From contig NZ_CP025791.1 of the NCBI RefSeq assembly GCF_002886045.1, positions 2,061,001 through 2,125,000 of the forward strand: DNA of 64,000 bases, given 5' to 3'. A program made the translations under genes and the position numbers. The notes beneath the pieces are model-generated. The model was not told where the DNA came from, did not search any database, and saw nothing but the letters and a program-made list of their open reading frames with translations. Each line of letters opens with the position of its first letter. Within the stretch, counting starts at the first letter, position 1. This document shows, piece after piece, positions 1 through 64,000 of this stretch. The stretch comes from Flavivirga eckloniae (GTDB lineage Bacteria; Bacteroidota; Bacteroidia; Flavobacteriales; Flavobacteriaceae).

Positions 1-422
1 AGCTTTAAAGCTTCAAGTTTCTTTAGTTCACCTAATTCCGAAGGAATGTTTCCTTCAAAACCATTCATAAATAATTCTAAAGACACTAATTCTTTTAAAT
101 TCTTTATAGTCGATGGTAACTTTCCTGTTAGCTTATTAAAACCTAAATTGATTCTTTTCAAATGTTTTAAATCGCCTATTTCTTTAGGTAGCTCCCCTTG
201 AAGGTTATTAAATGGTAAGTTAATTTCAATAATCTTATTACCTTCTACTTTAACACCGAACCATGTATCTATAGAAGCATTTAAGTCCCAAGTAGCATTC
301 CACTCGGTTCCTTTGGTTGCTTTGTGCAAAGCAATTAAGGCGTCTTTTTCTGTTGTAGAAACATTAGCAAACGAATAGGTCGTTAAAAAAAAGCTTACTG
401 CTAAAAGTCTTAAGATCTTCAT
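1..422 (-). CDS. Secreted leucine-rich repeat protein, partial (3' end beyond window)
   Basis: An open frame runs from an ATG at 422 off the left edge, so only the N-terminal 140 codons are visible. Residues 1-20 form a signal peptide (MKILRLLAVSFFLTTYSFA). Residues 22-55 contain the EKDALIALHKATKG..WN segment typical of the region before plant-type LRRs. At least three LRR units follow (for example LPFNNLQGELPKEIG and LGFNKLTGKLPSTIK). Such proteins are usually exported and bind surface ligands; no function can be assigned here. Because the C-terminus is missing, a type IX sorting domain can be neither seen nor excluded. Confidence 0.8.
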   Translation of the reverse strand, partial: MKILRLLAVSFFLTTYSFANVSTTEKDALIALHKATKGTEWNATWDLNASIDTWFGVKVEGNKIIEINLPFNNLQGELPKEIGDLKHLKRINLGFNKLTGKLPSTIKNLKELVSLELFMNGFEGNIPSELGELKKLEALK

Positions 423-517
423 GTTTCGTGTGATTAGGGATTAATTCACTTACAAAATTACATGAATATCGATAAAAAACTATTTTATTCGATGAAATGC
501 ATAAAATTTTAACAAAA

Positions 518-2428
518 CTACTCAGAGAACTGTTCAATTTCTAATTGAATCTCCTCCCATTTATCCATAAAGTTCTGTAAATCGGTTTTCTTTTTTTGAT
601 AGTTATCGAAAAAGTCTGGTTTGGAAGTCACTTCCTCGTAATTGATTTCAAGCTCTAAATCTATAGCTTTTATATCTTGCTCTAACTGATTAATTTGAGC
701 TTCAACATTGCTTAATTTATTATTTAAGGATTTTAGCTTTTTCTGATCTTCGTAGGACTGGTGCTTCTTTTCCTTAGGCGTTTCTTTTACTACAGTTCTT
801 TTTTCAACCTCTCGAAGACTTTCAACCTTACGCTGTTCCAAATAATAATCTATATCGCCTAAATACTCTTTTATTTTGTGGTCTTTAAACTCATAAACAA
901 TATTGGTTAAACCTTGAAGAAAGTCCCTGTCGTGAGATACCAAAATTAAAGTTCCTTCAAATCGTTTTAGGGCTTCTTTTAGCACATTTTTAGATTTTAT
1001 ATCTAAGTGGTTAGTTGGCTCATCCATTATTAAAACATTAAATGGTTGTAACATTAACTTCGCCAATGCTAAACGGTTTCGTTCTCCTCCCGAAAGTACA
1101 CGTACATATTTCTCAACTTCATCTCCACGGAACAAGAAGGATCCTAAAATATCTCGCACTTTACTTCTATTTGTTTCGTTAGCAGCATCAATCATAGTAT
1201 CCAGCACGGTTTTATTACCATCTAAATATTCTGCCTGATTTTGAGCAAAGTAGCCTATCTGCACATTATGCCCTAGTTTTAAATGACCGTCATGCTTAAT
1301 ATCTCCAACTATAATCTTAGCCAGTGTAGATTTACCTTGTCCGTTTTGCCCAACAAAAGCTGTTTTACTATCTCGTTCTATAAGCAACTCGATATGTTTT
1401 AAAACCTGATTATCTCCATAGTTTTTAGAAATGTTCTCTGCTTCTACTACAACTTTCCCTGGAGTTATCGATACAGGAAAATTAAGTGTCATAACACTGT
1501 TATCGTCTTCATCAACTTCAATTCTATCAATTTTATCGAGTTTTTTAATTAACGACTGAGCCATAGTAGCTTTTGATGCCTTGGCACGAAACTTCTCGAT
1601 AAGCTTCTCTGTTTGCTCAATCTGTTTTTGCTGATTTTTTTGAGAAGCCAACTGTTGCTCTCTTAACTCCTTGCGTAATATTAAATATTTTGAATAGGGC
1701 TTAGGGTAATCGTAAATTCTACCTAAAGAAATTTCAATCGTTCTATTAGTAATATTATCTAAAAACATTTTATCGTGAGATACTATAACTACCGCACCGG
1801 GATAACTCTTTAAAAAGCCTTCTAACCAGATAATAGATTCTATATCCAGGTGGTTTGTTGGCTCATCCAGCAAAAGAATATCATTATTCTGAAGAAGTAA
1901 TTTAGCTAATTCTATTCGCATACGCCATCCACCGGAAAAGGTGTCGGTTAGCATATTAAAATCTGATCGTTTGAATCCTAATCCCTGAAGAATTTTTTCA
2001 GTATCGCCTTGATAATTATAACCTCCTAAAATTTCATATTGATGCTGAAGCTCATTAATATCTATCATGAGCTGATTATAGCTTTCACTCTCATAATCGG
2101 TACGTTCTGCCAGTTGGGTGTTAATCCCTTCCATTTTAGCTTCCAGTTCTTTTATCTCTGTAAAAGCTTCGTAAGCCTCCTCTAGCACTGTTCTACCCAA
2201 AACAAAGTCTATGTCTTGTTTTAAAAACCCAATTTTCAGTTCTTTATCGGCTGCTATTTGCCCCGTATCGGGTTCCATCTCTTTTGATAAAATTTTAAGC
2301 ATTGTAGATTTACCTGCTCCATTTTTACCAATAAGACCAATCCTATCTCCATTACCTAGTTTAAATGTTATATCTTCAAACAGGTATTCTCCCTGAAATG
2401 AAATCGATAAATTATGAATGTTCATCAT
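518..2428 (-). CDS. ABC-F family ATP-binding protein
   Basis: The 636-residue soluble protein has two ABC ATPase domains and no membrane segment. The first domain has Walker A GKNGAGKST (34-42), signature FSGGWRMR and Walker B LLLDEPTNHLD. The second has GQNGQGKST, LSGGERNR and LIMDEPTNHLD. A charged linker of about 80 residues joins them, as in the ABC-F family, whose members act on ribosomes rather than in transport. The C-terminal 90 residues are Lys/Glu-rich and likely coiled coil, as in Uup-type members. Two adjacent ATGs (MMN) make the start ambiguous by one codon. The gene stands alone, divergent from the DUF983 gene. The sequence does not tell a housekeeping translation factor from an antibiotic-protection ABC-F protein; the ordinary core context favours housekeeping. 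Confidence 0.93.
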   Translation of the reverse strand: MMNIHNLSISFQGEYLFEDITFKLGNGDRIGLIGKNGAGKSTMLKILSKEMEPDTGQIAADKELKIGFLKQDIDFVLGRTVLEEAYEAFTEIKELEAKMEGINTQLAERTDYESESYNQLMIDINELQHQYEILGGYNYQGDTEKILQGLGFKRSDFNMLTDTFSGGWRMRIELAKLLLQNNDILLLDEPTNHLDIESIIWLEGFLKSYPGAVVIVSHDKMFLDNITNRTIEISLGRIYDYPKPYSKYLILRKELREQQLASQKNQQKQIEQTEKLIEKFRAKASKATMAQSLIKKLDKIDRIEVDEDDNSVMTLNFPVSITPGKVVVEAENISKNYGDNQVLKHIELLIERDSKTAFVGQNGQGKSTLAKIIVGDIKHDGHLKLGHNVQIGYFAQNQAEYLDGNKTVLDTMIDAANETNRSKVRDILGSFLFRGDEVEKYVRVLSGGERNRLALAKLMLQPFNVLIMDEPTNHLDIKSKNVLKEALKRFEGTLILVSHDRDFLQGLTNIVYEFKDHKIKEYLGDIDYYLEQRKVESLREVEKRTVVKETPKEKKHQSYEDQKKLKSLNNKLSNVEAQINQLEQDIKAIDLELEINYEEVTSKPDFFDNYQKKKTDLQNFMDKWEEIQLEIEQFSE

Positions 2429-2593
2429 AGAAATGTAACTTATATTACTTCACTTTTATTATTAAAGACCTAACTTTGCTCTTGATTTCTTACCTCATCT
2501 TGAGTAAGATTTGAGAAAGAATATTTTATGAATAACTAGGTTAAAAAACGCGACATCTTTTTTCATCGCGCTTGCAAAAATACATTAATTTAT

Positions 2594-2977
2594 ATGTTTA
2601 AAAAAGGAACAAAACTATATAGCATTTTAACTGGCACTTGCCCTAAGTGTCACGAGGAATCTATGTTTAAAAATAAAAATCCTTATATACTCTCTCAGGC
2701 TTTAAACATGCATGAACACTGTAGCAACTGTAAAACCAAATATAAGATAGAGCCTTCTTTCTTTTATGGGTCTATGTATGTTAGCTATGCTGTTGGGATT
2801 GCTTTTTCCACAGCTGCTTTTGTAATATCGTTTTTCGTATTTAGCGCTAGTATACATATTGTATTTATATCAATTATTGCAACTTTAATTGTATGTATGC
2901 CCATTATTTTAAGACTTTCAAGAAATATTTGGATTAACTTTTTTATGAGTTACGATAAGTCGCTTGCTAAAAAATAA
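2594..2977 (+). CDS. DUF983 family membrane protein
   Basis: The 127-residue protein begins with a cytoplasmic zinc-ribbon-like part holding two CxxC pairs (CPKC near residue 20 and CSNC near 47). Two hydrophobic helices follow, roughly 58-82 and 86-108. This is the DUF983 arrangement found widely in Bacteroidota; its function is unknown. It starts 165 bp from the divergent ABC-F gene. The next gene starts within 50 bp on the same strand, so the two may be co-transcribed. The CxxC pairs suggest a structural metal, which is inference. Confidence 0.85.
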   Translation: MFKKGTKLYSILTGTCPKCHEESMFKNKNPYILSQALNMHEHCSNCKTKYKIEPSFFYGSMYVSYAVGIAFSTAAFVISFFVFSASIHIVFISIIATLIVCMPIILRLSRNIWINFFMSYDKSLAKK

Positions 2978-3025
2978 TCCCTTACATTATAAGTGTTTAC
3001 AACTTTTTTAAATACTTACACTCCT

Positions 3026-3499
3026 ATGAAAAACATCTTACTTCTAATCACCCTAGCTTGTCTAAACTTAAATAGTTATAGCCAAGATTATTCAAAACTT
3101 AAGGACTATGAATTTAGTGGCGATAAAATTTTTAAAAAGTCTGAATCACAGGTCCTCGAATGCACCAATTACTTATTAAGCAATCCAACTAATAAAGACG
3201 AATTAAATAGGTTGAATTCTATGCAATTCATTATGAAATGGATGGAGGGTACTCCTGATTACACTTTTAATATAGGTAAAAAAGCAATGGATTTAACAAA
3301 AGGAAATTCAGACCTATTGGGTTTATATTTAGCTGCTATGACTAAAACCGTATTGGATAATACCAACAGCAAATTAAATGATGATGATATTCATGAAAAT
3401 GCTAAAAAACTGCTTGTAGATTATTGCTCAAACCCAAACAACAACATAAAACCTTCAAAGACTATCAAAAAAATATTAAAGAAGAAAAGCAAAACTTAA
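3026..3499 (+). CDS. Small secreted protein of unknown function
   Basis: The frame is open from a GTG at 2993, but the ATG at 3026 begins a clean signal peptide (MKNILLLITLACLNLNSYS, likely cleaved before QD), so I place the start there. The product is 157 residues. The mature part is mostly polar and helical, with no Cys pair or catalytic motif that I recognise, and ends in a very basic tail (KKILKKKSKT). Its stop codon is 3 bp from the inverted repeat of the element at 3502-4005. I cannot assign a family. Confidence 0.7.
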   Translation: MKNILLLITLACLNLNSYSQDYSKLKDYEFSGDKIFKKSESQVLECTNYLLSNPTNKDELNRLNSMQFIMKWMEGTPDYTFNIGKKAMDLTKGNSDLLGLYLAAMTKTVLDNTNSKLNDDDIHENAKKLLVDYCSNPNNNIKPSKTIKKILKKKSKT

Positions 3500-3501
3500 A
3501 A

Positions 3502-4005
3502 TAACCTGAGTTCGACATAAGAACAAGCCTGTTTTAGGTGTGAAAGCCAATAATATAAAGTGTTTGTCTCCTTGAGCATTATCGAAATATAAAATGTATT
3601 TTATATTGAAGATACCTAGCGAAGCTTAACGAAAGGTCATAAAAACCTGAAAGTTTAAATAGGTTTCGACTGTGCTCCTGAGATAAATCATAAATTGTTT
3701 ATTTTCAATAAAATAACATGAATCTTGGATAAGAGAATTTATGTCGGTGTGTGTCCCAGACTTGTTTCAGAACTATTTTTTTACTGTCACAGTGCTCTCC
3801 TCTTTAAATTAAAGCCGAGAAATGAATTTCGATTTTGATAAAAATTGGAAGAAAGAGGAGTTTTATTAAAAATAACAAACATATATAACCCTCCGAATCC
3901 CGATCTCATCGGGATCCACCTCCCTTTTTAATAGGGAGGAACACCTTGAATTCTTAAGCAAGATTAACGTTAAAATACAATCATTTTTATGTCGAACTCA
4001 GGTTA
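3502..4005. mobile_element. 504-bp element with perfect 19-bp terminal inverted repeats
   Basis: The left end TAACCTGAGTTCGACATAA (3502-3520) is repeated exactly in inverted orientation at 3987-4005. The interior has no credible ORF, and a second element (3716-3970) is nested in it. The element fills the gap between two convergent genes almost exactly: the flanking stop codons end at 3499 and 4011. Without the nested insertion the core is about 245 bp, the size of a MITE. No clear target duplication is visible, because both flanks are A-rich. This accounts for the only gene-free stretch in this area. Confidence 0.7.
3716..3970. mobile_element. MITE-like element, copy 1 (about 253 bp), nested in the 504-bp element
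   Basis: Nearly identical to 26074-26323 over its full length; the differences I see are one 2-bp indel (gtgtgtgtccc versus gtgtgtccc), GAG versus GCG, and changes at the ends. The ends are imperfect inverted repeats (CATGAATCTTG and the complement CGTTAATCTTG). A TAAAATA heptamer flanks both sides (3709-3715 and 3971-3977), consistent with a target duplication. Inside are two hairpin-forming segments: ATCCCGAT/ATCGGGAT and CCTCCCT/AGGGAGG. No ORF is present, so it would have to be mobilised in trans. Confidence 0.75.
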
Positions 4006-4010
4006 AAATA

Positions 4011-5051
4011 TCAGTCAAACCTACGAATATCAATTTCCTCTTCTAATGGAGTTTTGTTTTCTATTAAGTTATAGAGCTGCTTGGCTACATAAGGCCCTAT
4101 CATAACACCTCTCGTTCCTAAGCCGTTAAGTACATAAAGATTTTTATACGTTTGGTGTTGTCCAACCAACGGGCGTCTGTCTTTAACTGTAGGACGAACT
4201 CCGGCTACTTGATTTACAACTTTAAAAGGACAGTTAACAAGGCTTTTAAGCTTATTTAAGAGCTCTTCTTGTGCTGCCTGAGTAGTTTCATTACTTAAGT
4301 CTCTCCATTCGTAAGTGGCTCCAACAATATACAAATCGTCCCCTAATGGAATTAAAAAGGCTCCAGCTTTTAAAACATAGTTTATTTTTAAATCTGGTGC
4401 ATGTATAACAATCAGCTCTCCTTTTGCTGGAACTAATGGCAAATGATTGAAATAAGGATTTTTTTTAATACCATACCCTTCTGAAAATACAACATGGTTA
4501 GCTGTTATATTTTGATATTGCAATATACTCTCTTCGATCTCAATGGCATTATAGTTAAATGCCTCTTTAAACAACAGTTTATCTTTTAACAGATCTGCTT
4601 TATAAGCTTCAATCATGGTTTTTACATCTATCCTACCTGTATTGAGAACTTCACCAAATCCGAAATTAGCTTCTACTGCGTCATTTTGGTTCTTAATTAT
4701 TTTATCTGAAAGGTATTCTGAAAGTATGGGTTTATCTGAAGCAGTAAACCAATCATTCTGCTCTTCTAAAGATGCAAATCTTCGATAAACTGGAATCTTA
4801 TAATCTAATTTAACATGTAGCTTTTGCTCTAAATGCGCATAGAGCGGCAGTGCTATTTCTAATTGCTCCTTACTTTTCCATACGGAAGTAAAACGTTTTA
4901 ACACTACCGGATTGTATAAACCTCCTGCCACAGTAGAAGATTGTTGAGATGCATCATCAAACACCACAAATGTTTTGTTATGGGCTTTTAATTGTTCACA
5001 AAAACTAATACCTGCCAACCCGATTCCCACAACGATATAATCTACTTTCAT
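4011..5051 (-). CDS. FAD-dependent oxidoreductase (DAO family)
   Basis: The 346-residue protein opens with a Rossmann FAD-binding fingerprint (MKVDYIVVGIGLAGISF; GxGxxG at residues 9-14). A DAO-type C-terminal motif (GVRPTVKDRRPLVG, then NGLGTRGVMIGPYVA) matches the second FAD-contact region of glycine/D-amino-acid oxidase-like enzymes. The substrate cannot be read from the sequence. There is no signal peptide, so it should be cytosolic or peripheral. It follows gldN on the same strand, but a strong terminator (5085-5104) lies between, so it is probably transcribed separately. Confidence 0.88.
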   Translation of the reverse strand: MKVDYIVVGIGLAGISFCEQLKAHNKTFVVFDDASQQSSTVAGGLYNPVVLKRFTSVWKSKEQLEIALPLYAHLEQKLHVKLDYKIPVYRRFASLEEQNDWFTASDKPILSEYLSDKIIKNQNDAVEANFGFGEVLNTGRIDVKTMIEAYKADLLKDKLLFKEAFNYNAIEIEESILQYQNITANHVVFSEGYGIKKNPYFNHLPLVPAKGELIVIHAPDLKINYVLKAGAFLIPLGDDLYIVGATYEWRDLSNETTQAAQEELLNKLKSLVNCPFKVVNQVAGVRPTVKDRRPLVGQHQTYKNLYVLNGLGTRGVMIGPYVAKQLYNLIENKTPLEEEIDIRRFD

Positions 5052-5084
5052 AATGTTGCGAAGATACTTATTAATAACAAAAAA

Positions 5085-5104
5085 CGCTCACTTAATAGTG
5101 AGCG
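5085..5104 (-). terminator. Rho-independent terminator after gldN
   Basis: CGCTCACT (5085-5092) pairs with AGTGAGCG (5097-5104) across a 4-nt loop. Read on the minus strand, the stem is followed by a run of six T. It sits just after the gldN stop and ends the gldKLMN transcript before the oxidoreductase gene. Confidence 0.88.
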
Positions 5105-5137
5105 CTTCGTATCTTTTAATTGATAATGTGAATCTGT

Positions 5138-6028
5138 TTAATAAGTCCACATATCTAGTTCAAAATCTCTAATTCTATTTTTAATCCTTTCAGATTCTAA
5201 CAGTTGCATTAAAGCGTTTCCTGACACATATTCATTAATTTGTCGATCTTCCTGTACGTTTTCTTCTTTATAAATATATCCGTGAAAACGTCTGGCATTT
5301 AAAATATGATCGAACGAAAATGGTATCGAACTATTTTTATTATTAAATGATTTTGCTTCATGTAATATTTCTCTAGCATCTGGGAAAAATACCCAAAATA
5401 AAGGTACTAAGTCCGGCTCTGGGTCATCAATAAAATTCACATCTGGGGCTACTGGTGCGATACCAAGTAATCTGTACTTCATTTCTGCTTGACGTTTGTC
5501 AAAATACCAAAGTCCTCTAATATGATATTCTTTTATATCTGCAGCAGTAATATCTCTTCTGTTAATATACTCCGGAGATAATGCTTCTCCTGCATTTAAT
5601 TGTTCAATACCTAATTCGGTAGTATCAATTTTAGCTAAAGCGCCTTCTATGTCTTTTAAAGTTCGCTTTGCTGTAAAATAAGAATCATCATATATGTTCT
5701 TTATTTTTCCATTTTTTATATTCGTCATAAGCACATGATATAACGACCTTCTATTACTACCAATGTTATTGGTATCTGTAGGGTAATATAATGGAAAATT
5801 TGAACGCTCATCAAGAATAATCTTTTCCCATGTCATTTTAGAAAACAAAATATCTCTGTCATCAACATAACCATATGGTAAAGGTTTGTCATTATCGACA
5901 ACCTTTTGAGCTTCCGTTCTTACACCAATTTCTTCGGGACTCTTAGCGTTTAAGATATTTGCTTGGGCGAATATGCCCGACACTGTAAAAACAGTAGTAA
6001 CGGTTAATAAAAAACTTTTTAATTTCAT
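5138..6028 (-). CDS. gldN: GldN, type IX secretion/gliding motility protein
   Basis: GldN is a periplasmic component that works with GldK in the ring of the type IX secretion system and is needed for gliding. The frame is open from 6052, but MKLKSFLLTVTTVFTVSGIFAQ, starting at 6028, is a proper signal peptide; the product is then 296 residues. Family traits include the segments KMTWEKIILDERSNFPLYYP and HIRGLWYFDKRQAEMKYRLLGIAP. It is the last gene of gldK-gldL-gldM-gldN, and the order supports the call. The gldM-gldN gap is the widest in the operon and contains a stem-loop (6108-6159). Confidence 0.96.
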   Translation of the reverse strand: MKLKSFLLTVTTVFTVSGIFAQANILNAKSPEEIGVRTEAQKVVDNDKPLPYGYVDDRDILFSKMTWEKIILDERSNFPLYYPTDTNNIGSNRRSLYHVLMTNIKNGKIKNIYDDSYFTAKRTLKDIEGALAKIDTTELGIEQLNAGEALSPEYINRRDITAADIKEYHIRGLWYFDKRQAEMKYRLLGIAPVAPDVNFIDDPEPDLVPLFWVFFPDAREILHEAKSFNNKNSSIPFSFDHILNARRFHGYIYKEENVQEDRQINEYVSGNALMQLLESERIKNRIRDFELDMWTY

Positions 6029-6082
6029 GTGTTTATATTTATTATTTCTCAATGCGTCGTACTCAACTACGCTTGGTATATG

Positions 6083-6101
6083 CTTCGACAGCGCTCAGCA
6101 C
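6083..6101. repeat. Dispersed 19-bp motif CTTCGACNNNGCTCAGCAC
   Basis: CTTCGACAGCGCTCAGCAC lies between gldM and gldN. Close relatives occur at 3664-3682, 26425-26443, 57395-57413 and, on the other strand, 21491-21509. All are intergenic, which marks a short dispersed repeat family. Confidence 0.5.
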
Positions 6102-6107
6102 ATATAT

Positions 6108-6159
6108 AATATCCATAACAAACTTTAGAGTTCATTATCCAACTTTTGTTATGGATATT
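6108..6159 (-). repeat. Perfect 15-bp inverted repeat between gldM and gldN
   Basis: AATATCCATAACAAA (6108-6122) is exactly complementary to TTTGTTATGGATATT (6145-6159), with a 22-nt loop. In the gldKLMN transcript it would form a long stem-loop in the 192-nt gldM-gldN spacer. No T-run follows on the minus strand, so it is not a standard terminator. A role in RNA processing or stability is inference. Confidence 0.6.
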
Positions 6160-6220
6160 TCTTCTTATTTAAATATTTAACTTATTAGTTCAACCAAAAG
6201 GTTAACTCTAATAGTACTTC

Positions 6221-7780
6221 TTAGTTAGTAAGTTCAACAAATACCGGAGAAACTTTTTTAAGTATCACACTAACACCTTTGGCCTTAGCTTTGATATTAA
6301 ATATTTGAACTCCAGATCCACGCTTAGCTTTACGTAATGCAGCTTTTGCTCTACCATCTAACTTGTTACCATTAACAGTAATTGTTGGCTGCCCTGGTAC
6401 TTTAAACATAAAACTAGTAACTCGTAATGGTAATTCAAAATCGAAATCATCAAACTTAGCACCAATAGTAGATATTCCTAAAGAATTCTTCTGCATTTTT
6501 ACAGTTCCGTCTTCTCCTCTTATCGTTCCTGTTGGTTTTGGTAAATCCTTAATTCTGAATTTAGCTCTATCACTAACTTTTTGTCCATCAGGTAATGTAC
6601 CTGTAACATTAATTGTTACTTCTCTACCTTTAATTCTGGTAGCATCCATAATGTATTTACTACCTCTAGATCTTGAAAGACCTTGAGCACTTGCGTTTAC
6701 TTTATTATCTGGTACTCCTGCAAATGAAATAGTCATTGGGTTTTTAACACCACGGTAAACTACATTCATTTTATCTGCAGAAATTGTAGCTGCATTTGGT
6801 TTAGAAACTGTAGCAAATGACTGATCTACTGGCACCTTAGTCTCAACACCGTCCTCTAAGAAGATTAAATCTCCTTTAATTCTGTGCTCTCCTACACCAC
6901 CAGTACCTATTTTAAGCTTTACTTTACCATCTTCGATAGCATATTGCTTTTCAGTAAGTGGTCTTCCGTCTAAAGTTAATTCTACTTTATTTGGTTTCGT
7001 AGAAGAATCTTTACGACCTAACACAATTTGTCCATCAAATTGCTCACCGTTAAAATAAGCAGATTTAGATGTTTCTAATAAGGTAGTATAGTTTGTCATA
7101 GATAACTGTACTGCTTGTGTACCTTGCATCATCGTAGATAAAACTTCAGATTCTGTAGTTTTAATATCAGCTTGAAGCTGCGTCATCTTTGTTAAAGAAG
7201 CCACTAAAGGGAATCCTTTATAATGATAATCTAACCAGTCTTGTTTTCCAGCTGCTCTAGGAATAGGATCTGTATTAAATTTATCCTTAACATCTTTAAC
7301 GATATCTTCCATGCCTTTTTCATCTTTAAGCAACTCAACAACGCCTTCTCTAAAAGTCTTGATTTGGTTTAAAAACTCTTCGCCTGCTGGTTTAAGTTTA
7401 TCTCCTTTAAAGAAATTTTCGTCAAGGTAGTCACCTTTATCCATAATCTCATAATCTGTAGCATCATCAACAGTTGCCGTCATTTTAGATTTTAAATCTT
7501 CAAGATACGTATCAAAATCTGTCGCCAACTTATCTAGTGCTTCTCCTTTAGCTTTTAAAGGCTCGTATTTTTCTGGTTGCTCTTCAGCTTTAAGCTTTAA
7601 ATTATCTACAAAACTGTGATTACGCTCTTTTGCTGATTTGTTAGACTCTACTAGTCTTTCGTTCATTAATCCGAATGCAGAAAGTACTTCTTTCGACATA
7701 TTTAAAGCGAGCATCGCAATAAATATCAAATACATCAGATTAATCATTTTCTGTCTTGGTGATAAATTTCCTCCTGCCAT
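6221..7780 (-). CDS. gldM: GldM, type IX secretion/gliding motor protein
   Basis: GldM forms the proton-driven motor of the type IX system with GldL; it crosses the inner membrane once and spans the periplasm. The 519-residue protein starts MAGGNLSPRQKMINLMYLIFIAMLALNMSKEVL, with one hydrophobic helix at about residues 14-32, as in all GldM proteins. A helical region and then beta-rich periplasmic domains follow (for example KPNAATISADKMNVVYRGVKNP near 328-350). Length and position between gldL and gldN are typical. Confidence 0.97.
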   Translation of the reverse strand: MAGGNLSPRQKMINLMYLIFIAMLALNMSKEVLSAFGLMNERLVESNKSAKERNHSFVDNLKLKAEEQPEKYEPLKAKGEALDKLATDFDTYLEDLKSKMTATVDDATDYEIMDKGDYLDENFFKGDKLKPAGEEFLNQIKTFREGVVELLKDEKGMEDIVKDVKDKFNTDPIPRAAGKQDWLDYHYKGFPLVASLTKMTQLQADIKTTESEVLSTMMQGTQAVQLSMTNYTTLLETSKSAYFNGEQFDGQIVLGRKDSSTKPNKVELTLDGRPLTEKQYAIEDGKVKLKIGTGGVGEHRIKGDLIFLEDGVETKVPVDQSFATVSKPNAATISADKMNVVYRGVKNPMTISFAGVPDNKVNASAQGLSRSRGSKYIMDATRIKGREVTINVTGTLPDGQKVSDRAKFRIKDLPKPTGTIRGEDGTVKMQKNSLGISTIGAKFDDFDFELPLRVTSFMFKVPGQPTITVNGNKLDGRAKAALRKAKRGSGVQIFNIKAKAKGVSVILKKVSPVFVELTN

Positions 7781-7827
7781 GTCTAATTTAGGTTTTGGTT
7801 AATTAATAAATTGGGTTAATTCCCTAA

Positions 7828-8463
7828 TTAGCTCTTATTCATTGCAGACAGCATACCACCGTAAACACCATTTAATGAAGATAAATTAGATGCTAACGAC
7901 TGCATTTGCTCTTTTAATTTAGCAGCGTTTTCTATAGATTCTTCGCTAACAGATGCTTGTTTATTTGCACTTTCTAATTGTACTTTATATAAACTGTTTA
8001 ATGATTCCATTTGAGCTGCTGCTAATGATAACTCTTCTCCATATTTTTGAGCTGCTTCAACAGAATCTACTGTAGACGTCATGCTTTTTGCAGCGCCTTC
8101 GAAATTTCTGATACTTTCTCCTAAACTTGCCATTAATTCGCCATCAATTCTAGCGTCTTTTAACAAGTTATCTAATTTACTGGCTAATATGCCTTGTGGG
8201 TCTTCTTTTTGTTTTGCTTCTGTTTGTCCCCCTGCTAATTCCGGATATACTAAAGACCAATCTAATTCTTCATCAACTGGTTCGAATGCTGATAACGCAA
8301 ATATAATTGCCTCTGTTACTAGACCAATGGTTAACATAACGTTTCCTGTTAATGGTCCTATTTCGAAGTGAATAATTTTGAATAGTGCTCCAACGATTAC
8401 AATTGCTGCTCCTAATCCATAAGCCATATTCATGAATTTTTTACTTGCTTTTGACTTTGCCAT
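7828..8463 (-). CDS. gldL: GldL, type IX secretion/gliding motor protein
   Basis: GldL is the inner-membrane stator partner of GldM. The 211-residue protein has two N-terminal transmembrane helices (about 14-32 and 40-60) with the conserved stretch LGAAIVIVGALFKIIHFEIG, including the glutamate in the membrane region that is linked to proton flow in this family. A cytoplasmic helical tail of 140 residues follows, ending in a Ser/Asn-rich segment. It lies 47 bp upstream of gldM and 81 bp downstream of gldK on the same strand. Confidence 0.97.
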   Translation of the reverse strand: MAKSKASKKFMNMAYGLGAAIVIVGALFKIIHFEIGPLTGNVMLTIGLVTEAIIFALSAFEPVDEELDWSLVYPELAGGQTEAKQKEDPQGILASKLDNLLKDARIDGELMASLGESIRNFEGAAKSMTSTVDSVEAAQKYGEELSLAAAQMESLNSLYKVQLESANKQASVSEESIENAAKLKEQMQSLASNLSSLNGVYGGMLSAMNKS

Positions 8464-8544
8464 AATTTTCGGTTTTTAATTTTAAGTAAGTTACTTAAGT
8501 AGGTTAATTAATAGTATTTATTATTGTTAATTGATTTGATTCTC

Positions 8545-9912
8545 TTATTTTTTATTAGAATTCTTAGTTACTTGTGTCCCCATGTAATCTTGTACTGTTC
8601 TAAATCCAATATAACTTCTTGCTGAATCTGCATACTCATAATCTCTAGAGCTTACTTGTAAAAAGTATGCTACATCTTTCCATGATCCACCTCTTACAAT
8701 TTTACGAGTGTTTTTACTATCGTTTACACTAGGGTTTATTGTAGATGTATATGCATATGATGAAGCGTCGTATGATGCGTTTACCCATTCTGATACGTTA
8801 CCTGCCATATTATATAAATTATAATCGTTAGGCTCGTAAGACTTCGCTTCTACTGTATATAAGGCCTGATCTGCTGCATAATCTCCTCTTACTGGTTTGA
8901 AGTTAGCCATAAAGCAACCTCTATCACTCTTAGTATAAGGTCCTCCCCATGGGTAAGTAGCTGCTTGCAGACCACCTCTTGCTGCGTACTCCCACTCTGC
9001 TTCAGATGGTAATCTGAATCTGTTTACCATTGCAGATCCTTTTTTAGATTTTTGGTAAGAGTTCTTATTAATAGTTCTCCATTCACAAAATGCTTTAGCT
9101 TGTTGCCATGTTACACCAACTACAGGATAGTCGCTGTATGCATCATGCCAAAAATAATCGTTATGCATTGGTTCGTTGTAAGAATAAGCGAAATCTCTAA
9201 TCCATACAGTGGTATCTGGATATACTTCAATTTCTTCTTTTATAATGGCATCTTTACGTTTAATACCTCTATTTCTTGCAGCTTCTCGGATATCCATATA
9301 ACTGTACTGGAACTTGAATTTCTTTACATCCCAAGTACGCTGTCCATTGTACGATTCTTCCATAGGAAGGTACATGGTATCCATTACTTCTGTATAATAT
9401 TCATCTGGATAATCTGCCGTATCAAAGATTAAATCAACATCATGATTAATTCTTCTTCCTTCATATCCTGTAGGCCCTAAACCTGTATAGTTTTCGAACA
9501 TATACTTTTCGTAAACAGACATATTAGCTGTATCTGCATCCTTAAATGCATACTCGCCTATACCACCATCTTCTGGTACTTTTCCAACTTCGTCTGCCAA
9601 TACGGCAAGTTTCATTCTAACTATTGAGTCTCTTACCCAATTAACAAATTGACGATACTCGCTATTTGTTATTTCTGTCTCGTCCATATAAAAGGCTCTT
9701 ACAGTAACTGTTTTTGCAGGTGCGTCGTGTACACCAGCAAGATCATCATCTGCTTTACCCATAATAAACGCTCCTCCAGGAATAAGTTGCATTCCGTAAG
9801 GTTTTTCCGGGTGCCATTTTTTCCCTTTTATACCTACTAGTTCGCCCCTATCTTGAGAGCCACAACTAGCTAGTAATGTTACTACTGTGATTAATAATAC
9901 AAACTTTTTCAT
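8545..9912 (-). CDS. gldK: GldK, type IX secretion lipoprotein
   Basis: GldK is the outer-membrane lipoprotein that forms a periplasmic ring with GldN. The frame is open from 9993, but MKKFVLLITVVTLLASC starting at 9912 is a classic lipoprotein signal with Cys17 as the lipid anchor; an ATG two codons earlier (9918) is also possible. The 455-residue product contains a formylglycine-generating-enzyme-like (sulfatase-modifying factor) fold: MQLIPGGAFIMG near the start, then FRLPSEAEWEYAARGG and NVSEWV, closing with VRGGSWKD and IGFRTV. In GldK this fold is structural. It is the first gene of the gldKLMN operon. Confidence 0.95.
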   Translation of the reverse strand: MKKFVLLITVVTLLASCGSQDRGELVGIKGKKWHPEKPYGMQLIPGGAFIMGKADDDLAGVHDAPAKTVTVRAFYMDETEITNSEYRQFVNWVRDSIVRMKLAVLADEVGKVPEDGGIGEYAFKDADTANMSVYEKYMFENYTGLGPTGYEGRRINHDVDLIFDTADYPDEYYTEVMDTMYLPMEESYNGQRTWDVKKFKFQYSYMDIREAARNRGIKRKDAIIKEEIEVYPDTTVWIRDFAYSYNEPMHNDYFWHDAYSDYPVVGVTWQQAKAFCEWRTINKNSYQKSKKGSAMVNRFRLPSEAEWEYAARGGLQAATYPWGGPYTKSDRGCFMANFKPVRGDYAADQALYTVEAKSYEPNDYNLYNMAGNVSEWVNASYDASSYAYTSTINPSVNDSKNTRKIVRGGSWKDVAYFLQVSSRDYEYADSARSYIGFRTVQDYMGTQVTKNSNKK

Positions 9913-10015
9913 ATCCATAGAAAACTCGAGGTTAATTAGTTTAAGCTTTATTTTTGAGAGCGTAAACATATTTATATATTTTTTAAAAAACAACTTTTTC
10001 TGTAAAAAAAATACA

Positions 10016-10050
10016 TTTCATCGTGAAAAAATAGCATTTTACCGATGAAA
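10016..10050. promoter_or_regulatory. Inverted repeat upstream of gldK
   Basis: TTTCATCG (10016-10023) and CGATGAAA (10043-10050) are perfect 8-bp inverted arms in the A/T-rich gap between the arginase-family gene and gldK. The position about 100 bp before the gldK start would suit a regulator site, but no regulator is implicated by the sequence. Confidence 0.35.
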
Positions 10051-10074
10051 TAAACATTTCGACCTAAATCGCTG

Positions 10075-11241
10075 TTAAACGCTATTCTTTTGAAATGCCT
10101 TGTACCAACGATCTGGTAACTTGCCATTGCAGGCATCAAGGTAATCCTGATGCATGCAAGGTAATAACGCATGTCTTTTTAATTTATTATTTACTTCGGA
10201 TAAAAAAGGAATTTCTATCCACCATCTACCTGTCTTATTACTCTTGTAAAAAACCAGCTCCTGCGAGTCTACAAGGGTTATAAACTTTTGATAGTTTCGG
10301 TCGTCGGAAAAGTCATCGTCACTTACTCGATAATTTACACCTTCGATGAAATACCAAATTATTTGGGCCACCAACATCGATGTCATTTCGTCGTCGTGGG
10401 AAGGTTTATATTCATATATACCAAAAGAAGTTACCTTATTGCTAATTCCTGCATAACGTGAGATCGCACAAATCTCTTTACCATCTAAACCGTTGGGCGA
10501 ATACTTTTGATTTACGCCGACCTCAGATCCTTTTATTGATGTTAAATCTACACTAACTATATTGGCATCTCTTAATACCGGTTCTACTATGGTAATATCT
10601 TTAGAAACTTGTCCTAGTCTGTAGGATTCGAAATAAAGCTTATCCATTAAGTCTATCTCTTCTTGCGAATTGAAGTACGTCTGGTATCCAATGGTAGCAT
10701 AATTAAAAAGGTTATAGGGCTCATCTAAAATAACCTTACCAACAAAGCTATTATTCTTTATAGGTTTTGTGGAGTCGCCTAAATCAAACTTACTATCTAC
10801 ATTTACGACATTTACCATAGGTATTAAATTATCGTAGGCTCTATAGTTCGCATAGGTTAGGTCTTGAGTACCACCTAAGATAATAGGGATAATATTCTTT
10901 TTTACTAAAATACTAATAGCAGTCTTTAATGCAAAGTAAGTATCCTCAACACTTTCCCCTCTGTTAATATCTCCTAAATCTACAATATTAGTATTCCAAC
11001 CTCCGGGAAAAAGACTGTATAGGGATTTTCGAATTTCATTTAGTTGAAACTCTTCTCCTATGTAATTAATATCATTCCTATTTTCTAAAACTCCTAAAAT
11101 AGCAATGTCTACATCATCCAAGTCGGGAATACCGGCATGTGCTGAGTGAATCTTAACTCTCCTTCCTAAGGCTTGCGATGAAAGCAGCTCGTTATGAGCC
11201 AAAATTAAATCTGAAACAGGAGACAAAAAATTAAAATTCAT
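10075..11241 (-). CDS. Arginase/agmatinase/formimidoylglutamase family enzyme
   Basis: The 388-residue protein has the ureohydrolase pattern: IPIILGGTQDLTYANYRAY aligns with the GGDHS metal-binding motif, NVDSKFDLGD with the DAHxD motif, and SVDLTSIKGSEV with the SxDxDxxDP region. Several usual Mn ligands are changed (GGTQD for GGDHS, NVDSKFD for DAHFD), so catalysis is doubtful. The length and this degenerate pattern match the family member often seen next to topA and gldK in flavobacteria. It lies between topA and gldK on the same strand. There is no signal peptide. I would not assign a substrate. Confidence 0.8.
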   Translation of the reverse strand: MNFNFLSPVSDLILAHNELLSSQALGRRVKIHSAHAGIPDLDDVDIAILGVLENRNDINYIGEEFQLNEIRKSLYSLFPGGWNTNIVDLGDINRGESVEDTYFALKTAISILVKKNIIPIILGGTQDLTYANYRAYDNLIPMVNVVNVDSKFDLGDSTKPIKNNSFVGKVILDEPYNLFNYATIGYQTYFNSQEEIDLMDKLYFESYRLGQVSKDITIVEPVLRDANIVSVDLTSIKGSEVGVNQKYSPNGLDGKEICAISRYAGISNKVTSFGIYEYKPSHDDEMTSMLVAQIIWYFIEGVNYRVSDDDFSDDRNYQKFITLVDSQELVFYKSNKTGRWWIEIPFLSEVNNKLKRHALLPCMHQDYLDACNGKLPDRWYKAFQKNSV

Positions 11242-11316
11242 TTGATACCTTTTTAGTTATTAGATATAACTCACCTTATTAAGGCTTTTTTATAAAATAA
11301 AAAGCACTAAAAAAAC

Positions 11317-13824
11317 TTATTTCTTTTTAGCTGGTGCTTTCTTTTTCGCTGGTGCTTTTTTCTTAGCCGCTTTTTTCTTTGGTGCGTTAGCTTCTATAAT
11401 TGCCTTAGCCTCATCCAAAGTCATTTCGGAAACGTCAACCGTTTTAGCCAGTTCTACTTTTACCTTTCCTTGTATAACATTATGTCTACCCCAACGTGCT
11501 TTTTCAACACGTACTCCTTCTTCTTCCCAATTATGAACAACCTTATCTATTTCTTTTTGAATTTTTGTTTCAATTAATTCAACAATATCCTCTTCAGATA
11601 AGTTATCCCAATCGTATTTCTTATTTACATTAATAAACATATTGTTCCATTTAATAAATGGCCCAAAACGTCCTTTACCTTTTTGTACTGGTAAATCTTT
11701 ATACACATATATAGGAGCGTCTGCTTTTTGCTTTTCTTTAATTAAAACAATAGCGTCATCAAGTTCGACACTCAAAGGATCTACACCTTTAGGCAACGAA
11801 ACAAATGAGTCTCCAAATTTAACATAAGGTCCAAAACGTCCATTATTTACTACAATGTCTTCTCCTTCGTAAGTTCCTAAACTTTTTGGAAGCTGGAATA
11901 AATCCATAGCTTCCTCGTAAGTAATGGTATTTAATTGTTGGTCTGGACTAAGACTGGCAAACTGTGGTTTTTCTTCATCGTCTACAGTACCAATTTGCAC
12001 CATAGGTCCAAATCGACCTAAACGCACACTTACCTGCTTTCCGGTTTTAGGATCTGTTCCTAAAATACGCTCTCCAGATTCTCTTTCTGCATTTTCTTTT
12101 ACATCTTCTACTTTCGGATGGAAGTTTTTATAAAATGACTTCATCATTATAGTCCAATCCTCATTCCCTTCGGCTATCTCATCGAAGTTCTCCTCAACCT
12201 TAGCTGTAAAATTGTAATCCAAAATGGTTTCAAAATGATTTACCAAAAAGTCGGTTACAATCATACCTATATCTGTTGGCACTAACTTTCCTTTATCTGA
12301 ACCTATTTTTTCGGTTAATCGTTTATCGCTTACCGAACCATTCTGAAGTCGTAGTTGTGTATAGCTTCTTTCTACACCTTCAACTACACCTTTTTCTATA
12401 TAATTTCTATTTTGTATGGTTGAAATTGTTGGCGCGTATGTTGACGGACGTCCAATACCCAACTCTTCTAACTTCTTAACGAGTGAGGCTTCGGTAAATC
12501 TTGCAGGCGGACGTGTATAACGTTCAGTTGCTGAAATATAACTATTAAGAAGTGTCTCGTTAGTTTTCATTGCTGGTAACATACCTTCTTGCTCAACATC
12601 TTCATCATCTGTTCCTTCTAAATATACTTTCAAAAAGCCATCAAAAGTAATGACCTCTCCATTGGCCGAGAAAAGTTCATTATGTGTAGAAGCACTAACT
12701 TTTACATTGGTACGCTCTAATTCTGCCTCGCTCATTTGCGATGCTATAGCTCGTTTCCAAATTAAATCGTATAAACGTGCTTGATCCCTATCGATATTTA
12801 CTGAATGTGTTGCAAAATTTGTAGGTCGTATAGCCTCATGCGCTTCTTGAGCACCTTTTGCTTTACCTTTATAATTTCTCGGTTTACTATACTTTGCCCC
12901 ATAAGCACTTTCAATTTCTGCTTGGGCGCCTTGTCTGGCTTCATCCGATAGGTTTACACTATCTGTTCTCATATAAGTAATTAAACCCGCTTCGTATAGG
13001 CGCTGTGCCATCGTCATGGTTTTACTTACCGAAAAATATAATTTACGTGATGCTTCTTGTTGTAACGTTGATGTGGTAAACGGTGCCGCCGGAGATTTTT
13101 TTGCGGGTTTCTTTTCTAAATCTGAAACTTTAAAACTCGCCGTACTGTTCTTTTCTAAAAACTCTTGCGCTTCTTCTTTAGTTGAAAAATTCTTTGGAAG
13201 TTTTGCTTTAAAGGCTTGTCCGTCTTCGTTAGAAAATTCAGCATCAACCCTATATGAAGCTACTGGTGTAAACCCTTGAATTTCTCTCTCTTTCTCAACA
13301 ATGAGTCTCACCGAAACGGACTGTACTCTACCTGCAGATAATCCTCCTTTTACTTTTCGCCAAAGCACAGGAGATAGTTCATAACCTACTATTCTATCCA
13401 GTACACGACGGGCTTGCTGGGCATCTACCAAATCGTAATCGATACCTCTGGGGTTTTCAATTGCTTTTTGAATAGCTGCCTTTGTGATTTCGTGAAAAAC
13501 AATTCGTTTCGTTTTTTCCTTATCTAATTTTAAAGCTTCAGCCAAGTGCCAAGCAATTGCTTCCCCTTCTCGATCCTCATCACTTGCTAACCAAACCAAA
13601 TCGGCATTTTTAGCTAAGTCCTTTAATTTTTTTACAACTGCCTTTTTATCCTTGGATATCTCATATTTCGGTTTAAAATCACCATCTACATTAACGCCTA
13701 ATTCTTTGGAAGGTAAATCGGATATATGTCCGAAACTTGACTCTACTTTAAAGTCTTTTCCTAGAAATTTTTCAATGGTTTTTGCCTTTGCTGGTGACTC
13801 TACTATCACTAAATTCTTCGCCAT
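11317..13824 (-). CDS. topA: DNA topoisomerase I (type IA)
   Basis: TopA relaxes negative supercoils by cutting one strand through a 5'-phosphotyrosine. The 835-residue protein has an N-terminal Toprim domain (LVIVESPAKAKTIEKFLG; acidic DEDREGEAIAWH) and the active-site segment GLITYMRTDSVNLS near residue 290. The C-terminal region carries repeated RFGPxxxxG units (LGRFGPMVQIG, NNGRFGPYVKFG, GKGRFGPFIKW) without Cys pairs, so it has zinc-free versions of the Topo C-terminal repeats. It ends in a Lys/Ala/Pro-rich tail made of KKAPAK repeats. A TACATTTG -7 box lies 20 bp upstream of the start. Confidence 0.97.
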   Translation of the reverse strand: MAKNLVIVESPAKAKTIEKFLGKDFKVESSFGHISDLPSKELGVNVDGDFKPKYEISKDKKAVVKKLKDLAKNADLVWLASDEDREGEAIAWHLAEALKLDKEKTKRIVFHEITKAAIQKAIENPRGIDYDLVDAQQARRVLDRIVGYELSPVLWRKVKGGLSAGRVQSVSVRLIVEKEREIQGFTPVASYRVDAEFSNEDGQAFKAKLPKNFSTKEEAQEFLEKNSTASFKVSDLEKKPAKKSPAAPFTTSTLQQEASRKLYFSVSKTMTMAQRLYEAGLITYMRTDSVNLSDEARQGAQAEIESAYGAKYSKPRNYKGKAKGAQEAHEAIRPTNFATHSVNIDRDQARLYDLIWKRAIASQMSEAELERTNVKVSASTHNELFSANGEVITFDGFLKVYLEGTDDEDVEQEGMLPAMKTNETLLNSYISATERYTRPPARFTEASLVKKLEELGIGRPSTYAPTISTIQNRNYIEKGVVEGVERSYTQLRLQNGSVSDKRLTEKIGSDKGKLVPTDIGMIVTDFLVNHFETILDYNFTAKVEENFDEIAEGNEDWTIMMKSFYKNFHPKVEDVKENAERESGERILGTDPKTGKQVSVRLGRFGPMVQIGTVDDEEKPQFASLSPDQQLNTITYEEAMDLFQLPKSLGTYEGEDIVVNNGRFGPYVKFGDSFVSLPKGVDPLSVELDDAIVLIKEKQKADAPIYVYKDLPVQKGKGRFGPFIKWNNMFINVNKKYDWDNLSEEDIVELIETKIQKEIDKVVHNWEEEGVRVEKARWGRHNVIQGKVKVELAKTVDVSEMTLDEAKAIIEANAPKKKAAKKKAPAKKKAPAKKK

Positions 13825-13825
13825 A

Positions 13826-13851
13826 CTTCAAATTTTGAAGCTACAAATGTA
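13826..13851 (-). promoter_or_regulatory. topA promoter -7 box and leader palindrome
   Basis: Read on the minus strand, 13851-13844 is TACATTTG, a perfect TAnnTTTG -7 box. No TTG -33 box lies at the usual distance. Between it and the ATG, CTTCAAA and TTTGAAG (13826-13840) form a perfect palindrome around one base, close enough to the start codon to affect translation. Confidence 0.45.
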
Positions 13852-13910
13852 TATGAAAAAAAGTTTATCTGACACATTTTATGGATTATCTGTTGATTAT
13901 TTAAACAAAA

Positions 13911-13942
13911 AAAACTGCTTTTAACACTTAAAAAGCAGTTTT
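13911..13942. terminator. Bidirectional-looking terminator upstream of topA
   Basis: AAAACTGCTTTT (13911-13922) pairs with AAAAGCAGTTTT (13931-13942) across an 8-nt loop, with A and T runs on both sides. It lies directly after the stop of the membrane-protein gene at 13965 and would end that minus-strand transcript before topA. Confidence 0.85.
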
Positions 13943-13964
13943 TTTTATGTTGTAAATAAAAAAA

Positions 13965-14747
13965 TTATTCAGGTAAAAGTCCTATTTCTTCTATAGGATC
14001 GGTCTCTTTAAAGCCAATCACATTTTTATATATTAAATACATAGGATGATAAACAAATGGTGCTGTAACAAGGAATCCTATTCCACACAACAACAAACCA
14101 ACAAGTTGCGCTAAGGTAGACGCCACGAACATGGTTCCAAAAGTAAGCAACCATTTTTTGTTTCCTATTTTAAAACTCGTCTTTACAATTTCGCCAACAC
14201 TAAGTTCCGGATTAAATGTATATACTATTGAAAAGTACGACAACGGTATCATAACATAGAATATAGGCAGGTAACATAGCATCATCGCTAAGATAGCAAT
14301 ACCAAAGGATGCCAGCATCAATACAAATATCTTGCTTAAATGCTTTCCTTTTACAAAATAAAAGAAATCTGATGTTGTTACGGTCTCATTATAATCCAAC
14401 TTGTATATGATTCTAAAAAACGCAGCATTTAAAGCTACAGAAACAGCTCCCAAAACAAATATCCCAACGAATATGAACAGGATATATAATATGGACATAC
14501 CCGCAAAAAAGCCGCTTAACGCTTCAGAGCCCGAATAGCCACTTTCCTGTTGCGCAATAATGAGCCCTATTAAAGGCAGAAATAATATAATAATTAAAGG
14601 CATCATGATTATTAGCGTAAACAACTGCAATAAAACTCCCTGAAGCCAGGTCTTTTTAAATAACTCGATAGATTCGTTTAAAATATTTCCGAAATCCAGA
14701 GCTTTAGCCTTTTCGATTTTTTCTGCTAATCTGTTAACTGTATTCAT
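13965..14747 (-). CDS. Multi-pass membrane protein, paralogue A
   Basis: The 260-residue protein has a short cytoplasmic N-terminus (LAEKIEKAKALDFGNILNES) and then about five to six hydrophobic segments from residue 36 to 245. It is a clear paralogue of the next gene upstream: the two share the LDFGxIxxxSIxLFKKxWLxG opening, a PLSYFxxxxxFNPxxSxxEIVKxSFxxGNKKWLxTFGxMFV segment (here interrupted by x for variable positions) and the ending IYKxVIGFK. No catalytic motif is visible and I do not recognise a characterised family. It lies 12 bp after its paralogue and is probably co-transcribed. Confidence 0.82.
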   Translation of the reverse strand: MNTVNRLAEKIEKAKALDFGNILNESIELFKKTWLQGVLLQLFTLIIMMPLIIILFLPLIGLIIAQQESGYSGSEALSGFFAGMSILYILFIFVGIFVLGAVSVALNAAFFRIIYKLDYNETVTTSDFFYFVKGKHLSKIFVLMLASFGIAILAMMLCYLPIFYVMIPLSYFSIVYTFNPELSVGEIVKTSFKIGNKKWLLTFGTMFVASTLAQLVGLLLCGIGFLVTAPFVYHPMYLIYKNVIGFKETDPIEEIGLLPE

Positions 14748-14759
14748 TTGTAAAAATTA

Positions 14760-15530
14760 TTAATAATCGATGTCATCGCCAAGCCCTATTTGGTCAATCT
14801 CACTGTGATCTTTAAAGCCAATAACATCTTTATAAATCAAGAACATTGGCAAATATATAATAGATATAGTAAACAGCACACCAATTCCGCAAGCCAACAT
14901 TCCCAACATACCTAGAATACCCATAACGAACATTGAACCAAAGGTGATTAACCATTTTTTATTTCCTAATGCAAAGCTTGCTTTTACTATTTCTGTTTCA
15001 CTAAAATCTGGATTAAAGGCAAAAATAACGGCAAAATAAGACAAGGGCACAAGCACATATATGTAAGGAATTAAAAACATAAGCTGTGTTATTGTTGCAA
15101 TTAAACCATAAATAATGCCTAGCATAAACACCTTCGAAAAGTATTCCTTTTTAAAAAAATAAAAGTAATCGTCGTTTCCTGTTTCTCCAGCTTCCGTTTG
15201 TTTGCAAATTCTATAAAAAGCTGCCAAAAACGCCAGTGTTAATGTGCCAATTAAGATTGTTTGGGGGATACTATAAATTGCATTTTGAGAATAAAAACCT
15301 GTAATCGTTTCAATATCAAATCCATTATTAAAATCAAGAGTACCAGGCGCCAAGCCTATCAATTGAAAGCCCAAGCTTATTACAAAGGTTGAAACGGCAA
15401 TAAGCAAGACTACCAAAAAACCTTTAAGCCATATTTTTTTAAATAAATCTATAGAATTGCTAATAATATCGCCAAAATCCAAATCTTTGGCATTACTTAT
15501 TTTTTGCTGTAGTGTATTTAATGTATTCAT
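14760..15530 (-). CDS. Multi-pass membrane protein, paralogue B
   Basis: This 256-residue protein is the tandem duplicate of the gene at 13965-14747, with the same length, topology and conserved segments (FNPDFSETEIVKASFALGN, LITFGSMFV). It has about five hydrophobic helices and no signal peptide. The pair has diverged strongly in the first membrane segments but kept the N-terminal LDFGDIISNSIDLFKK motif and the C-terminal half, which suggests a shared fold with separate partners. The function is unknown. Confidence 0.82.
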   Translation of the reverse strand: MNTLNTLQQKISNAKDLDFGDIISNSIDLFKKIWLKGFLVVLLIAVSTFVISLGFQLIGLAPGTLDFNNGFDIETITGFYSQNAIYSIPQTILIGTLTLAFLAAFYRICKQTEAGETGNDDYFYFFKKEYFSKVFMLGIIYGLIATITQLMFLIPYIYVLVPLSYFAVIFAFNPDFSETEIVKASFALGNKKWLITFGSMFVMGILGMLGMLACGIGVLFTISIIYLPMFLIYKDVIGFKDHSEIDQIGLGDDIDY

Positions 15531-15605
15531 ATTTCAACTTGGGTAAAATTATTAATATAGATACGCGGTTTAGTTAAAACAATTGCAATATAACATAAAC
15601 AAAAA

Positions 15606-15627
15606 AAACCTGCATAAATACAGGTTT
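15606..15627 (-). terminator. Terminator after the LVIVD lipoprotein gene
   Basis: AAACCTG (15606-15612) pairs with CAGGTTT (15621-15627) around an 8-nt loop. On the minus strand a run of T follows the stem. It ends the three-gene lipoprotein transcript whose last gene stops at 15653. Confidence 0.85.
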
Positions 15628-15652
15628 CTTATTTTATATATAATTTGGAATG

Positions 15653-16894
15653 TTATCTTAATGAATATGAACTTATTAATTCTACACCATCGGCTATATA
15701 GTCGTATTGGTACAGCGTATTTCCTCCAATCATAAGCAAGTTGTTTTCCAATGGTATAACATCTTTAGATTGCGCATCTTGGTATGCGTTTATTTGTTTT
15801 ACTTTTAATGGGTCTGCCTTATCGAATAGTTTTAAACCGGAAGTACCATCGCAGACAAACAAAGTGCTTCCCTTAATGCCCAACCCATAAGGGTTTTCTA
15901 ACTCATAACGGCCAGCTAATGTTGGTGTTTCTTTTTTACTAATATCAATAACCTCTAAAACGCTTTCTAACTGACCACAATCGTTTCCTCCGCGTAATGT
16001 TAAATAAGCATAATCCCCATCAACAACAACAGGATCACAGCCTTCCCAATGAGTAAACTCCGAGACATACTCTGGCGAAGACGGGTTCGATATACTATAG
16101 ATGTACATGCCATTAGTACTTCCTAAATACAAATAATCGTCGGCTTGAAACATGGTTTCTATATTCCAACCAGCATTCTGTGTGTTTTCAAGTACTGGCG
16201 ACGATAAGCTTTGTATATTAAAAATAGACATTTGATAATTTCCAACGGTGTACAAGTAATTACCCACGATTTGGAACCTCGCCAAAGACCCTCCTTGACC
16301 TGTAACCGATTCTGCCATTGATTGAACCACTGCTCCATCTTCAAAGGCAATACCAATAAATCGATTATCTACTTTCTTACGCTTTTCGGTAGTTATTGTC
16401 CACCCCACGATAATGTTGTCTTCTAAATCTATTTTACCATAATCAACTGCTTCAGCTTCAATAGGAATATTGTAATCATAAATATTAAACACATCTTTTA
16501 ATCTTTCTACTAAAGAAATTGAATTCATATCAGAGATATCGAAAACCAATAAATCTGTGGCACTATCTGCATATAAAAAATCATTCTTAACCGAAATATC
16601 TTCGTTACCGGGAATTTTAATGTGCTTAATTGCCTGAGGTGATTCAGGATTCGAATTATCTATGATATGTACTCCTTTTTTACTATCGCTCACAAAAATG
16701 TAGTTTTTGTAAGCATATATCTTACCTAGCTCCTCAATGTTTTCGGGGTCAACAATAGCAACCGAATTTCTAAAGTCGGATTTAGCCATCAGTTCTGGAG
16801 TTGCCACTTTAACAAGCTCGTAATCAACACCTTTTTCATCGCAAGACCATATACCGATAAGAACTAATAACAAAAAAAGATATTTTAATTTCAT
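15653..16894 (-). CDS. LVIVD-repeat lipoprotein
   Basis: The 413-residue protein begins with a lipoprotein signal (KYLFLLLVLIGIWSC, Cys18). The body is a series of beta-propeller-like LVIVD units, each giving a hydrophobic strand, a D/N and then NPxxP: GVHIIDNSNPESPQ, LLVFDISDMNSISL, MSIFNIQSLSSPVL, MYIYSISNPSSPEY and LEVIDISKKETPTL. These repeats are common in Bacteroidota surface proteins and probably act as a binding scaffold; no enzyme motif is visible. It is the third gene of a cluster with two smaller lipoproteins upstream, 15 bp from the nearest. Confidence 0.87.
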   Translation of the reverse strand: MKLKYLFLLLVLIGIWSCDEKGVDYELVKVATPELMAKSDFRNSVAIVDPENIEELGKIYAYKNYIFVSDSKKGVHIIDNSNPESPQAIKHIKIPGNEDISVKNDFLYADSATDLLVFDISDMNSISLVERLKDVFNIYDYNIPIEAEAVDYGKIDLEDNIIVGWTITTEKRKKVDNRFIGIAFEDGAVVQSMAESVTGQGGSLARFQIVGNYLYTVGNYQMSIFNIQSLSSPVLENTQNAGWNIETMFQADDYLYLGSTNGMYIYSISNPSSPEYVSEFTHWEGCDPVVVDGDYAYLTLRGGNDCGQLESVLEVIDISKKETPTLAGRYELENPYGLGIKGSTLFVCDGTSGLKLFDKADPLKVKQINAYQDAQSKDVIPLENNLLMIGGNTLYQYDYIADGVELISSYSLR

Positions 16895-16909
16895 AGCAAA
16901 TGATTTTAT

Positions 16910-17353
16910 TTAATATTTATAACGTAATGGCGTTTTTAAACCTTCAAGGTTTAATATAACTTCATTACTTCCACTAACTTGAAGCGGTGTTAGATCAAAT
17001 GAAACGGTCCTAGTAACTATTGCCAAACAAACTTCTTCATTTATTAATTGGAATTTTAAATCACGTTGTTCTGGCGAAGACTCAGTAACATCTCCAGAGT
17101 CCACTAGTTTATATTCCCAAGAATTACCATCGCAACCACCTCCCTTTATTTCAATTGTTAAGCAGTTATCTGTTATTTCTGCACTAACAAAAGTAAAACT
17201 AGCATCTAACACTAAGTTATTATAAATTTCTTTATTTACAATAGTTTTTTGATCACAAATTTCTTTAACTGGGGTATTATCATCATCTTCATTACACTGA
17301 AAACTCAAAAAACAACACAATACGGCGGCAATAAAAAGGGGCTTTTTTAACAT
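16910..17353 (-). CDS. Small lipoprotein of unknown function
   Basis: The 147-residue protein has a lipoprotein-type signal (MLKKPLFIAAVLCCFLSFQC, anchor Cys20) followed by the acidic NEDDDN spacer typical of surface-exposed lipoproteins of this phylum. The mature part is about 120 residues, with four further Cys and a strand-rich pattern (CLTIEIKGGGCDG). I do not recognise a family. It lies 21 bp downstream of a second small lipoprotein and 15 bp upstream of the LVIVD gene, so the three are probably one operon. Confidence 0.75.
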   Translation of the reverse strand: MLKKPLFIAAVLCCFLSFQCNEDDDNTPVKEICDQKTIVNKEIYNNLVLDASFTFVSAEITDNCLTIEIKGGGCDGNSWEYKLVDSGDVTESSPEQRDLKFQLINEEVCLAIVTRTVSFDLTPLQVSGSNEVILNLEGLKTPLRYKY

Positions 17354-17374
17354 AATTAAATTTATTTATTAGAT

Positions 17375-18073
17375 TTATTTTAGTGCAGGAAATCCATTTT
17401 CACACACGACTTCTTTAGGTGGCACTGGTAAATCGCATGTTGAAACAATACTCCATTTTGTATTAAATGCATCTTCCAAATTAGTGTATTTTTCAACTTT
17501 CTGTAAAAAAGCAGCCGTATCAATTTGCTTAGAATATGCAATATATCCTTGAGGACCTCCACAAGCTTTTGCTCCATAAGCAGTAAAAGCCCAATCGCTT
17601 GCGTCTGTACATGAAACACTTATTGATAGTTTATAAATCTCATCAAATAAATCCATTAATTCTCTATGATCTTCTTCTTGCTCCGTCAACGCTCTTTTAA
17701 CAACTAACTCATTTTCGGTAAGTGAAATAATCTGCCATGCATAATTATTAGGGTAATATTCCAAAGCTATTTTTATGAGCTTATCATCCAACTGCCATGC
17801 TCCTTCAGAATCGAAAAACACCAACGGAGGCGTTCCACACCAACCCGAAGAGCGCTCAACAAAGACTCCATTTTTTTTGAACGTCATTCCGTAAGCTTCT
17901 TCAGGCAATACATTAGCCCTTTTATAGGTTATTTCATCGTTATCATACGATGGGGCTATCCAATTACCAATTAATAAATTATCAGGCTCTAAAACAGGAA
18001 TTGAGTCATCATCTGAACATTGCATATTCATAAAACACAATACAACGGAAAGAGCAAATACAATCTTTTTCAT
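17375..18073 (-). CDS. Lipoprotein of unknown function
   Basis: The 232-residue protein has the lipoprotein signal MKKIVFALSVVLCFMNMQC (anchor Cys19) and an acidic SDDDS spacer. Residues 35-110 (LLIGNWIAPSYDNDEITYKR to YAWQIISLTENELVVKR) resemble the lipocalin-like fold of many Bacteroidota lipoproteins, with a GxW near the start. The C-terminal 90 residues hold four Cys and a GGPQGYIAYSKQID segment. It is the first gene of the lipoprotein trio and is divergent from miaB. No function can be named. Confidence 0.75.
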   Translation of the reverse strand: MKKIVFALSVVLCFMNMQCSDDDSIPVLEPDNLLIGNWIAPSYDNDEITYKRANVLPEEAYGMTFKKNGVFVERSSGWCGTPPLVFFDSEGAWQLDDKLIKIALEYYPNNYAWQIISLTENELVVKRALTEQEEDHRELMDLFDEIYKLSISVSCTDASDWAFTAYGAKACGGPQGYIAYSKQIDTAAFLQKVEKYTNLEDAFNTKWSIVSTCDLPVPPKEVVCENGFPALK

Positions 18074-18182
18074 AAATGGGGATTTTAATAGTTATTTTTT
18101 TTAATAGATACAGAAAGAGTGCTTTGGTTGCGTAAATCGCCTTATTATTCCACAAAATCGAACATAAATACAGCCTGTCACT

Positions 18183-18214
18183 TTGTCACAAAACACAAAT
18201 AAATTGTATCTTTG
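18183..18214 (+). promoter_or_regulatory. miaB promoter (Bacteroidota -33/-7)
   Basis: TTG at 18183-18185 and TATCTTTG at 18207-18214 are separated by 21 nt, a full match to the Bacteroidota consensus TTG-N17-23-TAnnTTTG. The CTGCC/GGCAG hairpin just after it falls in the 5' leader. The miaB ATG follows at 18271. Confidence 0.82.
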
Positions 18215-18270
18215 CACCTGCCTTTCGGCAGATGGGTACGAAAATTGACTGGTTATAGTTTCGATATACT

Positions 18271-19719
18271 ATGGAGAAAATTATAGATGAAAATAAACAG
18301 GGTGAATCGCTCATCCTTGAACAAAAAGAAAACAATAAACGTAAACTTTTTATTGAAAGTTATGGCTGCGCCATGAATTTTAGCGATAGCGAAATAGTAG
18401 CTTCAATAATGGCCGACCAAGGGTTCAATACCACTCAGAATTTAGAAGATGCCGATTTGGTTTTGGTAAATACCTGCTCTATTCGAGATAAAGCAGAACA
18501 AACCGTACGTAAACGTTTAGAAAAATATAATGCTGTTAAAAAGTCTCATAACCCTAAAATGAAAGTAGGTGTTTTAGGATGTATGGCAGAACGACTAAAA
18601 ACCAAGTTTCTTGAAGAAGAAAAAATTGTTGATTTGGTTGTTGGACCAGATGCCTATAAAGACTTACCAAATCTTTTGGCTGAAGTAGATGAAGGACGCG
18701 ATGCTATAAACGTCATTCTTTCAAAAGAAGAAACCTACGGCGATATTTCTCCTGTACGTTTAAACACAAATGGCGTTACGGCATTTGTTTCCATTACTCG
18801 TGGTTGTGATAATATGTGTACTTTTTGTGTGGTGCCTTTTACACGCGGACGTGAGCGCAGTAGGGATCCACAAAGTATTATAGAGGAAGTCAATGATTTA
18901 TGGAACAGAGGATTTAAGGAAATTACCCTACTTGGTCAAAATGTAGACAGCTACCTTTGGTATGGTGGCGGATTGAAAAAAGATTTCGATAATGCAAGCG
19001 ACATTCAAAAAGCAACATCTGTAAACTTTGCTAAACTATTAGAGCTTTGTGCCAAAGCGCAACCAAAAATGCGAATTCGTTTTTCAACATCGAACCCGCA
19101 AGACTTAACAATCGATGTGGTTGAAACCATGGCGAAGTACAACAATATTTGTAATCACATTCACCTTCCTGTACAAAGTGGCAGCGATCGTATTTTAAAA
19201 GAAATGAATCGTTTGCATACACGCGAAGAGTATATTGACCTAATCGATAATATTCGCAGTATTATTCCAAACTGTGCTATTAGCCAAGACATGATTGTTG
19301 GTTTCCCAACAGAAACCGAAGACGATTTTAAGGATACCGTCTCGTTAATGGACCATGTAAAATATAACTTCGGGTATATGTTCACATATTCTGAACGCCC
19401 AGGAACTTTAGCAGAACGTAAAATGGAAGATGATGTGCCAGAGAATGTGAAAAAAAGAAGACTGCAAGACATTGTAGATTTACAGCTTAAACACAGTGAG
19501 ATAAGAACCAAAGAAAACCTTAACACGGTTGTTGAAGTTTTAGTTGAAAAAGAGTCTAAAAAATCGAACGAACAATGGTCTGGGCGTACTCCACAAAATC
19601 TGGTAGCAGTATTCCCTAAGGCACATTATAAAGTAGGTGATTTTGTAAATGTAAAAGTAACAGATTGCACCAGTGCAACACTTATTGGTGAAGCTATTGG
19701 GTATTCTGAAAACAATTAA
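18271..19719 (+). CDS. miaB: tRNA-2-methylthio-N6-dimethylallyladenosine synthase
   Basis: MiaB is a radical-SAM enzyme that adds the methylthio group at A37 of tRNAs reading codons that start with U. The 482-residue protein has the N-terminal domain with its three cluster-binding Cys (ESYGCAMN, NTCSIR, GCMAERL), the radical-SAM motif CDNMCTFC in the core, and a C-terminal TRAM domain (roughly 415-478, ending VTDCTSATLIGEAIG). The first 25 residues are a polar extension. Regular promoter elements lie upstream. It heads the plus-strand run that ends with groEL. Confidence 0.97.
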   Translation: MEKIIDENKQGESLILEQKENNKRKLFIESYGCAMNFSDSEIVASIMADQGFNTTQNLEDADLVLVNTCSIRDKAEQTVRKRLEKYNAVKKSHNPKMKVGVLGCMAERLKTKFLEEEKIVDLVVGPDAYKDLPNLLAEVDEGRDAINVILSKEETYGDISPVRLNTNGVTAFVSITRGCDNMCTFCVVPFTRGRERSRDPQSIIEEVNDLWNRGFKEITLLGQNVDSYLWYGGGLKKDFDNASDIQKATSVNFAKLLELCAKAQPKMRIRFSTSNPQDLTIDVVETMAKYNNICNHIHLPVQSGSDRILKEMNRLHTREEYIDLIDNIRSIIPNCAISQDMIVGFPTETEDDFKDTVSLMDHVKYNFGYMFTYSERPGTLAERKMEDDVPENVKKRRLQDIVDLQLKHSEIRTKENLNTVVEVLVEKESKKSNEQWSGRTPQNLVAVFPKAHYKVGDFVNVKVTDCTSATLIGEAIGYSENN

Positions 19720-19724
19720 AAACA

Positions 19725-20066
19725 ATGGCAGAATTCAACTTTAACAATAAAACATTTTCGTTAATAGAAAACTCTGAAAATGGAAAAGTGAATTCTGAAA
19801 CTATTTTTAAATATAAACAACAGAATAACTTGGTTACTGCTGAATATTATGGTGGCTCCATAAAATATGGTAGTATAATTGCCAATTTAAAAAATAACGA
19901 ACTCGATATGTTGTACCAATGCATTACAACAGAAAATGAACTAAAAGCAGGAAAAGCTATTGCCAAAATAAGTTTAACAAATAGTAACAAAATAAAACTT
20001 AAACTTAATTGGGAATGGTTAGGAAAAGGAAATGAAAGTGGTGTTTCTGAATATATCGAGCATTAA
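19725..20066 (+). CDS. Small conserved-looking protein of unknown function
   Basis: The 113-residue soluble protein starts 5 bp after the miaB stop (MAEFNFNNKTFSLIENSENG). It is rich in beta strands, with a central GGSIKYGSIIAN segment and a C-terminal WEWLGKGNESGVSEYIE motif. Proteins with this pattern are sometimes labelled N-acetylglutamate synthase, but I see no acetyltransferase motif and would not accept that. The tight spacing makes co-transcription with miaB likely. Confidence 0.72.
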   Translation: MAEFNFNNKTFSLIENSENGKVNSETIFKYKQQNNLVTAEYYGGSIKYGSIIANLKNNELDMLYQCITTENELKAGKAIAKISLTNSNKIKLKLNWEWLGKGNESGVSEYIEH

Positions 20067-20119
20067 AACAAAAATCCCGCCCCGCTAACAAGAGGTACGG
20101 GGATGAAAAAATATATTAA

Positions 20120-21388
20120 ATGGAATCAATTCAATCTATAAAACAACGTTTTGGTATTATTGGTAATACACCATCGCTAAATCGTGCTATTGAAAAAGCG
20201 ATTCAGGTAGCCCCTACCGACATTTCGGTTTTGGTTACTGGAGAAAGTGGCGTTGGAAAAGAAAGTATTCCAAAAATAATCCATCAACTGTCCCACAGAA
20301 AACACAATAAATATATTGCCGTAAACTGTGGCGCAATCCCAGAAGGCACCATAGACAGTGAACTTTTTGGTCATGAAAAAGGCGCTTTTACAGGAGCAAC
20401 ACAAACCCGAGAAGGTTATTTTGAGGTTGCCGATGGTGGTACAATTTTTTTAGATGAAGTTGGAGAGCTTCCTTTAACGACTCAGGTACGTTTATTACGT
20501 GTTCTGGAAAATGGGGAGTTTTTAAAAGTGGGGTCTAGTAAAGTACAAAAAACCAATGTTCGTATTGTGGCTGCAACCAATGTTAATATGTTTGAAGCCA
20601 TTGATAAAGAAAAATTTCGTGAAGACCTTTACTATAGACTAAGTACGGTAGATATCCATTTGCCTCCTTTACGCGAACGCCAGGAAGACATTCATTTGCT
20701 GTTTAGAAAGTTCGCTAGCGACTTTGCGCTTAAATATAAAATGCCAACGGTTAAGCTAACAGATAATGCTGTTCGCATACTAACAAAACATCGCTGGGGT
20801 GGTAATGTGCGTCAGCTTCGAAACATAGCAGAACAACTCTCTGTATTAGAGCAAAATCGTACCATAAGTGCTTCAACACTTCAAGGTTATTTGCCTACTT
20901 CCGGAACTAATTTACCGGCAGTTATTAAAACATCAAAATCTGAAAGTGATTTTAGTAGCGAACGTGAAATTCTATATAAAGTCCTTTTTGATATGAAAAG
21001 TGACTTAAACGACTTGAAAAAGCTCACCATGGAGCTTATGAAAAGTGGCAATACTAAAGATGTTGAAAAGAACAACGAAAGCTTAATTCAGAAGATTTAT
21101 GGCAACGACGACAAGGATGATGCAAGCTACGAAGAGCCTATAGAAAATAATGAGGTAATCTCAATTCCAGAACATACTTCTAATGAAGTTGAAATAGTAG
21201 ATATTCAAGACAAGTACCATTTCGCTGAAGAGATTGAAGAAGAGGAAACTTTATCGTTACACGACAAAGAATTGGAATTAATAAAAAAATCGCTTGAACG
21301 TCACAACGGAAAGCGTAAATTAGCTGCTGCAGAGCTAGGTATTAGCGAACGCACATTATATAGAAAGATTAAACAATATGATCTTTAA
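20120..21388 (+). CDS. Sigma-54-interacting AAA+ transcriptional activator without receiver domain
   Basis: The 422-residue protein begins directly with the AAA+ domain (GNTPSLNRAI): Walker A GESGVGKES (40-48), the sigma-54 contact loop GAFTGA near residue 90, Walker B GGTIFLDEVGEL, and the R-finger region. A long acidic linker (residues 280-385) leads to a C-terminal Fis-type helix-turn-helix (GKRKLAAAELGISERTLYRKIKQYDL in two parts). No receiver, GAF or PAS domain precedes the ATPase, so input must come from a partner, from the linker, or from abundance. Downstream are lptE, secG and groESL, all envelope or folding genes. Confidence 0.93.
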   Translation: MESIQSIKQRFGIIGNTPSLNRAIEKAIQVAPTDISVLVTGESGVGKESIPKIIHQLSHRKHNKYIAVNCGAIPEGTIDSELFGHEKGAFTGATQTREGYFEVADGGTIFLDEVGELPLTTQVRLLRVLENGEFLKVGSSKVQKTNVRIVAATNVNMFEAIDKEKFREDLYYRLSTVDIHLPPLRERQEDIHLLFRKFASDFALKYKMPTVKLTDNAVRILTKHRWGGNVRQLRNIAEQLSVLEQNRTISASTLQGYLPTSGTNLPAVIKTSKSESDFSSEREILYKVLFDMKSDLNDLKKLTMELMKSGNTKDVEKNNESLIQKIYGNDDKDDASYEEPIENNEVISIPEHTSNEVEIVDIQDKYHFAEEIEEEETLSLHDKELELIKKSLERHNGKRKLAAAELGISERTLYRKIKQYDL

Positions 21389-21525
21389 AAAGTTAGTGGC
21401 GTACAGTTGTCATTTTCTGTTTAAATTGCAACAATACTACTAACTTATCGTTTTTATAGTTATTAATTAAATGTCCCACTGAGTGACTAGTACCGAGCGT
21501 AGTCAAAGTGTTTATAAATATTTAG

Positions 21526-22032
21526 ATGAAACATATAAAATATATCCTTTTATTGATAATAACTACAACGTTTGTAAGTTGTGGATTTTATTCCTTTACA
21601 GGAGCATCGATTGCTCCAAACATTAAAACATTTCAAGTTAATCGTTTTGAAAACACATCCATATTAGTTGAACCTGGATTGGAACTCCTTTTTCAAAATA
21701 CCCTTCAGGATTTAATACAAAACCAAACCAATCTTAGCCTTGTTAATTCTAATGGCGATTTGGTGTACGAAGGCGAAATAACAACCTATAGGGTTTCTCC
21801 AACTACAGCAACATCTCAAAATACTGCTGCTCAAAACAGACTAACAATTGGTGTTAAATTACGCTTTTACAACAGGAAAAATGAAGAAGATGATTTAGAA
21901 CAGAGCTTTTCATTTTTTCGAGACTTCGGCGGAAGTTCGCAACTTGATGGTTCGCTAAAGGACGAGGTTCATGAAGAAATTTTCGAGCGTATAACACAAG
22001 ATATTTTTAATGCAACTTTAGCAAAATGGTAA
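21526..22032 (+). CDS. lptE: LptE-like LPS assembly lipoprotein
   Basis: LptE plugs the LptD barrel that inserts LPS in the outer membrane. The 168-residue protein has a lipoprotein signal (MKHIKYILLLIITTTFVSC, Cys19) and then the family start GFYSFTGASIAPNIKTFQVNRF, with the conserved TFQVxxFxN strand. An alternating strand pattern and a C-terminal segment ending ERITQDIFNATLAKW complete the fold. It overlaps nothing and sits 4 bp before the next gene. Assignment rests on the N-terminal motif and the usual neighbour order with a sigma-54 activator and secG. Confidence 0.85.
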   Translation: MKHIKYILLLIITTTFVSCGFYSFTGASIAPNIKTFQVNRFENTSILVEPGLELLFQNTLQDLIQNQTNLSLVNSNGDLVYEGEITTYRVSPTTATSQNTAAQNRLTIGVKLRFYNRKNEEDDLEQSFSFFRDFGGSSQLDGSLKDEVHEEIFERITQDIFNATLAKW

Positions 22033-22036
22033 TCTA

Positions 22037-23110
22037 ATGAACTCTAAAGATTTCGTAAACATATTACAGCACCCGCAAACTATAACGCGTCAGCAAACCG
22101 AAGCTGTAAAATCTGTTATCGATGAGTTTCCATATTTCCAATCGGCTCGTGCCGTATACCTTAAAGGCTTAAAGAATGCTAGTAGCTTTAAATATAATCA
22201 AGAACTTAAAACAACTGCTGCCTACACAACAGACAGGAGTATTTTGTTCGATTTTATTACATCGGAAGCATTCATTCAAAATGAAATTTCACAATTCATA
22301 AAACAAAATACGACACACTTAAAGGATGTAGAAGTTACTGTAGAAGATATTTCGGTAAACAAAAATGTGACAATAGATCATATTTTAAAACAGCAAATCA
22401 ACGATACTCAAGGTGTACTGGATCCGGCATTATTCCAACCTAAAGAAGAACGCCCTCAAAAAACACCTTCGTTTGTTTTAGATGAATCTGAAGAAATTGA
22501 AAATGTTACCGAAGAAACAAAACCAGTTTCTGAAGAAACACAACCAACTACAGAGGAACCACAATTAGCTGCCGAGGAAACAAAAACACAGGAAACCTTG
22601 GTTAGTGATATCTTAAACCTGGGCAGACCGCTTGAATTCAATAAAAAAGAAACACATTCTTTTAATGAATGGTTAAAGTTAACATGCCTTAAACCCATTG
22701 ACAGGGATCAGGATAGTGACACAAAAGCCCCCCCTGCTCCATTATCTTTTGAGCCAGTATCTTCCGAACAGGTTGCATCTAAAACAGAACCTCCTAAAAA
22801 AGAAGACAAATCTTCTGAGGAGCTAGATAAAGCTAAAAAGTTTGAGCTTATAGATCAATTTATAACGAAAAACCCGAAGATAAATCCTTTTAAAGCTACC
22901 ATTACAAAAGGCAATCTTGCAAAAGCGCAAATGATAAAGCCGGAAGCCTTAATGACTGAGACTTTAGCTCGTATTTATGTGGAGCAAAAAAATTACAAAA
23001 AAGCAATTCAATCTTATAAGATTTTAAGTTTGAAATATCCAGAAAAAAGTGGTTTCTTTGCAGACCAAATCAAAGCGGTAGAAGAATTACAAGAACAAAA
23101 TAAAATATAA
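22037..23110 (+). CDS. TPR-like protein of unknown function between lptE and secG
   Basis: The 357-residue protein has three parts. Residues 1-90 are helical (DFVNILQHPQTITRQQTEAV, DEFPYFQSARAVYLKGLKN). Residues 150-270 are a low-complexity Glu/Thr/Pro linker with TEETKPVSEETQPTTEEPQ-type repeats. The C-terminal 90 residues (ETLARIYVEQKNYKKAIQSY and KYPEKSGFFADQI) form at least one good TPR unit. No signal peptide is seen, so it should be cytosolic. It is tightly packed with lptE (4 bp) and secG (2 bp), pointing to co-expression with envelope assembly genes. Function unknown. Confidence 0.8.
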   Translation: MNSKDFVNILQHPQTITRQQTEAVKSVIDEFPYFQSARAVYLKGLKNASSFKYNQELKTTAAYTTDRSILFDFITSEAFIQNEISQFIKQNTTHLKDVEVTVEDISVNKNVTIDHILKQQINDTQGVLDPALFQPKEERPQKTPSFVLDESEEIENVTEETKPVSEETQPTTEEPQLAAEETKTQETLVSDILNLGRPLEFNKKETHSFNEWLKLTCLKPIDRDQDSDTKAPPAPLSFEPVSSEQVASKTEPPKKEDKSSEELDKAKKFELIDQFITKNPKINPFKATITKGNLAKAQMIKPEALMTETLARIYVEQKNYKKAIQSYKILSLKYPEKSGFFADQIKAVEELQEQNKI

Positions 23111-23112
23111 TA

Positions 23113-23481
23113 ATGAGTACGTTTACAATATTTTTAGTATTAATTGTGGTAGTAGCATTTTTACTAATCGTAGTAATTATGGTTCAAAACCCTAAAGGAG
23201 GTGGATTATCATCATCTTTTGGCGGCGGTGGTACACAACAATTAGGTGGTGTAAAAAAGACAACCGACTTTTTAGATAAAAGTACATGGACTTTGGCTAC
23301 CCTATTACTGGTGTTAATATTAGCTTCTAATGTAGCTATTAACAAAGGTGGAGAAAGTTTAGATTCTAAAGCATTAGACGAAGATGCAACAACAGCACCT
23401 GCTCCTTTGCCTACTCCAGCGCAAACAACCGATGACGCTGCAACAGCAACACCTGCAGAAGATGACTCTACAGGAGAATAA
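23113..23481 (+). CDS. secG: SecG, preprotein translocase subunit
   Basis: SecG is the small partner of SecYE in the Sec channel. The 122-residue protein has two membrane helices (about 4-24 and 56-75) around the hallmark loop VQNPKGGGLSSSFGGGGTQQLGG. The C-terminal 40 residues are an acidic Ala/Thr/Pro-rich tail longer than in proteobacteria, common in this phylum. It follows the TPR-like gene by 2 bp and is followed by a very strong terminator. Confidence 0.96.
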   Translation: MSTFTIFLVLIVVVAFLLIVVIMVQNPKGGGLSSSFGGGGTQQLGGVKKTTDFLDKSTWTLATLLLVLILASNVAINKGGESLDSKALDEDATTAPAPLPTPAQTTDDAATATPAEDDSTGE

Positions 23482-23494
23482 TTTATTCGATAAA

Positions 23495-23539
23495 AGAAAC
23501 AAAAAATGCCAACTTTTAAAGTTGGCATTTTTTGTTTCT
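23495..23539 (+). terminator. Long perfect hairpin terminator after secG
   Basis: A 22-bp perfect inverted repeat is centred on 23517; the core is ATGCCAACTTT / AAAGTTGGCAT flanked by A and T runs. It separates the miaB-secG run from groESL. Confidence 0.92.
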
Positions 23540-23566
23540 GCCTATGCATTAAGTTCGTCTGCAAGT

Positions 23567-23599
23567 TTGTCAGTTCTTAAGGGTTGGCATATTTTTAGT
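23567..23599 (+). promoter_or_regulatory. Candidate groESL promoter
   Basis: TTG (23567-23569), a 20-nt spacer and TATTTTTA (23590-23597) match the Bacteroidota consensus except for the last base. The same stretch also reads TTGGCAT (23584-23590), then TTTTTAGTA, resembling a degenerate sigma-54 -24/-12 site. No CIRCE repeat is present before groES. Confidence 0.45.
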
Positions 23600-23648
23600 A
23601 TAGTCCTTAATCATTAAAAAAAATATAATTAATTAAAAAATAAAACAA

Positions 23649-23924
23649 ATGGCATTAAACATTAAACCATTAGCAGATCGTGTTCTTATTGAACCTGCTG
23701 CAGCCGAAACTACAACGGCATCAGGGATTATTATTCCAGATAACGCTAAAGAAAAACCACAAAAAGGAAAAGTAGTAGCAGCTGGAAAAGGCACAAAAGA
23801 TGAACCTATTACTGTAAAAGTTGGTGACACTGTTTTATACGGAAAATATGCTGGAACCGAACTTAAACTAGAAGGCAACGATTATTTAATTATGCGCGAA
23901 AGCGACATTTTAGCTATCATTTAA
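23649..23924 (+). CDS. groES: Co-chaperonin GroES
   Basis: GroES caps the GroEL chamber. The 91-residue protein has the family start [34 protein letters not shown], including the mobile loop, and the later [14 protein letters not shown] and [12 protein letters not shown]. Length is slightly under the usual 95-97. GroEL follows after an unusually long 133-bp gap that contains a palindromic repeat. Confidence 0.98.
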
Positions 23925-23934
23925 TAGCAAATTC

Positions 23935-24042
23935 TGTCATTCCTGTAACATGTGCAGAACTCGTTTCAACAAGAAAGGCAGGAACCTCATAAAAAAACTA
24001 AATTTTCATAAAACTTAGATTCCTGCTTTCGCAGGAATGACA
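23935..24042. repeat. 108-bp inverted-repeat-bounded insert between groES and groEL
   Basis: TGTCATTCCTG (23935-23945) and its exact complement CAGGAATGACA (24032-24042) bound the segment. At the right end ATTCCTGC-TTTC-GCAGGAAT (24019-24038) is a tight hairpin. This type of repeat, ATTCCTGC..GCAGGAAT followed by GAC, is a dispersed palindrome in many bacteria; a weaker relative lies at 32310-32327. It looks like a miniature insert within the operon. Confidence 0.6.
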
Positions 24043-24054
24043 AAAAATAATTAA

Positions 24055-25692
<1,638 letters not shown>

Positions 25693-25717
25693 TAGAAGGT
25701 ACTTCTTAAATGATATT

Positions 25718-25748
25718 AAAAACGTCTCAATTTTTGGGACGTTTTTTT
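25718..25748 (+). terminator. Terminator after groEL
   Basis: AAAACGTCTC pairs with GGGACGTT (one G-U pair) around a T-rich loop and is followed by seven T. It lies 25 bp after the groEL stop. Confidence 0.9.
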
Positions 25749-25754
25749 ATGTGT

Positions 25755-26488
25755 GAGGGCGTCTAAAAAGTGCCATTCTGAATGGAATGAACCTGCCAAC
25801 CAGCAGCTACGGTGTACCCACATCTTTTTAATCAAGACACGAATTACACAAATAAAACCTCAATATGATGGATAGCTCTCTATACTATTCATAATTACGA
25901 ATCAGACTTTCAGTCTGTTTTTACAATCCAAACCCGATTTAATTCAATTATACCTTTGTACTTTAATTTATCAATAAGTAAACTCAAATTACTTATTTGT
26001 AAATAATTTATATTTAGAACCATTTGTGATAATTCGTGAAATTAGTGTCTATCTTTTTAGAATTATTATTTAACGTAATCTTGGATAAGAGAATTTATGT
26101 CGGTGTGTCCCAGACTTGTTTCAGAACTATTTTTTTACTGTCACAGTGCTCTCCTCTTTAAATTAAAGCCGAGAAATGAATTTCGATTTTGATAAAAATT
26201 GGAAGAAAGAGGCGTTTTATTAAAAATAACAAACATATATAACCCTCCGAATCCCGATCTCATCGGGATCCACCTCCCTTTTTAATAGGGAGGAACACCT
26301 TGAATTCTTAAGCAAGATTCACGTTATTTAAGCAACCATATTTGTGGGTACACCGTAGCAACCAGCAGGGGAATCTTATTAAATTATAACTATTTAATTT
26401 ATAACAAATAAAATTCTTCGCTTGCTTCGACTATGCTCAGCACAAGCCGCTCTGAATGACAAAATAAGTTACTTTTTTAGACACCCTC
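25755..26488. mobile_element. Miniature inverted-repeat element, copy A (interrupted), 734 bp
   Basis: Bounded by GAGGGCGTCTAAAAAGT (25755-25771) and the near-exact inverse ACTTTTTTAGACACCCTC (26471-26488). A second inner inverted pair, GCTACGGTGTACCCAC and GTGGGTACACCGTAGC, lies near 25807 and 26354. The core is the reverse complement of the element at 57357-57834, but is split by a 250-bp insertion. Without it the length is about 476 bp, matching the 478 bp of the other copy. No transposase frame is present. The element accounts for most of the gene-free stretch after groEL; I see nothing else in the remaining flanks. Confidence 0.75.
26074..26323. mobile_element. MITE-like element, copy 2 (250 bp), with 8-bp target duplication
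   Basis: TTATTTAA is present on both sides (26066-26073 and 26324-26331), and the uninterrupted relative at 57357-57834 has this octamer once (complement at 57518-57525). This defines the insertion exactly. Ends are CGTAATCTTG and, inverted, CGTGAATCTTG. The sequence is nearly identical to 3716-3970, in the same orientation. No ORF. Confidence 0.85.
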
Positions 26489-26537
26489 TTTTTTGTTTAT
26501 TTACAAATCACAGTCGAAGTATTACTAGTAACTTAAT

Positions 26538-27101
26538 TTACATAGTCATTTGAAAAACAATATCCTGATAGACTTGAGCATTACCTTTCTTCAAGTATTT
26601 AACTTCCTCGCCTCCACCCATCGCTAAAACTGGTGTAAACGTAAAAATTTCATTTTTGATCAGTACTCCTTGTTCGGTAATAGCCTGATTAAACAAATCT
26701 TCTCTTAACCACTCTTTTCTATCCTCTTCATTCGTTAGAAAATCTTCAAAAAATGATTCTAGGCCCCATACAATGGTCTCTATTTTTCGGTATTGAATAT
26801 CTATCATACAAACATCCTCATCTGTTTCTGTAAGCTTCCGATAGTAAAACAGCTCTCCAAAACCGCTAATTGCAAAAGGGACGTAATTTTCTACTTCCCG
26901 TCCTAACCAAGTCCATAACGACGGTTCAAAATCCTTTGGATTAATTAATTCTATTACCCCATTATTATATTTGGCATGACCGTTAGATCTCCATAAGTCA
27001 ATTAACAATTGAGGTACTTTTTCCTTATATTCTTCTATAATGTCTTCAGAAACTGGAGATACGTTTTGTTGTGGTTTAAATAGGTTTGTGAATTTTTTCA
27101 T
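26538..27101 (-). CDS. GAD-like/DUF1851 (Tdi1 immunity-like) protein
   Basis: The 187-residue soluble protein reads like the GAD-like plus DUF1851 arrangement: IIEEYKEKVPQLLIDLWRSNG and the loop INPKDFEPSLWTWLG near 50-70, then YVPFAISGFGELFYYRK and a C-terminal FTPVLAMGGGEEVKYLKKGNAQV. This architecture is shared with Tdi1, the immunity protein of a type VI effector, but it also occurs without effectors. No toxin gene is seen beside it. Two uncharacterised exported proteins follow upstream on the same strand. The call is from remembered family pattern. Confidence 0.7.
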   Translation of the reverse strand: MKKFTNLFKPQQNVSPVSEDIIEEYKEKVPQLLIDLWRSNGHAKYNNGVIELINPKDFEPSLWTWLGREVENYVPFAISGFGELFYYRKLTETDEDVCMIDIQYRKIETIVWGLESFFEDFLTNEEDRKEWLREDLFNQAITEQGVLIKNEIFTFTPVLAMGGGEEVKYLKKGNAQVYQDIVFQMTM

Positions 27102-27137
27102 AATACATGTGTAGGTCTTATAAATCTCATGGGAGGC

Positions 27138-28076
27138 TTATTTGTTGATTTCTTTGTAAGTCAATAAAAATGGCACACTACATGGTGTCATGGCATGCGG
27201 AAACGAAGGTGTAATTTCAATTCCTCTTTCGGTTAGTACCCAATTTGAATATTTCCACCAGCTATCATATCCACTATCAAAATAGTCACATTGTTTATCA
27301 ATATCAGGGTCGTCTTGATATTTATTCTTTAGTACCGGGTAAAAATCCAATTCAGGATATACATCACTAATTTCTTTTAATGCTTTTATTTTAACTAAAT
27401 CGTAATTAAACGTTTTAATACCATGATTGGGATGTGCCCCGCCACAATAACTTGATGACGTTTCGGTGAAACATAAATAATTCTCAGATATTAATTCTAT
27501 CTTCAAATTCGTTTCGAGATAATCACAATCTAAAAAGGTTTCGGCATTGGAATAGTGCAGGGTATCGAGCTTCTGATTAAAAAACAAGCGCTGTTCTTTT
27601 GTAAAACCGTTACCAAGCCTAAAGAAAGACATGTTAGAATACTTTTCCTTAAACCAAACCAACTCTTTATTTTTAAATTTTTGAACACTATCTCTAATAA
27701 ACTTAATTTTCCCTTTTTTCAAAGCATAAAAGTCTGCTTCTGTTTCTATGAGATTGACCTTTAGTTCTTTTTTACCGTTTTTCCATGTTCCAACCAAATG
27801 ATTACCTTTTACTTGAAGCTCAAAAAGTTCTTTTTTTTCTGATTTTTCACTAAAACGTTGGTAGAGGATAATTTGAGAATCATTCTTTTGTCCTTCAAGT
27901 CTAATATTCTTTAATCTACTACCGTAAAAGTAAACACCTTCAATATTTTCATCTTTAAACTGGTCGATTTCAAGAAACACATCATATTCACCTATTTTTC
28001 CCTCATATGTTTGGGAGTAAACAATAGTTGAAATAAACAATAGAATTAGTAGGTGGGTATTTTTTTTCTTTATCAT
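27138..28076 (-). CDS. Exported protein with GGAHP motif, function unknown
   Basis: The 312-residue protein has a signal peptide (HLLILLFISTIVYSQ). Residues 25-120 form a strand-rich domain with GTWKNGKKELKVNL. The C-terminal half has CFTETSSSYCGGAHPNHG and then FNYDLVKIKALKEISDVYP. The GGAHP motif followed by such a strand resembles the DUF3298/RsiV-type extracellular fold, but the match is short. A second motif, CDYFDSGYDSWWKYSNW, contains one Cys and several aromatics. It lies between the immunity-like gene and another exported protein. Confidence 0.68.
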   Translation of the reverse strand: MIKKKNTHLLILLFISTIVYSQTYEGKIGEYDVFLEIDQFKDENIEGVYFYGSRLKNIRLEGQKNDSQIILYQRFSEKSEKKELFELQVKGNHLVGTWKNGKKELKVNLIETEADFYALKKGKIKFIRDSVQKFKNKELVWFKEKYSNMSFFRLGNGFTKEQRLFFNQKLDTLHYSNAETFLDCDYLETNLKIELISENYLCFTETSSSYCGGAHPNHGIKTFNYDLVKIKALKEISDVYPELDFYPVLKNKYQDDPDIDKQCDYFDSGYDSWWKYSNWVLTERGIEITPSFPHAMTPCSVPFLLTYKEINK

Positions 28077-28124
28077 AGGTTAATTTATATATCGTCAAGT
28101 TATGTGTAACAACAAATATTATAA

Positions 28125-28766
28125 CTAATTTATCTCCTTTAATACACTATTATTTTCACTCTCAATTGGAGGTGGGACAAGATGAGCGTGTTCAACGTCA
28201 TATACTTTTCCCGACACCTTTTTTATTTTGTAAAACGATTCTTGAAATTCTGAAACCACACTAACATCATAATAGCTTTTGTGTTCACGAATTACCATAT
28301 CATCTTCAAAACTTGATATATCTGAAATTCCTCCTACCTCATCATTTTTATTAATTGCTTTTATAACAAATTCAATACTAGCTTGTGCTTCTCTTGTTTG
28401 TTTATAAAATGGAATGGTCTTCTTTTTACAATCTACTAAACCATTAGAAACCGGATTATAAACTATGATACCCTCTAAAAGGTTTACGTTTAAATCAAAA
28501 TAAAACTCAGATTCTATTGGAAGGTACTTTATAGGGTTTCTAAATGAAACATAGACTTCCCTTCCATCTGTCTTTACTTTAATTTTAGCAAAATTTTCAA
28601 TAGCTACTTCCCTATCTATCAATTTTAATGCCAATTGAGCAATAGAATCTTTTCCCAGTTTTACAATGTCTTTTACATCCTTATTCATATTAATCTCCTG
28701 AGAATGGCACAGGTTAAAAATTAGGATTAATTGAAACAAAGTAGCTATTTTAATAGTTTTTATCAT
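28125..28766 (-). CDS. Exported protein of unknown function
   Basis: The 213-residue product has a hydrophobic signal segment (TIKIATLFQLILIFNLCHSQ) that may be a normal or a poor lipoprotein signal. The mature part is strand-rich with VYVSFRNPIKYLPIESEFYF and a C-terminal KVSGKVYDVEHAHLVPPP, the latter resembling the YDV..AHLVP ending of small inhibitor-like proteins. I recognise no family. It lies 48 bp upstream of the GGAHP gene and 18 bp downstream of the amidase-like gene on the same strand, so the four genes may be one unit. Confidence 0.65.
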   Translation of the reverse strand: MIKTIKIATLFQLILIFNLCHSQEINMNKDVKDIVKLGKDSIAQLALKLIDREVAIENFAKIKVKTDGREVYVSFRNPIKYLPIESEFYFDLNVNLLEGIIVYNPVSNGLVDCKKKTIPFYKQTREAQASIEFVIKAINKNDEVGGISDISSFEDDMVIREHKSYYDVSVVSEFQESFYKIKKVSGKVYDVEHAHLVPPPIESENNSVLKEIN

Positions 28767-28784
28767 TAATCCAGTTTGAGAGTT

Positions 28785-29516
28785 TTACAGTTTATCTCTT
28801 TTAACAATTTCTTCAGTTAGAGTATCGTAAATTAAAATCCCTTGGGTTTCGTCGTCGAGTTGTGCCACCAAATCGCCTTGGTTGTTCCAAACAGAAGACT
28901 TTCCTACACATGCGTTACCACCGGACATCCCTACATAGTTCGACATAAATGCCGTCATTTTATATTTTCTAGCAGTTTTCGAGATCCTGTCAATATCTTT
29001 ATGAATGCTATCTATGGAATTCAATACACTAGCTATGTAAATATTCGCGCCTTGACTGTTAGCGTATTCAGAATGCTCTAAAACAGAAGTTTCATAGCAT
29101 ATTGCCAAAGCTATTTTATTGTTGCCTTCTTCTAAAAAGATTTGATTATTACCAACTGTAAATAAATCTGCCTCGCCCGGATGCAGATGTTGTTTCGAAT
29201 AAAGGGTTCTTGGCTTATTGGGTTGAAAAATAAGCATGCTAATCAACACACCATCGGTGCTCTTTACTGGAATTCCGACCCCTATAGTAATATTGTTTTT
29301 ATTACTGATTTCCTGAAATTCATCAAATCGCGAATCATCCTTATTTGTAGCCAAATCTTTTGCTAATTCTGGCTCATACCCTGTTAAGGATAGTTCGGGA
29401 AAAACAATAATATCTGATTTATTAGAAACTGCGATATTAATAATGTTTTTATGAATTTCGATATTCGCTTGAATATCTCCTTTAATTGGTTTTGTTTGGG
29501 CAATACAGATTCTCAT
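28785..29516 (-). CDS. Carbon-nitrogen hydrolase (nitrilase superfamily)
   Basis: The 243-residue soluble protein has the complete Glu-Lys-Cys triad of the nitrilase superfamily: E41 in FPELSLTGYE, K108 in YSKQHLHPGE and C140 in AICYETSV. It hydrolyses some C-N bond in an amide or similar compound; the substrate is not evident. Length is typical of the smaller members. It starts MRICIAQTKPIKGDIQAN and is 18 bp upstream of the exported-protein gene on the same strand. Confidence 0.9.
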   Translation of the reverse strand: MRICIAQTKPIKGDIQANIEIHKNIINIAVSNKSDIIVFPELSLTGYEPELAKDLATNKDDSRFDEFQEISNKNNITIGVGIPVKSTDGVLISMLIFQPNKPRTLYSKQHLHPGEADLFTVGNNQIFLEEGNNKIALAICYETSVLEHSEYANSQGANIYIASVLNSIDSIHKDIDRISKTARKYKMTAFMSNYVGMSGGNACVGKSSVWNNQGDLVAQLDDETQGILIYDTLTEEIVKRDKL

Positions 29517-29681
29517 AATAGGTTAAATTTTAAAGTTTGGGCTCTAAACAAAGACAGATAATTATGCTTTTATGCTACTTTTCCATCCTCTATTTTAAAA
29601 GCTTTAAGCGCTTAAACAATATATATTATCATTAAATGTTACACTCATAAAATTATGTAAAACAAATATAATTTTTAATTA

Positions 29682-29711
29682 AAAGACCTCCCATATAAAT
29701 GAAAGGTCTTT
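29682..29711 (-). terminator. Terminator after the SusD-like gene
   Basis: AAAGACCT (29682-29689) pairs with AGGTCTTT (29704-29711) with a 14-nt loop. On the minus strand the stem leads into TTAATTAAAAATT. It lies 57 bp beyond the SusD-like stop. Confidence 0.75.
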
Positions 29712-29768
29712 ACTTTATTGGGTGAATTCTTTGGGTTTTAACTTAGAATTCAATCTCTTTTGTAATTT

Positions 29769-31238
29769 CTAATATCCTGGGTTTTGAGAAATATCCGGGT
29801 TATTATCTAACACTGTTAAGGGTATTGGTAAAACAAACTGATAATTTTGAATTTGAAGTTCATCCTCTGCTTTACTAAATCTTTTCATGATTAGAAATAT
29901 ATCCCCTTCGAGGCTAAGTTCTGTTTTATACTGTTCATATATTATATCTAAATCCACATTTACCAATTCAGTTTCTCCACTACGCTGTTTTAACATGTTT
30001 ATATAATTTAAGGCAGCTCCTTGTCCTGTTGTATAATAAGCTGTTTCGGCACTAGAAAGAATAGTCTCGGTATAACGAATTACAGGAACAAAATCTCCTT
30101 TGGTGAAAAAAGTATTAAACTCTGTATAGTCTCCTTTTGCAAACCCCCAGAATATCTCGGTATTATCCTTCTGGAAATTTGTTGCAGTACTTAATGCATA
30201 TGCTCCACCATTTATTATTTCCTGATTTACAGTATGAGCTTCTAAATAGTTTTCACTATACAGGTTTATTCTAGATAATATCCCTTGGGCAAATGTCTTG
30301 GTTACCTTATCTTCTAAAGAAGGCCAAGTTTCTGGAAGGTTCGGCATGGCTGCATTTACGTCATTTATTATCCATTGTACAACCTCCTCGTTTGTATTTC
30401 TTGCAGAAAACAAATTCCCTTCAAGCTCTTCAACAATAGGAATGCTATTAAACCACTCTAGGATCTTAAAAGCCGTGTATGCCCTTATTGTTTTGGCCTG
30501 AGCTATTAATTCGTTTTTAGAAAGCTCGTTTGAAACGTTTTTATCTGCGCTTAAAATAATCAGGTTCATTTTATAAATAATCTCCCAAGCATCATCCCAT
30601 AGTTTGATTATTTTTTCATCGGATGGATTCTGTGTGTGCTCATAAATGCTTGACCAACTACTATCTGGCAAAGCTATTTGATTTGAATATACTGCATCGA
30701 ACAAAAACTCAAACTGAATAAATTTGTCGAATTTCGGATAACAGGCATCCAATGAGTCATTAATAGCCGCTTCATTTGCGATTAAAGGGTCTACTACTGT
30801 ACTTTCCAAATTTGAGAAAGTACCTCCATTGATTTTTATTTCCAAGTTATCTGTTTCAGATTTTAGTTCAACATCATACTCTCCAGAATAAACCGCTCCA
30901 TCTTTTTGCAAAATAATAGTTCCCGACAGTCCTTTGTATGTATCAACTCCATTTGTATATTCAACTGTAGCCTTAAGCAAGGTAGACGGTTTCAATGGCT
31001 CATCTAATATGTTATACGCTCCTTTTAATGTATCGTTAGTTACAATTTTCACCTCCTTTAATCCATCAGTAAAAGTAATTAGCAGTTGTTTCCCTAAGAC
31101 TTTAATAGAGCTCTCTGTTGGTGTAAACACCTCCCCATCTATAATAATTCTCTCGTCTTCAATCGGACTTGCATTATCTTTTTCGCAAGCCCACAAAAGC
31201 CCTACAAATACAAAAAACAGTAAATTTTTAAACTTCAT
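29769..31238 (-). CDS. SusD/RagB-like lipoprotein with an N-terminal beta domain, no SusC partner
   Basis: The 489-residue protein has a lipoprotein signal (FFVFVGLLWAC, Cys18). Residues 25-140 are strand-rich (FTDGLKEVKIVTNDTLKG and GLSGTIILQKDGAVYSGEYDV) and lie where SusD proteins normally have none of this. Residues 155-489 are SusD/RagB-like, with helical TPR-type segments (IKLWDDAWEIIYKMNLIILS, AQAKTIRAYTAFKILEWF) and the ending LPIPLTVLDNNPDISQNPGY. SusD normally sits in the outer membrane beside SusC and captures glycans. No SusC gene flanks it here; the nearest TonB receptor lies in the metal cluster. The gene could be a fusion or a rearranged paralogue. Confidence 0.82.
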   Translation of the reverse strand: MKFKNLLFFVFVGLLWACEKDNASPIEDERIIIDGEVFTPTESSIKVLGKQLLITFTDGLKEVKIVTNDTLKGAYNILDEPLKPSTLLKATVEYTNGVDTYKGLSGTIILQKDGAVYSGEYDVELKSETDNLEIKINGGTFSNLESTVVDPLIANEAAINDSLDACYPKFDKFIQFEFLFDAVYSNQIALPDSSWSSIYEHTQNPSDEKIIKLWDDAWEIIYKMNLIILSADKNVSNELSKNELIAQAKTIRAYTAFKILEWFNSIPIVEELEGNLFSARNTNEEVVQWIINDVNAAMPNLPETWPSLEDKVTKTFAQGILSRINLYSENYLEAHTVNQEIINGGAYALSTATNFQKDNTEIFWGFAKGDYTEFNTFFTKGDFVPVIRYTETILSSAETAYYTTGQGAALNYINMLKQRSGETELVNVDLDIIYEQYKTELSLEGDIFLIMKRFSKAEDELQIQNYQFVLPIPLTVLDNNPDISQNPGY

Positions 31239-31707
31239 TTTAATTTATTTAAGTTAATAGTAAAAAACACTTTAAGTAATTATAACATCCTGTAGTCTGT
31301 ATTTTAAAAGACAAACCAACTAGATAATACTACGCTTGGAGGGATATGCTATACTAAAGAAAAGAGTTCCAGACATTAATTAATTGATTCAAAAATAGGG
31401 AAACCTGATGCTCATACTTGGTATAGACTGTTATAATCGATAAATGACAAAACTAATAATCGATGAATTGTAAATCGTAATCATTTGCTAATAATGGGTT
31501 TTGCTTAAAAATAGTATACTTGGAAACAAAAAAGAAGCTACCTAAAAAAGACAAATAACATTGAATGTTCGATTGAGCACAGACGAAGTACTCGAGGAGA
31601 CATTACATCAATATTTTACACTGGATAAAATTTTTATTGGATGTCTCGAACTTGATAATAATTAAGCTTTTTTAAGTAGTCCTTTTTCGAGACTTTAGTA
31701 TTTAATT
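31239..31707. other. Intergenic stretch upstream of the SusD-like gene
   Basis: No credible ORF. Two minus-strand -7-like boxes occur: TATTTTTG (complement at 31390-31397) and TAGTTTTG (complement at 31448-31455). Neither has a TTG at the proper distance. A degraded relative of the TTCGA..GCTCAG dispersed motif is at about 31570-31590. I see nothing else. Confidence 0.4.
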
Positions 31708-32097
31708 TTAGTGCTTATGACCATCGCCATCTTTATGTTCTTCGCCTTCTTTATGATCATCAACTATTTCCCTATCTCTATATTTACAACAAGGATGCAC
31801 AGAAGCATAAGCTTCATCTGTAGCTTTTAGTTCTTTGGTATCATGACCTACGGCCACAATACTATTTTGTATGGTCTTTAAATCGGTTTTTCGTTCGTCA
31901 AAAATCAATTTCAATTCATGGGTTTTCACATTCCAAACCGCAGACTTAACGCCTTTGGTATTCAGGCTTGCTTTTTCGATTCTGGTTTTGCACATTAGGC
32001 AAACACCATCAACTTCTAAAGATGCTCTGGCGTTTTTGTTTTGTGCAAATGATACTGTTGTTATTAATACGGTTAATACTGTTATTATTTTTTTCAT
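31708..32097 (-). CDS. Exported HMA-type metal-binding protein with His-rich tail
   Basis: The 129-residue protein has a signal peptide (MKKIITVLTVLITTVSFAQ) and then a heavy-metal-associated (HMA) fold with the CxxC pair CLMC (33-36) and the EKASLNTKGVKSAVWNVKTHELKL strand-helix pattern. The C-terminus holds HPCCKYRDRE and a His/Asp/Glu-rich tail (HKEGEEHKDGDGHKH). It should sit in the periplasm and bind copper or another soft metal, using both the CxxC and the tail. It is the last gene of the metal cluster, 231 bp beyond the TonB receptor. Confidence 0.87.
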   Translation of the reverse strand: MKKIITVLTVLITTVSFAQNKNARASLEVDGVCLMCKTRIEKASLNTKGVKSAVWNVKTHELKLIFDERKTDLKTIQNSIVAVGHDTKELKATDEAYASVHPCCKYRDREIVDDHKEGEEHKDGDGHKH

Positions 32098-32328
32098 GAT
32101 TCTGTTATTTTTTTCATTTCCATGTATGTGGAAATCTGTTCTTTTATTCTTTTAGTGTCATTGCGATACTTAGCAAAAGTCGTAGCTGTTTATTTAATTT
32201 AAACGATTCTTCACTTCGTTCTGAATGACAAGTCTTTTACTTTGTCTGGTTGAATGCAATCTAAAGACTTAATTGAGCTCGACCACACATTTAGTTTCTA
32301 TTCATGAGATTTCTGCCTTCGCAGGAAT

Positions 32329-34581
32329 TTAAATTTTAAATCGCAATCCTGCGTAATACATACTTCCAAAAATAGGACCATATACAAATGTGGTATCAAA
32401 ATTCGAACCAAATGGGTCGTCTGCTCCCAAAATGGGGTTAGACTGTCTCACATTTGTAATGTTTTCACCTCCTAAATATACTTCAAATTTAGGAGAAAAC
32501 ACTTTAGTTATTTGCGCATTTAATGTTGCCAATGTTGGTGTTTTATCTGGTAATTGATACTGTACCGGATTCGTTTCTGTTGAAGAAAAGCGCTGCTCTC
32601 CCAACCAATTATATGTTGCATCAAATTTCCACTGTTGCCCTTTATCTTGTTTACGAGTCTCATAAGACGCATTTGCAAATAAACGATGTGTTGGCACTAA
32701 TGGTTTTGATAACTTACCAGAATTATAATCTGTTTTAACATCATAATATTTATAAGCCATTCGCAAATCGAAATGCTCAAACACATTATAGTTTAGTTCC
32801 GCCTGAAAACTATTGGCGTAACTATCACCTTCTAAGTTATAGAAACTCACTTCTTGCGGATTCTCATAATCGACCACCACCTGATTTTTAAAATCGGTTT
32901 TATAAAAATCTAAAGTAATATCTGCCTTTCTTCCAAAAAGATTAAATCCTTGTAAATAAGATACACCATAATTCCACGCTATCTCTGGGTTTAAACCATA
33001 AATAGCCCCTCCTTGCCTCCCCAAAGGGGAGGAACTTGTTATCCTAATAGCTCTTGAGGTTGAAAACAGCTGTTGATTTTCGGCAAAAATATTAGCACTT
33101 CGTTTTCCGCGTCCAAAAGATGCCCTTAACGCTGATTTTTCCCAAGGTGTGTAACGCACATGAAAACGAGGTGTTACAAATGTGCCTAATAAATTATGGG
33201 TGTCTACTCGGATACCTGCTGTTAAATTCAGCTTATCTAAATTATCGTAATTGTATTCGAAAAACGCTCCAACCGAATTCTCCGTTCTTTCATAATCGGC
33301 AGTATTAACAAACTCGTCATAATGATCGTAAGTATAACTCACACCTGTTTTAATCTTGTGTCTGGAATCGCTAATTATAGAATTATAAATAGCATTAGCA
33401 TATAAACTATTATGGGTAATATCATATTGATTCAGTCCAAAATAAGAATCTTGTTTATGACTACTAAAGGCCGTTTGAACGCCCAAACTTTGGTACGGAA
33501 TTTCGGGATTCACATAACCTAATTTAGCTGAAACTTCGTAACGTCTCGTATCAATTTCACTTCCCCAAACTCTCGTTGTCAACTTATCTGTATCTGGGTT
33601 AAATCCAAGCTGTCCTGTTTGCTTCTCATCATTTAAAAACTTTAAGTTGATAAAACTAACAAAACCTTTTTCGGCATTGGTATATTGCCAACGGTTCATA
33701 ATATTAATCTGATTATACTTAGGCATATCTAAAAAACCATCGTTATTAACATCATGTTCTTTATTATGAGTATTCCCATGTAAATACAACCCTGTATGCC
33801 ACTTATCGCTCACTTTAGTATTGATGTGCGTGTTTAATTCTAATCGCTCACTACTTGCTCCATACAAATTCACAAATAACTTATCATCAGTAGCCGGTTT
33901 TACCAACTCTGCATTTATTTGTCCTGCAATGCTTTCGTAGCCGTTAACAACACTTCCTGCTCCTTTGGTTATCTGTATACTCTCTACCCAGGTTCCAGGT
34001 ATAAAACTCAATCCGAAAGCTTGCGAGGCACCACGAATGGACGGAATGTTTTCGGTAGCAATTAAAATATACGGACTATTGAGTCCTAACATTTTTATTT
34101 GTCGTGTTCCAGTAACTGCATCGGCAAAGTTCACATCAATGGACGGATTGGTTTCAAAACTTTCAGACAGATTACAACAGGCAGCTTTTAGCAACTCATC
34201 ACTACTTACCGTAAATACATTTGCCGCTTGTAAATATGACTTTGCGGTTGCTTGTTTTCTGGAATTTATGGTAACGGCATCTAAATTATCGGTTGGTTGT
34301 AACCAATGGCGCACCATTTTAGGCTCTGTAACCGTTATGGTATCGGTTTTATACCCAACATAACTAATTACCAATTGTGTATACTCGGCTTTATACGGCA
34401 GACTAAACTTTCCATCGATATCGGTTACAACACCAACAGAAGTATTTAGCCAATACACATTTGTCCCTGGCAAGACAATGGGATCATTTTTTTCGTTTGC
34501 TTCCATGATCACCCCATTAATTCTATCTTGGGATAATAGCATCATTGGAAGCATTAATAATATATAAAGTATGTGTTTCAT
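32329..34581 (-). CDS. TonB-dependent receptor, metal-cluster type
   Basis: The 750-residue outer-membrane protein has a signal peptide, a carboxypeptidase-like regulatory domain (GVIMEANEKNDPIVLPGTNV, residues 22-95), a plug domain (AVTINSRKQATAKSYLQAAN and SIQITKGAGSVVNGYESIAG) and a beta-barrel ending in GSMYYAGLRFKI. The plug carries an unusual ACC pair (LLKAACCNLSESF) compatible with metal handling. It starts directly after the stop of the HMA-MauE gene. A palindromic repeat is translated in frame at about residues 515-526 (SSSPLGRQGGAI). The cluster suggests import or sensing of copper or a related metal; the substrate is inference. Confidence 0.9.
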   Translation of the reverse strand: MKHILYILLMLPMMLLSQDRINGVIMEANEKNDPIVLPGTNVYWLNTSVGVVTDIDGKFSLPYKAEYTQLVISYVGYKTDTITVTEPKMVRHWLQPTDNLDAVTINSRKQATAKSYLQAANVFTVSSDELLKAACCNLSESFETNPSIDVNFADAVTGTRQIKMLGLNSPYILIATENIPSIRGASQAFGLSFIPGTWVESIQITKGAGSVVNGYESIAGQINAELVKPATDDKLFVNLYGASSERLELNTHINTKVSDKWHTGLYLHGNTHNKEHDVNNDGFLDMPKYNQINIMNRWQYTNAEKGFVSFINLKFLNDEKQTGQLGFNPDTDKLTTRVWGSEIDTRRYEVSAKLGYVNPEIPYQSLGVQTAFSSHKQDSYFGLNQYDITHNSLYANAIYNSIISDSRHKIKTGVSYTYDHYDEFVNTADYERTENSVGAFFEYNYDNLDKLNLTAGIRVDTHNLLGTFVTPRFHVRYTPWEKSALRASFGRGKRSANIFAENQQLFSTSRAIRITSSSPLGRQGGAIYGLNPEIAWNYGVSYLQGFNLFGRKADITLDFYKTDFKNQVVVDYENPQEVSFYNLEGDSYANSFQAELNYNVFEHFDLRMAYKYYDVKTDYNSGKLSKPLVPTHRLFANASYETRKQDKGQQWKFDATYNWLGEQRFSSTETNPVQYQLPDKTPTLATLNAQITKVFSPKFEVYLGGENITNVRQSNPILGADDPFGSNFDTTFVYGPIFGSMYYAGLRFKI
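33006..33035 (-). repeat. Palindromic repeat inserted in frame in the TonB receptor
   Basis: CCTCCCC-AAA-GGGGAGG (33016-33032) plus the flanking CCCCTCC form a GC-rich palindrome inside an AT-rich gene. The same architecture (CCCCTCC-AAA-GGAGGGG next to CCTCCCC) is intergenic at 62785-62810. Translated, it gives SSPLGRQGG with no frame change. Confidence 0.7.
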
Positions 34582-35298
34582 TTAATTGTAGGTCTTAACA
34601 AGCATAATAATTGCCATAACAATCATAATGCTATTTTCTATAAACGTTGCTTTGGTCATAGGGAGTTTTAGGGCCGTTCCTAAACAAGCGCATTGAATCG
34701 TTTTTTTATTTAAGAGTATTTTTATAACTCCAATGGTTGTTATTCCTAAAATAACCAATGTGATTATTAAGGCTAATGGTATTTGAATGCGCATTAAAAA
34801 CATGATTCCTAGCGCTAATTCAATAAACGGATACGTCCAAGAATAAACCGGCATGACTTTAGCTAAAGGATCGTACATTTTAAAAGATTCTGGAAAACCT
34901 TTTAAATCTAAAAATTTAAAGAAGCTAAAAACGATGTAAAAAAGCCCCATAAAATCGAGCATAAATTCGGTTCCGTTCCAGGGTTTATAATTTAATAGGA
35001 CTGCAGCAACTGTAATATATCCGAAAATTAAAAACAGAGGAAATAATTGTTTTAACTCAGATTTCTTTTCCTTTACTTCACTTGGTGTGGAAATGTTATT
35101 TTCTGAAATTGAATATTTATCTGGCAATGCTTTTTGAAATTCACTTATCGAAATATGGCTAGCCATTTCTATATGGGCTTCCGCCTTTTCTAAATCTACT
35201 GAAGCATTTAAAACACCATTAATAGCATTCAATTTGTCTTCCACTGAAGTTCTGCATCCATTACAGGTCATACCTGTAATTGTATATGTGTGTTTCAT
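34582..35298 (-). CDS. HMA domain fused to a MauE/DoxX-like membrane domain
   Basis: The 238-residue protein has an N-terminal HMA domain (residues 1-65, with CNGC at 12-15 in GMTCNGCRTSV) and a membrane domain of about four helices from residue 80. That domain includes PFIELALGIMFL and a CACLG motif in the last third, as in MauE-like proteins. The fusion suggests a membrane-bound metal acceptor or redox partner at the inner membrane. Its stop adjoins the start of the TonB receptor (zero spacing), and the HYC_CC_PP gene lies 135 bp upstream, so they are an operon. Confidence 0.87.
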   Translation of the reverse strand: MKHTYTITGMTCNGCRTSVEDKLNAINGVLNASVDLEKAEAHIEMASHISISEFQKALPDKYSISENNISTPSEVKEKKSELKQLFPLFLIFGYITVAAVLLNYKPWNGTEFMLDFMGLFYIVFSFFKFLDLKGFPESFKMYDPLAKVMPVYSWTYPFIELALGIMFLMRIQIPLALIITLVILGITTIGVIKILLNKKTIQCACLGTALKLPMTKATFIENSIMIVMAIIMLVKTYN

Positions 35299-35433
35299 TT
35301 TGAAAAATAATTTGATTGAATAATCTTGATTACCCTTCCAACAAAGAAGGTAATCTGCTTAAACTCACCTAGAGTTGATGAGATTCCTACTGTAGTTCAT
35401 CTTGAGCGAAGACGAAAGGCAGGAATTAAAAAA

Positions 35434-35847
35434 TCAAATTATAAAAACTTGGTCTAGCACATGTATGTCAGTGACCAAATTGGGTGGAGAATAATCTTTA
35501 TGAGGAATTATTAGCTTAGGTAAAGCTTTAAAAAGATTAATGTAAGTGTATGCAAAAGATGCAATAAACTGTTGTTGTTCAAAATCTAAATCTTCAAATG
35601 AAGAGAATTTTAACTCATCCTGACCTTCAATAACATCAACAACATCTTTACAACACTTTTTTTTCGTAATTTTTTCCAATGCAATTTCATAAGCTTCCAT
35701 AGCACATTTATCTACTTCCGTAAAAACAGAAACATCTACCAAAACATCACCGCAGAAATGTTTTTCAATAGTAAAAGATACTGTTGAAAACAAAACCAGC
35801 AATGCTAAAAGTGCTGAAAAACCTTTATGTAATAACTTTTTTATCAC
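35434..35847 (-). CDS. HYC_CC_PP family protein
   Basis: The frame is open from a TTG at 35862, but GTG at 35847 gives a compact 137-residue product that begins with a good signal segment (VIKKLLHKGFSALLALLVLF). The three name-giving motifs are present: HFC (EKHFCGDVL), a CC pair (KKKCCKDVVD) and a PP (YSPPNLV). With HMA and MauE-type genes directly downstream, the exported Cys/His residues are likely metal ligands. Neither the metal nor the precise role is known. Confidence 0.8.
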   Translation of the reverse strand: MIKKLLHKGFSALLALLVLFSTVSFTIEKHFCGDVLVDVSVFTEVDKCAMEAYEIALEKITKKKCCKDVVDVIEGQDELKFSSFEDLDFEQQQFIASFAYTYINLFKALPKLIIPHKDYSPPNLVTDIHVLDQVFII

Positions 35848-36029
35848 GAAACAAAAATACAAAAAATTGAAATTGAAAGTATTTTTTTATTATATGATTA
35901 ACACAAAACTGATCTTGATTTTTTTATTGAAACGAAAAATCAGGCTTTTTTGCCTGCCGGCAGACACATATTCCTAGACGAAGGCTTTTCGCACTTCATA
36001 TAACTACGGGTCTTTAATTCTTTGTTTTT

Positions 36030-36062
36030 AGACCTGTCAGGTTTTAAAAACATGACAGGTCT
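36030..36062. repeat. Palindrome AGACCTGTCA..TGACAGGTCT
   Basis: A perfect 10-bp inverted repeat with a 13-nt loop lies between the metal cluster and the XrtF genes. On the minus strand it is about 80 bp beyond the XrtF-associated stop but is not followed by a T-run, so it is more likely a dispersed palindrome than a terminator. Confidence 0.5.
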
Positions 36063-36139
36063 CAGCCAATGGCAAAAGCGTTCAGGGTGACACAGCTTTT
36101 TCAGTGTAATCAATCATAAAATGCCAAGATGGGCTTTCT

Positions 36140-36568
36140 TTAATTTTTAAGCCTATGGTAATAAAAAGCAGGTAATAGCAGGAGTAAAATAATAGGCTGT
36201 ATTAAAAAGCGACGCACATTAAAAAACAAATAATAATCTTCCTGCTTCGGATTGATAACGAAGTATAAATAAATTAAAAGCAAAACAACATAAGCCAAGG
36301 CAAAAACGACTATTGAAAATTTAATAATGCCTTTATCTTTAAAGAATACATATAAAATCCCTAACGAAATGACACTGTTTAGCACATAGCGTAATGTGGT
36401 AAAGCCTACTAACTTTAAAACTTCACGCCTTGGACTATCTATGTACAAATAGTCGTTTTGAAAAAACACCAAATATGGATCATAAAACAGTTCATTTTCA
36501 AAAAACCGAATTAAAATCAACAATCCGAACAACACCAACAACAGTGCGTATTTGATTAGTTTAGGCAT
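36140..36568 (-). CDS. Exosortase F-associated membrane protein
   Basis: The 142-residue integral membrane protein has four predicted helices (about 5-22, 56-76, 84-104 and 118-135) and the conserved RFFENELFYDPYLVFF and YLYIDSPRREV loops of the XrtF-associated family. It overlaps xrtF by 8 bp and is translated with it. Such proteins accompany XrtF in Bacteroidota; their precise function is unknown. Confidence 0.87.
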   Translation of the reverse strand: MPKLIKYALLLVLFGLLILIRFFENELFYDPYLVFFQNDYLYIDSPRREVLKLVGFTTLRYVLNSVISLGILYVFFKDKGIIKFSIVVFALAYVVLLLIYLYFVINPKQEDYYLFFNVRRFLIQPIILLLLLPAFYYHRLKN

Positions 36569-37112
36569 TTTTATTTTTTAGTTTAGAGAATCGATTCACC
36601 CAAAAAATCCAAAGTAAAAAAACCAACCCGTAAATAATGGCAGGAAAAACTACTGCATGCAAAATTTCTTTGTGTTCAGGATAATGATATAACGCCATAC
36701 TTAATACCGCAATGCGAATTAAATTAACGGCATAAATTAAAACACTACCGGAAAGTATAAATAAAAATGTTGTTTTTAATTTTCCGGAAAAAGCGATAAC
36801 AAATGATATAAATAATATAACAACGCTTATTGAATTACAGCCCTCAATGACTCGAGCTAAATACTTGCCTTTTACAGTAACTTTCATAGATGGCTCATCT
36901 GGGTGCGGTAACACTAGAGCGTCATACCCAAACGAATTTAATAAAGATTCACTCTGTTTAGCCACCAAGTGTGTTATATAATCGGGGTAAAATTTCGATC
37001 CATCAGAAGCGTCTAAATACAGTTTATAAATCACAGAAAAAGATATATAAACCAATAAAAAAGTCAGGATAAACTTTATAACCGACTTGTATTTTACAAA
37101 GAGTGTATTCAA
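36561..37112 (-). CDS. xrtF: Exosortase family protein XrtF
   Basis: Exosortases are membrane cysteine proteases that process and sort proteins with a C-terminal signal. The 183-residue protein has four or more hydrophobic helices and the triad pattern: Cys in the EGCNSI motif (near residue 90), Arg in NLIRIAVLS (near 130) and His in LHAVVFPAIIYG (near 150). Length and the partner gene directly downstream match XrtF. No protein with a recognisable PEP-CTERM-like signal is encoded in this window, so the substrate is elsewhere. Confidence 0.9.
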   Translation of the reverse strand: MNTLFVKYKSVIKFILTFLLVYISFSVIYKLYLDASDGSKFYPDYITHLVAKQSESLLNSFGYDALVLPHPDEPSMKVTVKGKYLARVIEGCNSISVVILFISFVIAFSGKLKTTFLFILSGSVLIYAVNLIRIAVLSMALYHYPEHKEILHAVVFPAIIYGLVFLLWIFWVNRFSKLKNKNA

Positions 37113-37181
37113 AATACGTTTATCTGATTTAATTTGGTTAAAATTATGTGAAACCGAATATCGAAATTACACCTTTTTAAA

Positions 37182-37189
37182 TACTTTTG
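37182..37189 (+). promoter_or_regulatory. -7 box before the GAF gene
   Basis: TACTTTTG is a perfect TAnnTTTG match. It lies 18 nt before the ATG at 37207, which fixes that ATG as the start and rules out the longer open frame from 37087. No clear -33 TTG. Confidence 0.5.
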
Positions 37190-37206
37190 CCAAAACTTTT
37201 GGACTT

Positions 37207-37665
37207 ATGATTTTTGATGACCTAAAACCTCAGGTAGAAACTATTGTTTTAAACACAGAAAAAACAGTAGACGAACGCCTTTTAAATATTTGCGAACTAC
37301 TTGAAGCCCATATAGCATATTACAACTGGGTGGGGTTTTATTTTAGAAATGGCGATAAGGAAGAATTACACTTAGGCCCTTATGTAGGAGAACCTACAGA
37401 TCATACGGTAATCCCTTTTGGAAAAGGTATTTGCGGACAGGTAGCTGTTAGCAACGAAAATTTCGTGGTTCCAGACGTCGCTGCTCAAGATAACTATATA
37501 GCTTGTAGCATTACCGTTAAAGCCGAAATTGTTATTCCAATTTTTGTAAATGGTGAGAATATTGGTCAGATTGATATCGATTCTAACACACCCGATCCCT
37601 TTACTGAAGCAGATGAACGCTTTTTAGAGTTTGTTTGTGCCAAGGTGGCGACTATACTTTCGTAA
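37207..37665 (+). CDS. GAF domain protein, free Met-(R)-sulfoxide reductase-like
   Basis: The ATG at 37207 gives a 152-residue single GAF domain. The core has LGPYVGEPTDHTVIPFGKGICGQVA, then VVPDVAAQDNYIACSITVKAEIVIPI and IGQIDIDSNTPDPF. The two Cys in GICG and YIAC match the second and third Cys of free methionine-(R)-sulfoxide reductase, while the usual first one is not present, so activity is uncertain. It could equally be a small-molecule-binding GAF protein. It is divergent from xrtF, 94 bp away. Confidence 0.85.
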   Translation: MIFDDLKPQVETIVLNTEKTVDERLLNICELLEAHIAYYNWVGFYFRNGDKEELHLGPYVGEPTDHTVIPFGKGICGQVAVSNENFVVPDVAAQDNYIACSITVKAEIVIPIFVNGENIGQIDIDSNTPDPFTEADERFLEFVCAKVATILS

Positions 37666-37719
37666 AGTTTTAAATTTAGTGTTTAGTTTGTAGTAACTAG
37701 TATGCAGTGATCAGTATTC

Positions 37720-38057
37720 AATATTCAGTATTCAATATTCAGTATTCAGTGGGCAGTGGGCAGTCTTTAAAACAATTCTAACCAGAGAACTTAATTTTTA
37801 TTTTTTAAAGTTTATTTAAAATTAAATACAATATACTTATTAATAAACACCAAGATAATCTGCTCTAACTTCGGTTCACAATCTCCCGTCTTCAGTCATC
37901 AGTCTCCGGTCTTCTAAACAATTCCAATCACTAAACTTAATTTTCATTCTCTAAAGTTTACTTAAAACTAAACACACATACACTTATTAGTAAACATGCT
38001 CTAACTTCCGTCCAAAACCTCCCGTCTTCGATCTTCGGTCATCACTCTCCGGTCTTC
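37720..38057. repeat. CAGTATTCA microrepeats and a tandem duplication of about 145 bp
   Basis: Between 37707 and 37764, short units such as CAGTATTCAATATT and CAGTGGG repeat in tandem. Two longer imperfect units follow: 37768-37914 and 37915-38057. Both run AACAATTC..CTTAATTTT..AAAGTTTA..CTTATTA..CTCTAACTTC..CTCCCGTCTTC..CTCCGGTCTTC. The unit-to-unit match looks about 75-80 percent by eye. This accounts for most of the 629-bp gap before purH; no ORF is credible. Confidence 0.65.
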
Positions 38058-38196
38058 GATCTTCAACCTCACCGAAACCCGAAACCTTAAACTCGAAATT
38101 TGAAATTCAACAGCCCCTTGTTAACAACTTCTCTTTTTAGTTAAAAAAACACGCTCTTTTTAGGCATTCTTAAGGCATTATTTTAGTTGAAATAAT

Positions 38197-38276
38197 TACT
38201 TTTGCATTTTATTTACAAATTCAATGTAACTCATTGAAAAACAGCAAAAGTTTCAACCCCCGCCTAGCAGGGAACT
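38197..38276 (+). promoter_or_regulatory. purH -7 box and structured leader
   Basis: TACTTTTG (38197-38204) is a perfect -7 box. The leader of about 80 nt then holds TTCAATG / CATTGAA (38220-38238), a 7-bp stem with a 5-nt loop, and a short CCC..GGG stem near 38260-38272. No TTG -33 is at the usual spacing. No purine riboswitch core is apparent. Confidence 0.45.
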
Positions 38277-38294
38277 AAAAAGACAAAAACTAGC

Positions 38295-39827
38295 ATGAGC
38301 AACGAAAAAAACATTAAATCTGCATTAATCTCGGTATTTAGTAAAGACGGATTAGAACCTATTGTAAAAAAATTAGATGAACAAGGTGTTACCATATACT
38401 CTACTGGTGGTACTCAAAAATTTATAAATGATTTAGGTGTAGACGTTGTTCCTGTTGAAGATGTTACTTCTTACCCTTCAATTCTTGGTGGTCGTGTAAA
38501 AACATTACACCCTAAAGTTTTTGGAGGTATTTTAAACAGACAAAGCCACGATGGTGATGTAGCAGAATTGGCAGAGTATAAAATCCCTCAAATCGACGTG
38601 GTTATAGTTGATTTATACCCATTCGAAAAAACAGTTGCTTCTGGTGCCAATAATCAAGATATTATTGAAAAAATAGACATAGGTGGTATTTCATTAATTC
38701 GCGCTGCTGCTAAAAATTATGCCGATGTAATTTGTGTATCGTCTGTTGATGATTATGCTGAGTTTTTAGAACTTATTTCTGAAAATAACGGAACGATTTC
38801 TGAAGAAGACAGAAAACGTTTTGCAGGTAAAGCTTTTAATGTTTCCTCGCACTACGATACAGCTATTTTTAACTATTTCAACAAAGACCATAATGAAGCT
38901 GCCTTAAAAATTAGCGAAACAAAAGGAAAAGTATTGCGTTACGGTGAAAACCCACATCAAAAAGGGTTCTTCTTTGGAAACTTTGATGAGCTATTCACAA
39001 AACTTCATGGTAAAGAATTAAGTTATAATAATCTTTTAGATGTTGATGCTGCTGTAAATTTAATGCTCGAATTTAAAAACGATGCGCCAACTTTTGCTAT
39101 TTTAAAACATAATAACGCTTGTGGTTTGGCACAACGCGACACTTTACACCAAGCTTACCTTGATGCTTTAGCAGGTGATCCTGTTTCGGCTTTTGGAGGG
39201 GTTTTAATTAGTAATACCGAAATTGATGTAGCTACAGCAGAAGAGATTCACAAGTTATTCTGCGAAGTTGTTATTGCGCCTTCCTTTTCGGCAGAAGCTT
39301 TAACCATTCTTCAAGGCAAAAAGAATAGAATCATGTTACAACTTCACGACATAGAATTACCTAAAATGAATGTTAGAAGTTGCTTAAACGGTGTGTTACT
39401 ACAAGACAGAAATAACATTACAGATACCGTAGAAGGTTTAACCAATGTTACCAATTCGAATCCTACCGATAGCGAAATTGAAGATTTAATTTTTGCTTCG
39501 AAAATTTGTAAGCACACAAAATCCAACACCATTGTACTAGCTAAAAACAAGCAACTTTGTGCTAGCGGAACAGGACAAACAAGTCGTGTTGATGCACTGG
39601 AGCAAGCCATACATAAAGCGGGTACATTTAACTTTGACTTAAATGGTGCTGCTATGGCAAGTGATGCTTTTTTCCCTTTCCCAGACTGTGTGGAAATCGC
39701 AAAAAAGGCCGGTGTAACTGCAGTTATCCAGCCAGGAGGCTCAATAAAAGATCAGTTAAGTATCGATTATTGTAACGAAAACAACTTGGCTATGGTATTT
39801 ACGGGTACACGTCATTTTAAACATTAA
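38295..39827 (+). CDS. purH: Bifunctional AICAR formyltransferase/IMP cyclohydrolase
   Basis: PurH carries out the last two steps of IMP synthesis. The 510-residue protein has the N-terminal MGS-like cyclohydrolase domain (ALISVFSKDGLEPI, STGGTQKFI, GGRVKTLHPKVFGGIL) and the C-terminal AICAR transformylase domain (RYGENPHQKGFFFG, LKHNNACGLAQR, DPVSAFGGVL, ending IQPGGSIKDQ and FTGTRHFKH). Length is as expected. It stands alone before the mre operon, which follows after a 160-bp gap. Confidence 0.98.
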   Translation: MSNEKNIKSALISVFSKDGLEPIVKKLDEQGVTIYSTGGTQKFINDLGVDVVPVEDVTSYPSILGGRVKTLHPKVFGGILNRQSHDGDVAELAEYKIPQIDVVIVDLYPFEKTVASGANNQDIIEKIDIGGISLIRAAAKNYADVICVSSVDDYAEFLELISENNGTISEEDRKRFAGKAFNVSSHYDTAIFNYFNKDHNEAALKISETKGKVLRYGENPHQKGFFFGNFDELFTKLHGKELSYNNLLDVDAAVNLMLEFKNDAPTFAILKHNNACGLAQRDTLHQAYLDALAGDPVSAFGGVLISNTEIDVATAEEIHKLFCEVVIAPSFSAEALTILQGKKNRIMLQLHDIELPKMNVRSCLNGVLLQDRNNITDTVEGLTNVTNSNPTDSEIEDLIFASKICKHTKSNTIVLAKNKQLCASGTGQTSRVDALEQAIHKAGTFNFDLNGAAMASDAFFPFPDCVEIAKKAGVTAVIQPGGSIKDQLSIDYCNENNLAMVFTGTRHFKH

Positions 39828-39988
39828 AAAATATACTTTTTTAGACATCTAAAAATCAATAAAAAGCGTATAACTAACTTATAGTATTTTTTAGTAAAAT
39901 TTGAATACACTTAAAACCCATATATTTATCAACTTTTATTACATTTACGGAATTCGTTTTTTAAACCACTTAAAATTATTAATAGCGC

Positions 39989-41017
39989 ATGGGCTTTTTT
40001 GACTTCCTAACCGAAGAGATTGCAATCGATTTAGGTACTGCAAACACACTTATTATTCATAACGACAAGGTAGTTGTAGATTCACCTTCCATTGTTGCAC
40101 GTGATAGAATTTCAGGTAAAATTATTGCAGTTGGTCAACAAGCCAGTTTAATGCAGGGTAAAACGCATGAAAACATAAAAACCATTCGTCCATTAAAAGA
40201 TGGGGTAATAGCAGATTTTGATGCGTCTGAGCAAATGATAAGTATGTTTATTAAAAACATACCGGCTTTAAAAAAGAAATTCTTTACACCAGCACTTCGT
40301 ATGGTTATCTGTATCCCATCTGGAATTACAGAAGTAGAAATGCGTGCGGTAAAAGAAAGTGCAGAACGTGTAAATGGTAAAGAAGTTTATTTAATACACG
40401 AACCTATGGCTGCCGCTATTGGTATTGGCGTAGACATTATGCAACCTAAAGGAAATATGGTTGTGGACATAGGAGGTGGTACTACGGAAATCGCAGTAAT
40501 TGCTCTTGGGGGAATTGTATGTGATAAGTCTGTTAAAATTGCGGGTGATGTTTTCACGAATGATATCGTTTACTACATGCGTACACAACACAACCTATAT
40601 GTTGGGGAGCGTACTGCAGAAAAAATAAAAATACAAATCGGTGCTGCTACCGAAGATCTTGAGTTACCACCAGAAGATATGAGCGTTCAAGGACGTGATT
40701 TATTAACCGGTAAACCAAAACAAGTATCCATTTCGCACAGAGAAATTGCTAAAGCATTAGATAAATCTATCCTGAGAATTGAAGATGCCGTTATGGAAAC
40801 TTTATCTCAAACTCCTCCAGAATTAGCTGCAGATATATACAACACCGGTATTTATTTAGCTGGTGGTGGTTCTATGCTACGAGGTTTAGATAAACGTTTA
40901 TCTCAAAAAACAGATCTTCCGGTTTATATTGCCGAAGACCCATTACGTGCTGTAGTTCGAGGTACTGGTATTACTCTTAAAAATTTACCTAAATACAAAA
41001 ATGTATTGATAAAATAG
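39989..41017 (+). CDS. mreB: Rod-shape cytoskeletal protein MreB
   Basis: MreB is an actin-like filament that positions the lateral-wall machinery. The 342-residue protein opens with the first phosphate loop (AIDLGTANTLI), then has the second phosphate motif (VDIGGGTTEIAV) and the adenosine motif (LAGGGSMLRGLDK). It is the first gene of mreB-mreC-mreD-mrdA-rodA; mreC follows after 17 bp. Confidence 0.98.
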   Translation: MGFFDFLTEEIAIDLGTANTLIIHNDKVVVDSPSIVARDRISGKIIAVGQQASLMQGKTHENIKTIRPLKDGVIADFDASEQMISMFIKNIPALKKKFFTPALRMVICIPSGITEVEMRAVKESAERVNGKEVYLIHEPMAAAIGIGVDIMQPKGNMVVDIGGGTTEIAVIALGGIVCDKSVKIAGDVFTNDIVYYMRTQHNLYVGERTAEKIKIQIGAATEDLELPPEDMSVQGRDLLTGKPKQVSISHREIAKALDKSILRIEDAVMETLSQTPPELAADIYNTGIYLAGGGSMLRGLDKRLSQKTDLPVYIAEDPLRAVVRGTGITLKNLPKYKNVLIK

Positions 41018-41034
41018 AGACACCCGAATAAGTC

Positions 41035-41838
41035 ATGCAACAGATTATTAATTTCATAATAAGAAATAAAAACTTTTTGTTGTTTTTGCTGCTGTTTTCT
41101 ATTTCAATTCTGTTTACAATTCAATCACATTCTTATCATAGGAGTAAGTTTATCAATTCTGCTAATTTCTTATCCGGTAGTATCCTTAATACTGCAAATA
41201 GTATAAGCACATATTTTAATTTAAAATCTCAGAATACGCTCTTATCGGAAGAAAACAAACGTCTAAAATCGCTTTTATACAATTTAAAGAATAGCACAAC
41301 AACACAAGATACAGATAGTCTTAAACCATACTATTTTTCTAACGCACGGGTTATTCGAAACAACTATTCTGCAACCGATAATTATCTTTTAATCAATAAA
41401 GGAACAAACGACAGTATAAAACAAGATTTTGGTGTTGTAACCACTCACGGAATAGTAGGTATTGTAGATAAAACAAGTGGTAATTATGCTACGGTAGTTT
41501 CCATTTTAAACACAACCAGTTCTATAAGTTCGCAATTAAAGAAAACGAACCATTACGGTACATTGACATGGGATGCTAAAAATCCGGCGGTAGTACAACT
41601 TACAGATATTCCAAAAATAGCTAATGTTTTAGTTGGGGATACTATTGTTACTTCCGGACGTTCCTCAATATTCCCTAAAGACATAGAAATAGGCACCGTT
41701 AAAAACTACAAGCTTGATGCTGCCGAAAACTATTATGAGATCAATGTGCAACTTTTTAACGACATGACCAATCTGGAGCATGTGTATATTATAGAAAACA
41801 TTAACAAACCTGAGGTTACTAATTTGCTAAATGAATAA
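41035..41838 (+). CDS. mreC: Rod-shape determining protein MreC
   Basis: MreC links MreB to the periplasmic wall synthases. The 267-residue protein has one N-terminal membrane helix (about 13-28), a short coiled coil (LKSQNTLLSEENKRLKSLLY) and the beta-domain core (NKGTNDSIKQDFGVVTTHGIVGIV, VVSILNTTSSISSQL, LTDIPKIANVLVGDTIVTSG). It overlaps mreD by 8 bp. Confidence 0.95.
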   Translation: MQQIINFIIRNKNFLLFLLLFSISILFTIQSHSYHRSKFINSANFLSGSILNTANSISTYFNLKSQNTLLSEENKRLKSLLYNLKNSTTTQDTDSLKPYYFSNARVIRNNYSATDNYLLINKGTNDSIKQDFGVVTTHGIVGIVDKTSGNYATVVSILNTTSSISSQLKKTNHYGTLTWDAKNPAVVQLTDIPKIANVLVGDTIVTSGRSSIFPKDIEIGTVKNYKLDAAENYYEINVQLFNDMTNLEHVYIIENINKPEVTNLLNE

Positions 41839-42337
41839 TATACTTTCCATTAATAGCATCCGTTTTGTAGTATTAATATTAATACAGGTTTTAATGCTCA
41901 ATAACATTAACTTCTTTGGCTATATAAACCCTTATCCATACATTTTATTTATCATTCTATTTCCAGTAAAGAGCAATCGTGCATTAATTATTTTATCCGG
42001 ATTCCTATTGGGTTTAATAATCGATATGTTTTTAGACTCCGGAGGTATTCATGCGGCAGCCTGTGTGTTTATAGCTTATGTAAGACCGGTTGTATTAAAA
42101 TTTTCTTTTGGAACAATGTACGAACACCACAATATAAAATTTAGTGTTGTAGAATTTGGTTCTAAAATCACTTATATAACACTACTGGTTATATTGCATC
42201 ACATCATATTATTCTCTTTGGAAATATTTAGCCTGCCAAGAATAATTTTCGTGCTTCAAAAAACGTTATTCTCAAGTATATTTACTATATTATTGTGTAT
42301 GACAATAACTATTATTTTTAGTCGACAACCTAAATGA
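41831..42337 (+). CDS. mreD: Rod-shape determining protein MreD
   Basis: MreD is a small integral membrane protein of the rod complex. The 168-residue protein has about five helices and the conserved GYINPYPYILFIILFP, LLGLIIDMFLDSGGIHAAACVFIAYVRP segments. Position between mreC and mrdA supports the call. It overlaps mrdA by 4 bp (ATGA). Confidence 0.92.
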   Translation: MNNILSINSIRFVVLILIQVLMLNNINFFGYINPYPYILFIILFPVKSNRALIILSGFLLGLIIDMFLDSGGIHAAACVFIAYVRPVVLKFSFGTMYEHHNIKFSVVEFGSKITYITLLVILHHIILFSLEIFSLPRIIFVLQKTLFSSIFTILLCMTITIIFSRQPK

Positions 42338-44262
42338 GACAGTTTTTACTATTCTTTTCAATAATATTTGTTGGTTTTTTATTTTTATCAAGACTCTTTT
42401 ACCTTCAAATATATACTTCAAACGAACATGATTTGTTTGAAGACAATGCTATTAGAAAAGTATACGATTATCCGAAAAGAGGTTTTATTTACGACAGAAA
42501 TGGCGAACTTTTGGTAGCCAACCAACCATCTTACGATGTCATGGTAATTCCTCGCGAAGTAGAACCATTAGATACGCTCGAATTTTGTTCGCTATTAAAA
42601 ATTGATAAAGAGCAATTTATAAAAACATATAATAGAGCAAGACGCTATTCTCCCAGATTACCGTCTGTTTTTCTATCCCAATTATCAAAAGAAGATTATG
42701 CTGCTTTGCAAGAAAAAATGCGGAAGTTTGAAGGTTTTTATATCCAGAAAAGATCACTAAGACATTACCAAAGAAGTATCGGAGCTAATGTTTTGGGAGA
42801 TATTGGAGAGGTAAATACCAGCGATATAAAAAAAGACCCCTATTACAAAATGGGTGATTTAAAAGGTAAACAGGGTATTGAGGCTTCTTATGAAAAAATT
42901 CTTCGAGGTGTGAAGGGCATTAAGTTTATTCAAAAAGACAGGTTTAATAGAAATATTGGTCCATACAAAGAAGGTGAGTTCGACACCATTCCAGAACAAG
43001 GAAAAGACATTACTATTACCATTGATGCTAAACTACAGGAATATGGCGAACTCCTTATGCAAAATAAACGTGGTGGCGTTATAGCTATCGAACCATCTTC
43101 GGGAGAAATACTGGCCATGGTGGCCGCCCCAACCTACGATCCTAATCTTCTAGTAGGAAGAGAACGCTCAAAAAATTTCATCAAGCTTAGAGATTCCATA
43201 TCAAATCCATTATTTAACAGAAGTATACAAGGTGTTTACGAGCCTGGCTCTCCTTTTAAATTAATGAACGCCTTGATTGGTTTACAGGAAGGCGTTATAA
43301 TACCCAACGAAACTGTTACTTGTTATGCAGGATATAAATATGGTAATCGTTTTATGAAATGCCATTGCTACATTGGCAGGCGCAATAATCTAATTACAGG
43401 AATACAGGAGTCTTGCAACGCCTATTTTTCGACTGTTTACAGAAAAATTTTAGATAAAAGCGGTAGTGCTTCAACAGGTATTGATACTTGGAGCAAGCAT
43501 GCCAAAAGTTTCGGACTGGGCAATTTTTTAAACAACGATTTATTTGTTGGACAAAAAGGTAGAATTCCAGATAGAGCTTATTACAAACGCGTATATCCAA
43601 AAACGTTTTATTCTACATATACCATATCTAACGCTATCGGACAAGGTGAAGTTGCCACTACCCCCATTCAATTAGCCAATATGATTGCTGCTATTGCCAA
43701 TAGAGGTCATTATTATACACCACATATAATTAAATCTATTGAAGATAAAACTTTACCTGAAAAATTCACAAAACCTAAATATACAAGTATTGACAAGGAG
43801 CATTTTGAACCTGTTATAGAAGGTATGCTACAGGTTTACAAAAAAGGAACAGCTGCCTCGTTACAAGTAAAAGACATAGAGATTTGTGGAAAAACAGGAA
43901 CTGTTCAAAACTATGCTATTATAGATAGTGTAAAAACCGACCTAACAGATCATTCCATTTTTGTTGCTTTCGCACCAAAAGATGACCCAAAAATAGCTAT
44001 TGCCGTTTTTGTTGAAAACGGATATTGGGGAAGTCGTTTTGCAGGTAAAGTAGCCAGTTTACTTATAGAAAAACACATAAAAGGACATATTACCAGAAAA
44101 GATTTAGAAGAATGGCTTTTAAAGCATAGTTTAGAAGACGAATATGCGAAGCCCTATTCTGGAGAGCCCTTTAAAATAAACGCGCAAACTAAATTGCAAT
44201 TTGTTGAAGAACCGGAATATAAACGACTTAAACAGCAATTAATAAAATTACAAAACCCATAA
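42334..44262 (+). CDS. mrdA: Penicillin-binding protein 2 (transpeptidase)
   Basis: PBP2 crosslinks peptidoglycan for side-wall growth together with RodA. The 642-residue protein has an N-terminal anchor (residues 4-22), a dimerisation domain (FIYDRNGELLVANQPSYDV, GLKGKQGIEASYEKI-like segment) and the transpeptidase with SPFK as the SxxK motif in EPGSPFK, SCN in QESCNAYF, and GKTGT near residue 535. It overlaps mreD and is 4 bp upstream of rodA. Confidence 0.97.
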   Translation: MRQFLLFFSIIFVGFLFLSRLFYLQIYTSNEHDLFEDNAIRKVYDYPKRGFIYDRNGELLVANQPSYDVMVIPREVEPLDTLEFCSLLKIDKEQFIKTYNRARRYSPRLPSVFLSQLSKEDYAALQEKMRKFEGFYIQKRSLRHYQRSIGANVLGDIGEVNTSDIKKDPYYKMGDLKGKQGIEASYEKILRGVKGIKFIQKDRFNRNIGPYKEGEFDTIPEQGKDITITIDAKLQEYGELLMQNKRGGVIAIEPSSGEILAMVAAPTYDPNLLVGRERSKNFIKLRDSISNPLFNRSIQGVYEPGSPFKLMNALIGLQEGVIIPNETVTCYAGYKYGNRFMKCHCYIGRRNNLITGIQESCNAYFSTVYRKILDKSGSASTGIDTWSKHAKSFGLGNFLNNDLFVGQKGRIPDRAYYKRVYPKTFYSTYTISNAIGQGEVATTPIQLANMIAAIANRGHYYTPHIIKSIEDKTLPEKFTKPKYTSIDKEHFEPVIEGMLQVYKKGTAASLQVKDIEICGKTGTVQNYAIIDSVKTDLTDHSIFVAFAPKDDPKIAIAVFVENGYWGSRFAGKVASLLIEKHIKGHITRKDLEEWLLKHSLEDEYAKPYSGEPFKINAQTKLQFVEEPEYKRLKQQLIKLQNP

Positions 44263-44266
44263 GTTA

Positions 44267-45544
44267 ATGGTTAGGGATACTAACAAAAATTATAAATTCG
44301 ATTGGATAACTATTATCCTTTTTTTCTTGCTGGTCGGTTTTGGTTGGTTAAACATATTATCTGCTTCTTATACTAGTGGTGAAATAGACTACTTTACTTT
44401 TTCTCAACCCTATGGCAAGCAATCTGTATTTATATTACTTACTTTTTTTATCATTATTGTCATTCTAGGCATTGAAGCTAAATTTTATGAACGCTTTTCC
44501 AGTATTATTTATATCTTTTCCATGCTCTCCCTAATAGGGCTTTTTATTTTTGGCAAAAATGTTAACGGTGCTACATCGTGGTATGCTATTGGAAGCATGA
44601 CCTTACAACCCAGTGAATTCGCAAAAGCAGCCACCGCTCTTGCTGTAGCAAAACAGCTGAGTGATTTAAACATGAACATTAATAGTATAAAGGATCAAAT
44701 TCAAACCCTTATAATAATAATTATCCCAGCTCTTTTAGTAATATTACAAAACGACACCGGAAGTACGATTGTTTACGGCGCCTTCTTCTTTGTGTTGTAC
44801 AGGGAAGGATTACCAAAGTATTACCTATCTATAGGTTTATCAGTAATTGTACTATCTGTTTTGGCTTTAAAATTCGGCCCTTTAATCACCTCGTTAATTG
44901 CTGTTGTTAGTCTTTCTGGTTTTTATTATTTCAACAGAAAAAAGTTTAAATTCTTTCAACTCCTTTTTGTTTTACTACTTTCCATAGGGTTGTCTTATGC
45001 TGTTAAAGCTTCTTATGACCATATTTTAAAACCACACCATCAAGATAGAATAAGTTTATGGTTACGCTTAGAAAAAGACCCTGTTAAGTTAGAAGCTATG
45101 AAAAAAACATTTGCCTATAACTTAAATGAATCTGAAAAAGCTATTAGAGAGGGCCGCTTTAACGGAAAAGGATTTATGGAAGGTACTAGAACAACAGGTA
45201 AGTTCGTACCGGAACAACATACCGACTATATTTTTAGTACGGTTGGCGAAGAGTGGGGCTTCTTGGGTAGCTCCTTAGTGGTTATATTGTTTGTACTCCT
45301 CTTATTACGCATACTACATCTCGCGGAATTACAAAAATCGCAATTCAGTAGAGCCTATGGTTATGGCGTGGCCTCAATTATATTTATTCATTTCCTAATT
45401 AACATTGGAATGGTCATGGGGTTAATCCCAACAATAGGCATTCCTCTACCCCTATTTAGCTACGGAGGTTCCGGGCTTTGGGCATTTACCATTTTAATAT
45501 TCATATTTATTAAACTAGATTCTAACCGGATTAATGAGTGGTAG
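44267..45544 (+). CDS. rodA: RodA, SEDS glycosyltransferase
   Basis: RodA polymerises glycan strands from lipid II in the elongasome. The 425-residue protein has about ten membrane helices and the SEDS motifs ILQNDTGSTIVYG, the NGKGFMEGTRTTGKFVPEQHTDYIFS loop in the second half, and GIPLPLFSYGGSGL near the end. The putative catalytic Asp of the family is in the QNDTG motif. The next gene starts within 5 bp of its stop. Confidence 0.97.
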   Translation: MVRDTNKNYKFDWITIILFFLLVGFGWLNILSASYTSGEIDYFTFSQPYGKQSVFILLTFFIIIVILGIEAKFYERFSSIIYIFSMLSLIGLFIFGKNVNGATSWYAIGSMTLQPSEFAKAATALAVAKQLSDLNMNINSIKDQIQTLIIIIIPALLVILQNDTGSTIVYGAFFFVLYREGLPKYYLSIGLSVIVLSVLALKFGPLITSLIAVVSLSGFYYFNRKKFKFFQLLFVLLLSIGLSYAVKASYDHILKPHHQDRISLWLRLEKDPVKLEAMKKTFAYNLNESEKAIREGRFNGKGFMEGTRTTGKFVPEQHTDYIFSTVGEEWGFLGSSLVVILFVLLLLRILHLAELQKSQFSRAYGYGVASIIFIHFLINIGMVMGLIPTIGIPLPLFSYGGSGLWAFTILIFIFIKLDSNRINEW

Positions 45545-45548
45545 CCAA

Positions 45549-46190
45549 ATGAAGTTTTGTAATGAAAAAACAATTCTAACAATCTTTATCTCATTATTCT
45601 TAATAGGGTGTTCTGGTACTAAAAGGATTAAAGAATATACTTTTTCTTCTAACGAAATTAATCTTATTAATAGTGCAGATAGTTTAACCCCCATGCGGGT
45701 CTTTAAAATAACCAACAAAAAAGATTCTCTTTTACTAAGAACAAAAAGCGGTTACATAAAACCCAATCCAAATAACAAAACATTACAGACTTTTATAAAA
45801 AGATTATATGTTACAGTTAGAGACAGCATGTCTATGGGTGTTGGCATTGCAGCACCACAAGTAGGCATATTAAAAAGAATTATTTGGGTGCAACGTTTTG
45901 ACAAAGAAGAATTTCCTTTTGAAGTGTATCTAAATCCGGAGATTATTAAATCTTCAGAAGAAAAACAAACCGTTAAAGAAGGCTGTTTGTCTATTCCTGA
46001 TCGAACAGAAACATTAAATAGCAGGTCACGATCTATAACTATTGAATACGACACTATGGATGGAAAACATAAAACCGAAACTGTTAAGGATTTCTCTTCG
46101 GTTATTTTTCAGCATGAAATAGATCACTTAAATGGTATTCTGTTTCTGGACCATTTACAAAAAGAATTTGTTGATAGTAAAAAAGACTAA
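45549..46190 (+). CDS. def: Peptide deformylase with lipoprotein signal
   Basis: Peptide deformylase removes the formyl group from nascent chains and is normally cytosolic. This 213-residue version (ATG at 45549, just after the rodA stop) starts KTILTIFISLFLIGCSG with Cys21 as a fitting lipobox. The enzyme motifs are complete: GVGIAAPQ (97-104), EGCLS (144-148, metal Cys146) and HEIDH (189-193). It therefore looks like an active enzyme anchored outside the cytoplasm. An alternative ATG at 45534 only adds five residues before the hydrophobic segment. Its link to the rod operon is through position only. Confidence 0.88.
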   Translation: MKFCNEKTILTIFISLFLIGCSGTKRIKEYTFSSNEINLINSADSLTPMRVFKITNKKDSLLLRTKSGYIKPNPNNKTLQTFIKRLYVTVRDSMSMGVGIAAPQVGILKRIIWVQRFDKEEFPFEVYLNPEIIKSSEEKQTVKEGCLSIPDRTETLNSRSRSITIEYDTMDGKHKTETVKDFSSVIFQHEIDHLNGILFLDHLQKEFVDSKKD

Positions 46191-46293
46191 TAATTATTTT
46201 TTATAACCAAGTCTAGACAATATACCTTATAATTGTACATCCCTAATAACTATTATTACGTATATAACATATATCAAAAAAAATTACCTACTT

Positions 46294-47127
46294 ATGAGAA
46301 CTTTATTGAATACACTAGTAATATTATCAATTTTATTTTCAAGTTGCAGCAGTGACGATACGCCTCAAGAAAACCGAAGCGATTTAGAATCTTTACCAAA
46401 AGACTCAGGCGGCACACATAAAGCGCTCACTATTGGTGAATCCAATAAGTCTAATTTCGGGCATTATATTTATACTCCAAGCGGTCATGATAGTAACTCC
46501 CATGATTTCCCTTTACTTGTTTTCCTTCATGGTTCTGGTGAACGTGGTGATAGTGAAACAAATCCAGATATCTTAAAAAAGGTAGTAGTTAATGGCCCTC
46601 CTAAGCTTATAGAAAAAAACGAATGGTCTCCTAAATACCCAATGATTGTTGCCTCTCCTCAATTACCTTCTGGAAATTGGAATCCTGATGCTATTCATAA
46701 TTTTATAACCTATTTAATAGAGAATTATAATGTTAACACGAAACGTATTTATCTTACTGGCTTAAGTCTTGGCGCTTTTGGATGTTTCAACTACGTTTCT
46801 AAATATGGACCAGATGCCTATGCTGCAGCTATTGTTCCGATTGCTGGAGGCGGAAACAAAAATTCCGGAGATAAATTCACTACCATTCCTGTTTGGGCTT
46901 TTCATGGAGATAATGATAATGTGGTTTCTCATATTAAATCTGTAGATATGGTAGATGCTATTAATAAAGAAAAACCCAACACACCTGCAAAACTAACCAT
47001 TTACCCGAATGTTGGACACAATTCTTGGTCCCGAACCTATAATGCTAGTGGCATGGGAGATGAAAGTAATGAATATGATGCTTTTGATTTAAATATCTAT
47101 GATTGGATGTTTTTATTTGAAAAATAA
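46294..47127 (+). CDS. Lipid-anchored alpha/beta hydrolase (esterase-like)
   Basis: The 277-residue protein has a lipoprotein signal (NTLVILSILFSSC, Cys18) and acidic SSDDT spacer. The hydrolase core shows an HGSGERGDSE oxyanion loop, the nucleophile elbow GLSLG (in LTGLSLGAFG), an acid in HGDNDNV and a catalytic His in NVGHNSW. The layout resembles dienelactone hydrolase or polyhydroxybutyrate depolymerase-type esterases. Substrate unknown; the outer-surface location suggests polymer or ester breakdown. The gene stands alone, convergent with gldC. Confidence 0.87.
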   Translation: MRTLLNTLVILSILFSSCSSDDTPQENRSDLESLPKDSGGTHKALTIGESNKSNFGHYIYTPSGHDSNSHDFPLLVFLHGSGERGDSETNPDILKKVVVNGPPKLIEKNEWSPKYPMIVASPQLPSGNWNPDAIHNFITYLIENYNVNTKRIYLTGLSLGAFGCFNYVSKYGPDAYAAAIVPIAGGGNKNSGDKFTTIPVWAFHGDNDNVVSHIKSVDMVDAINKEKPNTPAKLTIYPNVGHNSWSRTYNASGMGDESNEYDAFDLNIYDWMFLFEK

Positions 47128-47151
47128 TCATCCTTCAATGTCTGGCAGGTT

Positions 47152-47487
47152 TTACTTGTTGATCTCTAGCTTTTCGGCAAAATAATCACAAAAATCCTTC
47201 ATAGTAGCCGTCATTTTTTCATCTTGAGTGGCTCTATTAAAAGTATTGCTCATAGCGACCAATGTTTGATGAAAAAACACCTTCATCTCATCTACCGGCA
47301 TATCTTTGGTCCATAGATCAATACGTAAGGTTTCTTGTGCCTTAGAGTCCCATACGGAAAGCATCATGGCTTTGGCTTCCTCATTAGTAATACCACCATC
47401 TTCTGCCGTCCAAAGTAATTTCTCTGGTACTCGGTTGGCATCAAGTTCTACATTTAATTCTATTTTAGAGGTTGTATTATCAGACAT
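47152..47487 (-). CDS. gldC: Gliding motility protein GldC
   Basis: GldC is a small cytosolic protein that enhances gliding and stabilises GldB. The 111-residue protein begins SKIELNVELDANRVPEKLLW and has the GGITNEEAKAMMLSVWD and LRIDLWTKDMPVDEMK segments of the family. Its ATG overlaps the gldB stop (TAATG), so the two are translationally coupled. Confidence 0.95.
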   Translation of the reverse strand: MSDNTTSKIELNVELDANRVPEKLLWTAEDGGITNEEAKAMMLSVWDSKAQETLRIDLWTKDMPVDEMKVFFHQTLVAMSNTFNRATQDEKMTATMKDFCDYFAEKLEINK

Positions 47488-48449
47488 TATTTTCGTGGTT
47501 TAAACTTTGAGTTATTAAAAATTTCTTCGGGGCTTGTTACAAGCATATCCTTTAGGCTTACTTCGTTTTGTTTCATATATGCTCTTACAATTTGCCATCC
47601 TATATATTGGCCTAAACGGCCTGGGGATTCACCATCAATACCTTCTAAATAAAATTTAGAAAACGGTGCAGGGTTTATAAATCTGCCCAGTAATTTAGTA
47701 TCTGTGCTAAACAACAATTCACGCTCAACAAAATAACGCCAGATATAACTTTCGTTAGTAATAGTCCAATCTAACTGTTCTTGCGAATACCCGATGCGCT
47801 CGGCATCTGTTTTAAAAGGCACCACAGCATCCTTAAAATAATGCTGCTTTCCAAAATATATCATTTCGTCCAACAGGGTTTTATTCTGGTTTTGAAATAT
47901 ATACTTTTTGGCATATTCCTCTGCCAAATCAACTGCAATTTGCTCCTTCCTTAAATGCTCACTTATATACCTTGGAATGCTGCCATAAAACTCATGCTCG
48001 CTACCCAAATACGAATCTAAGGCCAATAATACAATAGTATCTGTAACGATAACCCGGCTTCTATAATCCACATCGTTGGTAGCAGTTATAACCCTTGGTA
48101 GATTAAACTCTGGAAAATAATATTTTAAATGATTAAATAAGGACTCTATTTCTTCTTCGGTATCATCAAAGTTTTTAAACGTTTTTTCAACCTCGTTAAA
48201 CAAGTGTACCTGTAAAGTATCTTTTATTTTAGAAATCCAAAACGAGTCACTGTATTTTTTTGAAAACATAAAAGGATAGACTTCCTTTAGCTTAGGTAAT
48301 TCATCTGGAGTAGTTTTAGCCAGTAATAAATCAAACCGCTCTATTTTAATATCTGTGCCTATTTTGGCTATCTCAACCTCAAGCTTATTCTCATCTTTAC
48401 AGGAAATCGTAACCAATGATATTATTAAACACAATAATAAGTTCTTCAT
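47487..48449 (-). CDS. gldB: Gliding motility lipoprotein GldB
   Basis: GldB is an envelope lipoprotein needed for gliding. The frame is open from 48467, but MKNLLLCLIISLVTISC starting at 48449 is the lipoprotein signal, giving 320 residues with Cys17 as anchor. The body has KIERFDLLLAKTTPDELPKL, a central FGKQHYFKDAV and the closing PGRLGQYIGWQIVRAYMK typical of GldB. gldC follows with an overlapping start. A TACCTTTG -7 box lies at 48507-48514 on the complementary strand. Confidence 0.95.
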   Translation of the reverse strand: MKNLLLCLIISLVTISCKDENKLEVEIAKIGTDIKIERFDLLLAKTTPDELPKLKEVYPFMFSKKYSDSFWISKIKDTLQVHLFNEVEKTFKNFDDTEEEIESLFNHLKYYFPEFNLPRVITATNDVDYRSRVIVTDTIVLLALDSYLGSEHEFYGSIPRYISEHLRKEQIAVDLAEEYAKKYIFQNQNKTLLDEMIYFGKQHYFKDAVVPFKTDAERIGYSQEQLDWTITNESYIWRYFVERELLFSTDTKLLGRFINPAPFSKFYLEGIDGESPGRLGQYIGWQIVRAYMKQNEVSLKDMLVTSPEEIFNNSKFKPRK

Positions 48450-48493
48450 ATAAAACTTACACGACATAAATTTTTATTAATTAGGTGTTTCGT

Positions 48494-48514
48494 TTATTTT
48501 TGTTTGCAAAGGTA
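48494..48514. promoter_or_regulatory. Back-to-back -7 boxes of gldB and nadE
   Basis: On the plus strand TATTTTTG (48495-48502) suits nadE. On the minus strand TACCTTTG (48514-48507) suits gldB. Both are perfect TAnnTTTG boxes with 4 bp between them in a 95-bp divergent gap. The -33 TTG is not clear for either. Confidence 0.5.
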
Positions 48515-48544
48515 CTATATTCTTAAGATTTAAATTTATTTAAT

Positions 48545-49333
48545 ATGCAAACAGAAAAAGTTGTAGACTATATCGTTAATTGGTTAAAAGATTATGCAAC
48601 AAACGCTGGTGTTAATGGTTTTGTAATTGGTATTTCCGGTGGTATAGATTCTGCCGTAACCTCTACCTTATGTGCAAAAACAGGCTTAAATGTACTCTGT
48701 ATAGAAATGCCTATTCACCAAGCAGAAAGTCATGTAACCAGAGCACAAGAACATATAGCGCAGCTAAAAGGTCGGTTTGATAACGTGAGTGATACCCGTA
48801 CCGATTTAACACCTGTTTTTGAAGAATTTAAAACCGAGGTCTTTTTTGACGGTGACCAAGCTACAATAGATATGGCCTTAGCGAATACCCGAGCACGGTT
48901 ACGTATGACTACTCTTTATTATTATGCAGGACTTTATAAATTATTAGTTGCAGGAACAGGCAACAAAGTAGAAGATTTTGGTGTTGGTTTTTACACAAAA
49001 TATGGAGATGGAGGTGTCGATTTAAGTCCAATTGCAGATTTATTGAAGTCTGAAGTTTACAAATTAGGAGAATTTTTACAAGTTCCAGAGTCAATTATGC
49101 AAGCCGATCCGAGTGATGGATTGTTTGGAGATGCCAGAAGTGACGAAGATCAGATAGGAGCATCGTATCCGGAGCTTGAATGGGCAATGAAAATGGACGC
49201 TGAGGGCAAAAACGCTAACAACTTCTCTGGTAGAGAGTTAGAGGTTTTTAAAATTTATAAACGCTTTAATAACGCCAATAAGCATAAGATGATTCCTATC
49301 CCTATTTGTGATATTCCTGACAATTTCCTGTAG
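48545..49333 (+). CDS. nadE: NAD+ synthase (ammonia-dependent type)
   Basis: NadE makes NAD from nicotinic acid adenine dinucleotide. The 262-residue protein has the PP-loop SGGIDS in VIGISGGIDSAVTS, the TNRARLRM-type helix (here ANTRARLRMTTLYY), and AGTGNKVEDFGVGFYTKYGDGGVDLSPIADL (in parts). It lacks the N-terminal glutaminase domain, so it belongs to the short, ammonia-using class. It is divergent from gldB. Confidence 0.97.
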   Translation: MQTEKVVDYIVNWLKDYATNAGVNGFVIGISGGIDSAVTSTLCAKTGLNVLCIEMPIHQAESHVTRAQEHIAQLKGRFDNVSDTRTDLTPVFEEFKTEVFFDGDQATIDMALANTRARLRMTTLYYYAGLYKLLVAGTGNKVEDFGVGFYTKYGDGGVDLSPIADLLKSEVYKLGEFLQVPESIMQADPSDGLFGDARSDEDQIGASYPELEWAMKMDAEGKNANNFSGRELEVFKIYKRFNNANKHKMIPIPICDIPDNFL

Positions 49334-49427
49334 ATTTTGTAGGTTAATCAAAAAATCACTACATTTACGGCAAGCTTACTCTCTCAATTATAATACAATT
49401 CTAACTAAATATTATAAAAGCTTTATT

Positions 49428-50060
49428 ATGATAAAATTATTAATAGCGGACAACCACCCGATCACAAGGAAAGGGCTTGAAGTACTTTTCTCAGCTTCAT
49501 CAAACATTAAAATTGTAGGAAGCGTAGACGATGGAGATGCCATTTTGGAATTCATCAAAAAAAATCCAGTAGACATTATTTTAACAGAAACAGATTTCCC
49601 TAATTTAAATGGGTTAACTGTTTTACGTTATTTAAAACATGACTACCCGGACATTAAAACTATTATCTTTAGTAGTCAACCAGAAGAAGTTTATGCCATA
49701 AACGCCATTAAAGCCGGCGCGTCTGGATACTTAAACAAATCTGTTAATGTAATTAACATTAACGAGGCTATTTTAAAAGTGCACGATGGAGGGATTCATT
49801 TGAGTAATGAACTTACTCAGCAATTAGCATTTGGTAATAGAGTTAATAAAAGCGGAACTTTCTACAAAAAACTTTCAACCAGAGAGGCAGAAGTCTTAAA
49901 ACTTCTAACTGTTGGTAGAAAAAACAAAGAAATCTCTAAAGAGCTTGATATTAACGAAAAAACCGTTAGTACTTACAAAGCGCGATTAATGCGTAAGTTA
50001 AAAGTAACTAACTTAGTTGACCTGGTTAATCAAGCCAAGCTTAGCGAACAATTATTATAG
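49428..50060 (+). CDS. LuxR/NarL-type regulator with degenerate receiver
   Basis: The frame extends up to 49308 but overlaps nadE; the ATG at 49428 starts the receiver (MIKLLIADNHPITRKGLE), giving 210 residues. The receiver occupies 1-120 and a LuxR helix-turn-helix 145-205 (LSTREAEVLKLLTVGRKNKE, NEKTVSTYKARLMRKLKV). At the phospho-acceptor site the sequence is LTETDFPNLNG, so residue 54 is Glu instead of Asp, and the acidic pair is DN rather than DD. Lys102-type GYLNKS is kept. It probably works without phosphorylation. It overlaps the dnaG end by 6 bp, convergently. Confidence 0.88.
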   Translation: MIKLLIADNHPITRKGLEVLFSASSNIKIVGSVDDGDAILEFIKKNPVDIILTETDFPNLNGLTVLRYLKHDYPDIKTIIFSSQPEEVYAINAIKAGASGYLNKSVNVININEAILKVHDGGIHLSNELTQQLAFGNRVNKSGTFYKKLSTREAEVLKLLTVGRKNKEISKELDINEKTVSTYKARLMRKLKVTNLVDLVNQAKLSEQLL

Positions 50061-52016
50061 TACACGATTTAATTTTCTGGAGAGTAGCATTTTTAAGCCA
50101 GAATAGTCTTTGACTTCCTCAAGAACATTTTTATTAACATCGTTTTTACTTTGTAATGTTTCTTGTTGAAATTCTTTTACTTTTTGGTCTATTAAAAAAC
50201 ATCGTAGACTTAAAATAGTTTCACTAACTAATTGAGCAACACTATGTATTTTTTCTTTTGGAAAAATATTCATGCGTTTCCAATCATCTAAGGCATAACG
50301 TTCATCTTCCATTAAAATGGTTGTGATTTCGTTAGACATTTGATTGTCGACCGTGTTTATAAACGATTTAAGTTCAAAATCAGGATTCTGATTTAATGTA
50401 TCTATAATAGTATAGTACAGTGTCTTAAATTGTTCATTAGAAAATTCCATTTCATCATCCTGAAGGTCTAGAAATATTTTTTCGAAGACCTTCGCTTGAT
50501 GGATGACTGGCTCCAAAACCAACTCACCCTTATCATTTTCCTTCAACACTAAATCTTCAAAGTCCTCAACTTTGTTTCCATAAAGCAATAAAAGTTCAAT
50601 AATTTTTCGTTCTAAAATATACTGTACATCAACTTTTTCAACTTGTTGTTGCTGATGTTTAATAACCTCAAACGCTTTATGGTCTTTTTTAAATTGTTTA
50701 TTTTCTTCCTGGAATTCCTTTTTATTAATTTGAGCCAGTGTACTAAATAAAACGTCCTCGCTTATATCCATAATTCTGGCACATTCCTGAATATAGATTT
50801 CTTTCTTAATGCGATCTGGAATTTTAGAAATACTGTTTACTATATCCCTAACAGTATCAGCCTTTTTTATAGGATCGTTTTTAGTTTCTTCAAATAAAAT
50901 AGACGCTTTAAATTGAATAAAATCTTTAGCATTTTCATTTAAATACGATGTAAGCTCTTCAAGTGTGTTTTGTTTAGCAAAACTATCTGGATCTTCGCCC
51001 TCTGGAAACGTACAAACCTTCACATTCATACCTTGTTCTAAAATAAGATCAATTCCACGTAATGAAGCTCGCATACCAGCAGCATCGCCGTCAAAAAGCA
51101 CCGTAATGTTTTTTGTCAATCGGTTTATAAGTCTAATTTGCTCAGATGTCAAGGCTGTTCCAGATGAAGACACAACATTTTTTACACCCGTTTGGTGAAA
51201 TTGGATTACATCTGTATATCCCTCTACCAAATAGCAATTATCCTCTTTAGCAATGCCTTGTTTAGCATGATATATCCCATACAACACATTACTTTTATGG
51301 TAAATATCACTCTCTGGTGAGTTTAGATATTTAGCGGCTTTTTTATCATTGGTTAATATACGCCCACCAAACCCTAAAACACGGCCGCTCATACTTTTAA
51401 TAGGAAACATGACACGTCCTTTAAACCTATCGAAACGTTTCTCTTCTTTTACAATAGTGAGCCCCGTTTTTTGCAGGTAGTCTATGTTATAACCTTGTTT
51501 TAAAGCTTCGTCTGTAAAGGCTTGCCACTCATCAAGCGAATAGCCCAAATCAAATTTCTCAATAGTTTCCAGGGTAAATCCACGTTCTTTAAAATAACTT
51601 AATCCTATCGATTTTCCCTGATCGGTTTTATGTAGTATTTTTTGAAAATAAGTATTTGCAAACTCACTCACTAAGTACAAGCTCTCACGTTCGTTTGCTT
51701 GTTCCTTTTGTTCGTTAGATTGTTCGGTTTCCTCAATTTCAATATTATATTTTTTTGCAAGGTATTTTATAGCTTCCGGATAGGTAAAATGCTCGTGCTC
51801 CATTAAAAAAGATACTGCCGTCCCTCCTTTTCCTGTAGAAAAGTCTTTCCAGATTTGTTTTACGGGAGACACCATAAAACTTGGCGAACGCTCATCGCTA
51901 AAAGGACTTAACCCTTTAAAATTACTCCCTGCTTTTTTAAGATTTACAAAATCGCCTATAACCTCCTCTACTCGAGTGGCTTCAAATACTTGGTCTATAG
52001 TTGTTGGTGATATCAA
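50055..52016 (-). CDS. dnaG: DNA primase DnaG, zinc ligands lost
   Basis: DnaG makes RNA primers for replication. The 653-residue protein has the usual three parts: an N-terminal zinc-ribbon-type region (1-100), the RNA polymerase/Toprim core (LVEGYTDVIQFHQTGVKNVV, SSGTALTSEQ, LFDGDAAGMRAS) and a C-terminal helicase-binding region. In the first part, the fold context LSPFSDERSPSFMVS and KQIWKDFSTGKGG is clear, but the four zinc ligands are replaced by Ser37, Ser40, Asp58 and Thr61. It is the only primase gene in the window, convergent with the LuxR gene. Confidence 0.96.
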   Translation of the reverse strand: MISPTTIDQVFEATRVEEVIGDFVNLKKAGSNFKGLSPFSDERSPSFMVSPVKQIWKDFSTGKGGTAVSFLMEHEHFTYPEAIKYLAKKYNIEIEETEQSNEQKEQANERESLYLVSEFANTYFQKILHKTDQGKSIGLSYFKERGFTLETIEKFDLGYSLDEWQAFTDEALKQGYNIDYLQKTGLTIVKEEKRFDRFKGRVMFPIKSMSGRVLGFGGRILTNDKKAAKYLNSPESDIYHKSNVLYGIYHAKQGIAKEDNCYLVEGYTDVIQFHQTGVKNVVSSSGTALTSEQIRLINRLTKNITVLFDGDAAGMRASLRGIDLILEQGMNVKVCTFPEGEDPDSFAKQNTLEELTSYLNENAKDFIQFKASILFEETKNDPIKKADTVRDIVNSISKIPDRIKKEIYIQECARIMDISEDVLFSTLAQINKKEFQEENKQFKKDHKAFEVIKHQQQQVEKVDVQYILERKIIELLLLYGNKVEDFEDLVLKENDKGELVLEPVIHQAKVFEKIFLDLQDDEMEFSNEQFKTLYYTIIDTLNQNPDFELKSFINTVDNQMSNEITTILMEDERYALDDWKRMNIFPKEKIHSVAQLVSETILSLRCFLIDQKVKEFQQETLQSKNDVNKNVLEEVKDYSGLKMLLSRKLNRVL

Positions 52017-52257
52017 ACTATTTAGTTATCCCTGCAAAAGCAAGTTTTTTTTTTTTAATTAAAGCTAACATAAAAACAGATTTCCGCGGATGCAGAAATA
52101 GTCTTGTAAAAGTAATACAAACTATTGATATTAGAAACCTAAGATTTTTAGAATTTAATTCGACAAAATGTAAGAAATTCCAAAATATAGTGTAAATCAT
52201 TTTAGTTTAACAATAACGATTTTGAACTATAACAATCTGTAATTATTTAACGAACCT

Positions 52258-53223
52258 TTATAGGCTCTCTATGTTAACCTTCCAATTATTAACCGCATGT
52301 AAATAGGCACTTGGCTCTGAATAGCCGAGAATAAGTGATATATCTTTCGTTTTTAAAAATTTTCCTTTTACTAAATAATTAGAAAGCTCATTTTTAATAC
52401 TATTTACAATTTTTCTAAAGGACGTGCCTTCTTGTGCCAGTTTCCTTTGTATGGTTCTGTTACTCAACGGGAATTGCTTGGCAACCTGTTCAAAATTGGG
52501 TAGTTCGGGACAGCACATATTCAATACCATATTTTTTACCTGTAATGAAAATAACCCATCATTCGTTTTGTCATCCAGCATCATTAAAAACTTTGGCAGC
52601 AGATATTCTATTTCCTTAACACGCCGAGAATTTATTTCGGTTTTTAAAACCTCACTTTTTAAAACAAGCGTATAGGCATTCCCCTTTTCCACTTCAACAC
52701 CCAAAAACTCATTATATTCATCGAGTTCACTATAAGGTAATTTAAGTTCTGGATACATATCGTTTTTAAGCATTAGTTTTAATTCCCTGTAAACAATAGC
52801 TATAACAGAATCTAATAAGTGCCTCTTTAAATCTTTATCTTGTATTTTACAGTTAAGTTGCAAAAGACACACGTCGCGTTCCTTCTTTACAGAAACATTA
52901 ACCAAAGGAAACGATGAAGCAAGATAATTTTGAAGAATAAATATGGCTTGTTCCATACTAGATGCATTCAAAGAAATCTCCAGTATTAAACCTAATGCTT
53001 TAAGATTTAAAAAGCACCCATAATGTAATCCGAAATAGTTATTTTTTGTTTTGGCAATTATTACTTCTAATACTTTTAAATATTTGTTGACTTCTATATA
53101 AGCATCAGGATCGTAAAAATCGATATGTTCTTCATCTAATAGTCTTTTTAGCTGTGAATCTGAAACGCCTTGATAAGCACCATAATTAATCAAGTTTGCA
53201 ATGTGGGGGACAGAAATTTTCAT
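52258..53223 (-). CDS. AraC-family transcriptional regulator
   Basis: The frame is open from 53250; the ATG at 53223 (MKISVPHIANLINYGAY) gives 321 residues. The N-terminal 190 residues look like the AraC-type regulator with arabinose-binding-like domain of the OruR/ArgR group (ALGLILEISLNASSMEQAIFILQNYL). A C-terminal AraC helix-turn-helix follows (FPLSNRTIQRKLAQEGTSFRKI, then KTKDISLILGYSEPSAYLHAV). It is divergent from the membrane/SRPBCC gene and may control it. Confidence 0.88.
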   Translation of the reverse strand: MKISVPHIANLINYGAYQGVSDSQLKRLLDEEHIDFYDPDAYIEVNKYLKVLEVIIAKTKNNYFGLHYGCFLNLKALGLILEISLNASSMEQAIFILQNYLASSFPLVNVSVKKERDVCLLQLNCKIQDKDLKRHLLDSVIAIVYRELKLMLKNDMYPELKLPYSELDEYNEFLGVEVEKGNAYTLVLKSEVLKTEINSRRVKEIEYLLPKFLMMLDDKTNDGLFSLQVKNMVLNMCCPELPNFEQVAKQFPLSNRTIQRKLAQEGTSFRKIVNSIKNELSNYLVKGKFLKTKDISLILGYSEPSAYLHAVNNWKVNIESL

Positions 53224-53317
53224 GGTGCTAAAATACAAATATTGGCGCAAAATATCAACAAAATAAAACTTTCAGCCTTTATTTTTGATGTTATTAATAA
53301 TGATAAATAAAGAAACT

Positions 53318-54145
53318 ATGAATACATCAAAAAAAGCAACATTGTTCAATACCATTGCAACTTTTGCCTCCGGAATGGCTATACTCCTTTTTAACAAAAA
53401 GTTAATGAGCATTTTTGAAATTGAAAATAACACACCGTTTTTGGTAATTGGCTCTATAATCACTTTTTTTTCTCTAACGATGCTTATTGAAATAAAAAAA
53501 CAAAGATCACTGGCTATTTTATGGATTATAATTCAGGACATATTATTTGTAATAGCCAGTATTATTGTACTCATTGTAAGGCCCTTCGAAATTTCAAACA
53601 CGGGGTATTTGCTAATCGAATTGTTCTTAATTCCTATTATATTCTTCATTATATATCAATCTATTGGTTTGGCAAGAATGGATAGAAAACCAGGAACGAA
53701 AACCAAACTTATGGTATTTAAAAGAAAAGTTAAGGCTACGAAAAAAGATGCCTGGAATATCATCTCTGATATAGAAAACTATCATAAAGTAGCCTCCAAT
53801 ATTGATGGTGTAAAAATTATTTCTGGAGATGGAAAAGGCATGGTTCGTTCTTGTTCTCATGGTAAAGATAGTTGGTTTGAAACCTGTACTTTGTGGGAGG
53901 TTGAAAAAGAATATGCCTTTGTTGTAGATACAAAAGCACCAGATTACCCATATCCTTTTAAAAGCTTAATGGGAATTTGGAAAGTAGATTCAATAGAACA
54001 GAATATTACTGAAATCACCATGATATTTGAATTTGAATACACCAAAGGCTTCCAAAGCATTATATTACATCCGTTATTAAAAACAAAATTTACTAAAGTT
54101 TGTATAGAAATTATGGACAAGTGGCAGGCCGCATTAGAACAATAA
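53318..54145 (+). CDS. Membrane protein with C-terminal SRPBCC domain
   Basis: The open frame begins at a TTG at 53285, but a perfect -7 box TATTTTTG at 53280-53287 makes the ATG at 53318 the better start, giving 275 residues. Residues 1-125 contain about four hydrophobic helices (for example NTIATFASGMAILLF, ILWIIIQDILFVIASIIVLIV). Residues 140-270 read like a SRPBCC ligand-binding domain (WNIISDIENYHKVASNIDGV, ETCTLWEVEKEYAFVVD, FEFEYTKGFQSIILHPLL). The pairing of the two parts in one gene is less common; the ligand is unknown. Divergent from the AraC gene. Confidence 0.82.
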   Translation: MNTSKKATLFNTIATFASGMAILLFNKKLMSIFEIENNTPFLVIGSIITFFSLTMLIEIKKQRSLAILWIIIQDILFVIASIIVLIVRPFEISNTGYLLIELFLIPIIFFIIYQSIGLARMDRKPGTKTKLMVFKRKVKATKKDAWNIISDIENYHKVASNIDGVKIISGDGKGMVRSCSHGKDSWFETCTLWEVEKEYAFVVDTKAPDYPYPFKSLMGIWKVDSIEQNITEITMIFEFEYTKGFQSIILHPLLKTKFTKVCIEIMDKWQAALEQ

Positions 54146-54274
54146 AAAGGCTTAATAAGGATTGGTTTACAAATGGGAGCAGGGAGCGCTTTTTAATTAC
54201 TCCTTGAACTATAAGAAAGTAAATAAGTCAAAGAAACCTACATCACACTAATATAATATTAATTTGAAATACCT

Positions 54275-54282
54275 TACATTTG
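54275..54282 (+). promoter_or_regulatory. -7 box before the gene remnant
   Basis: TACATTTG, a perfect TAnnTTTG, lies 37 bp before the ATG at 54320. No -33 TTG at a proper distance. Confidence 0.4.
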
Positions 54283-54319
54283 AAATCGTTAATATTGTAT
54301 GATTTAATGATTAAGCCCC

Positions 54320-54424
54320 ATGATAAAACACCTACAGTTATTTTTAATCCTAGCTAATATTACTGTTTCTTACAGTAAAAGGAACGACTCAGCAATCGCT
54401 TTAAATGACCGAGATCCTATTTAA
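54320..54424 (+). pseudogene. Remnant of a small exported-protein gene
   Basis: ATG at 54320 starts a signal-peptide-like reading (IKHLQLFLILANITVSYS), then RNDSAIALNDRDP, and stops after 34 codons. Another frame directly afterwards (KVKEELITSDFF) also ends soon; further open stretches continue to about 54593. This looks like the 5' end of a gene broken by a frameshift and deletion, or a very short peptide gene. It lies in the 444-bp gap before the beta-helix gene; I see nothing else there. Confidence 0.4.
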
Positions 54425-54589
54425 AGTGAAAGAAGAACTTATCACATCAGACTTTTTTATCTGACAAAACTTCTACAACCCTCGACAATTTTTTAAAAAA
54501 GAATGTATCATGCCTTTGGTTCATAGTTTATCCCAAAAGCAAAAACCAATTATATTAAAAACAATTAAGCGACAAAAATCTACCAAAAA

Positions 54590-56026
54590 ATGAAAAGAAT
54601 TCACTCAATAATGCCCCTATTGGTAATTCATTTAATTCTAATAGGATGTAGCTCATCAGACAACACAGAACCAGAGCCAAAAACAATTACTCCTCCAAAA
54701 TTGATTACTGTAGAACCCATAGCTTGCGAGGAATGCACTTATGTGGTGAAAGCAGATCAATCAAAAATTGATGGCTCTGAATTAAATTTGAAAGCAGGAG
54801 ACATTATTTGTCTAGATGGCAATATCACGTATAGAGATTTAACCTTTGTTAATATAAAAGGATCGCCAAATGCTCCCATTATAATTAAAAATTGTGGTGA
54901 AAAAGTCGCAGCAGTAGTTCCGGCAAGTGGTCGCCCTTTTGGTGTAAAATTTCAAAAGTCCCAACACATTAAACTTTTAGGTAACGGCGGCGGCGGCGAT
55001 TATGGTATCAAAATCTCGACAGACAACGGCTTTTTCCTAACCATGCAAACCTATACAACCGATTTTGAAATTGCTGGTGTTGAAATTGCTGGTCCCAATG
55101 AAAGAGCAGGTTTTGCCGGAATTGGGGTTAAAACCAGTCCGTATGAAGATTGCGATAATTTCACAGATCCAACCAGGTCGTTTTGGATAATGCGCAATGT
55201 TACAATTCATAACAATTACATCCACGGCACAGGTGGTGAAGGTATGTACATAGGCCATGGTTTTTACAATGGCAGAACAGAATCGCATTGTTCTGAAAGA
55301 ACATATTCTCATTCGATTAAGGGACTCAGGATATATGATAACAGAATTGAAAATGTTGGATTAGATGGTATTCAAATTAAAAACGCCGATGAAGATGTTG
55401 CTGTATATAACAATTATATTAATGGATATGCAATGGACAATCGCAATGCTCATGATAAAGGAGCACACGATGAGGGTATATTAATAGGTGCTGGAACTAC
55501 CGGAAAATTCTACAACAATACTATTATAAATGGAGGAACTGGAATCTTTGTTCATGGCATGGGAAATCTTGATATTTACAACAATGTTATTATAGATGCC
55601 TACGATTATGCTTTCTTTGCTGCCGGAGGTCCAAGTGTATTTAGATTCTCTGACGGTTATTTTAATATTTTCAATAACACCTTTCATAATACTGGGGAAA
55701 GGACGTTTGCCTTTTTTAATGGATCCTCAGATATTGAAAAGGGCGGTTTAAAACGACTTAAAAACAATATTTTTGTAGCTCCAAACGCCACCGAATATGT
55801 AAGAAAGGGGGCCGCTTTAGACTCTTCTAATAATGTTTTCACAAAAGATATCAAGTTTTTTCAATTTACAGACTTTTCCTCAAACGATTTAAGTATTACA
55901 TCTGGGTCTCCTGCAATTGATAACGGTGAAGACCTTAATGATTTTGGTATTAGTGATGATATATCAGGAACAAAAAGACCACAAGGGAATGGATTCGATT
56001 TAGGTGCGTATGAGTTTAAACTTTGA
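54590..56026 (+). CDS. Right-handed parallel beta-helix lipoprotein
   Basis: The 478-residue protein has a lipoprotein signal (IMPLLVIHLILIGC, Cys20) and SSSDN spacer. The body has a long series of beta-helix rungs with N/G-rich turns (for example VYNNYINGYAMDN, NNTIINGGTGIFVHG and IYNNVIIDAYDYAFF), typical of polysaccharide lyases and other pectate-lyase-like proteins. The end LDSSNNVF..GSPAIDNGEDLNDFGI, then GTKRPQGNGFDLGAYEF, is common in this class. No T9SS C-terminal domain is seen. The polysaccharide substrate, if any, is unknown. Confidence 0.87.
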   Translation: MKRIHSIMPLLVIHLILIGCSSSDNTEPEPKTITPPKLITVEPIACEECTYVVKADQSKIDGSELNLKAGDIICLDGNITYRDLTFVNIKGSPNAPIIIKNCGEKVAAVVPASGRPFGVKFQKSQHIKLLGNGGGGDYGIKISTDNGFFLTMQTYTTDFEIAGVEIAGPNERAGFAGIGVKTSPYEDCDNFTDPTRSFWIMRNVTIHNNYIHGTGGEGMYIGHGFYNGRTESHCSERTYSHSIKGLRIYDNRIENVGLDGIQIKNADEDVAVYNNYINGYAMDNRNAHDKGAHDEGILIGAGTTGKFYNNTIINGGTGIFVHGMGNLDIYNNVIIDAYDYAFFAAGGPSVFRFSDGYFNIFNNTFHNTGERTFAFFNGSSDIEKGGLKRLKNNIFVAPNATEYVRKGAALDSSNNVFTKDIKFFQFTDFSSNDLSITSGSPAIDNGEDLNDFGISDDISGTKRPQGNGFDLGAYEFKL

Positions 56027-56108
56027 TAAAAAGATGCATTTATAAAACTGTTAACAATAACTTAACGCAACCTATTAGATTTAAAGCATCTTTCTTAAAA
56101 AGAATAAT

Positions 56109-57314
56109 ATGAATAATAAATTCAAATATATAGCGCTACTTATACTCTTATTCTCAGTTTTAATTTATTCATGTTCATCTAATGATGAATCTTGTGTTAA
56201 AAAAACATGGTATATAGATGCTGATAATGACAACTATGGGAGTAATAGTAATTCAATACAATCATGCGAAAAACCAGATGGCTATGTAGATAATAATCTA
56301 GATTGTGATGATGATAATGATCAGGTCAATCCAGATATTCAGGAAAAACATAATGGTATTGATGATAACTGTAATGGCGTTATAGATGAATGTAGTTCTA
56401 ATTCAGAATGTAATGGTATTTGTGTAGACGGAGTATGTGTTGAGGACGACACTTCTTTTTCCTATGAGTTTACTAAATACCATTTCAATCACGAACTTAC
56501 CAATACGGATATTTCTTATAATTTTTTTGCACCCAAACAAGCTTTAGGGTCTCCAAGTGAAAAATTCCCTTTAATAATCGGACTTCATGGGTTTGAATAT
56601 TTTGCAAGGTCTAAAAACGATTTCTTAACGGGTGAAGCCTCAGAACAAATCGGTTACTATGCACTTGGGTGGATAGAGGAAGAAAATCAGCAACAATATC
56701 CTGCATATGTGCTGGCTCCTCATATAGACACTGAGCTCTTTCAGTCTTTTAATGGAGAATACCCTTCATGGACAGATTCTAAATCAGTTGATTTTATTGA
56801 TAAACTATTAGATTATATAATAACTAACAACCCTAATATTGACAAAAATCGAGTGTACTTAACAGGACATTCTATGGGCGGTGCAGGAACTTGGTATATA
56901 GGTTCGGAGTTAAAGGATAAAATCGCTGCTATTGTGCCTTTAAGTCCAGCCATAAAAAGTGATGAATATGATATTCTAGAAAGTAGAATTAATAATGGTG
57001 AATTCAACAATTTACCAGTGTGGTGTTTTATCCATAGAACTGATGCTAACAATGGATCCGAAGATTCTAGAAAGTTGTTTCAAACCATGGAACAAAATAG
57101 TCTTTCTCCAGTTTATACTAAATGGGTAGAGAGTACAAATTATAATTTGTCTGATACCCAAATTGAAAACGAAATTAACATGAGCAAACGATTTTTTTAC
57201 ACAGAATATGATTATAGTTGCTCCCCTGGAATCTGCCACTTTGCTATGACTGTCGCTTTGAGAGAACCTTTGCTATTTAAATGGTTGTTTCAACAAAGAA
57301 AAAACGAACAATAG
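56109..57314 (+). CDS. Lipoprotein with MopE-type metal motif fused to an alpha/beta hydrolase
   Basis: The 401-residue protein has a lipoprotein signal (LLILLFSVLIYSC, Cys22). Residues 30-95 form a MopE-type putative metal-binding unit: WYIDADNDNYGSNSN, then NLDCDDDNDQVNPD and NGIDDNCNGVIDEC, a calcium- or copper-binding-like motif. Residues 118-401 are an alpha/beta hydrolase with LIIGLHGFEYF, the elbow GHSMG (LTGHSMGGAGTW) and C-terminal His. It should be a surface esterase. It lies 82 bp after the beta-helix gene on the same strand, which suggests joint use on a polymer. Confidence 0.85.
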   Translation: MNNKFKYIALLILLFSVLIYSCSSNDESCVKKTWYIDADNDNYGSNSNSIQSCEKPDGYVDNNLDCDDDNDQVNPDIQEKHNGIDDNCNGVIDECSSNSECNGICVDGVCVEDDTSFSYEFTKYHFNHELTNTDISYNFFAPKQALGSPSEKFPLIIGLHGFEYFARSKNDFLTGEASEQIGYYALGWIEEENQQQYPAYVLAPHIDTELFQSFNGEYPSWTDSKSVDFIDKLLDYIITNNPNIDKNRVYLTGHSMGGAGTWYIGSELKDKIAAIVPLSPAIKSDEYDILESRINNGEFNNLPVWCFIHRTDANNGSEDSRKLFQTMEQNSLSPVYTKWVESTNYNLSDTQIENEINMSKRFFYTEYDYSCSPGICHFAMTVALREPLLFKWLFQQRKNEQ

Positions 57315-57356
57315 TAATTGTAACACAAAGTTCGAAAAAATAAATTTTAACTCAAT

Positions 57357-57834
57357 AGGGTATCTAAAAAGTTCTCGAATTGTCACCTTGAGTACTTCGG
57401 CTATGCCCAGCATAAACTAAAGTCGAAAAATCTCAACACTTAAATAAACAAATCTTTAATTTTATGAGGTTCCCTACCTGCCGGCAGCTACGGTGTACCC
57501 ACAAATATGGCTGCATATTAAATAATAGTTTTATAAAGATAGACACTAATTTCACGAATTATCACAAATGGTTCTAAACATAAATTGTTTACAAATAAGT
57601 AATCAATGTTTACTTATTAATAAATTAAAATACAGAAATATAATAGAAATAAATCGGGTTTGGATTGTAAAAACAGACTGAAAGTCTGATTCGTGATTAT
57701 GAATAGCATCGAGAGCTATTCATTATATTGAGGTTTTATTCGTGTAAATTCGTGTAATTCGTGTCTTGATTAAAAAGATATGAGTACACCGTAGCTGCCG
57801 GCGGGTGTTCTGAATGACACTTTTTAGACAGGCT
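57357..57834. mobile_element. Miniature inverted-repeat element, copy B (uninterrupted), 478 bp
   Basis: Bounded by AGGGTATCTAAAAAGT (57357-57372) and ACTTTTTAGACAGGCT (57819-57834), with inner inverted arms GCAGCTACGGTGTACCC (57485-57500) and GTACACCGTAGCTGC (57785-57799). It is the reverse complement of 25755-26488 across its core; TTAAATAA (57518-57525) is the single, empty version of the site where the 250-bp MITE entered copy A. No ORF. The remaining gap up to 58070 shows nothing notable. Confidence 0.75.
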
Positions 57835-58070
57835 TTTATTATTATACAATAACCTGATTATCCATAAATACTGAAGGCATCAAGGTTCTCATTTGAAATG
57901 TTATTTACAGGTTTTCGAAAAAAAATTGGAGTTTGGTGCTTACTTAAAGAAGGGAATTAGATTAGTCAAAAGGCTAGTCTAGTCGAAGTTGTTTATCGAT
58001 AAGACACAACTTAAACATTGATTCGTTAATTAGCTTTATGTAATTAATACCTTAACCTAAGCTACCTCTT

Positions 58071-60578
58071 TTAAAAATGAAAACCAAAAGAACCAGTAAC
58101 ACCAAACTTTCTGGCATCAGGGTGCTTGAATTCATTTAAATAATTACCTCTAAAATTAAAGTCTATTCTAAACACCTTAAAAATATTACCAATACCAAAA
58201 CTGTATTCATAATATGGCTTTTCTGATGGTGCTACTAATGGAATAGAATTAGGGTTACTTGTTGTACTTAACAATACATTTTCTTCCGAGATTTCACCCC
58301 AAACACCTCTAACACTCACAATTTCTCTAAGATTAAGCTTTCTTAAAAGAGGGATCCTTGAGAAAATGCGTCCGTTAAAATTATGTTCTAAATGCAGTGA
58401 GGTATATGTGTCTGACACAAATTCGTAAAAATCTAATTGGGAAAAGGTATTATAGATAGAGAAATAGGTTTGATTTCCTGGTATTACACTTAACAAACCA
58501 AGCGGTACCTCTCCAAAAGTTTTTCCAGCCTCAACAGTTGCAGTTAGTCTACCAAAACCACCAACTTGCCAAGGTTGTACGTAAGAGAACTGTACTTTGG
58601 TATAATCGAAATCACTATCAAACAAGTTTTTATCACCATGGCTCACCTGCGCAAATATGCGTGCAAAACCATCATTAGCTACTCGACGCTCTACACCATA
58701 ACCTGTCATTTTTCGTTTTGGAAAGAAAAACATAGAAAACGAGCTTTCAAACTGTTTAATCTCAGATTCCTCTTCTCCCGTTGGCGTATTATAATCTAAA
58801 CTAAACGTTCGCGATGCAGATTCTAAGGTTCTGTAGTTTCCACTCAACCTAAAAATAACGTTACGCCATGGTTCTGCTTCAATTGCTAAACTGGTTAGAT
58901 TTATAGAAGTCAGCTTATCGTTGGCACCCGTACCTACCACCGATGAGGACGCTAAACTTCTACCCAAAACATCTGTAGATGTTGTTAAACTCGCACCAAT
59001 TTGCTCAACATCTCGACGGTTTCCACCAGAAATTATAAGCCTGCTCTTTTTATCCAACAACCACTTTCCAGAAATACCATATTTAAACTTATCATCTCCA
59101 AAACCATAAGCTAAAAACCCTTGTAAGCGCCAAAGGTCGTTTCTTCCAAAATAAGTACGTCCGCCCACTCGCAAACGCAGGTCTTCTACTTCGTTAAATC
59201 CAAAGGTTGAAAAAATAGGACCATAATCTAAAGACAAGCTACTAAACTCAATATAGCCAGACGATAGAATACTTCCTATATTATAAAGTTGTTTAAACTT
59301 CTTCACCGTTTTTAAAGTGTCGAGCATCTTATAAACCCCTTTTTCATCCTTATTTAAAGCTTCTAAACGGTTCTGTGACCAAAAGTCGTCACTTCTATCG
59401 TAAACATCCTTATCGTAGTTATAAACTTCGGCATCATAAAACTTTCTATCTAGCTCTTTATCGAACTCATAATTGTTATATAATGTAGTACGCTTACCGT
59501 AAACACCTCGTGATTTCTCTTTTTTATTAAAAGCAAAATCAGACATCATATAATCACGCTTTACAAGAAATAATGAGTCGTTTAAAACTTCAAACTCCTG
59601 CTCTATGTAAATTTCTTTTACCCAGTTTATATTGGCACTTTTTGAAGCCTGTAGATTAATTTCTTTAATAGCATACGTCGTATCTGCCACCCAAAAATCA
59701 CCTTTAAAAGTCAGTTCGTTTTTACGTCTCGGATAATAAATAATATTGTAACACCATTTATCATCTATAAAAGTACTATCCGACAACACATAATTATATG
59801 TGTTAATTCCCGTTCTAGACAACGGACTCACAAAACTTTTGTCGAAAAACTTTAGGTAGTTATCGTAAACATTATAATCGGAATACAAATCGTTAACAAA
59901 ATCGATCACTATTTGATTATCGCTAAATCCGGAATTTTTATTTCCCTTTAAAACCTCTTTCTTTTTGTTAATAACATTATCGCCATAAACCCTAGAAGCA
60001 GCTTCGTTTATAAAAATTGGCAAATAGGTTTTACCCGTTACGTTAGAAGTATCTACCTTCTCGAAAACAAACTCCATACCCCTAAAAAGTCTACTTTTAA
60101 TAAGCGAACTATCTATGGTATTAATATCGAACTCTACTTTCTCGTATTTATCGTATTGATACTGTTTATATAGATTTAATCCATTTCTACGCTTGTGTTC
60201 CCAGATCTTTCTAAGTAAATCGATCGCAGGATTATTCTTTTTCGATTGCTTACCGGTAGTAATAACAATCTGGTCTAGTTGTGCACTTTCTTCTTTAAGT
60301 ACAAATTTTAAATTATAGTTTACTTTTTTAGTCAAAGGAATCTTTAACGTTTCATAACCAATAAAAGAAATGGTTAATCCGCTCCATGTCTCATCAGATT
60401 CCAAATAAAACTTTCCGTTTTCATCGGTTATAGTTCCAATGGTAGATCCTTTAAAAATAACATTCGCAAACGATACAGGCTCGTTAAACTCGTCAAACAC
60501 ATAACCGCTAACTTTAGTTTGTGCTAAGGTGGCAGTAATTCCGAATAAAAAAAATGTAAAAAATAATCTTATACTCAT
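58071..60578 (-). CDS. DUF5686/carboxypeptidase-regulatory-like outer-membrane protein
   Basis: The 835-residue protein has a signal peptide (IRLFFTFFLFGITATLAQ), a carboxypeptidase-like regulatory domain at 20-100 (VSGYVFDEFNEPVSFANVIF, GTITDENGKFYL), and a long body typical of DUF5686 proteins: KQYQYDKYEKVEFDINTID, DSTFIDDKWCYNIIYYPRRKN and a C-terminal beta-strand series (GIGNIFKVFRIDFNFRGNYL) ending in Phe (TGSFGFHF), which suggests an outer-membrane barrel. No plug domain is visible, so it is not a TonB receptor. The function is unknown. It is downstream of pdhB behind a terminator. Confidence 0.88.
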   Translation of the reverse strand: MSIRLFFTFFLFGITATLAQTKVSGYVFDEFNEPVSFANVIFKGSTIGTITDENGKFYLESDETWSGLTISFIGYETLKIPLTKKVNYNLKFVLKEESAQLDQIVITTGKQSKKNNPAIDLLRKIWEHKRRNGLNLYKQYQYDKYEKVEFDINTIDSSLIKSRLFRGMEFVFEKVDTSNVTGKTYLPIFINEAASRVYGDNVINKKKEVLKGNKNSGFSDNQIVIDFVNDLYSDYNVYDNYLKFFDKSFVSPLSRTGINTYNYVLSDSTFIDDKWCYNIIYYPRRKNELTFKGDFWVADTTYAIKEINLQASKSANINWVKEIYIEQEFEVLNDSLFLVKRDYMMSDFAFNKKEKSRGVYGKRTTLYNNYEFDKELDRKFYDAEVYNYDKDVYDRSDDFWSQNRLEALNKDEKGVYKMLDTLKTVKKFKQLYNIGSILSSGYIEFSSLSLDYGPIFSTFGFNEVEDLRLRVGGRTYFGRNDLWRLQGFLAYGFGDDKFKYGISGKWLLDKKSRLIISGGNRRDVEQIGASLTTSTDVLGRSLASSSVVGTGANDKLTSINLTSLAIEAEPWRNVIFRLSGNYRTLESASRTFSLDYNTPTGEEESEIKQFESSFSMFFFPKRKMTGYGVERRVANDGFARIFAQVSHGDKNLFDSDFDYTKVQFSYVQPWQVGGFGRLTATVEAGKTFGEVPLGLLSVIPGNQTYFSIYNTFSQLDFYEFVSDTYTSLHLEHNFNGRIFSRIPLLRKLNLREIVSVRGVWGEISEENVLLSTTSNPNSIPLVAPSEKPYYEYSFGIGNIFKVFRIDFNFRGNYLNEFKHPDARKFGVTGSFGFHF

Positions 60579-60596
60579 ATTTTCTTAATGAAAAAA

Positions 60597-60628
60597 AAAC
60601 TTCATCAACAATCGTGCTAATGAAGTTT
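60597..60628 (-). terminator. Terminator after pdhB
   Basis: AAACTTCAT (60597-60605) pairs with ATGAAGTTT (60620-60628) over a 14-nt loop. On the minus strand a run of T follows. It lies just after the pdhB stop and separates it from the DUF5686 gene. Confidence 0.9.
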
Positions 60629-60649
60629 ACTAACGTAAAAAATATTAAT

Positions 60650-61627
60650 TTATTTGTACAATACCTTTTTTACTGCTTTAATAACATCGTTACTATTTGG
60701 TAACCATTCCGCTAATAAAACTGGTGAATAAGGTGCAGGAGTATCTGCTGTATTAAGTTTTACAACTGGAGCATCTAAATAATCGAACGCTTCACTTTGT
60801 ACTAGGTATGTAATTTCGGTAGCCACACTTCCAAAAGGCCATGCTTCTTCTAAAACTACCAATCTATTGGTTTTCTTAACCGATTCTACTATCGCTTTTC
60901 TATCCATAGGACGCACAGTACGTAAATCGATAATCTCACAAGAAATACCTTCCTTCTCTAACTCGTCTGCTGCTTTATATGCTTCCTTAATTATTTTTCC
61001 AAAAGAGACAATCGTTACATCGGTTCCTTCTCGCTTAATATCTGCAACACCTATAGGTAATACATATTCTCCTTCTGGCACTTCACCTTTATCACCATAC
61101 ATTTGCTCACTTTCCATGAAAATAACCGGATCATCATCACGTATAGCCGCTTTTAACAACCCTTTTGCATCGTAAGGATTAGATGGTACTACAACCTTTA
61201 AACCTGGTGTGTTAGCAAACCAATTCTCAAATGCTTGCGAGTGTGTAGCTCCTAACTGCCCTGCAGAAGCCGTAGGACCACGAAATACAATCGGACATTT
61301 AAATTGCCCACCAGACATCTGTCTAATTTTTGCAGCATTATTTATAATTTGATCAATCCCAACTAAAGAAAAGTTAAACGTCATATACTCAACAATTGGT
61401 CTGTTACCAGTCATTGTAGAACCAACAGCAATACCTGCAAAACCAAGTTCTGCAATTGGTGTATCAATAACACGCTTAGGTCCAAATTCGTCTAACATAC
61501 CTTTCGATGCTTTATAAGCACCATTATATTCTGCTACTTCTTCACCCATTAAATATACGCTCTCATCTCTGCGCATTTCTTCGCTCATGGCTTCACAAAC
61601 AGCCTCTCTAAATTGAATTGTCTTCAT
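60650..61627 (-). CDS. pdhB: Pyruvate dehydrogenase E1 component, beta subunit
   Basis: PdhB is the beta half of the E1 that decarboxylates pyruvate. The 325-residue protein has the family start TIQFREAVCEAMSEEMRRDESVYLMGEEV, the TPP-related AELGFAGIAVGSTMTGNRPIVEYM segment, and later RGPTASAGQLGATHSQ and the C-terminal LVVLEEAWPFGSVATEI. A branched-chain E1 beta is the main alternative, but the pattern fits pyruvate. The alpha subunit is not in the window. A TATTTTTG -7 box (complement at 61651-61658) lies upstream. Confidence 0.93.
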   Translation of the reverse strand: MKTIQFREAVCEAMSEEMRRDESVYLMGEEVAEYNGAYKASKGMLDEFGPKRVIDTPIAELGFAGIAVGSTMTGNRPIVEYMTFNFSLVGIDQIINNAAKIRQMSGGQFKCPIVFRGPTASAGQLGATHSQAFENWFANTPGLKVVVPSNPYDAKGLLKAAIRDDDPVIFMESEQMYGDKGEVPEGEYVLPIGVADIKREGTDVTIVSFGKIIKEAYKAADELEKEGISCEIIDLRTVRPMDRKAIVESVKKTNRLVVLEEAWPFGSVATEITYLVQSEAFDYLDAPVVKLNTADTPAPYSPVLLAEWLPNSNDVIKAVKKVLYK

Positions 61628-62035
61628 TAAATGTATTTTAAATCGAATTGCAAAAATAGGAATTATTGATTATAATTTGATATAAAAATCAGCAGTAAAA
61701 TCCTCCACAAAAAAAAATTAATAATTTCATAGAAATTATGTCTTAATAATGAGGATTTTGTACTTTAAATGAATTCTAATTCTTTTTATTTATCCTCAGT
61801 TAATCAATCAAAGCATTACAAATTCATAAAGAAATAGCAACAAATGCACATTTTTTGATAATAATTTCAATAAATTTATTATGCGTGCATAATAAAAATT
61901 CAAAATAAAATAATTACCTTCGTATCCTCAAAATGTGTTGGTGATTATACTATTAAACAATTCTTATTCAGCTAATCCTTACACAAAATTGACCGACAAA
62001 CTTAAATTAAAACAAAACGATTAAACTGTTATAAT
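61628..62035. promoter_or_regulatory. Divergent control region of pdhB and etfB
   Basis: The 408-bp gap holds no ORF. For pdhB there is TATTTTTG on the minus strand (complement at 61651-61658). For etfB there is TACCTTCG at 61915-61922, one base off the consensus. Between them, TTTATTATGC and GCATAATAAA (61875-61896) form a perfect 10-bp inverted repeat with a 2-bp centre, placed as an operator just upstream of the etfB box. Confidence 0.6.
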
Positions 62036-62782
62036 ATGAAAATATTAGTGTGTATTAGCCATGTTCCTGATACAACATCCAAAATTAATTTTAGTGAAGG
62101 TGACACAAAATTCGACACCAATGGTGTACAATTTGTAATAAATCCAAATGATGAGTTTGGTTTAACCCGAGCCATGTGGTTTAAAGAAAAGCAGGGCGCT
62201 GAAGTTACTGTTGTTAACGTTGGTGGTCCAGAAACCGAACCTACACTTCGTAAAGCTTTGGCTATTGGTGCCGATGCGGCGATACGAGTAAATACTGCTG
62301 CTTCTGATGGGTTTTCGGTAGCAAAACAATTAGCAAACGTGTTTAAGGACGGAGGCTACGATTTAGTTATTGCCGGACGTGAATCTATCGATTATAATGG
62401 CGGTATGGTTCCTGGTATGATTGCAGGACTAATCAATGCCAACTTTGTTAATAATTGTATTAATTTAGAAGTAGATGGTACATCTGCAAAAGCAGTAAGA
62501 GAAATTGATGGAGGTAAAGAAACCGTTTCTACAACACTTCCATTAGTAATTGGAGGTCAAAAAGGATTGGTTGAAGAAAGCGATCTTAGAATACCGAACA
62601 TGAGAGGTATTATGATGGCGCGTAAAAAACCTTTATCTGTTATTGAACCTATTGAAGCTAGTGCAGAAACAACATCTGTTAAATTTGAAAAACCAGCGCC
62701 TAAAGGGGCTGTAAAACTGGTTTCTGCAGACAATCTAGATGAACTCGTAGACTTACTTCATAATGAGGCTAAGGTTATTTAA
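62036..62782 (+). CDS. etfB: Electron transfer flavoprotein, beta subunit
   Basis: EtfB binds AMP and pairs with EtfA to take electrons from acyl-CoA dehydrogenases. The 248-residue protein has the family start MKILVCISHVPDTTSKI, the FVINPNDEFGLTRAM segment, LVIAGRESIDYNGGMVPGMIA and VIGGQKGLVEESDLRIPNM. It lies 113 bp upstream of etfA, and a GC-rich palindrome is located in the spacer. Confidence 0.96.
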   Translation: MKILVCISHVPDTTSKINFSEGDTKFDTNGVQFVINPNDEFGLTRAMWFKEKQGAEVTVVNVGGPETEPTLRKALAIGADAAIRVNTAASDGFSVAKQLANVFKDGGYDLVIAGRESIDYNGGMVPGMIAGLINANFVNNCINLEVDGTSAKAVREIDGGKETVSTTLPLVIGGQKGLVEESDLRIPNMRGIMMARKKPLSVIEPIEASAETTSVKFEKPAPKGAVKLVSADNLDELVDLLHNEAKVI

Positions 62783-62784
62783 GC

Positions 62785-62810
62785 CTCCCCTAGCCCCTCC
62801 AAAGGAGGGG
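62785..62810. repeat. GC-rich palindromic repeat between etfB and etfA
   Basis: CCCCTCC-AAA-GGAGGGG (62794-62810) is a perfect palindrome preceded by CCTCCCC in an AT-rich genome. It is of the same type as the in-frame repeat in the TonB receptor at 33006-33035. Confidence 0.65.
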
Positions 62811-62895
62811 GATTTGAAAAGAAAAACAATGTTAACAAAAAAACTTAGTCTCTTTCTTCTGAAAAGAGGTTGGGTGACAAAAAATAAAATTTTTT

Positions 62896-63855
62896 ATGTC
62901 AGTTTTAGTATATACAGAATCAGAACAAGGAGCATTTAAAAAAGTAGCTTTAGAAGTTGCTTCTTATGCCAAAACCGTAGCGGATCAATTAGGAACTACC
63001 GTTACGGCTGTTACCATAAATGTAGATAACGCATCTGAGTTAGGAAACTATGGTGTAGATAAAGTTTTAAATATATCGAACGATCAATTACAATCGTTTA
63101 ATGCCAATGGTTATGCCGAAGCCATTAAACAAGCGGCAGAAAAAGAAGCAGCAAAAGTGGTAGTAATAAGCTCTAGTGCAGATAGCAAGTATTTAGCACC
63201 TCTCTTAGCCGTTGGGTTGAATGCAGGATATGCTTCCAACGTTATTGAAGCACCAAGTAGCACGTCTCCTTTTACAGTTAAACGTACGGCGTTTACCAAT
63301 AAAGCTTTCGAAATATCTCAAATTAATACCGATGTAAAAATAATTGGTGTTTCCAATAATTCATTTGGATTAGTAGAAAATACGGGTAGCGCTTCCGCGG
63401 AAGACTTCTCGCCTTCACTTTCAGATTTAGGTGTTCAAGTAGAATCTGTAGATAAAGCCACAGATAAAGTTACTATTGCCGATGCAGATGTTGTTGTATC
63501 TGGAGGCCGTGGGCTAAAAGGTCCTGAAAATTGGGGCATGATAGAAGAATTAGCAGATGTTTTGGGAGCAGCAACAGCATGCTCTAAACCTGTTTCAGAT
63601 CTGGGATGGCGACCACATAGCGAACACGTTGGTCAAACCGGTAAACCTGTAGCATCAAATTTGTACATCGCCATTGGAATTTCTGGAGCCATTCAACATT
63701 TAGCCGGAGTTAACGCATCAAAAGTAAAAGTGGTCATTAACACAGACGAAGAAGCGCCTTTCTTTAAAGCTGCAGATTATGGTGTTGTAGGAGATGCTTT
63801 CGATGTGGTTCCGCAACTTATAGAAAAAATAAAAGCTTTTAAGGCACAACAATAA
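62896..63855 (+). CDS. etfA: Electron transfer flavoprotein, alpha subunit
   Basis: EtfA carries the FAD. The 319-residue protein starts SVLVYTESEQGAFKKVALEV and has the C-terminal FAD-binding domain: GGRGLKGPENWGMIEELAD, RPHSEHVGQTGKPV and YIAIGISGAIQHLAGVNAS (in succession), ending in VIEKIKAFKAQ-type residues. It is in an operon with etfB. Confidence 0.97.
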   Translation: MSVLVYTESEQGAFKKVALEVASYAKTVADQLGTTVTAVTINVDNASELGNYGVDKVLNISNDQLQSFNANGYAEAIKQAAEKEAAKVVVISSSADSKYLAPLLAVGLNAGYASNVIEAPSSTSPFTVKRTAFTNKAFEISQINTDVKIIGVSNNSFGLVENTGSASAEDFSPSLSDLGVQVESVDKATDKVTIADADVVVSGGRGLKGPENWGMIEELADVLGAATACSKPVSDLGWRPHSEHVGQTGKPVASNLYIAIGISGAIQHLAGVNASKVKVVINTDEEAPFFKAADYGVVGDAFDVVPQLIEKIKAFKAQQ

Positions 63856-63883
63856 ATTATTTTTTAATAAATTGTATAGTCAT

Positions 63884-63961
63884 AAAGAACTGCTTAAATT
63901 GGCACTAATTTCTTAAATCTGTATCAGTCAGTTGGTAAAGTCCTAATTTAAACAGTTCTTT
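63884..63961 (+). repeat. 17-bp inverted repeat downstream of etfA
   Basis: AAAGAACTGCTTAAATT (63884-63900) pairs with AATTTAAACAGTTCTTT (63945-63961) with one mismatch and a 44-nt loop, followed by GCGTTTTTA. It could be a large terminator of the etf operon or a miniature element. Confidence 0.5.
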
Positions 63962-63976
63962 GCGTTTTTATAAATT

Positions 63977-64000
63977 ATGAGTTTAGTAAGATTAAATATT
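63977..64000 (+). CDS. Start of a DUF151 bifunctional-nuclease-type gene (partial)
   Basis: ATG at 63977 followed by SLVRLNI reaches the end of the window after 8 codons. Flavobacteria often have a DUF151 bifunctional nuclease gene after etfA that starts with MSLVKLNI or similar. The call rests on those 8 residues and on the gene order, so it is tentative. Confidence 0.5.

Follow-up and report, generated by a model that had tools for sequence, protein, structure and literature searches.

MITEs derived from IS982 are already known, an example being MITECca01 of Cardinium cOegib, which is about 240 bp long (PMC9769881). The 252-bp element described here, from the single-contig 5.67-Mb genome of Flavivirga eckloniae, is a further and ordinary element of this kind and is well supported as such. 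The two are alike in being gene-less, in carrying IS982-like ends, in lying mostly between genes and inside other mobile elements, and in occurring in one lineage (PMC9769881). They differ in that MITECca01 shares its genome with its intact parent, ISCca4, whereas the search for IS982-type transposase domains in F. eckloniae gave none; in copy number, with 169 copies of MITECca01 against 22 full-length 252-bp elements; and in that the core of the 252-bp element, unlike that of MITECca01, appears to come from another repeat family (PMC9769881).

For the IS982 family as a whole, the consulted sections of PMC7335449 give ends beginning with AC in 57 of 69 elements, conserved end positions AC(N)6T(N)5TT and listed target duplications of 2–10 bp. 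IS1187 of Bacteroides fragilis, a member of this family, resembles the MITE in its AC ends and in a duplication of variable length, which is 7 bp in IS1187 (PMC7335449). The MITE is unlike IS1187 and the rest of the family in having no transposase gene, in deviating at the positions after AC and in showing, at one locus, a 12-bp duplication (PMC7335449).

The window analysed is a stretch of 64,000 nucleotides, bases 2061001–2125000 of the genome, and contains two copies of the element, whose boundaries were set by an alignment of 22 copies and a table of end-anchored loci. Copy 1 (locus L001; window positions 26073–26324, plus strand) is 252 bp long and has the ends ACGT-AATCTTGG and AGATTCACGT; its terminal inverted repeats are ACGT(G)AATCTTGGATAAGA at 26073–26090 on the plus strand, where the left end is short by one base relative to the family, and ACGTGAATCTTGCTTAAGA at 26306–26324 on the minus strand. 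Copy 2 (L002; 3716–3970, plus strand) is 255 bp long. The sequence-only reading of the window had estimated 97% identity between the two; they are somewhat closer, with 3 substitutions per 252 aligned bases plus 3 gap columns. A search of the own genome with the element gave 49 matches, 22 of them alignable end to end, and these copies lie 0.8–3.7% off their consensus, so that the recent movement proposed in that reading holds in a relative sense only. The element ends read ACGTGAATCTTGGATAAGA on one side and ACGTGAATCTTGCTTAAGA from the other, and the family consensus is ACGTGAATCTTG.

At 252–255 bp the element is without coding capacity, and no ORF of at least 100 aa overlaps 26073–26324. 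Twenty-nine of the 31 family loci in the own genome lie outside ORFs of at least 100 aa, and the remaining two ORFs may be chance. The features of a MITE are present: the element is short and gene-less, and has terminal inverted repeats, target duplications, empty sites and dispersed copies. Rfam, searched at gathering thresholds, gave 0 matches in the window. The 252-bp unit folds better than shuffled sequences on both strands (z = −4.19 and −3.89), which is expected from its palindromes and is hence not taken as a sign of RNA function. The gene adjoining the insertion (26538–27101, minus strand) encodes an immunity-type protein with GAD-like and T6SS_Tdi1_C domains.

To define the target duplications, 51 loci with both ends were anchored at ACGTG...CACGT, 31 in the own genome and 20 in relatives; where an end had indels or several changes, its anchor was set manually. 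The count covers fetched loci, and further listed end matches fall outside it. Left out were L008 and L020, which belong to the same nest as L002; L009, at the same host site as L001; the truncated loci L022 and L024–L028; the core-only loci L029 and L030; loci with one end recognised (L083, L084, L087, L090–L092, L098, L099, L101, where the end pair is merely 58 bp apart, L103, L106, L109, L113, L116, L119 and L178); and repeat fetches of one site (L105, L114, L118, L170, L171, L173, L175 and L177). At 39 of the 51 loci (27/31 in the own genome) an exact duplication of 5 bp or more adjoins the ends without a gap; its length is 5 bp (n = 2), 6 bp (n = 14), 7 bp (n = 20), 8 bp (n = 2) or 12 bp (n = 1). 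Random re-pairing of the same flanks (2000 draws) gave a mean of 3.5 such loci and a maximum of 12, so the target duplications are far above chance. TA stands at both the start and the end of 34 of the 39 duplications, against a background TA frequency of 0.126 per dinucleotide. The 12 loci without an exact duplication comprise four of the 31 in the own genome (L015, L017, L082 and L086) and eight of the 20 in relatives (L096, L100, L108, L110, L111, L117, L176 and L181); at L015, L017 and L096 it is missed by one base. The sequence-only reading would have been refuted by copies at other sites in related genomes that lack target duplications or have variable boundaries; set against this, the family has boundaries that can be aligned, a duplication that varies in length, and these 12 loci with no exact one.

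Thirty-eight of the 39 duplications, at 5–8 bp, lie within the 2–10 bp listed for IS982, and the 12-bp one lies outside it (PMC7335449). The latter, TAGATTACTCTA, flanks a related 188-bp element (L075; genome 4408766–4408953) and is far longer than the others. No TA rule for IS982 targets was seen in the sections of PMC7335449 consulted, and the many insertions assembled here supply a testable one: two TA steps, mostly 6–8 bp apart, with a duplication of variable length.

In the window, copy 1 is flanked by TATTTA at 26067–26072 and 26325–26330, and copy 2 by TAAAATA at 3709–3715 and 3971–3977, as the sequence-only reading had it for copy 2. That reading had given copy 1 an 8-bp duplication, the octamer TTATTTAA. 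Its letters are indeed present at 26066–26073 and 26324–26331, and once, as the complement, at 57518–57525, but the duplication anchored on the family ends is the 6-bp TATTTA; the octamer is repeated because the target had T before and A after this hexamer. As a family rule, an 8-bp duplication with CG...CG ends holds at 4 of the 51 loci and was rejected.

Copy 1 lies within a host miniature repeat of a 310-bp class (25807–26358, minus strand; ends CTACGGTGTACCCACA), which has its own 10-bp target duplication, CAACCAGCAG, at 25797–25806 and 26359–26368. A repeat of this class without the element occupies 57488–57794 (plus strand), narrower than the 57357–57834 first proposed for it, and carries the empty target site TAAATA, the complement of TATTTA, at 57519–57524. 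The host repeat has 50 matches in the own genome. Among 30 host loci fetched (L120–L149), 24 are uninterrupted at this site (L135, at the contig start, being one of them), two contain the element, namely the window copy and L009, while four do not cover the site. The preserved empty site noticed earlier is therefore there, and the copy alignment, the 51-locus table and these host paralogues bear out the earlier interpretation of a MITE inserted exactly, the host being in place before the element. Copy 2 lies, as had also been noticed, in a different host, a third kind of miniature element with the IS982-like ends ACCTGAGTTCGACATAA, of the type seen on the IS982 elements examined (3504–4003, plus strand), itself flanked by TAAAATA at 3497–3503 and 4004–4010.

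Two host subfamilies differ beside the copy 1 site, reading GGTTGC---TTAAATA and GGCTGCATATTAAATA, and the two occupied hosts belong to different ones; the 3-bp difference (TAT) is not an insertion mark, since it also separates unoccupied hosts of the two subfamilies. At L024 and L026 a 310-bp-class host sits inside the terminal hairpin of the element's core, so the host also inserts into the element and the two families nest in both orders. Read by eye, copies of the 310-bp class have duplications of 9–10 bp, often starting with CT and many within a palindrome like CTGCCGGCAG. Four host copies are broken near host position 131–160 by about 185–206 bp of other DNA (L034; genome 2155402–2155927, 2691424–2691916 and 5447432–5447917); in two of the four, this DNA matches a repeat flanking L012. 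The position is perhaps a second insertion hot spot. The hosts at window 25760–26490 and about 57357–57834 apparently lie within a larger repeat with ends like GTCTAAAAAGTG...CACTTTTTAGAC, and copy 1 may be nested three deep.

IS982 elements in Flavobacteriaceae have the ends ACGTGAGTTCGA-N2-TAAGAA or close to it. Ends were examined at 23 IS982 loci, which for the genus took in a part of its IS982 loci; no IS982-type end pair was recognised at 9 of the 23. Ten loci have ends in ACGTGA, some of them with broken or partial transposase genes, and seven of these ten carry exact duplications, all of the form TA...TA and 6–8 bp long (TAATCTA, TAAATA three times, TAGATTTA, and TAATTA twice). L153 and L193 have no duplication, and the flanks of L190 are one base apart (TAAATCA and TAAATTA). 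The TAATCTA duplication belongs to L151, which has a 303-codon open frame scoring 248 bits against NF033520 (cut-off 130) and the ends ACGTGAGTTCGACGTAAGAA. At loci with ends in ACCTGA, 5-bp duplications of the form T-N3-A were seen in 9 of 10 (L183, L188, L192, L207, L208 and L211–L214), five of them being copies in one genome; at L183 and L207 moving the end inwards by one base gives a fit at 7 bp as well.

The closest match to the MITE among the IS982 loci examined is L190, from another genome of the same family (G067). This element is about 1010 bp long and encodes a 303-aa transposase scoring 254 bits against NF033520 (cut-off 130). Its ends, ACGTGAATAATGTTTAAG and ACGTGAATAATGGATAA, follow the form ACGTGAATAATG(TT/GA)TAA and show the same left/right difference as those of the MITE, and its flanks nearly form a TA...TA duplication. 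It differs from the MITE in its length and gene, and in two bases over the first 12 of the end (ACGTGAATAATG versus ACGTGAATCTTG), with AA in L190 for CT in the MITE. The MITE begins with AC, in line with the IS982 rule, and within the conserved pattern AC(N)6T(N)5TT it agrees at this AC only, having C at position 9 and TA at positions 15–16 (PMC7335449). These positions, as given in the consulted sections, are not decisive, because L190, whose transposase passes NF033520, also lacks T at position 9.

The sequence-only reading had proposed a search for a transposase gene with matching terminal repeats; L190 gives a near match, and no transposase gene with exact ACGTGAATCTTG ends was found among the loci examined in the own genome, the genus and 397 family genomes. 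PF13612 had 0 matches in the own genome and is present in 7 of 12 genus genomes. Near-match single ends occur at L152, L154 and L199, the first two near incomplete IS982 genes in two genus genomes. Well-paired ends in the fetched end-pattern loci are 146–525 bp apart; the sole kilobase-sized pair, at L099 (1107 bp), is poor on its left side, and L039 and L040, each with a short match to one end, showed no transposase-like ORF by eye. IS982-type matches occurred in 217 plasmid records, none of them reaching 60% identity.

The cores of the 51 elements were compared after trimming 32 bp from each end. The largest class holds 28 elements, from the own genome and relatives; the 252-bp class holds 19, all in the own genome; a further class has 2, and 2 elements stand singly. 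The 252-bp-class core has no detectable sequence in common with the others. The ends stay constant: in the 32 elements outside the 252-bp class, compared with a member, a median of 28 of 30 left-end and 24.5 of 30 right-end bases are identical. One pair of ends is thus found with two unrelated cores, so that cores have been exchanged between constant ends, in a family whose ends and duplications match the IS982 pattern.

The end pattern (at most one mismatch) occurs in 10 of 12 genus genomes, the own included, and in its exact form in 4 of 397 family genomes; a longer exact pattern gave 6 loci in the named genome collection, only in Flavivirga amylovorans, Flavivirga aquimarina and Snuella sedimenti. 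The 252-bp form, with its 22 full-length copies, was found in the own genome only, other Flavivirga having the same ends with an unrelated core; among the matches listed for the 11 other genus genomes, none exceeds 151 of 250 query bases, and ends or core alone are matched. It is therefore the ends that have the wider distribution, and the 252-bp form appears to have arisen locally.

We consider the 252-bp unit to be most probably a non-autonomous IS982-type MITE, moved in trans by an IS982-family transposase, and put the probability of this reading at about 0.83. The assignment to IS982 is based on the near-identical ends and the same TA...TA duplications on IS982 elements. An IS982-family DDE transposase supplied in trans would recognise only the outer ~30 bp of each end, excise or copy the element, and join both ends to the target at two TA dinucleotides, the joints usually being 6–8 bp apart; gap repair would then duplicate the stretch between the joints, mostly TA-N(2–4)-TA. 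The core would play no part in movement, and the transposase would since have been lost from the genome or never have been resident there. Counting against this reading are the lack, among the loci examined, of a transposase with the exact ends, the 0 PF13612 matches in the own genome, the 12 anchored loci at which no exact duplication was seen, the single 12-bp duplication and the agreement with the published end positions at AC only. The IS982 loci themselves also speak against it in part: the flanks of L190 differ by one base, L153 and L193 are without a duplication, end pairs went unrecognised at 9 of 23 loci, and loci with ACCTGA ends have 5-bp duplications.

The ends might instead belong to another family of DDE transposases, one making 8-bp target duplications. 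The octamer repeated around copy 1 would fit this, as would the deviation of the end positions beyond AC from the IS982 consensus (PMC7335449, as far as consulted), and the transposase search of the own genome covered IS982-type domains only. Nevertheless, a duplication of 8 bp fits so few of the anchored loci, and ends and duplications so close to those of the MITE occur on IS982 elements, that we regard this alternative as improbable. Still more improbable is a spread driven by the core, in which the repeat associated with DUF559 genes and the DUF559 nuclease would do the moving and the ends would be passengers. The core does match repeat arrays, one of which holds a DUF559 gene, and most stand-alone DUF559 genes lie between direct repeats (see below), but 28 elements combine these ends with an unrelated core and mostly show the same kind of duplication, and in all 19 anchored 252-bp-class elements the core lies between the ends.

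That some copies reached their place through gene conversion between repeats, or were carried there inside a host, is less likely than not, though more probable than either of these alternatives. The nested pair of copy 2 and its host occurs at three places (L002, L008, where the right host end is missing, and L020); the host flank differs at 8–11 of 211–212 positions and the element at 11–15 of 254–255, and since the two have diverged alike the nested pair moved as one. L001 and L009 sit at one host site and have a common one-base loss at one end, which speaks against separate insertions, as does, weakly, one host column common to both occupied copies and found in 2 of 27 others. Their hosts, however, come from different subfamilies and show 33 differences over 319 bases, and the elements themselves differ at 8 of 244 compared bases, against 2 of 244 between L001 and L002; it is simpler to assume that the same TAAATA was hit twice, independently. 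The flanks, moreover, are different at all 51 anchored loci, which also tells against this alternative.

The core of copy 1 (26147–26297, plus strand) gives matches of about 150 bp to a two-hairpin repeat. Element positions 74–224 match repeats at 4.711, 4.737, 4.743 and 4.765 Mb with 72–80% identity, where the spaces between ORFs hold alternating copies of two hairpin blocks, A (AACCCTCC...GGGAGG) and B (GCTCTCCTC...GAGGAGTTTT). Such arrays were located at L031:9046–10460 (genome 4.711 Mb), L032:6916–7016 and 13179–13589, and L033:7189–7823; the unit in L031 is about 218 bp, and one gap in these arrays contains a DUF559 nuclease gene. A lone B–A junction without MITE ends lies at 788 kb (L029). 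Integron attC arrays, another candidate for these tandem repeats, were set aside provisionally, the units alternating as two hairpin blocks between ORFs. DUF559 matches occur in 41 of 99 genomes, the own included, and exceed in number the 33 loci fetched, 32 of which were used (L074, a partial match, was set aside) to align the 450 bp upstream with the 450 bp downstream of the gene, against 30 shuffles. Stand-alone DUF559 genes lie between direct repeats scoring better than all 30 shuffles at 17 of 20 loci (L071, L215, L216, L218–L220, L223, L226, L227, L231, L232, L234, L236, L237, L239, L242 and L243, with L229, L235 and L240 failing), several of which may be orthologous and so not independent; where DUF559 lies inside an open frame of at least 346 codons, flanking direct repeats were found in 0 of 12. 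In ten DUF559 loci that were inspected, the letters of the repeat vary between genomes and the layout is similar in most.

The 252-bp core probably derives, to judge by these matches, from the two-hairpin repeat found at DUF559 genes. REP sequences and RAYT transposases are a known case of hairpin repeats accompanying a small gene whose enzyme acts on DNA, a likeness that concerns the MITE core only. DUF559, which is not known to be a Y1 transposase, differs from RAYT in this respect. The link between stand-alone DUF559 genes and flanking repeats is an association, not proof of movement. A tentative idea, in which we believe rather less than we doubt it, is that the stand-alone DUF559 genes of Flavobacteriaceae and the two-hairpin direct repeats around them form an undescribed repeat-propagating or mobile module, whose gene-less junction was captured by IS982-type ends in this Flavivirga and spread to about 22 places, the end pair exchanging its cargo. 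No account of a DUF559-flanking repeat was found among the open-access papers listed, judged by title and start of abstract, and it may be in print elsewhere. The repeats surrounding DUF559 nuclease genes, to which the core draws attention, are a lead that deserves its own study.

For nine insertions, the two flanks were joined and used as queries against the 12 genus genomes. Six gave no clear match across the join among the matches listed, and for L006 three relatives align too poorly at the join to judge. The site of L019, a 250-class copy, is uninterrupted in four relatives, less exactly alignable at the join. For L077, a 189-bp member of the family, an exact empty site with a single TAATTA is present in one relative (G005).
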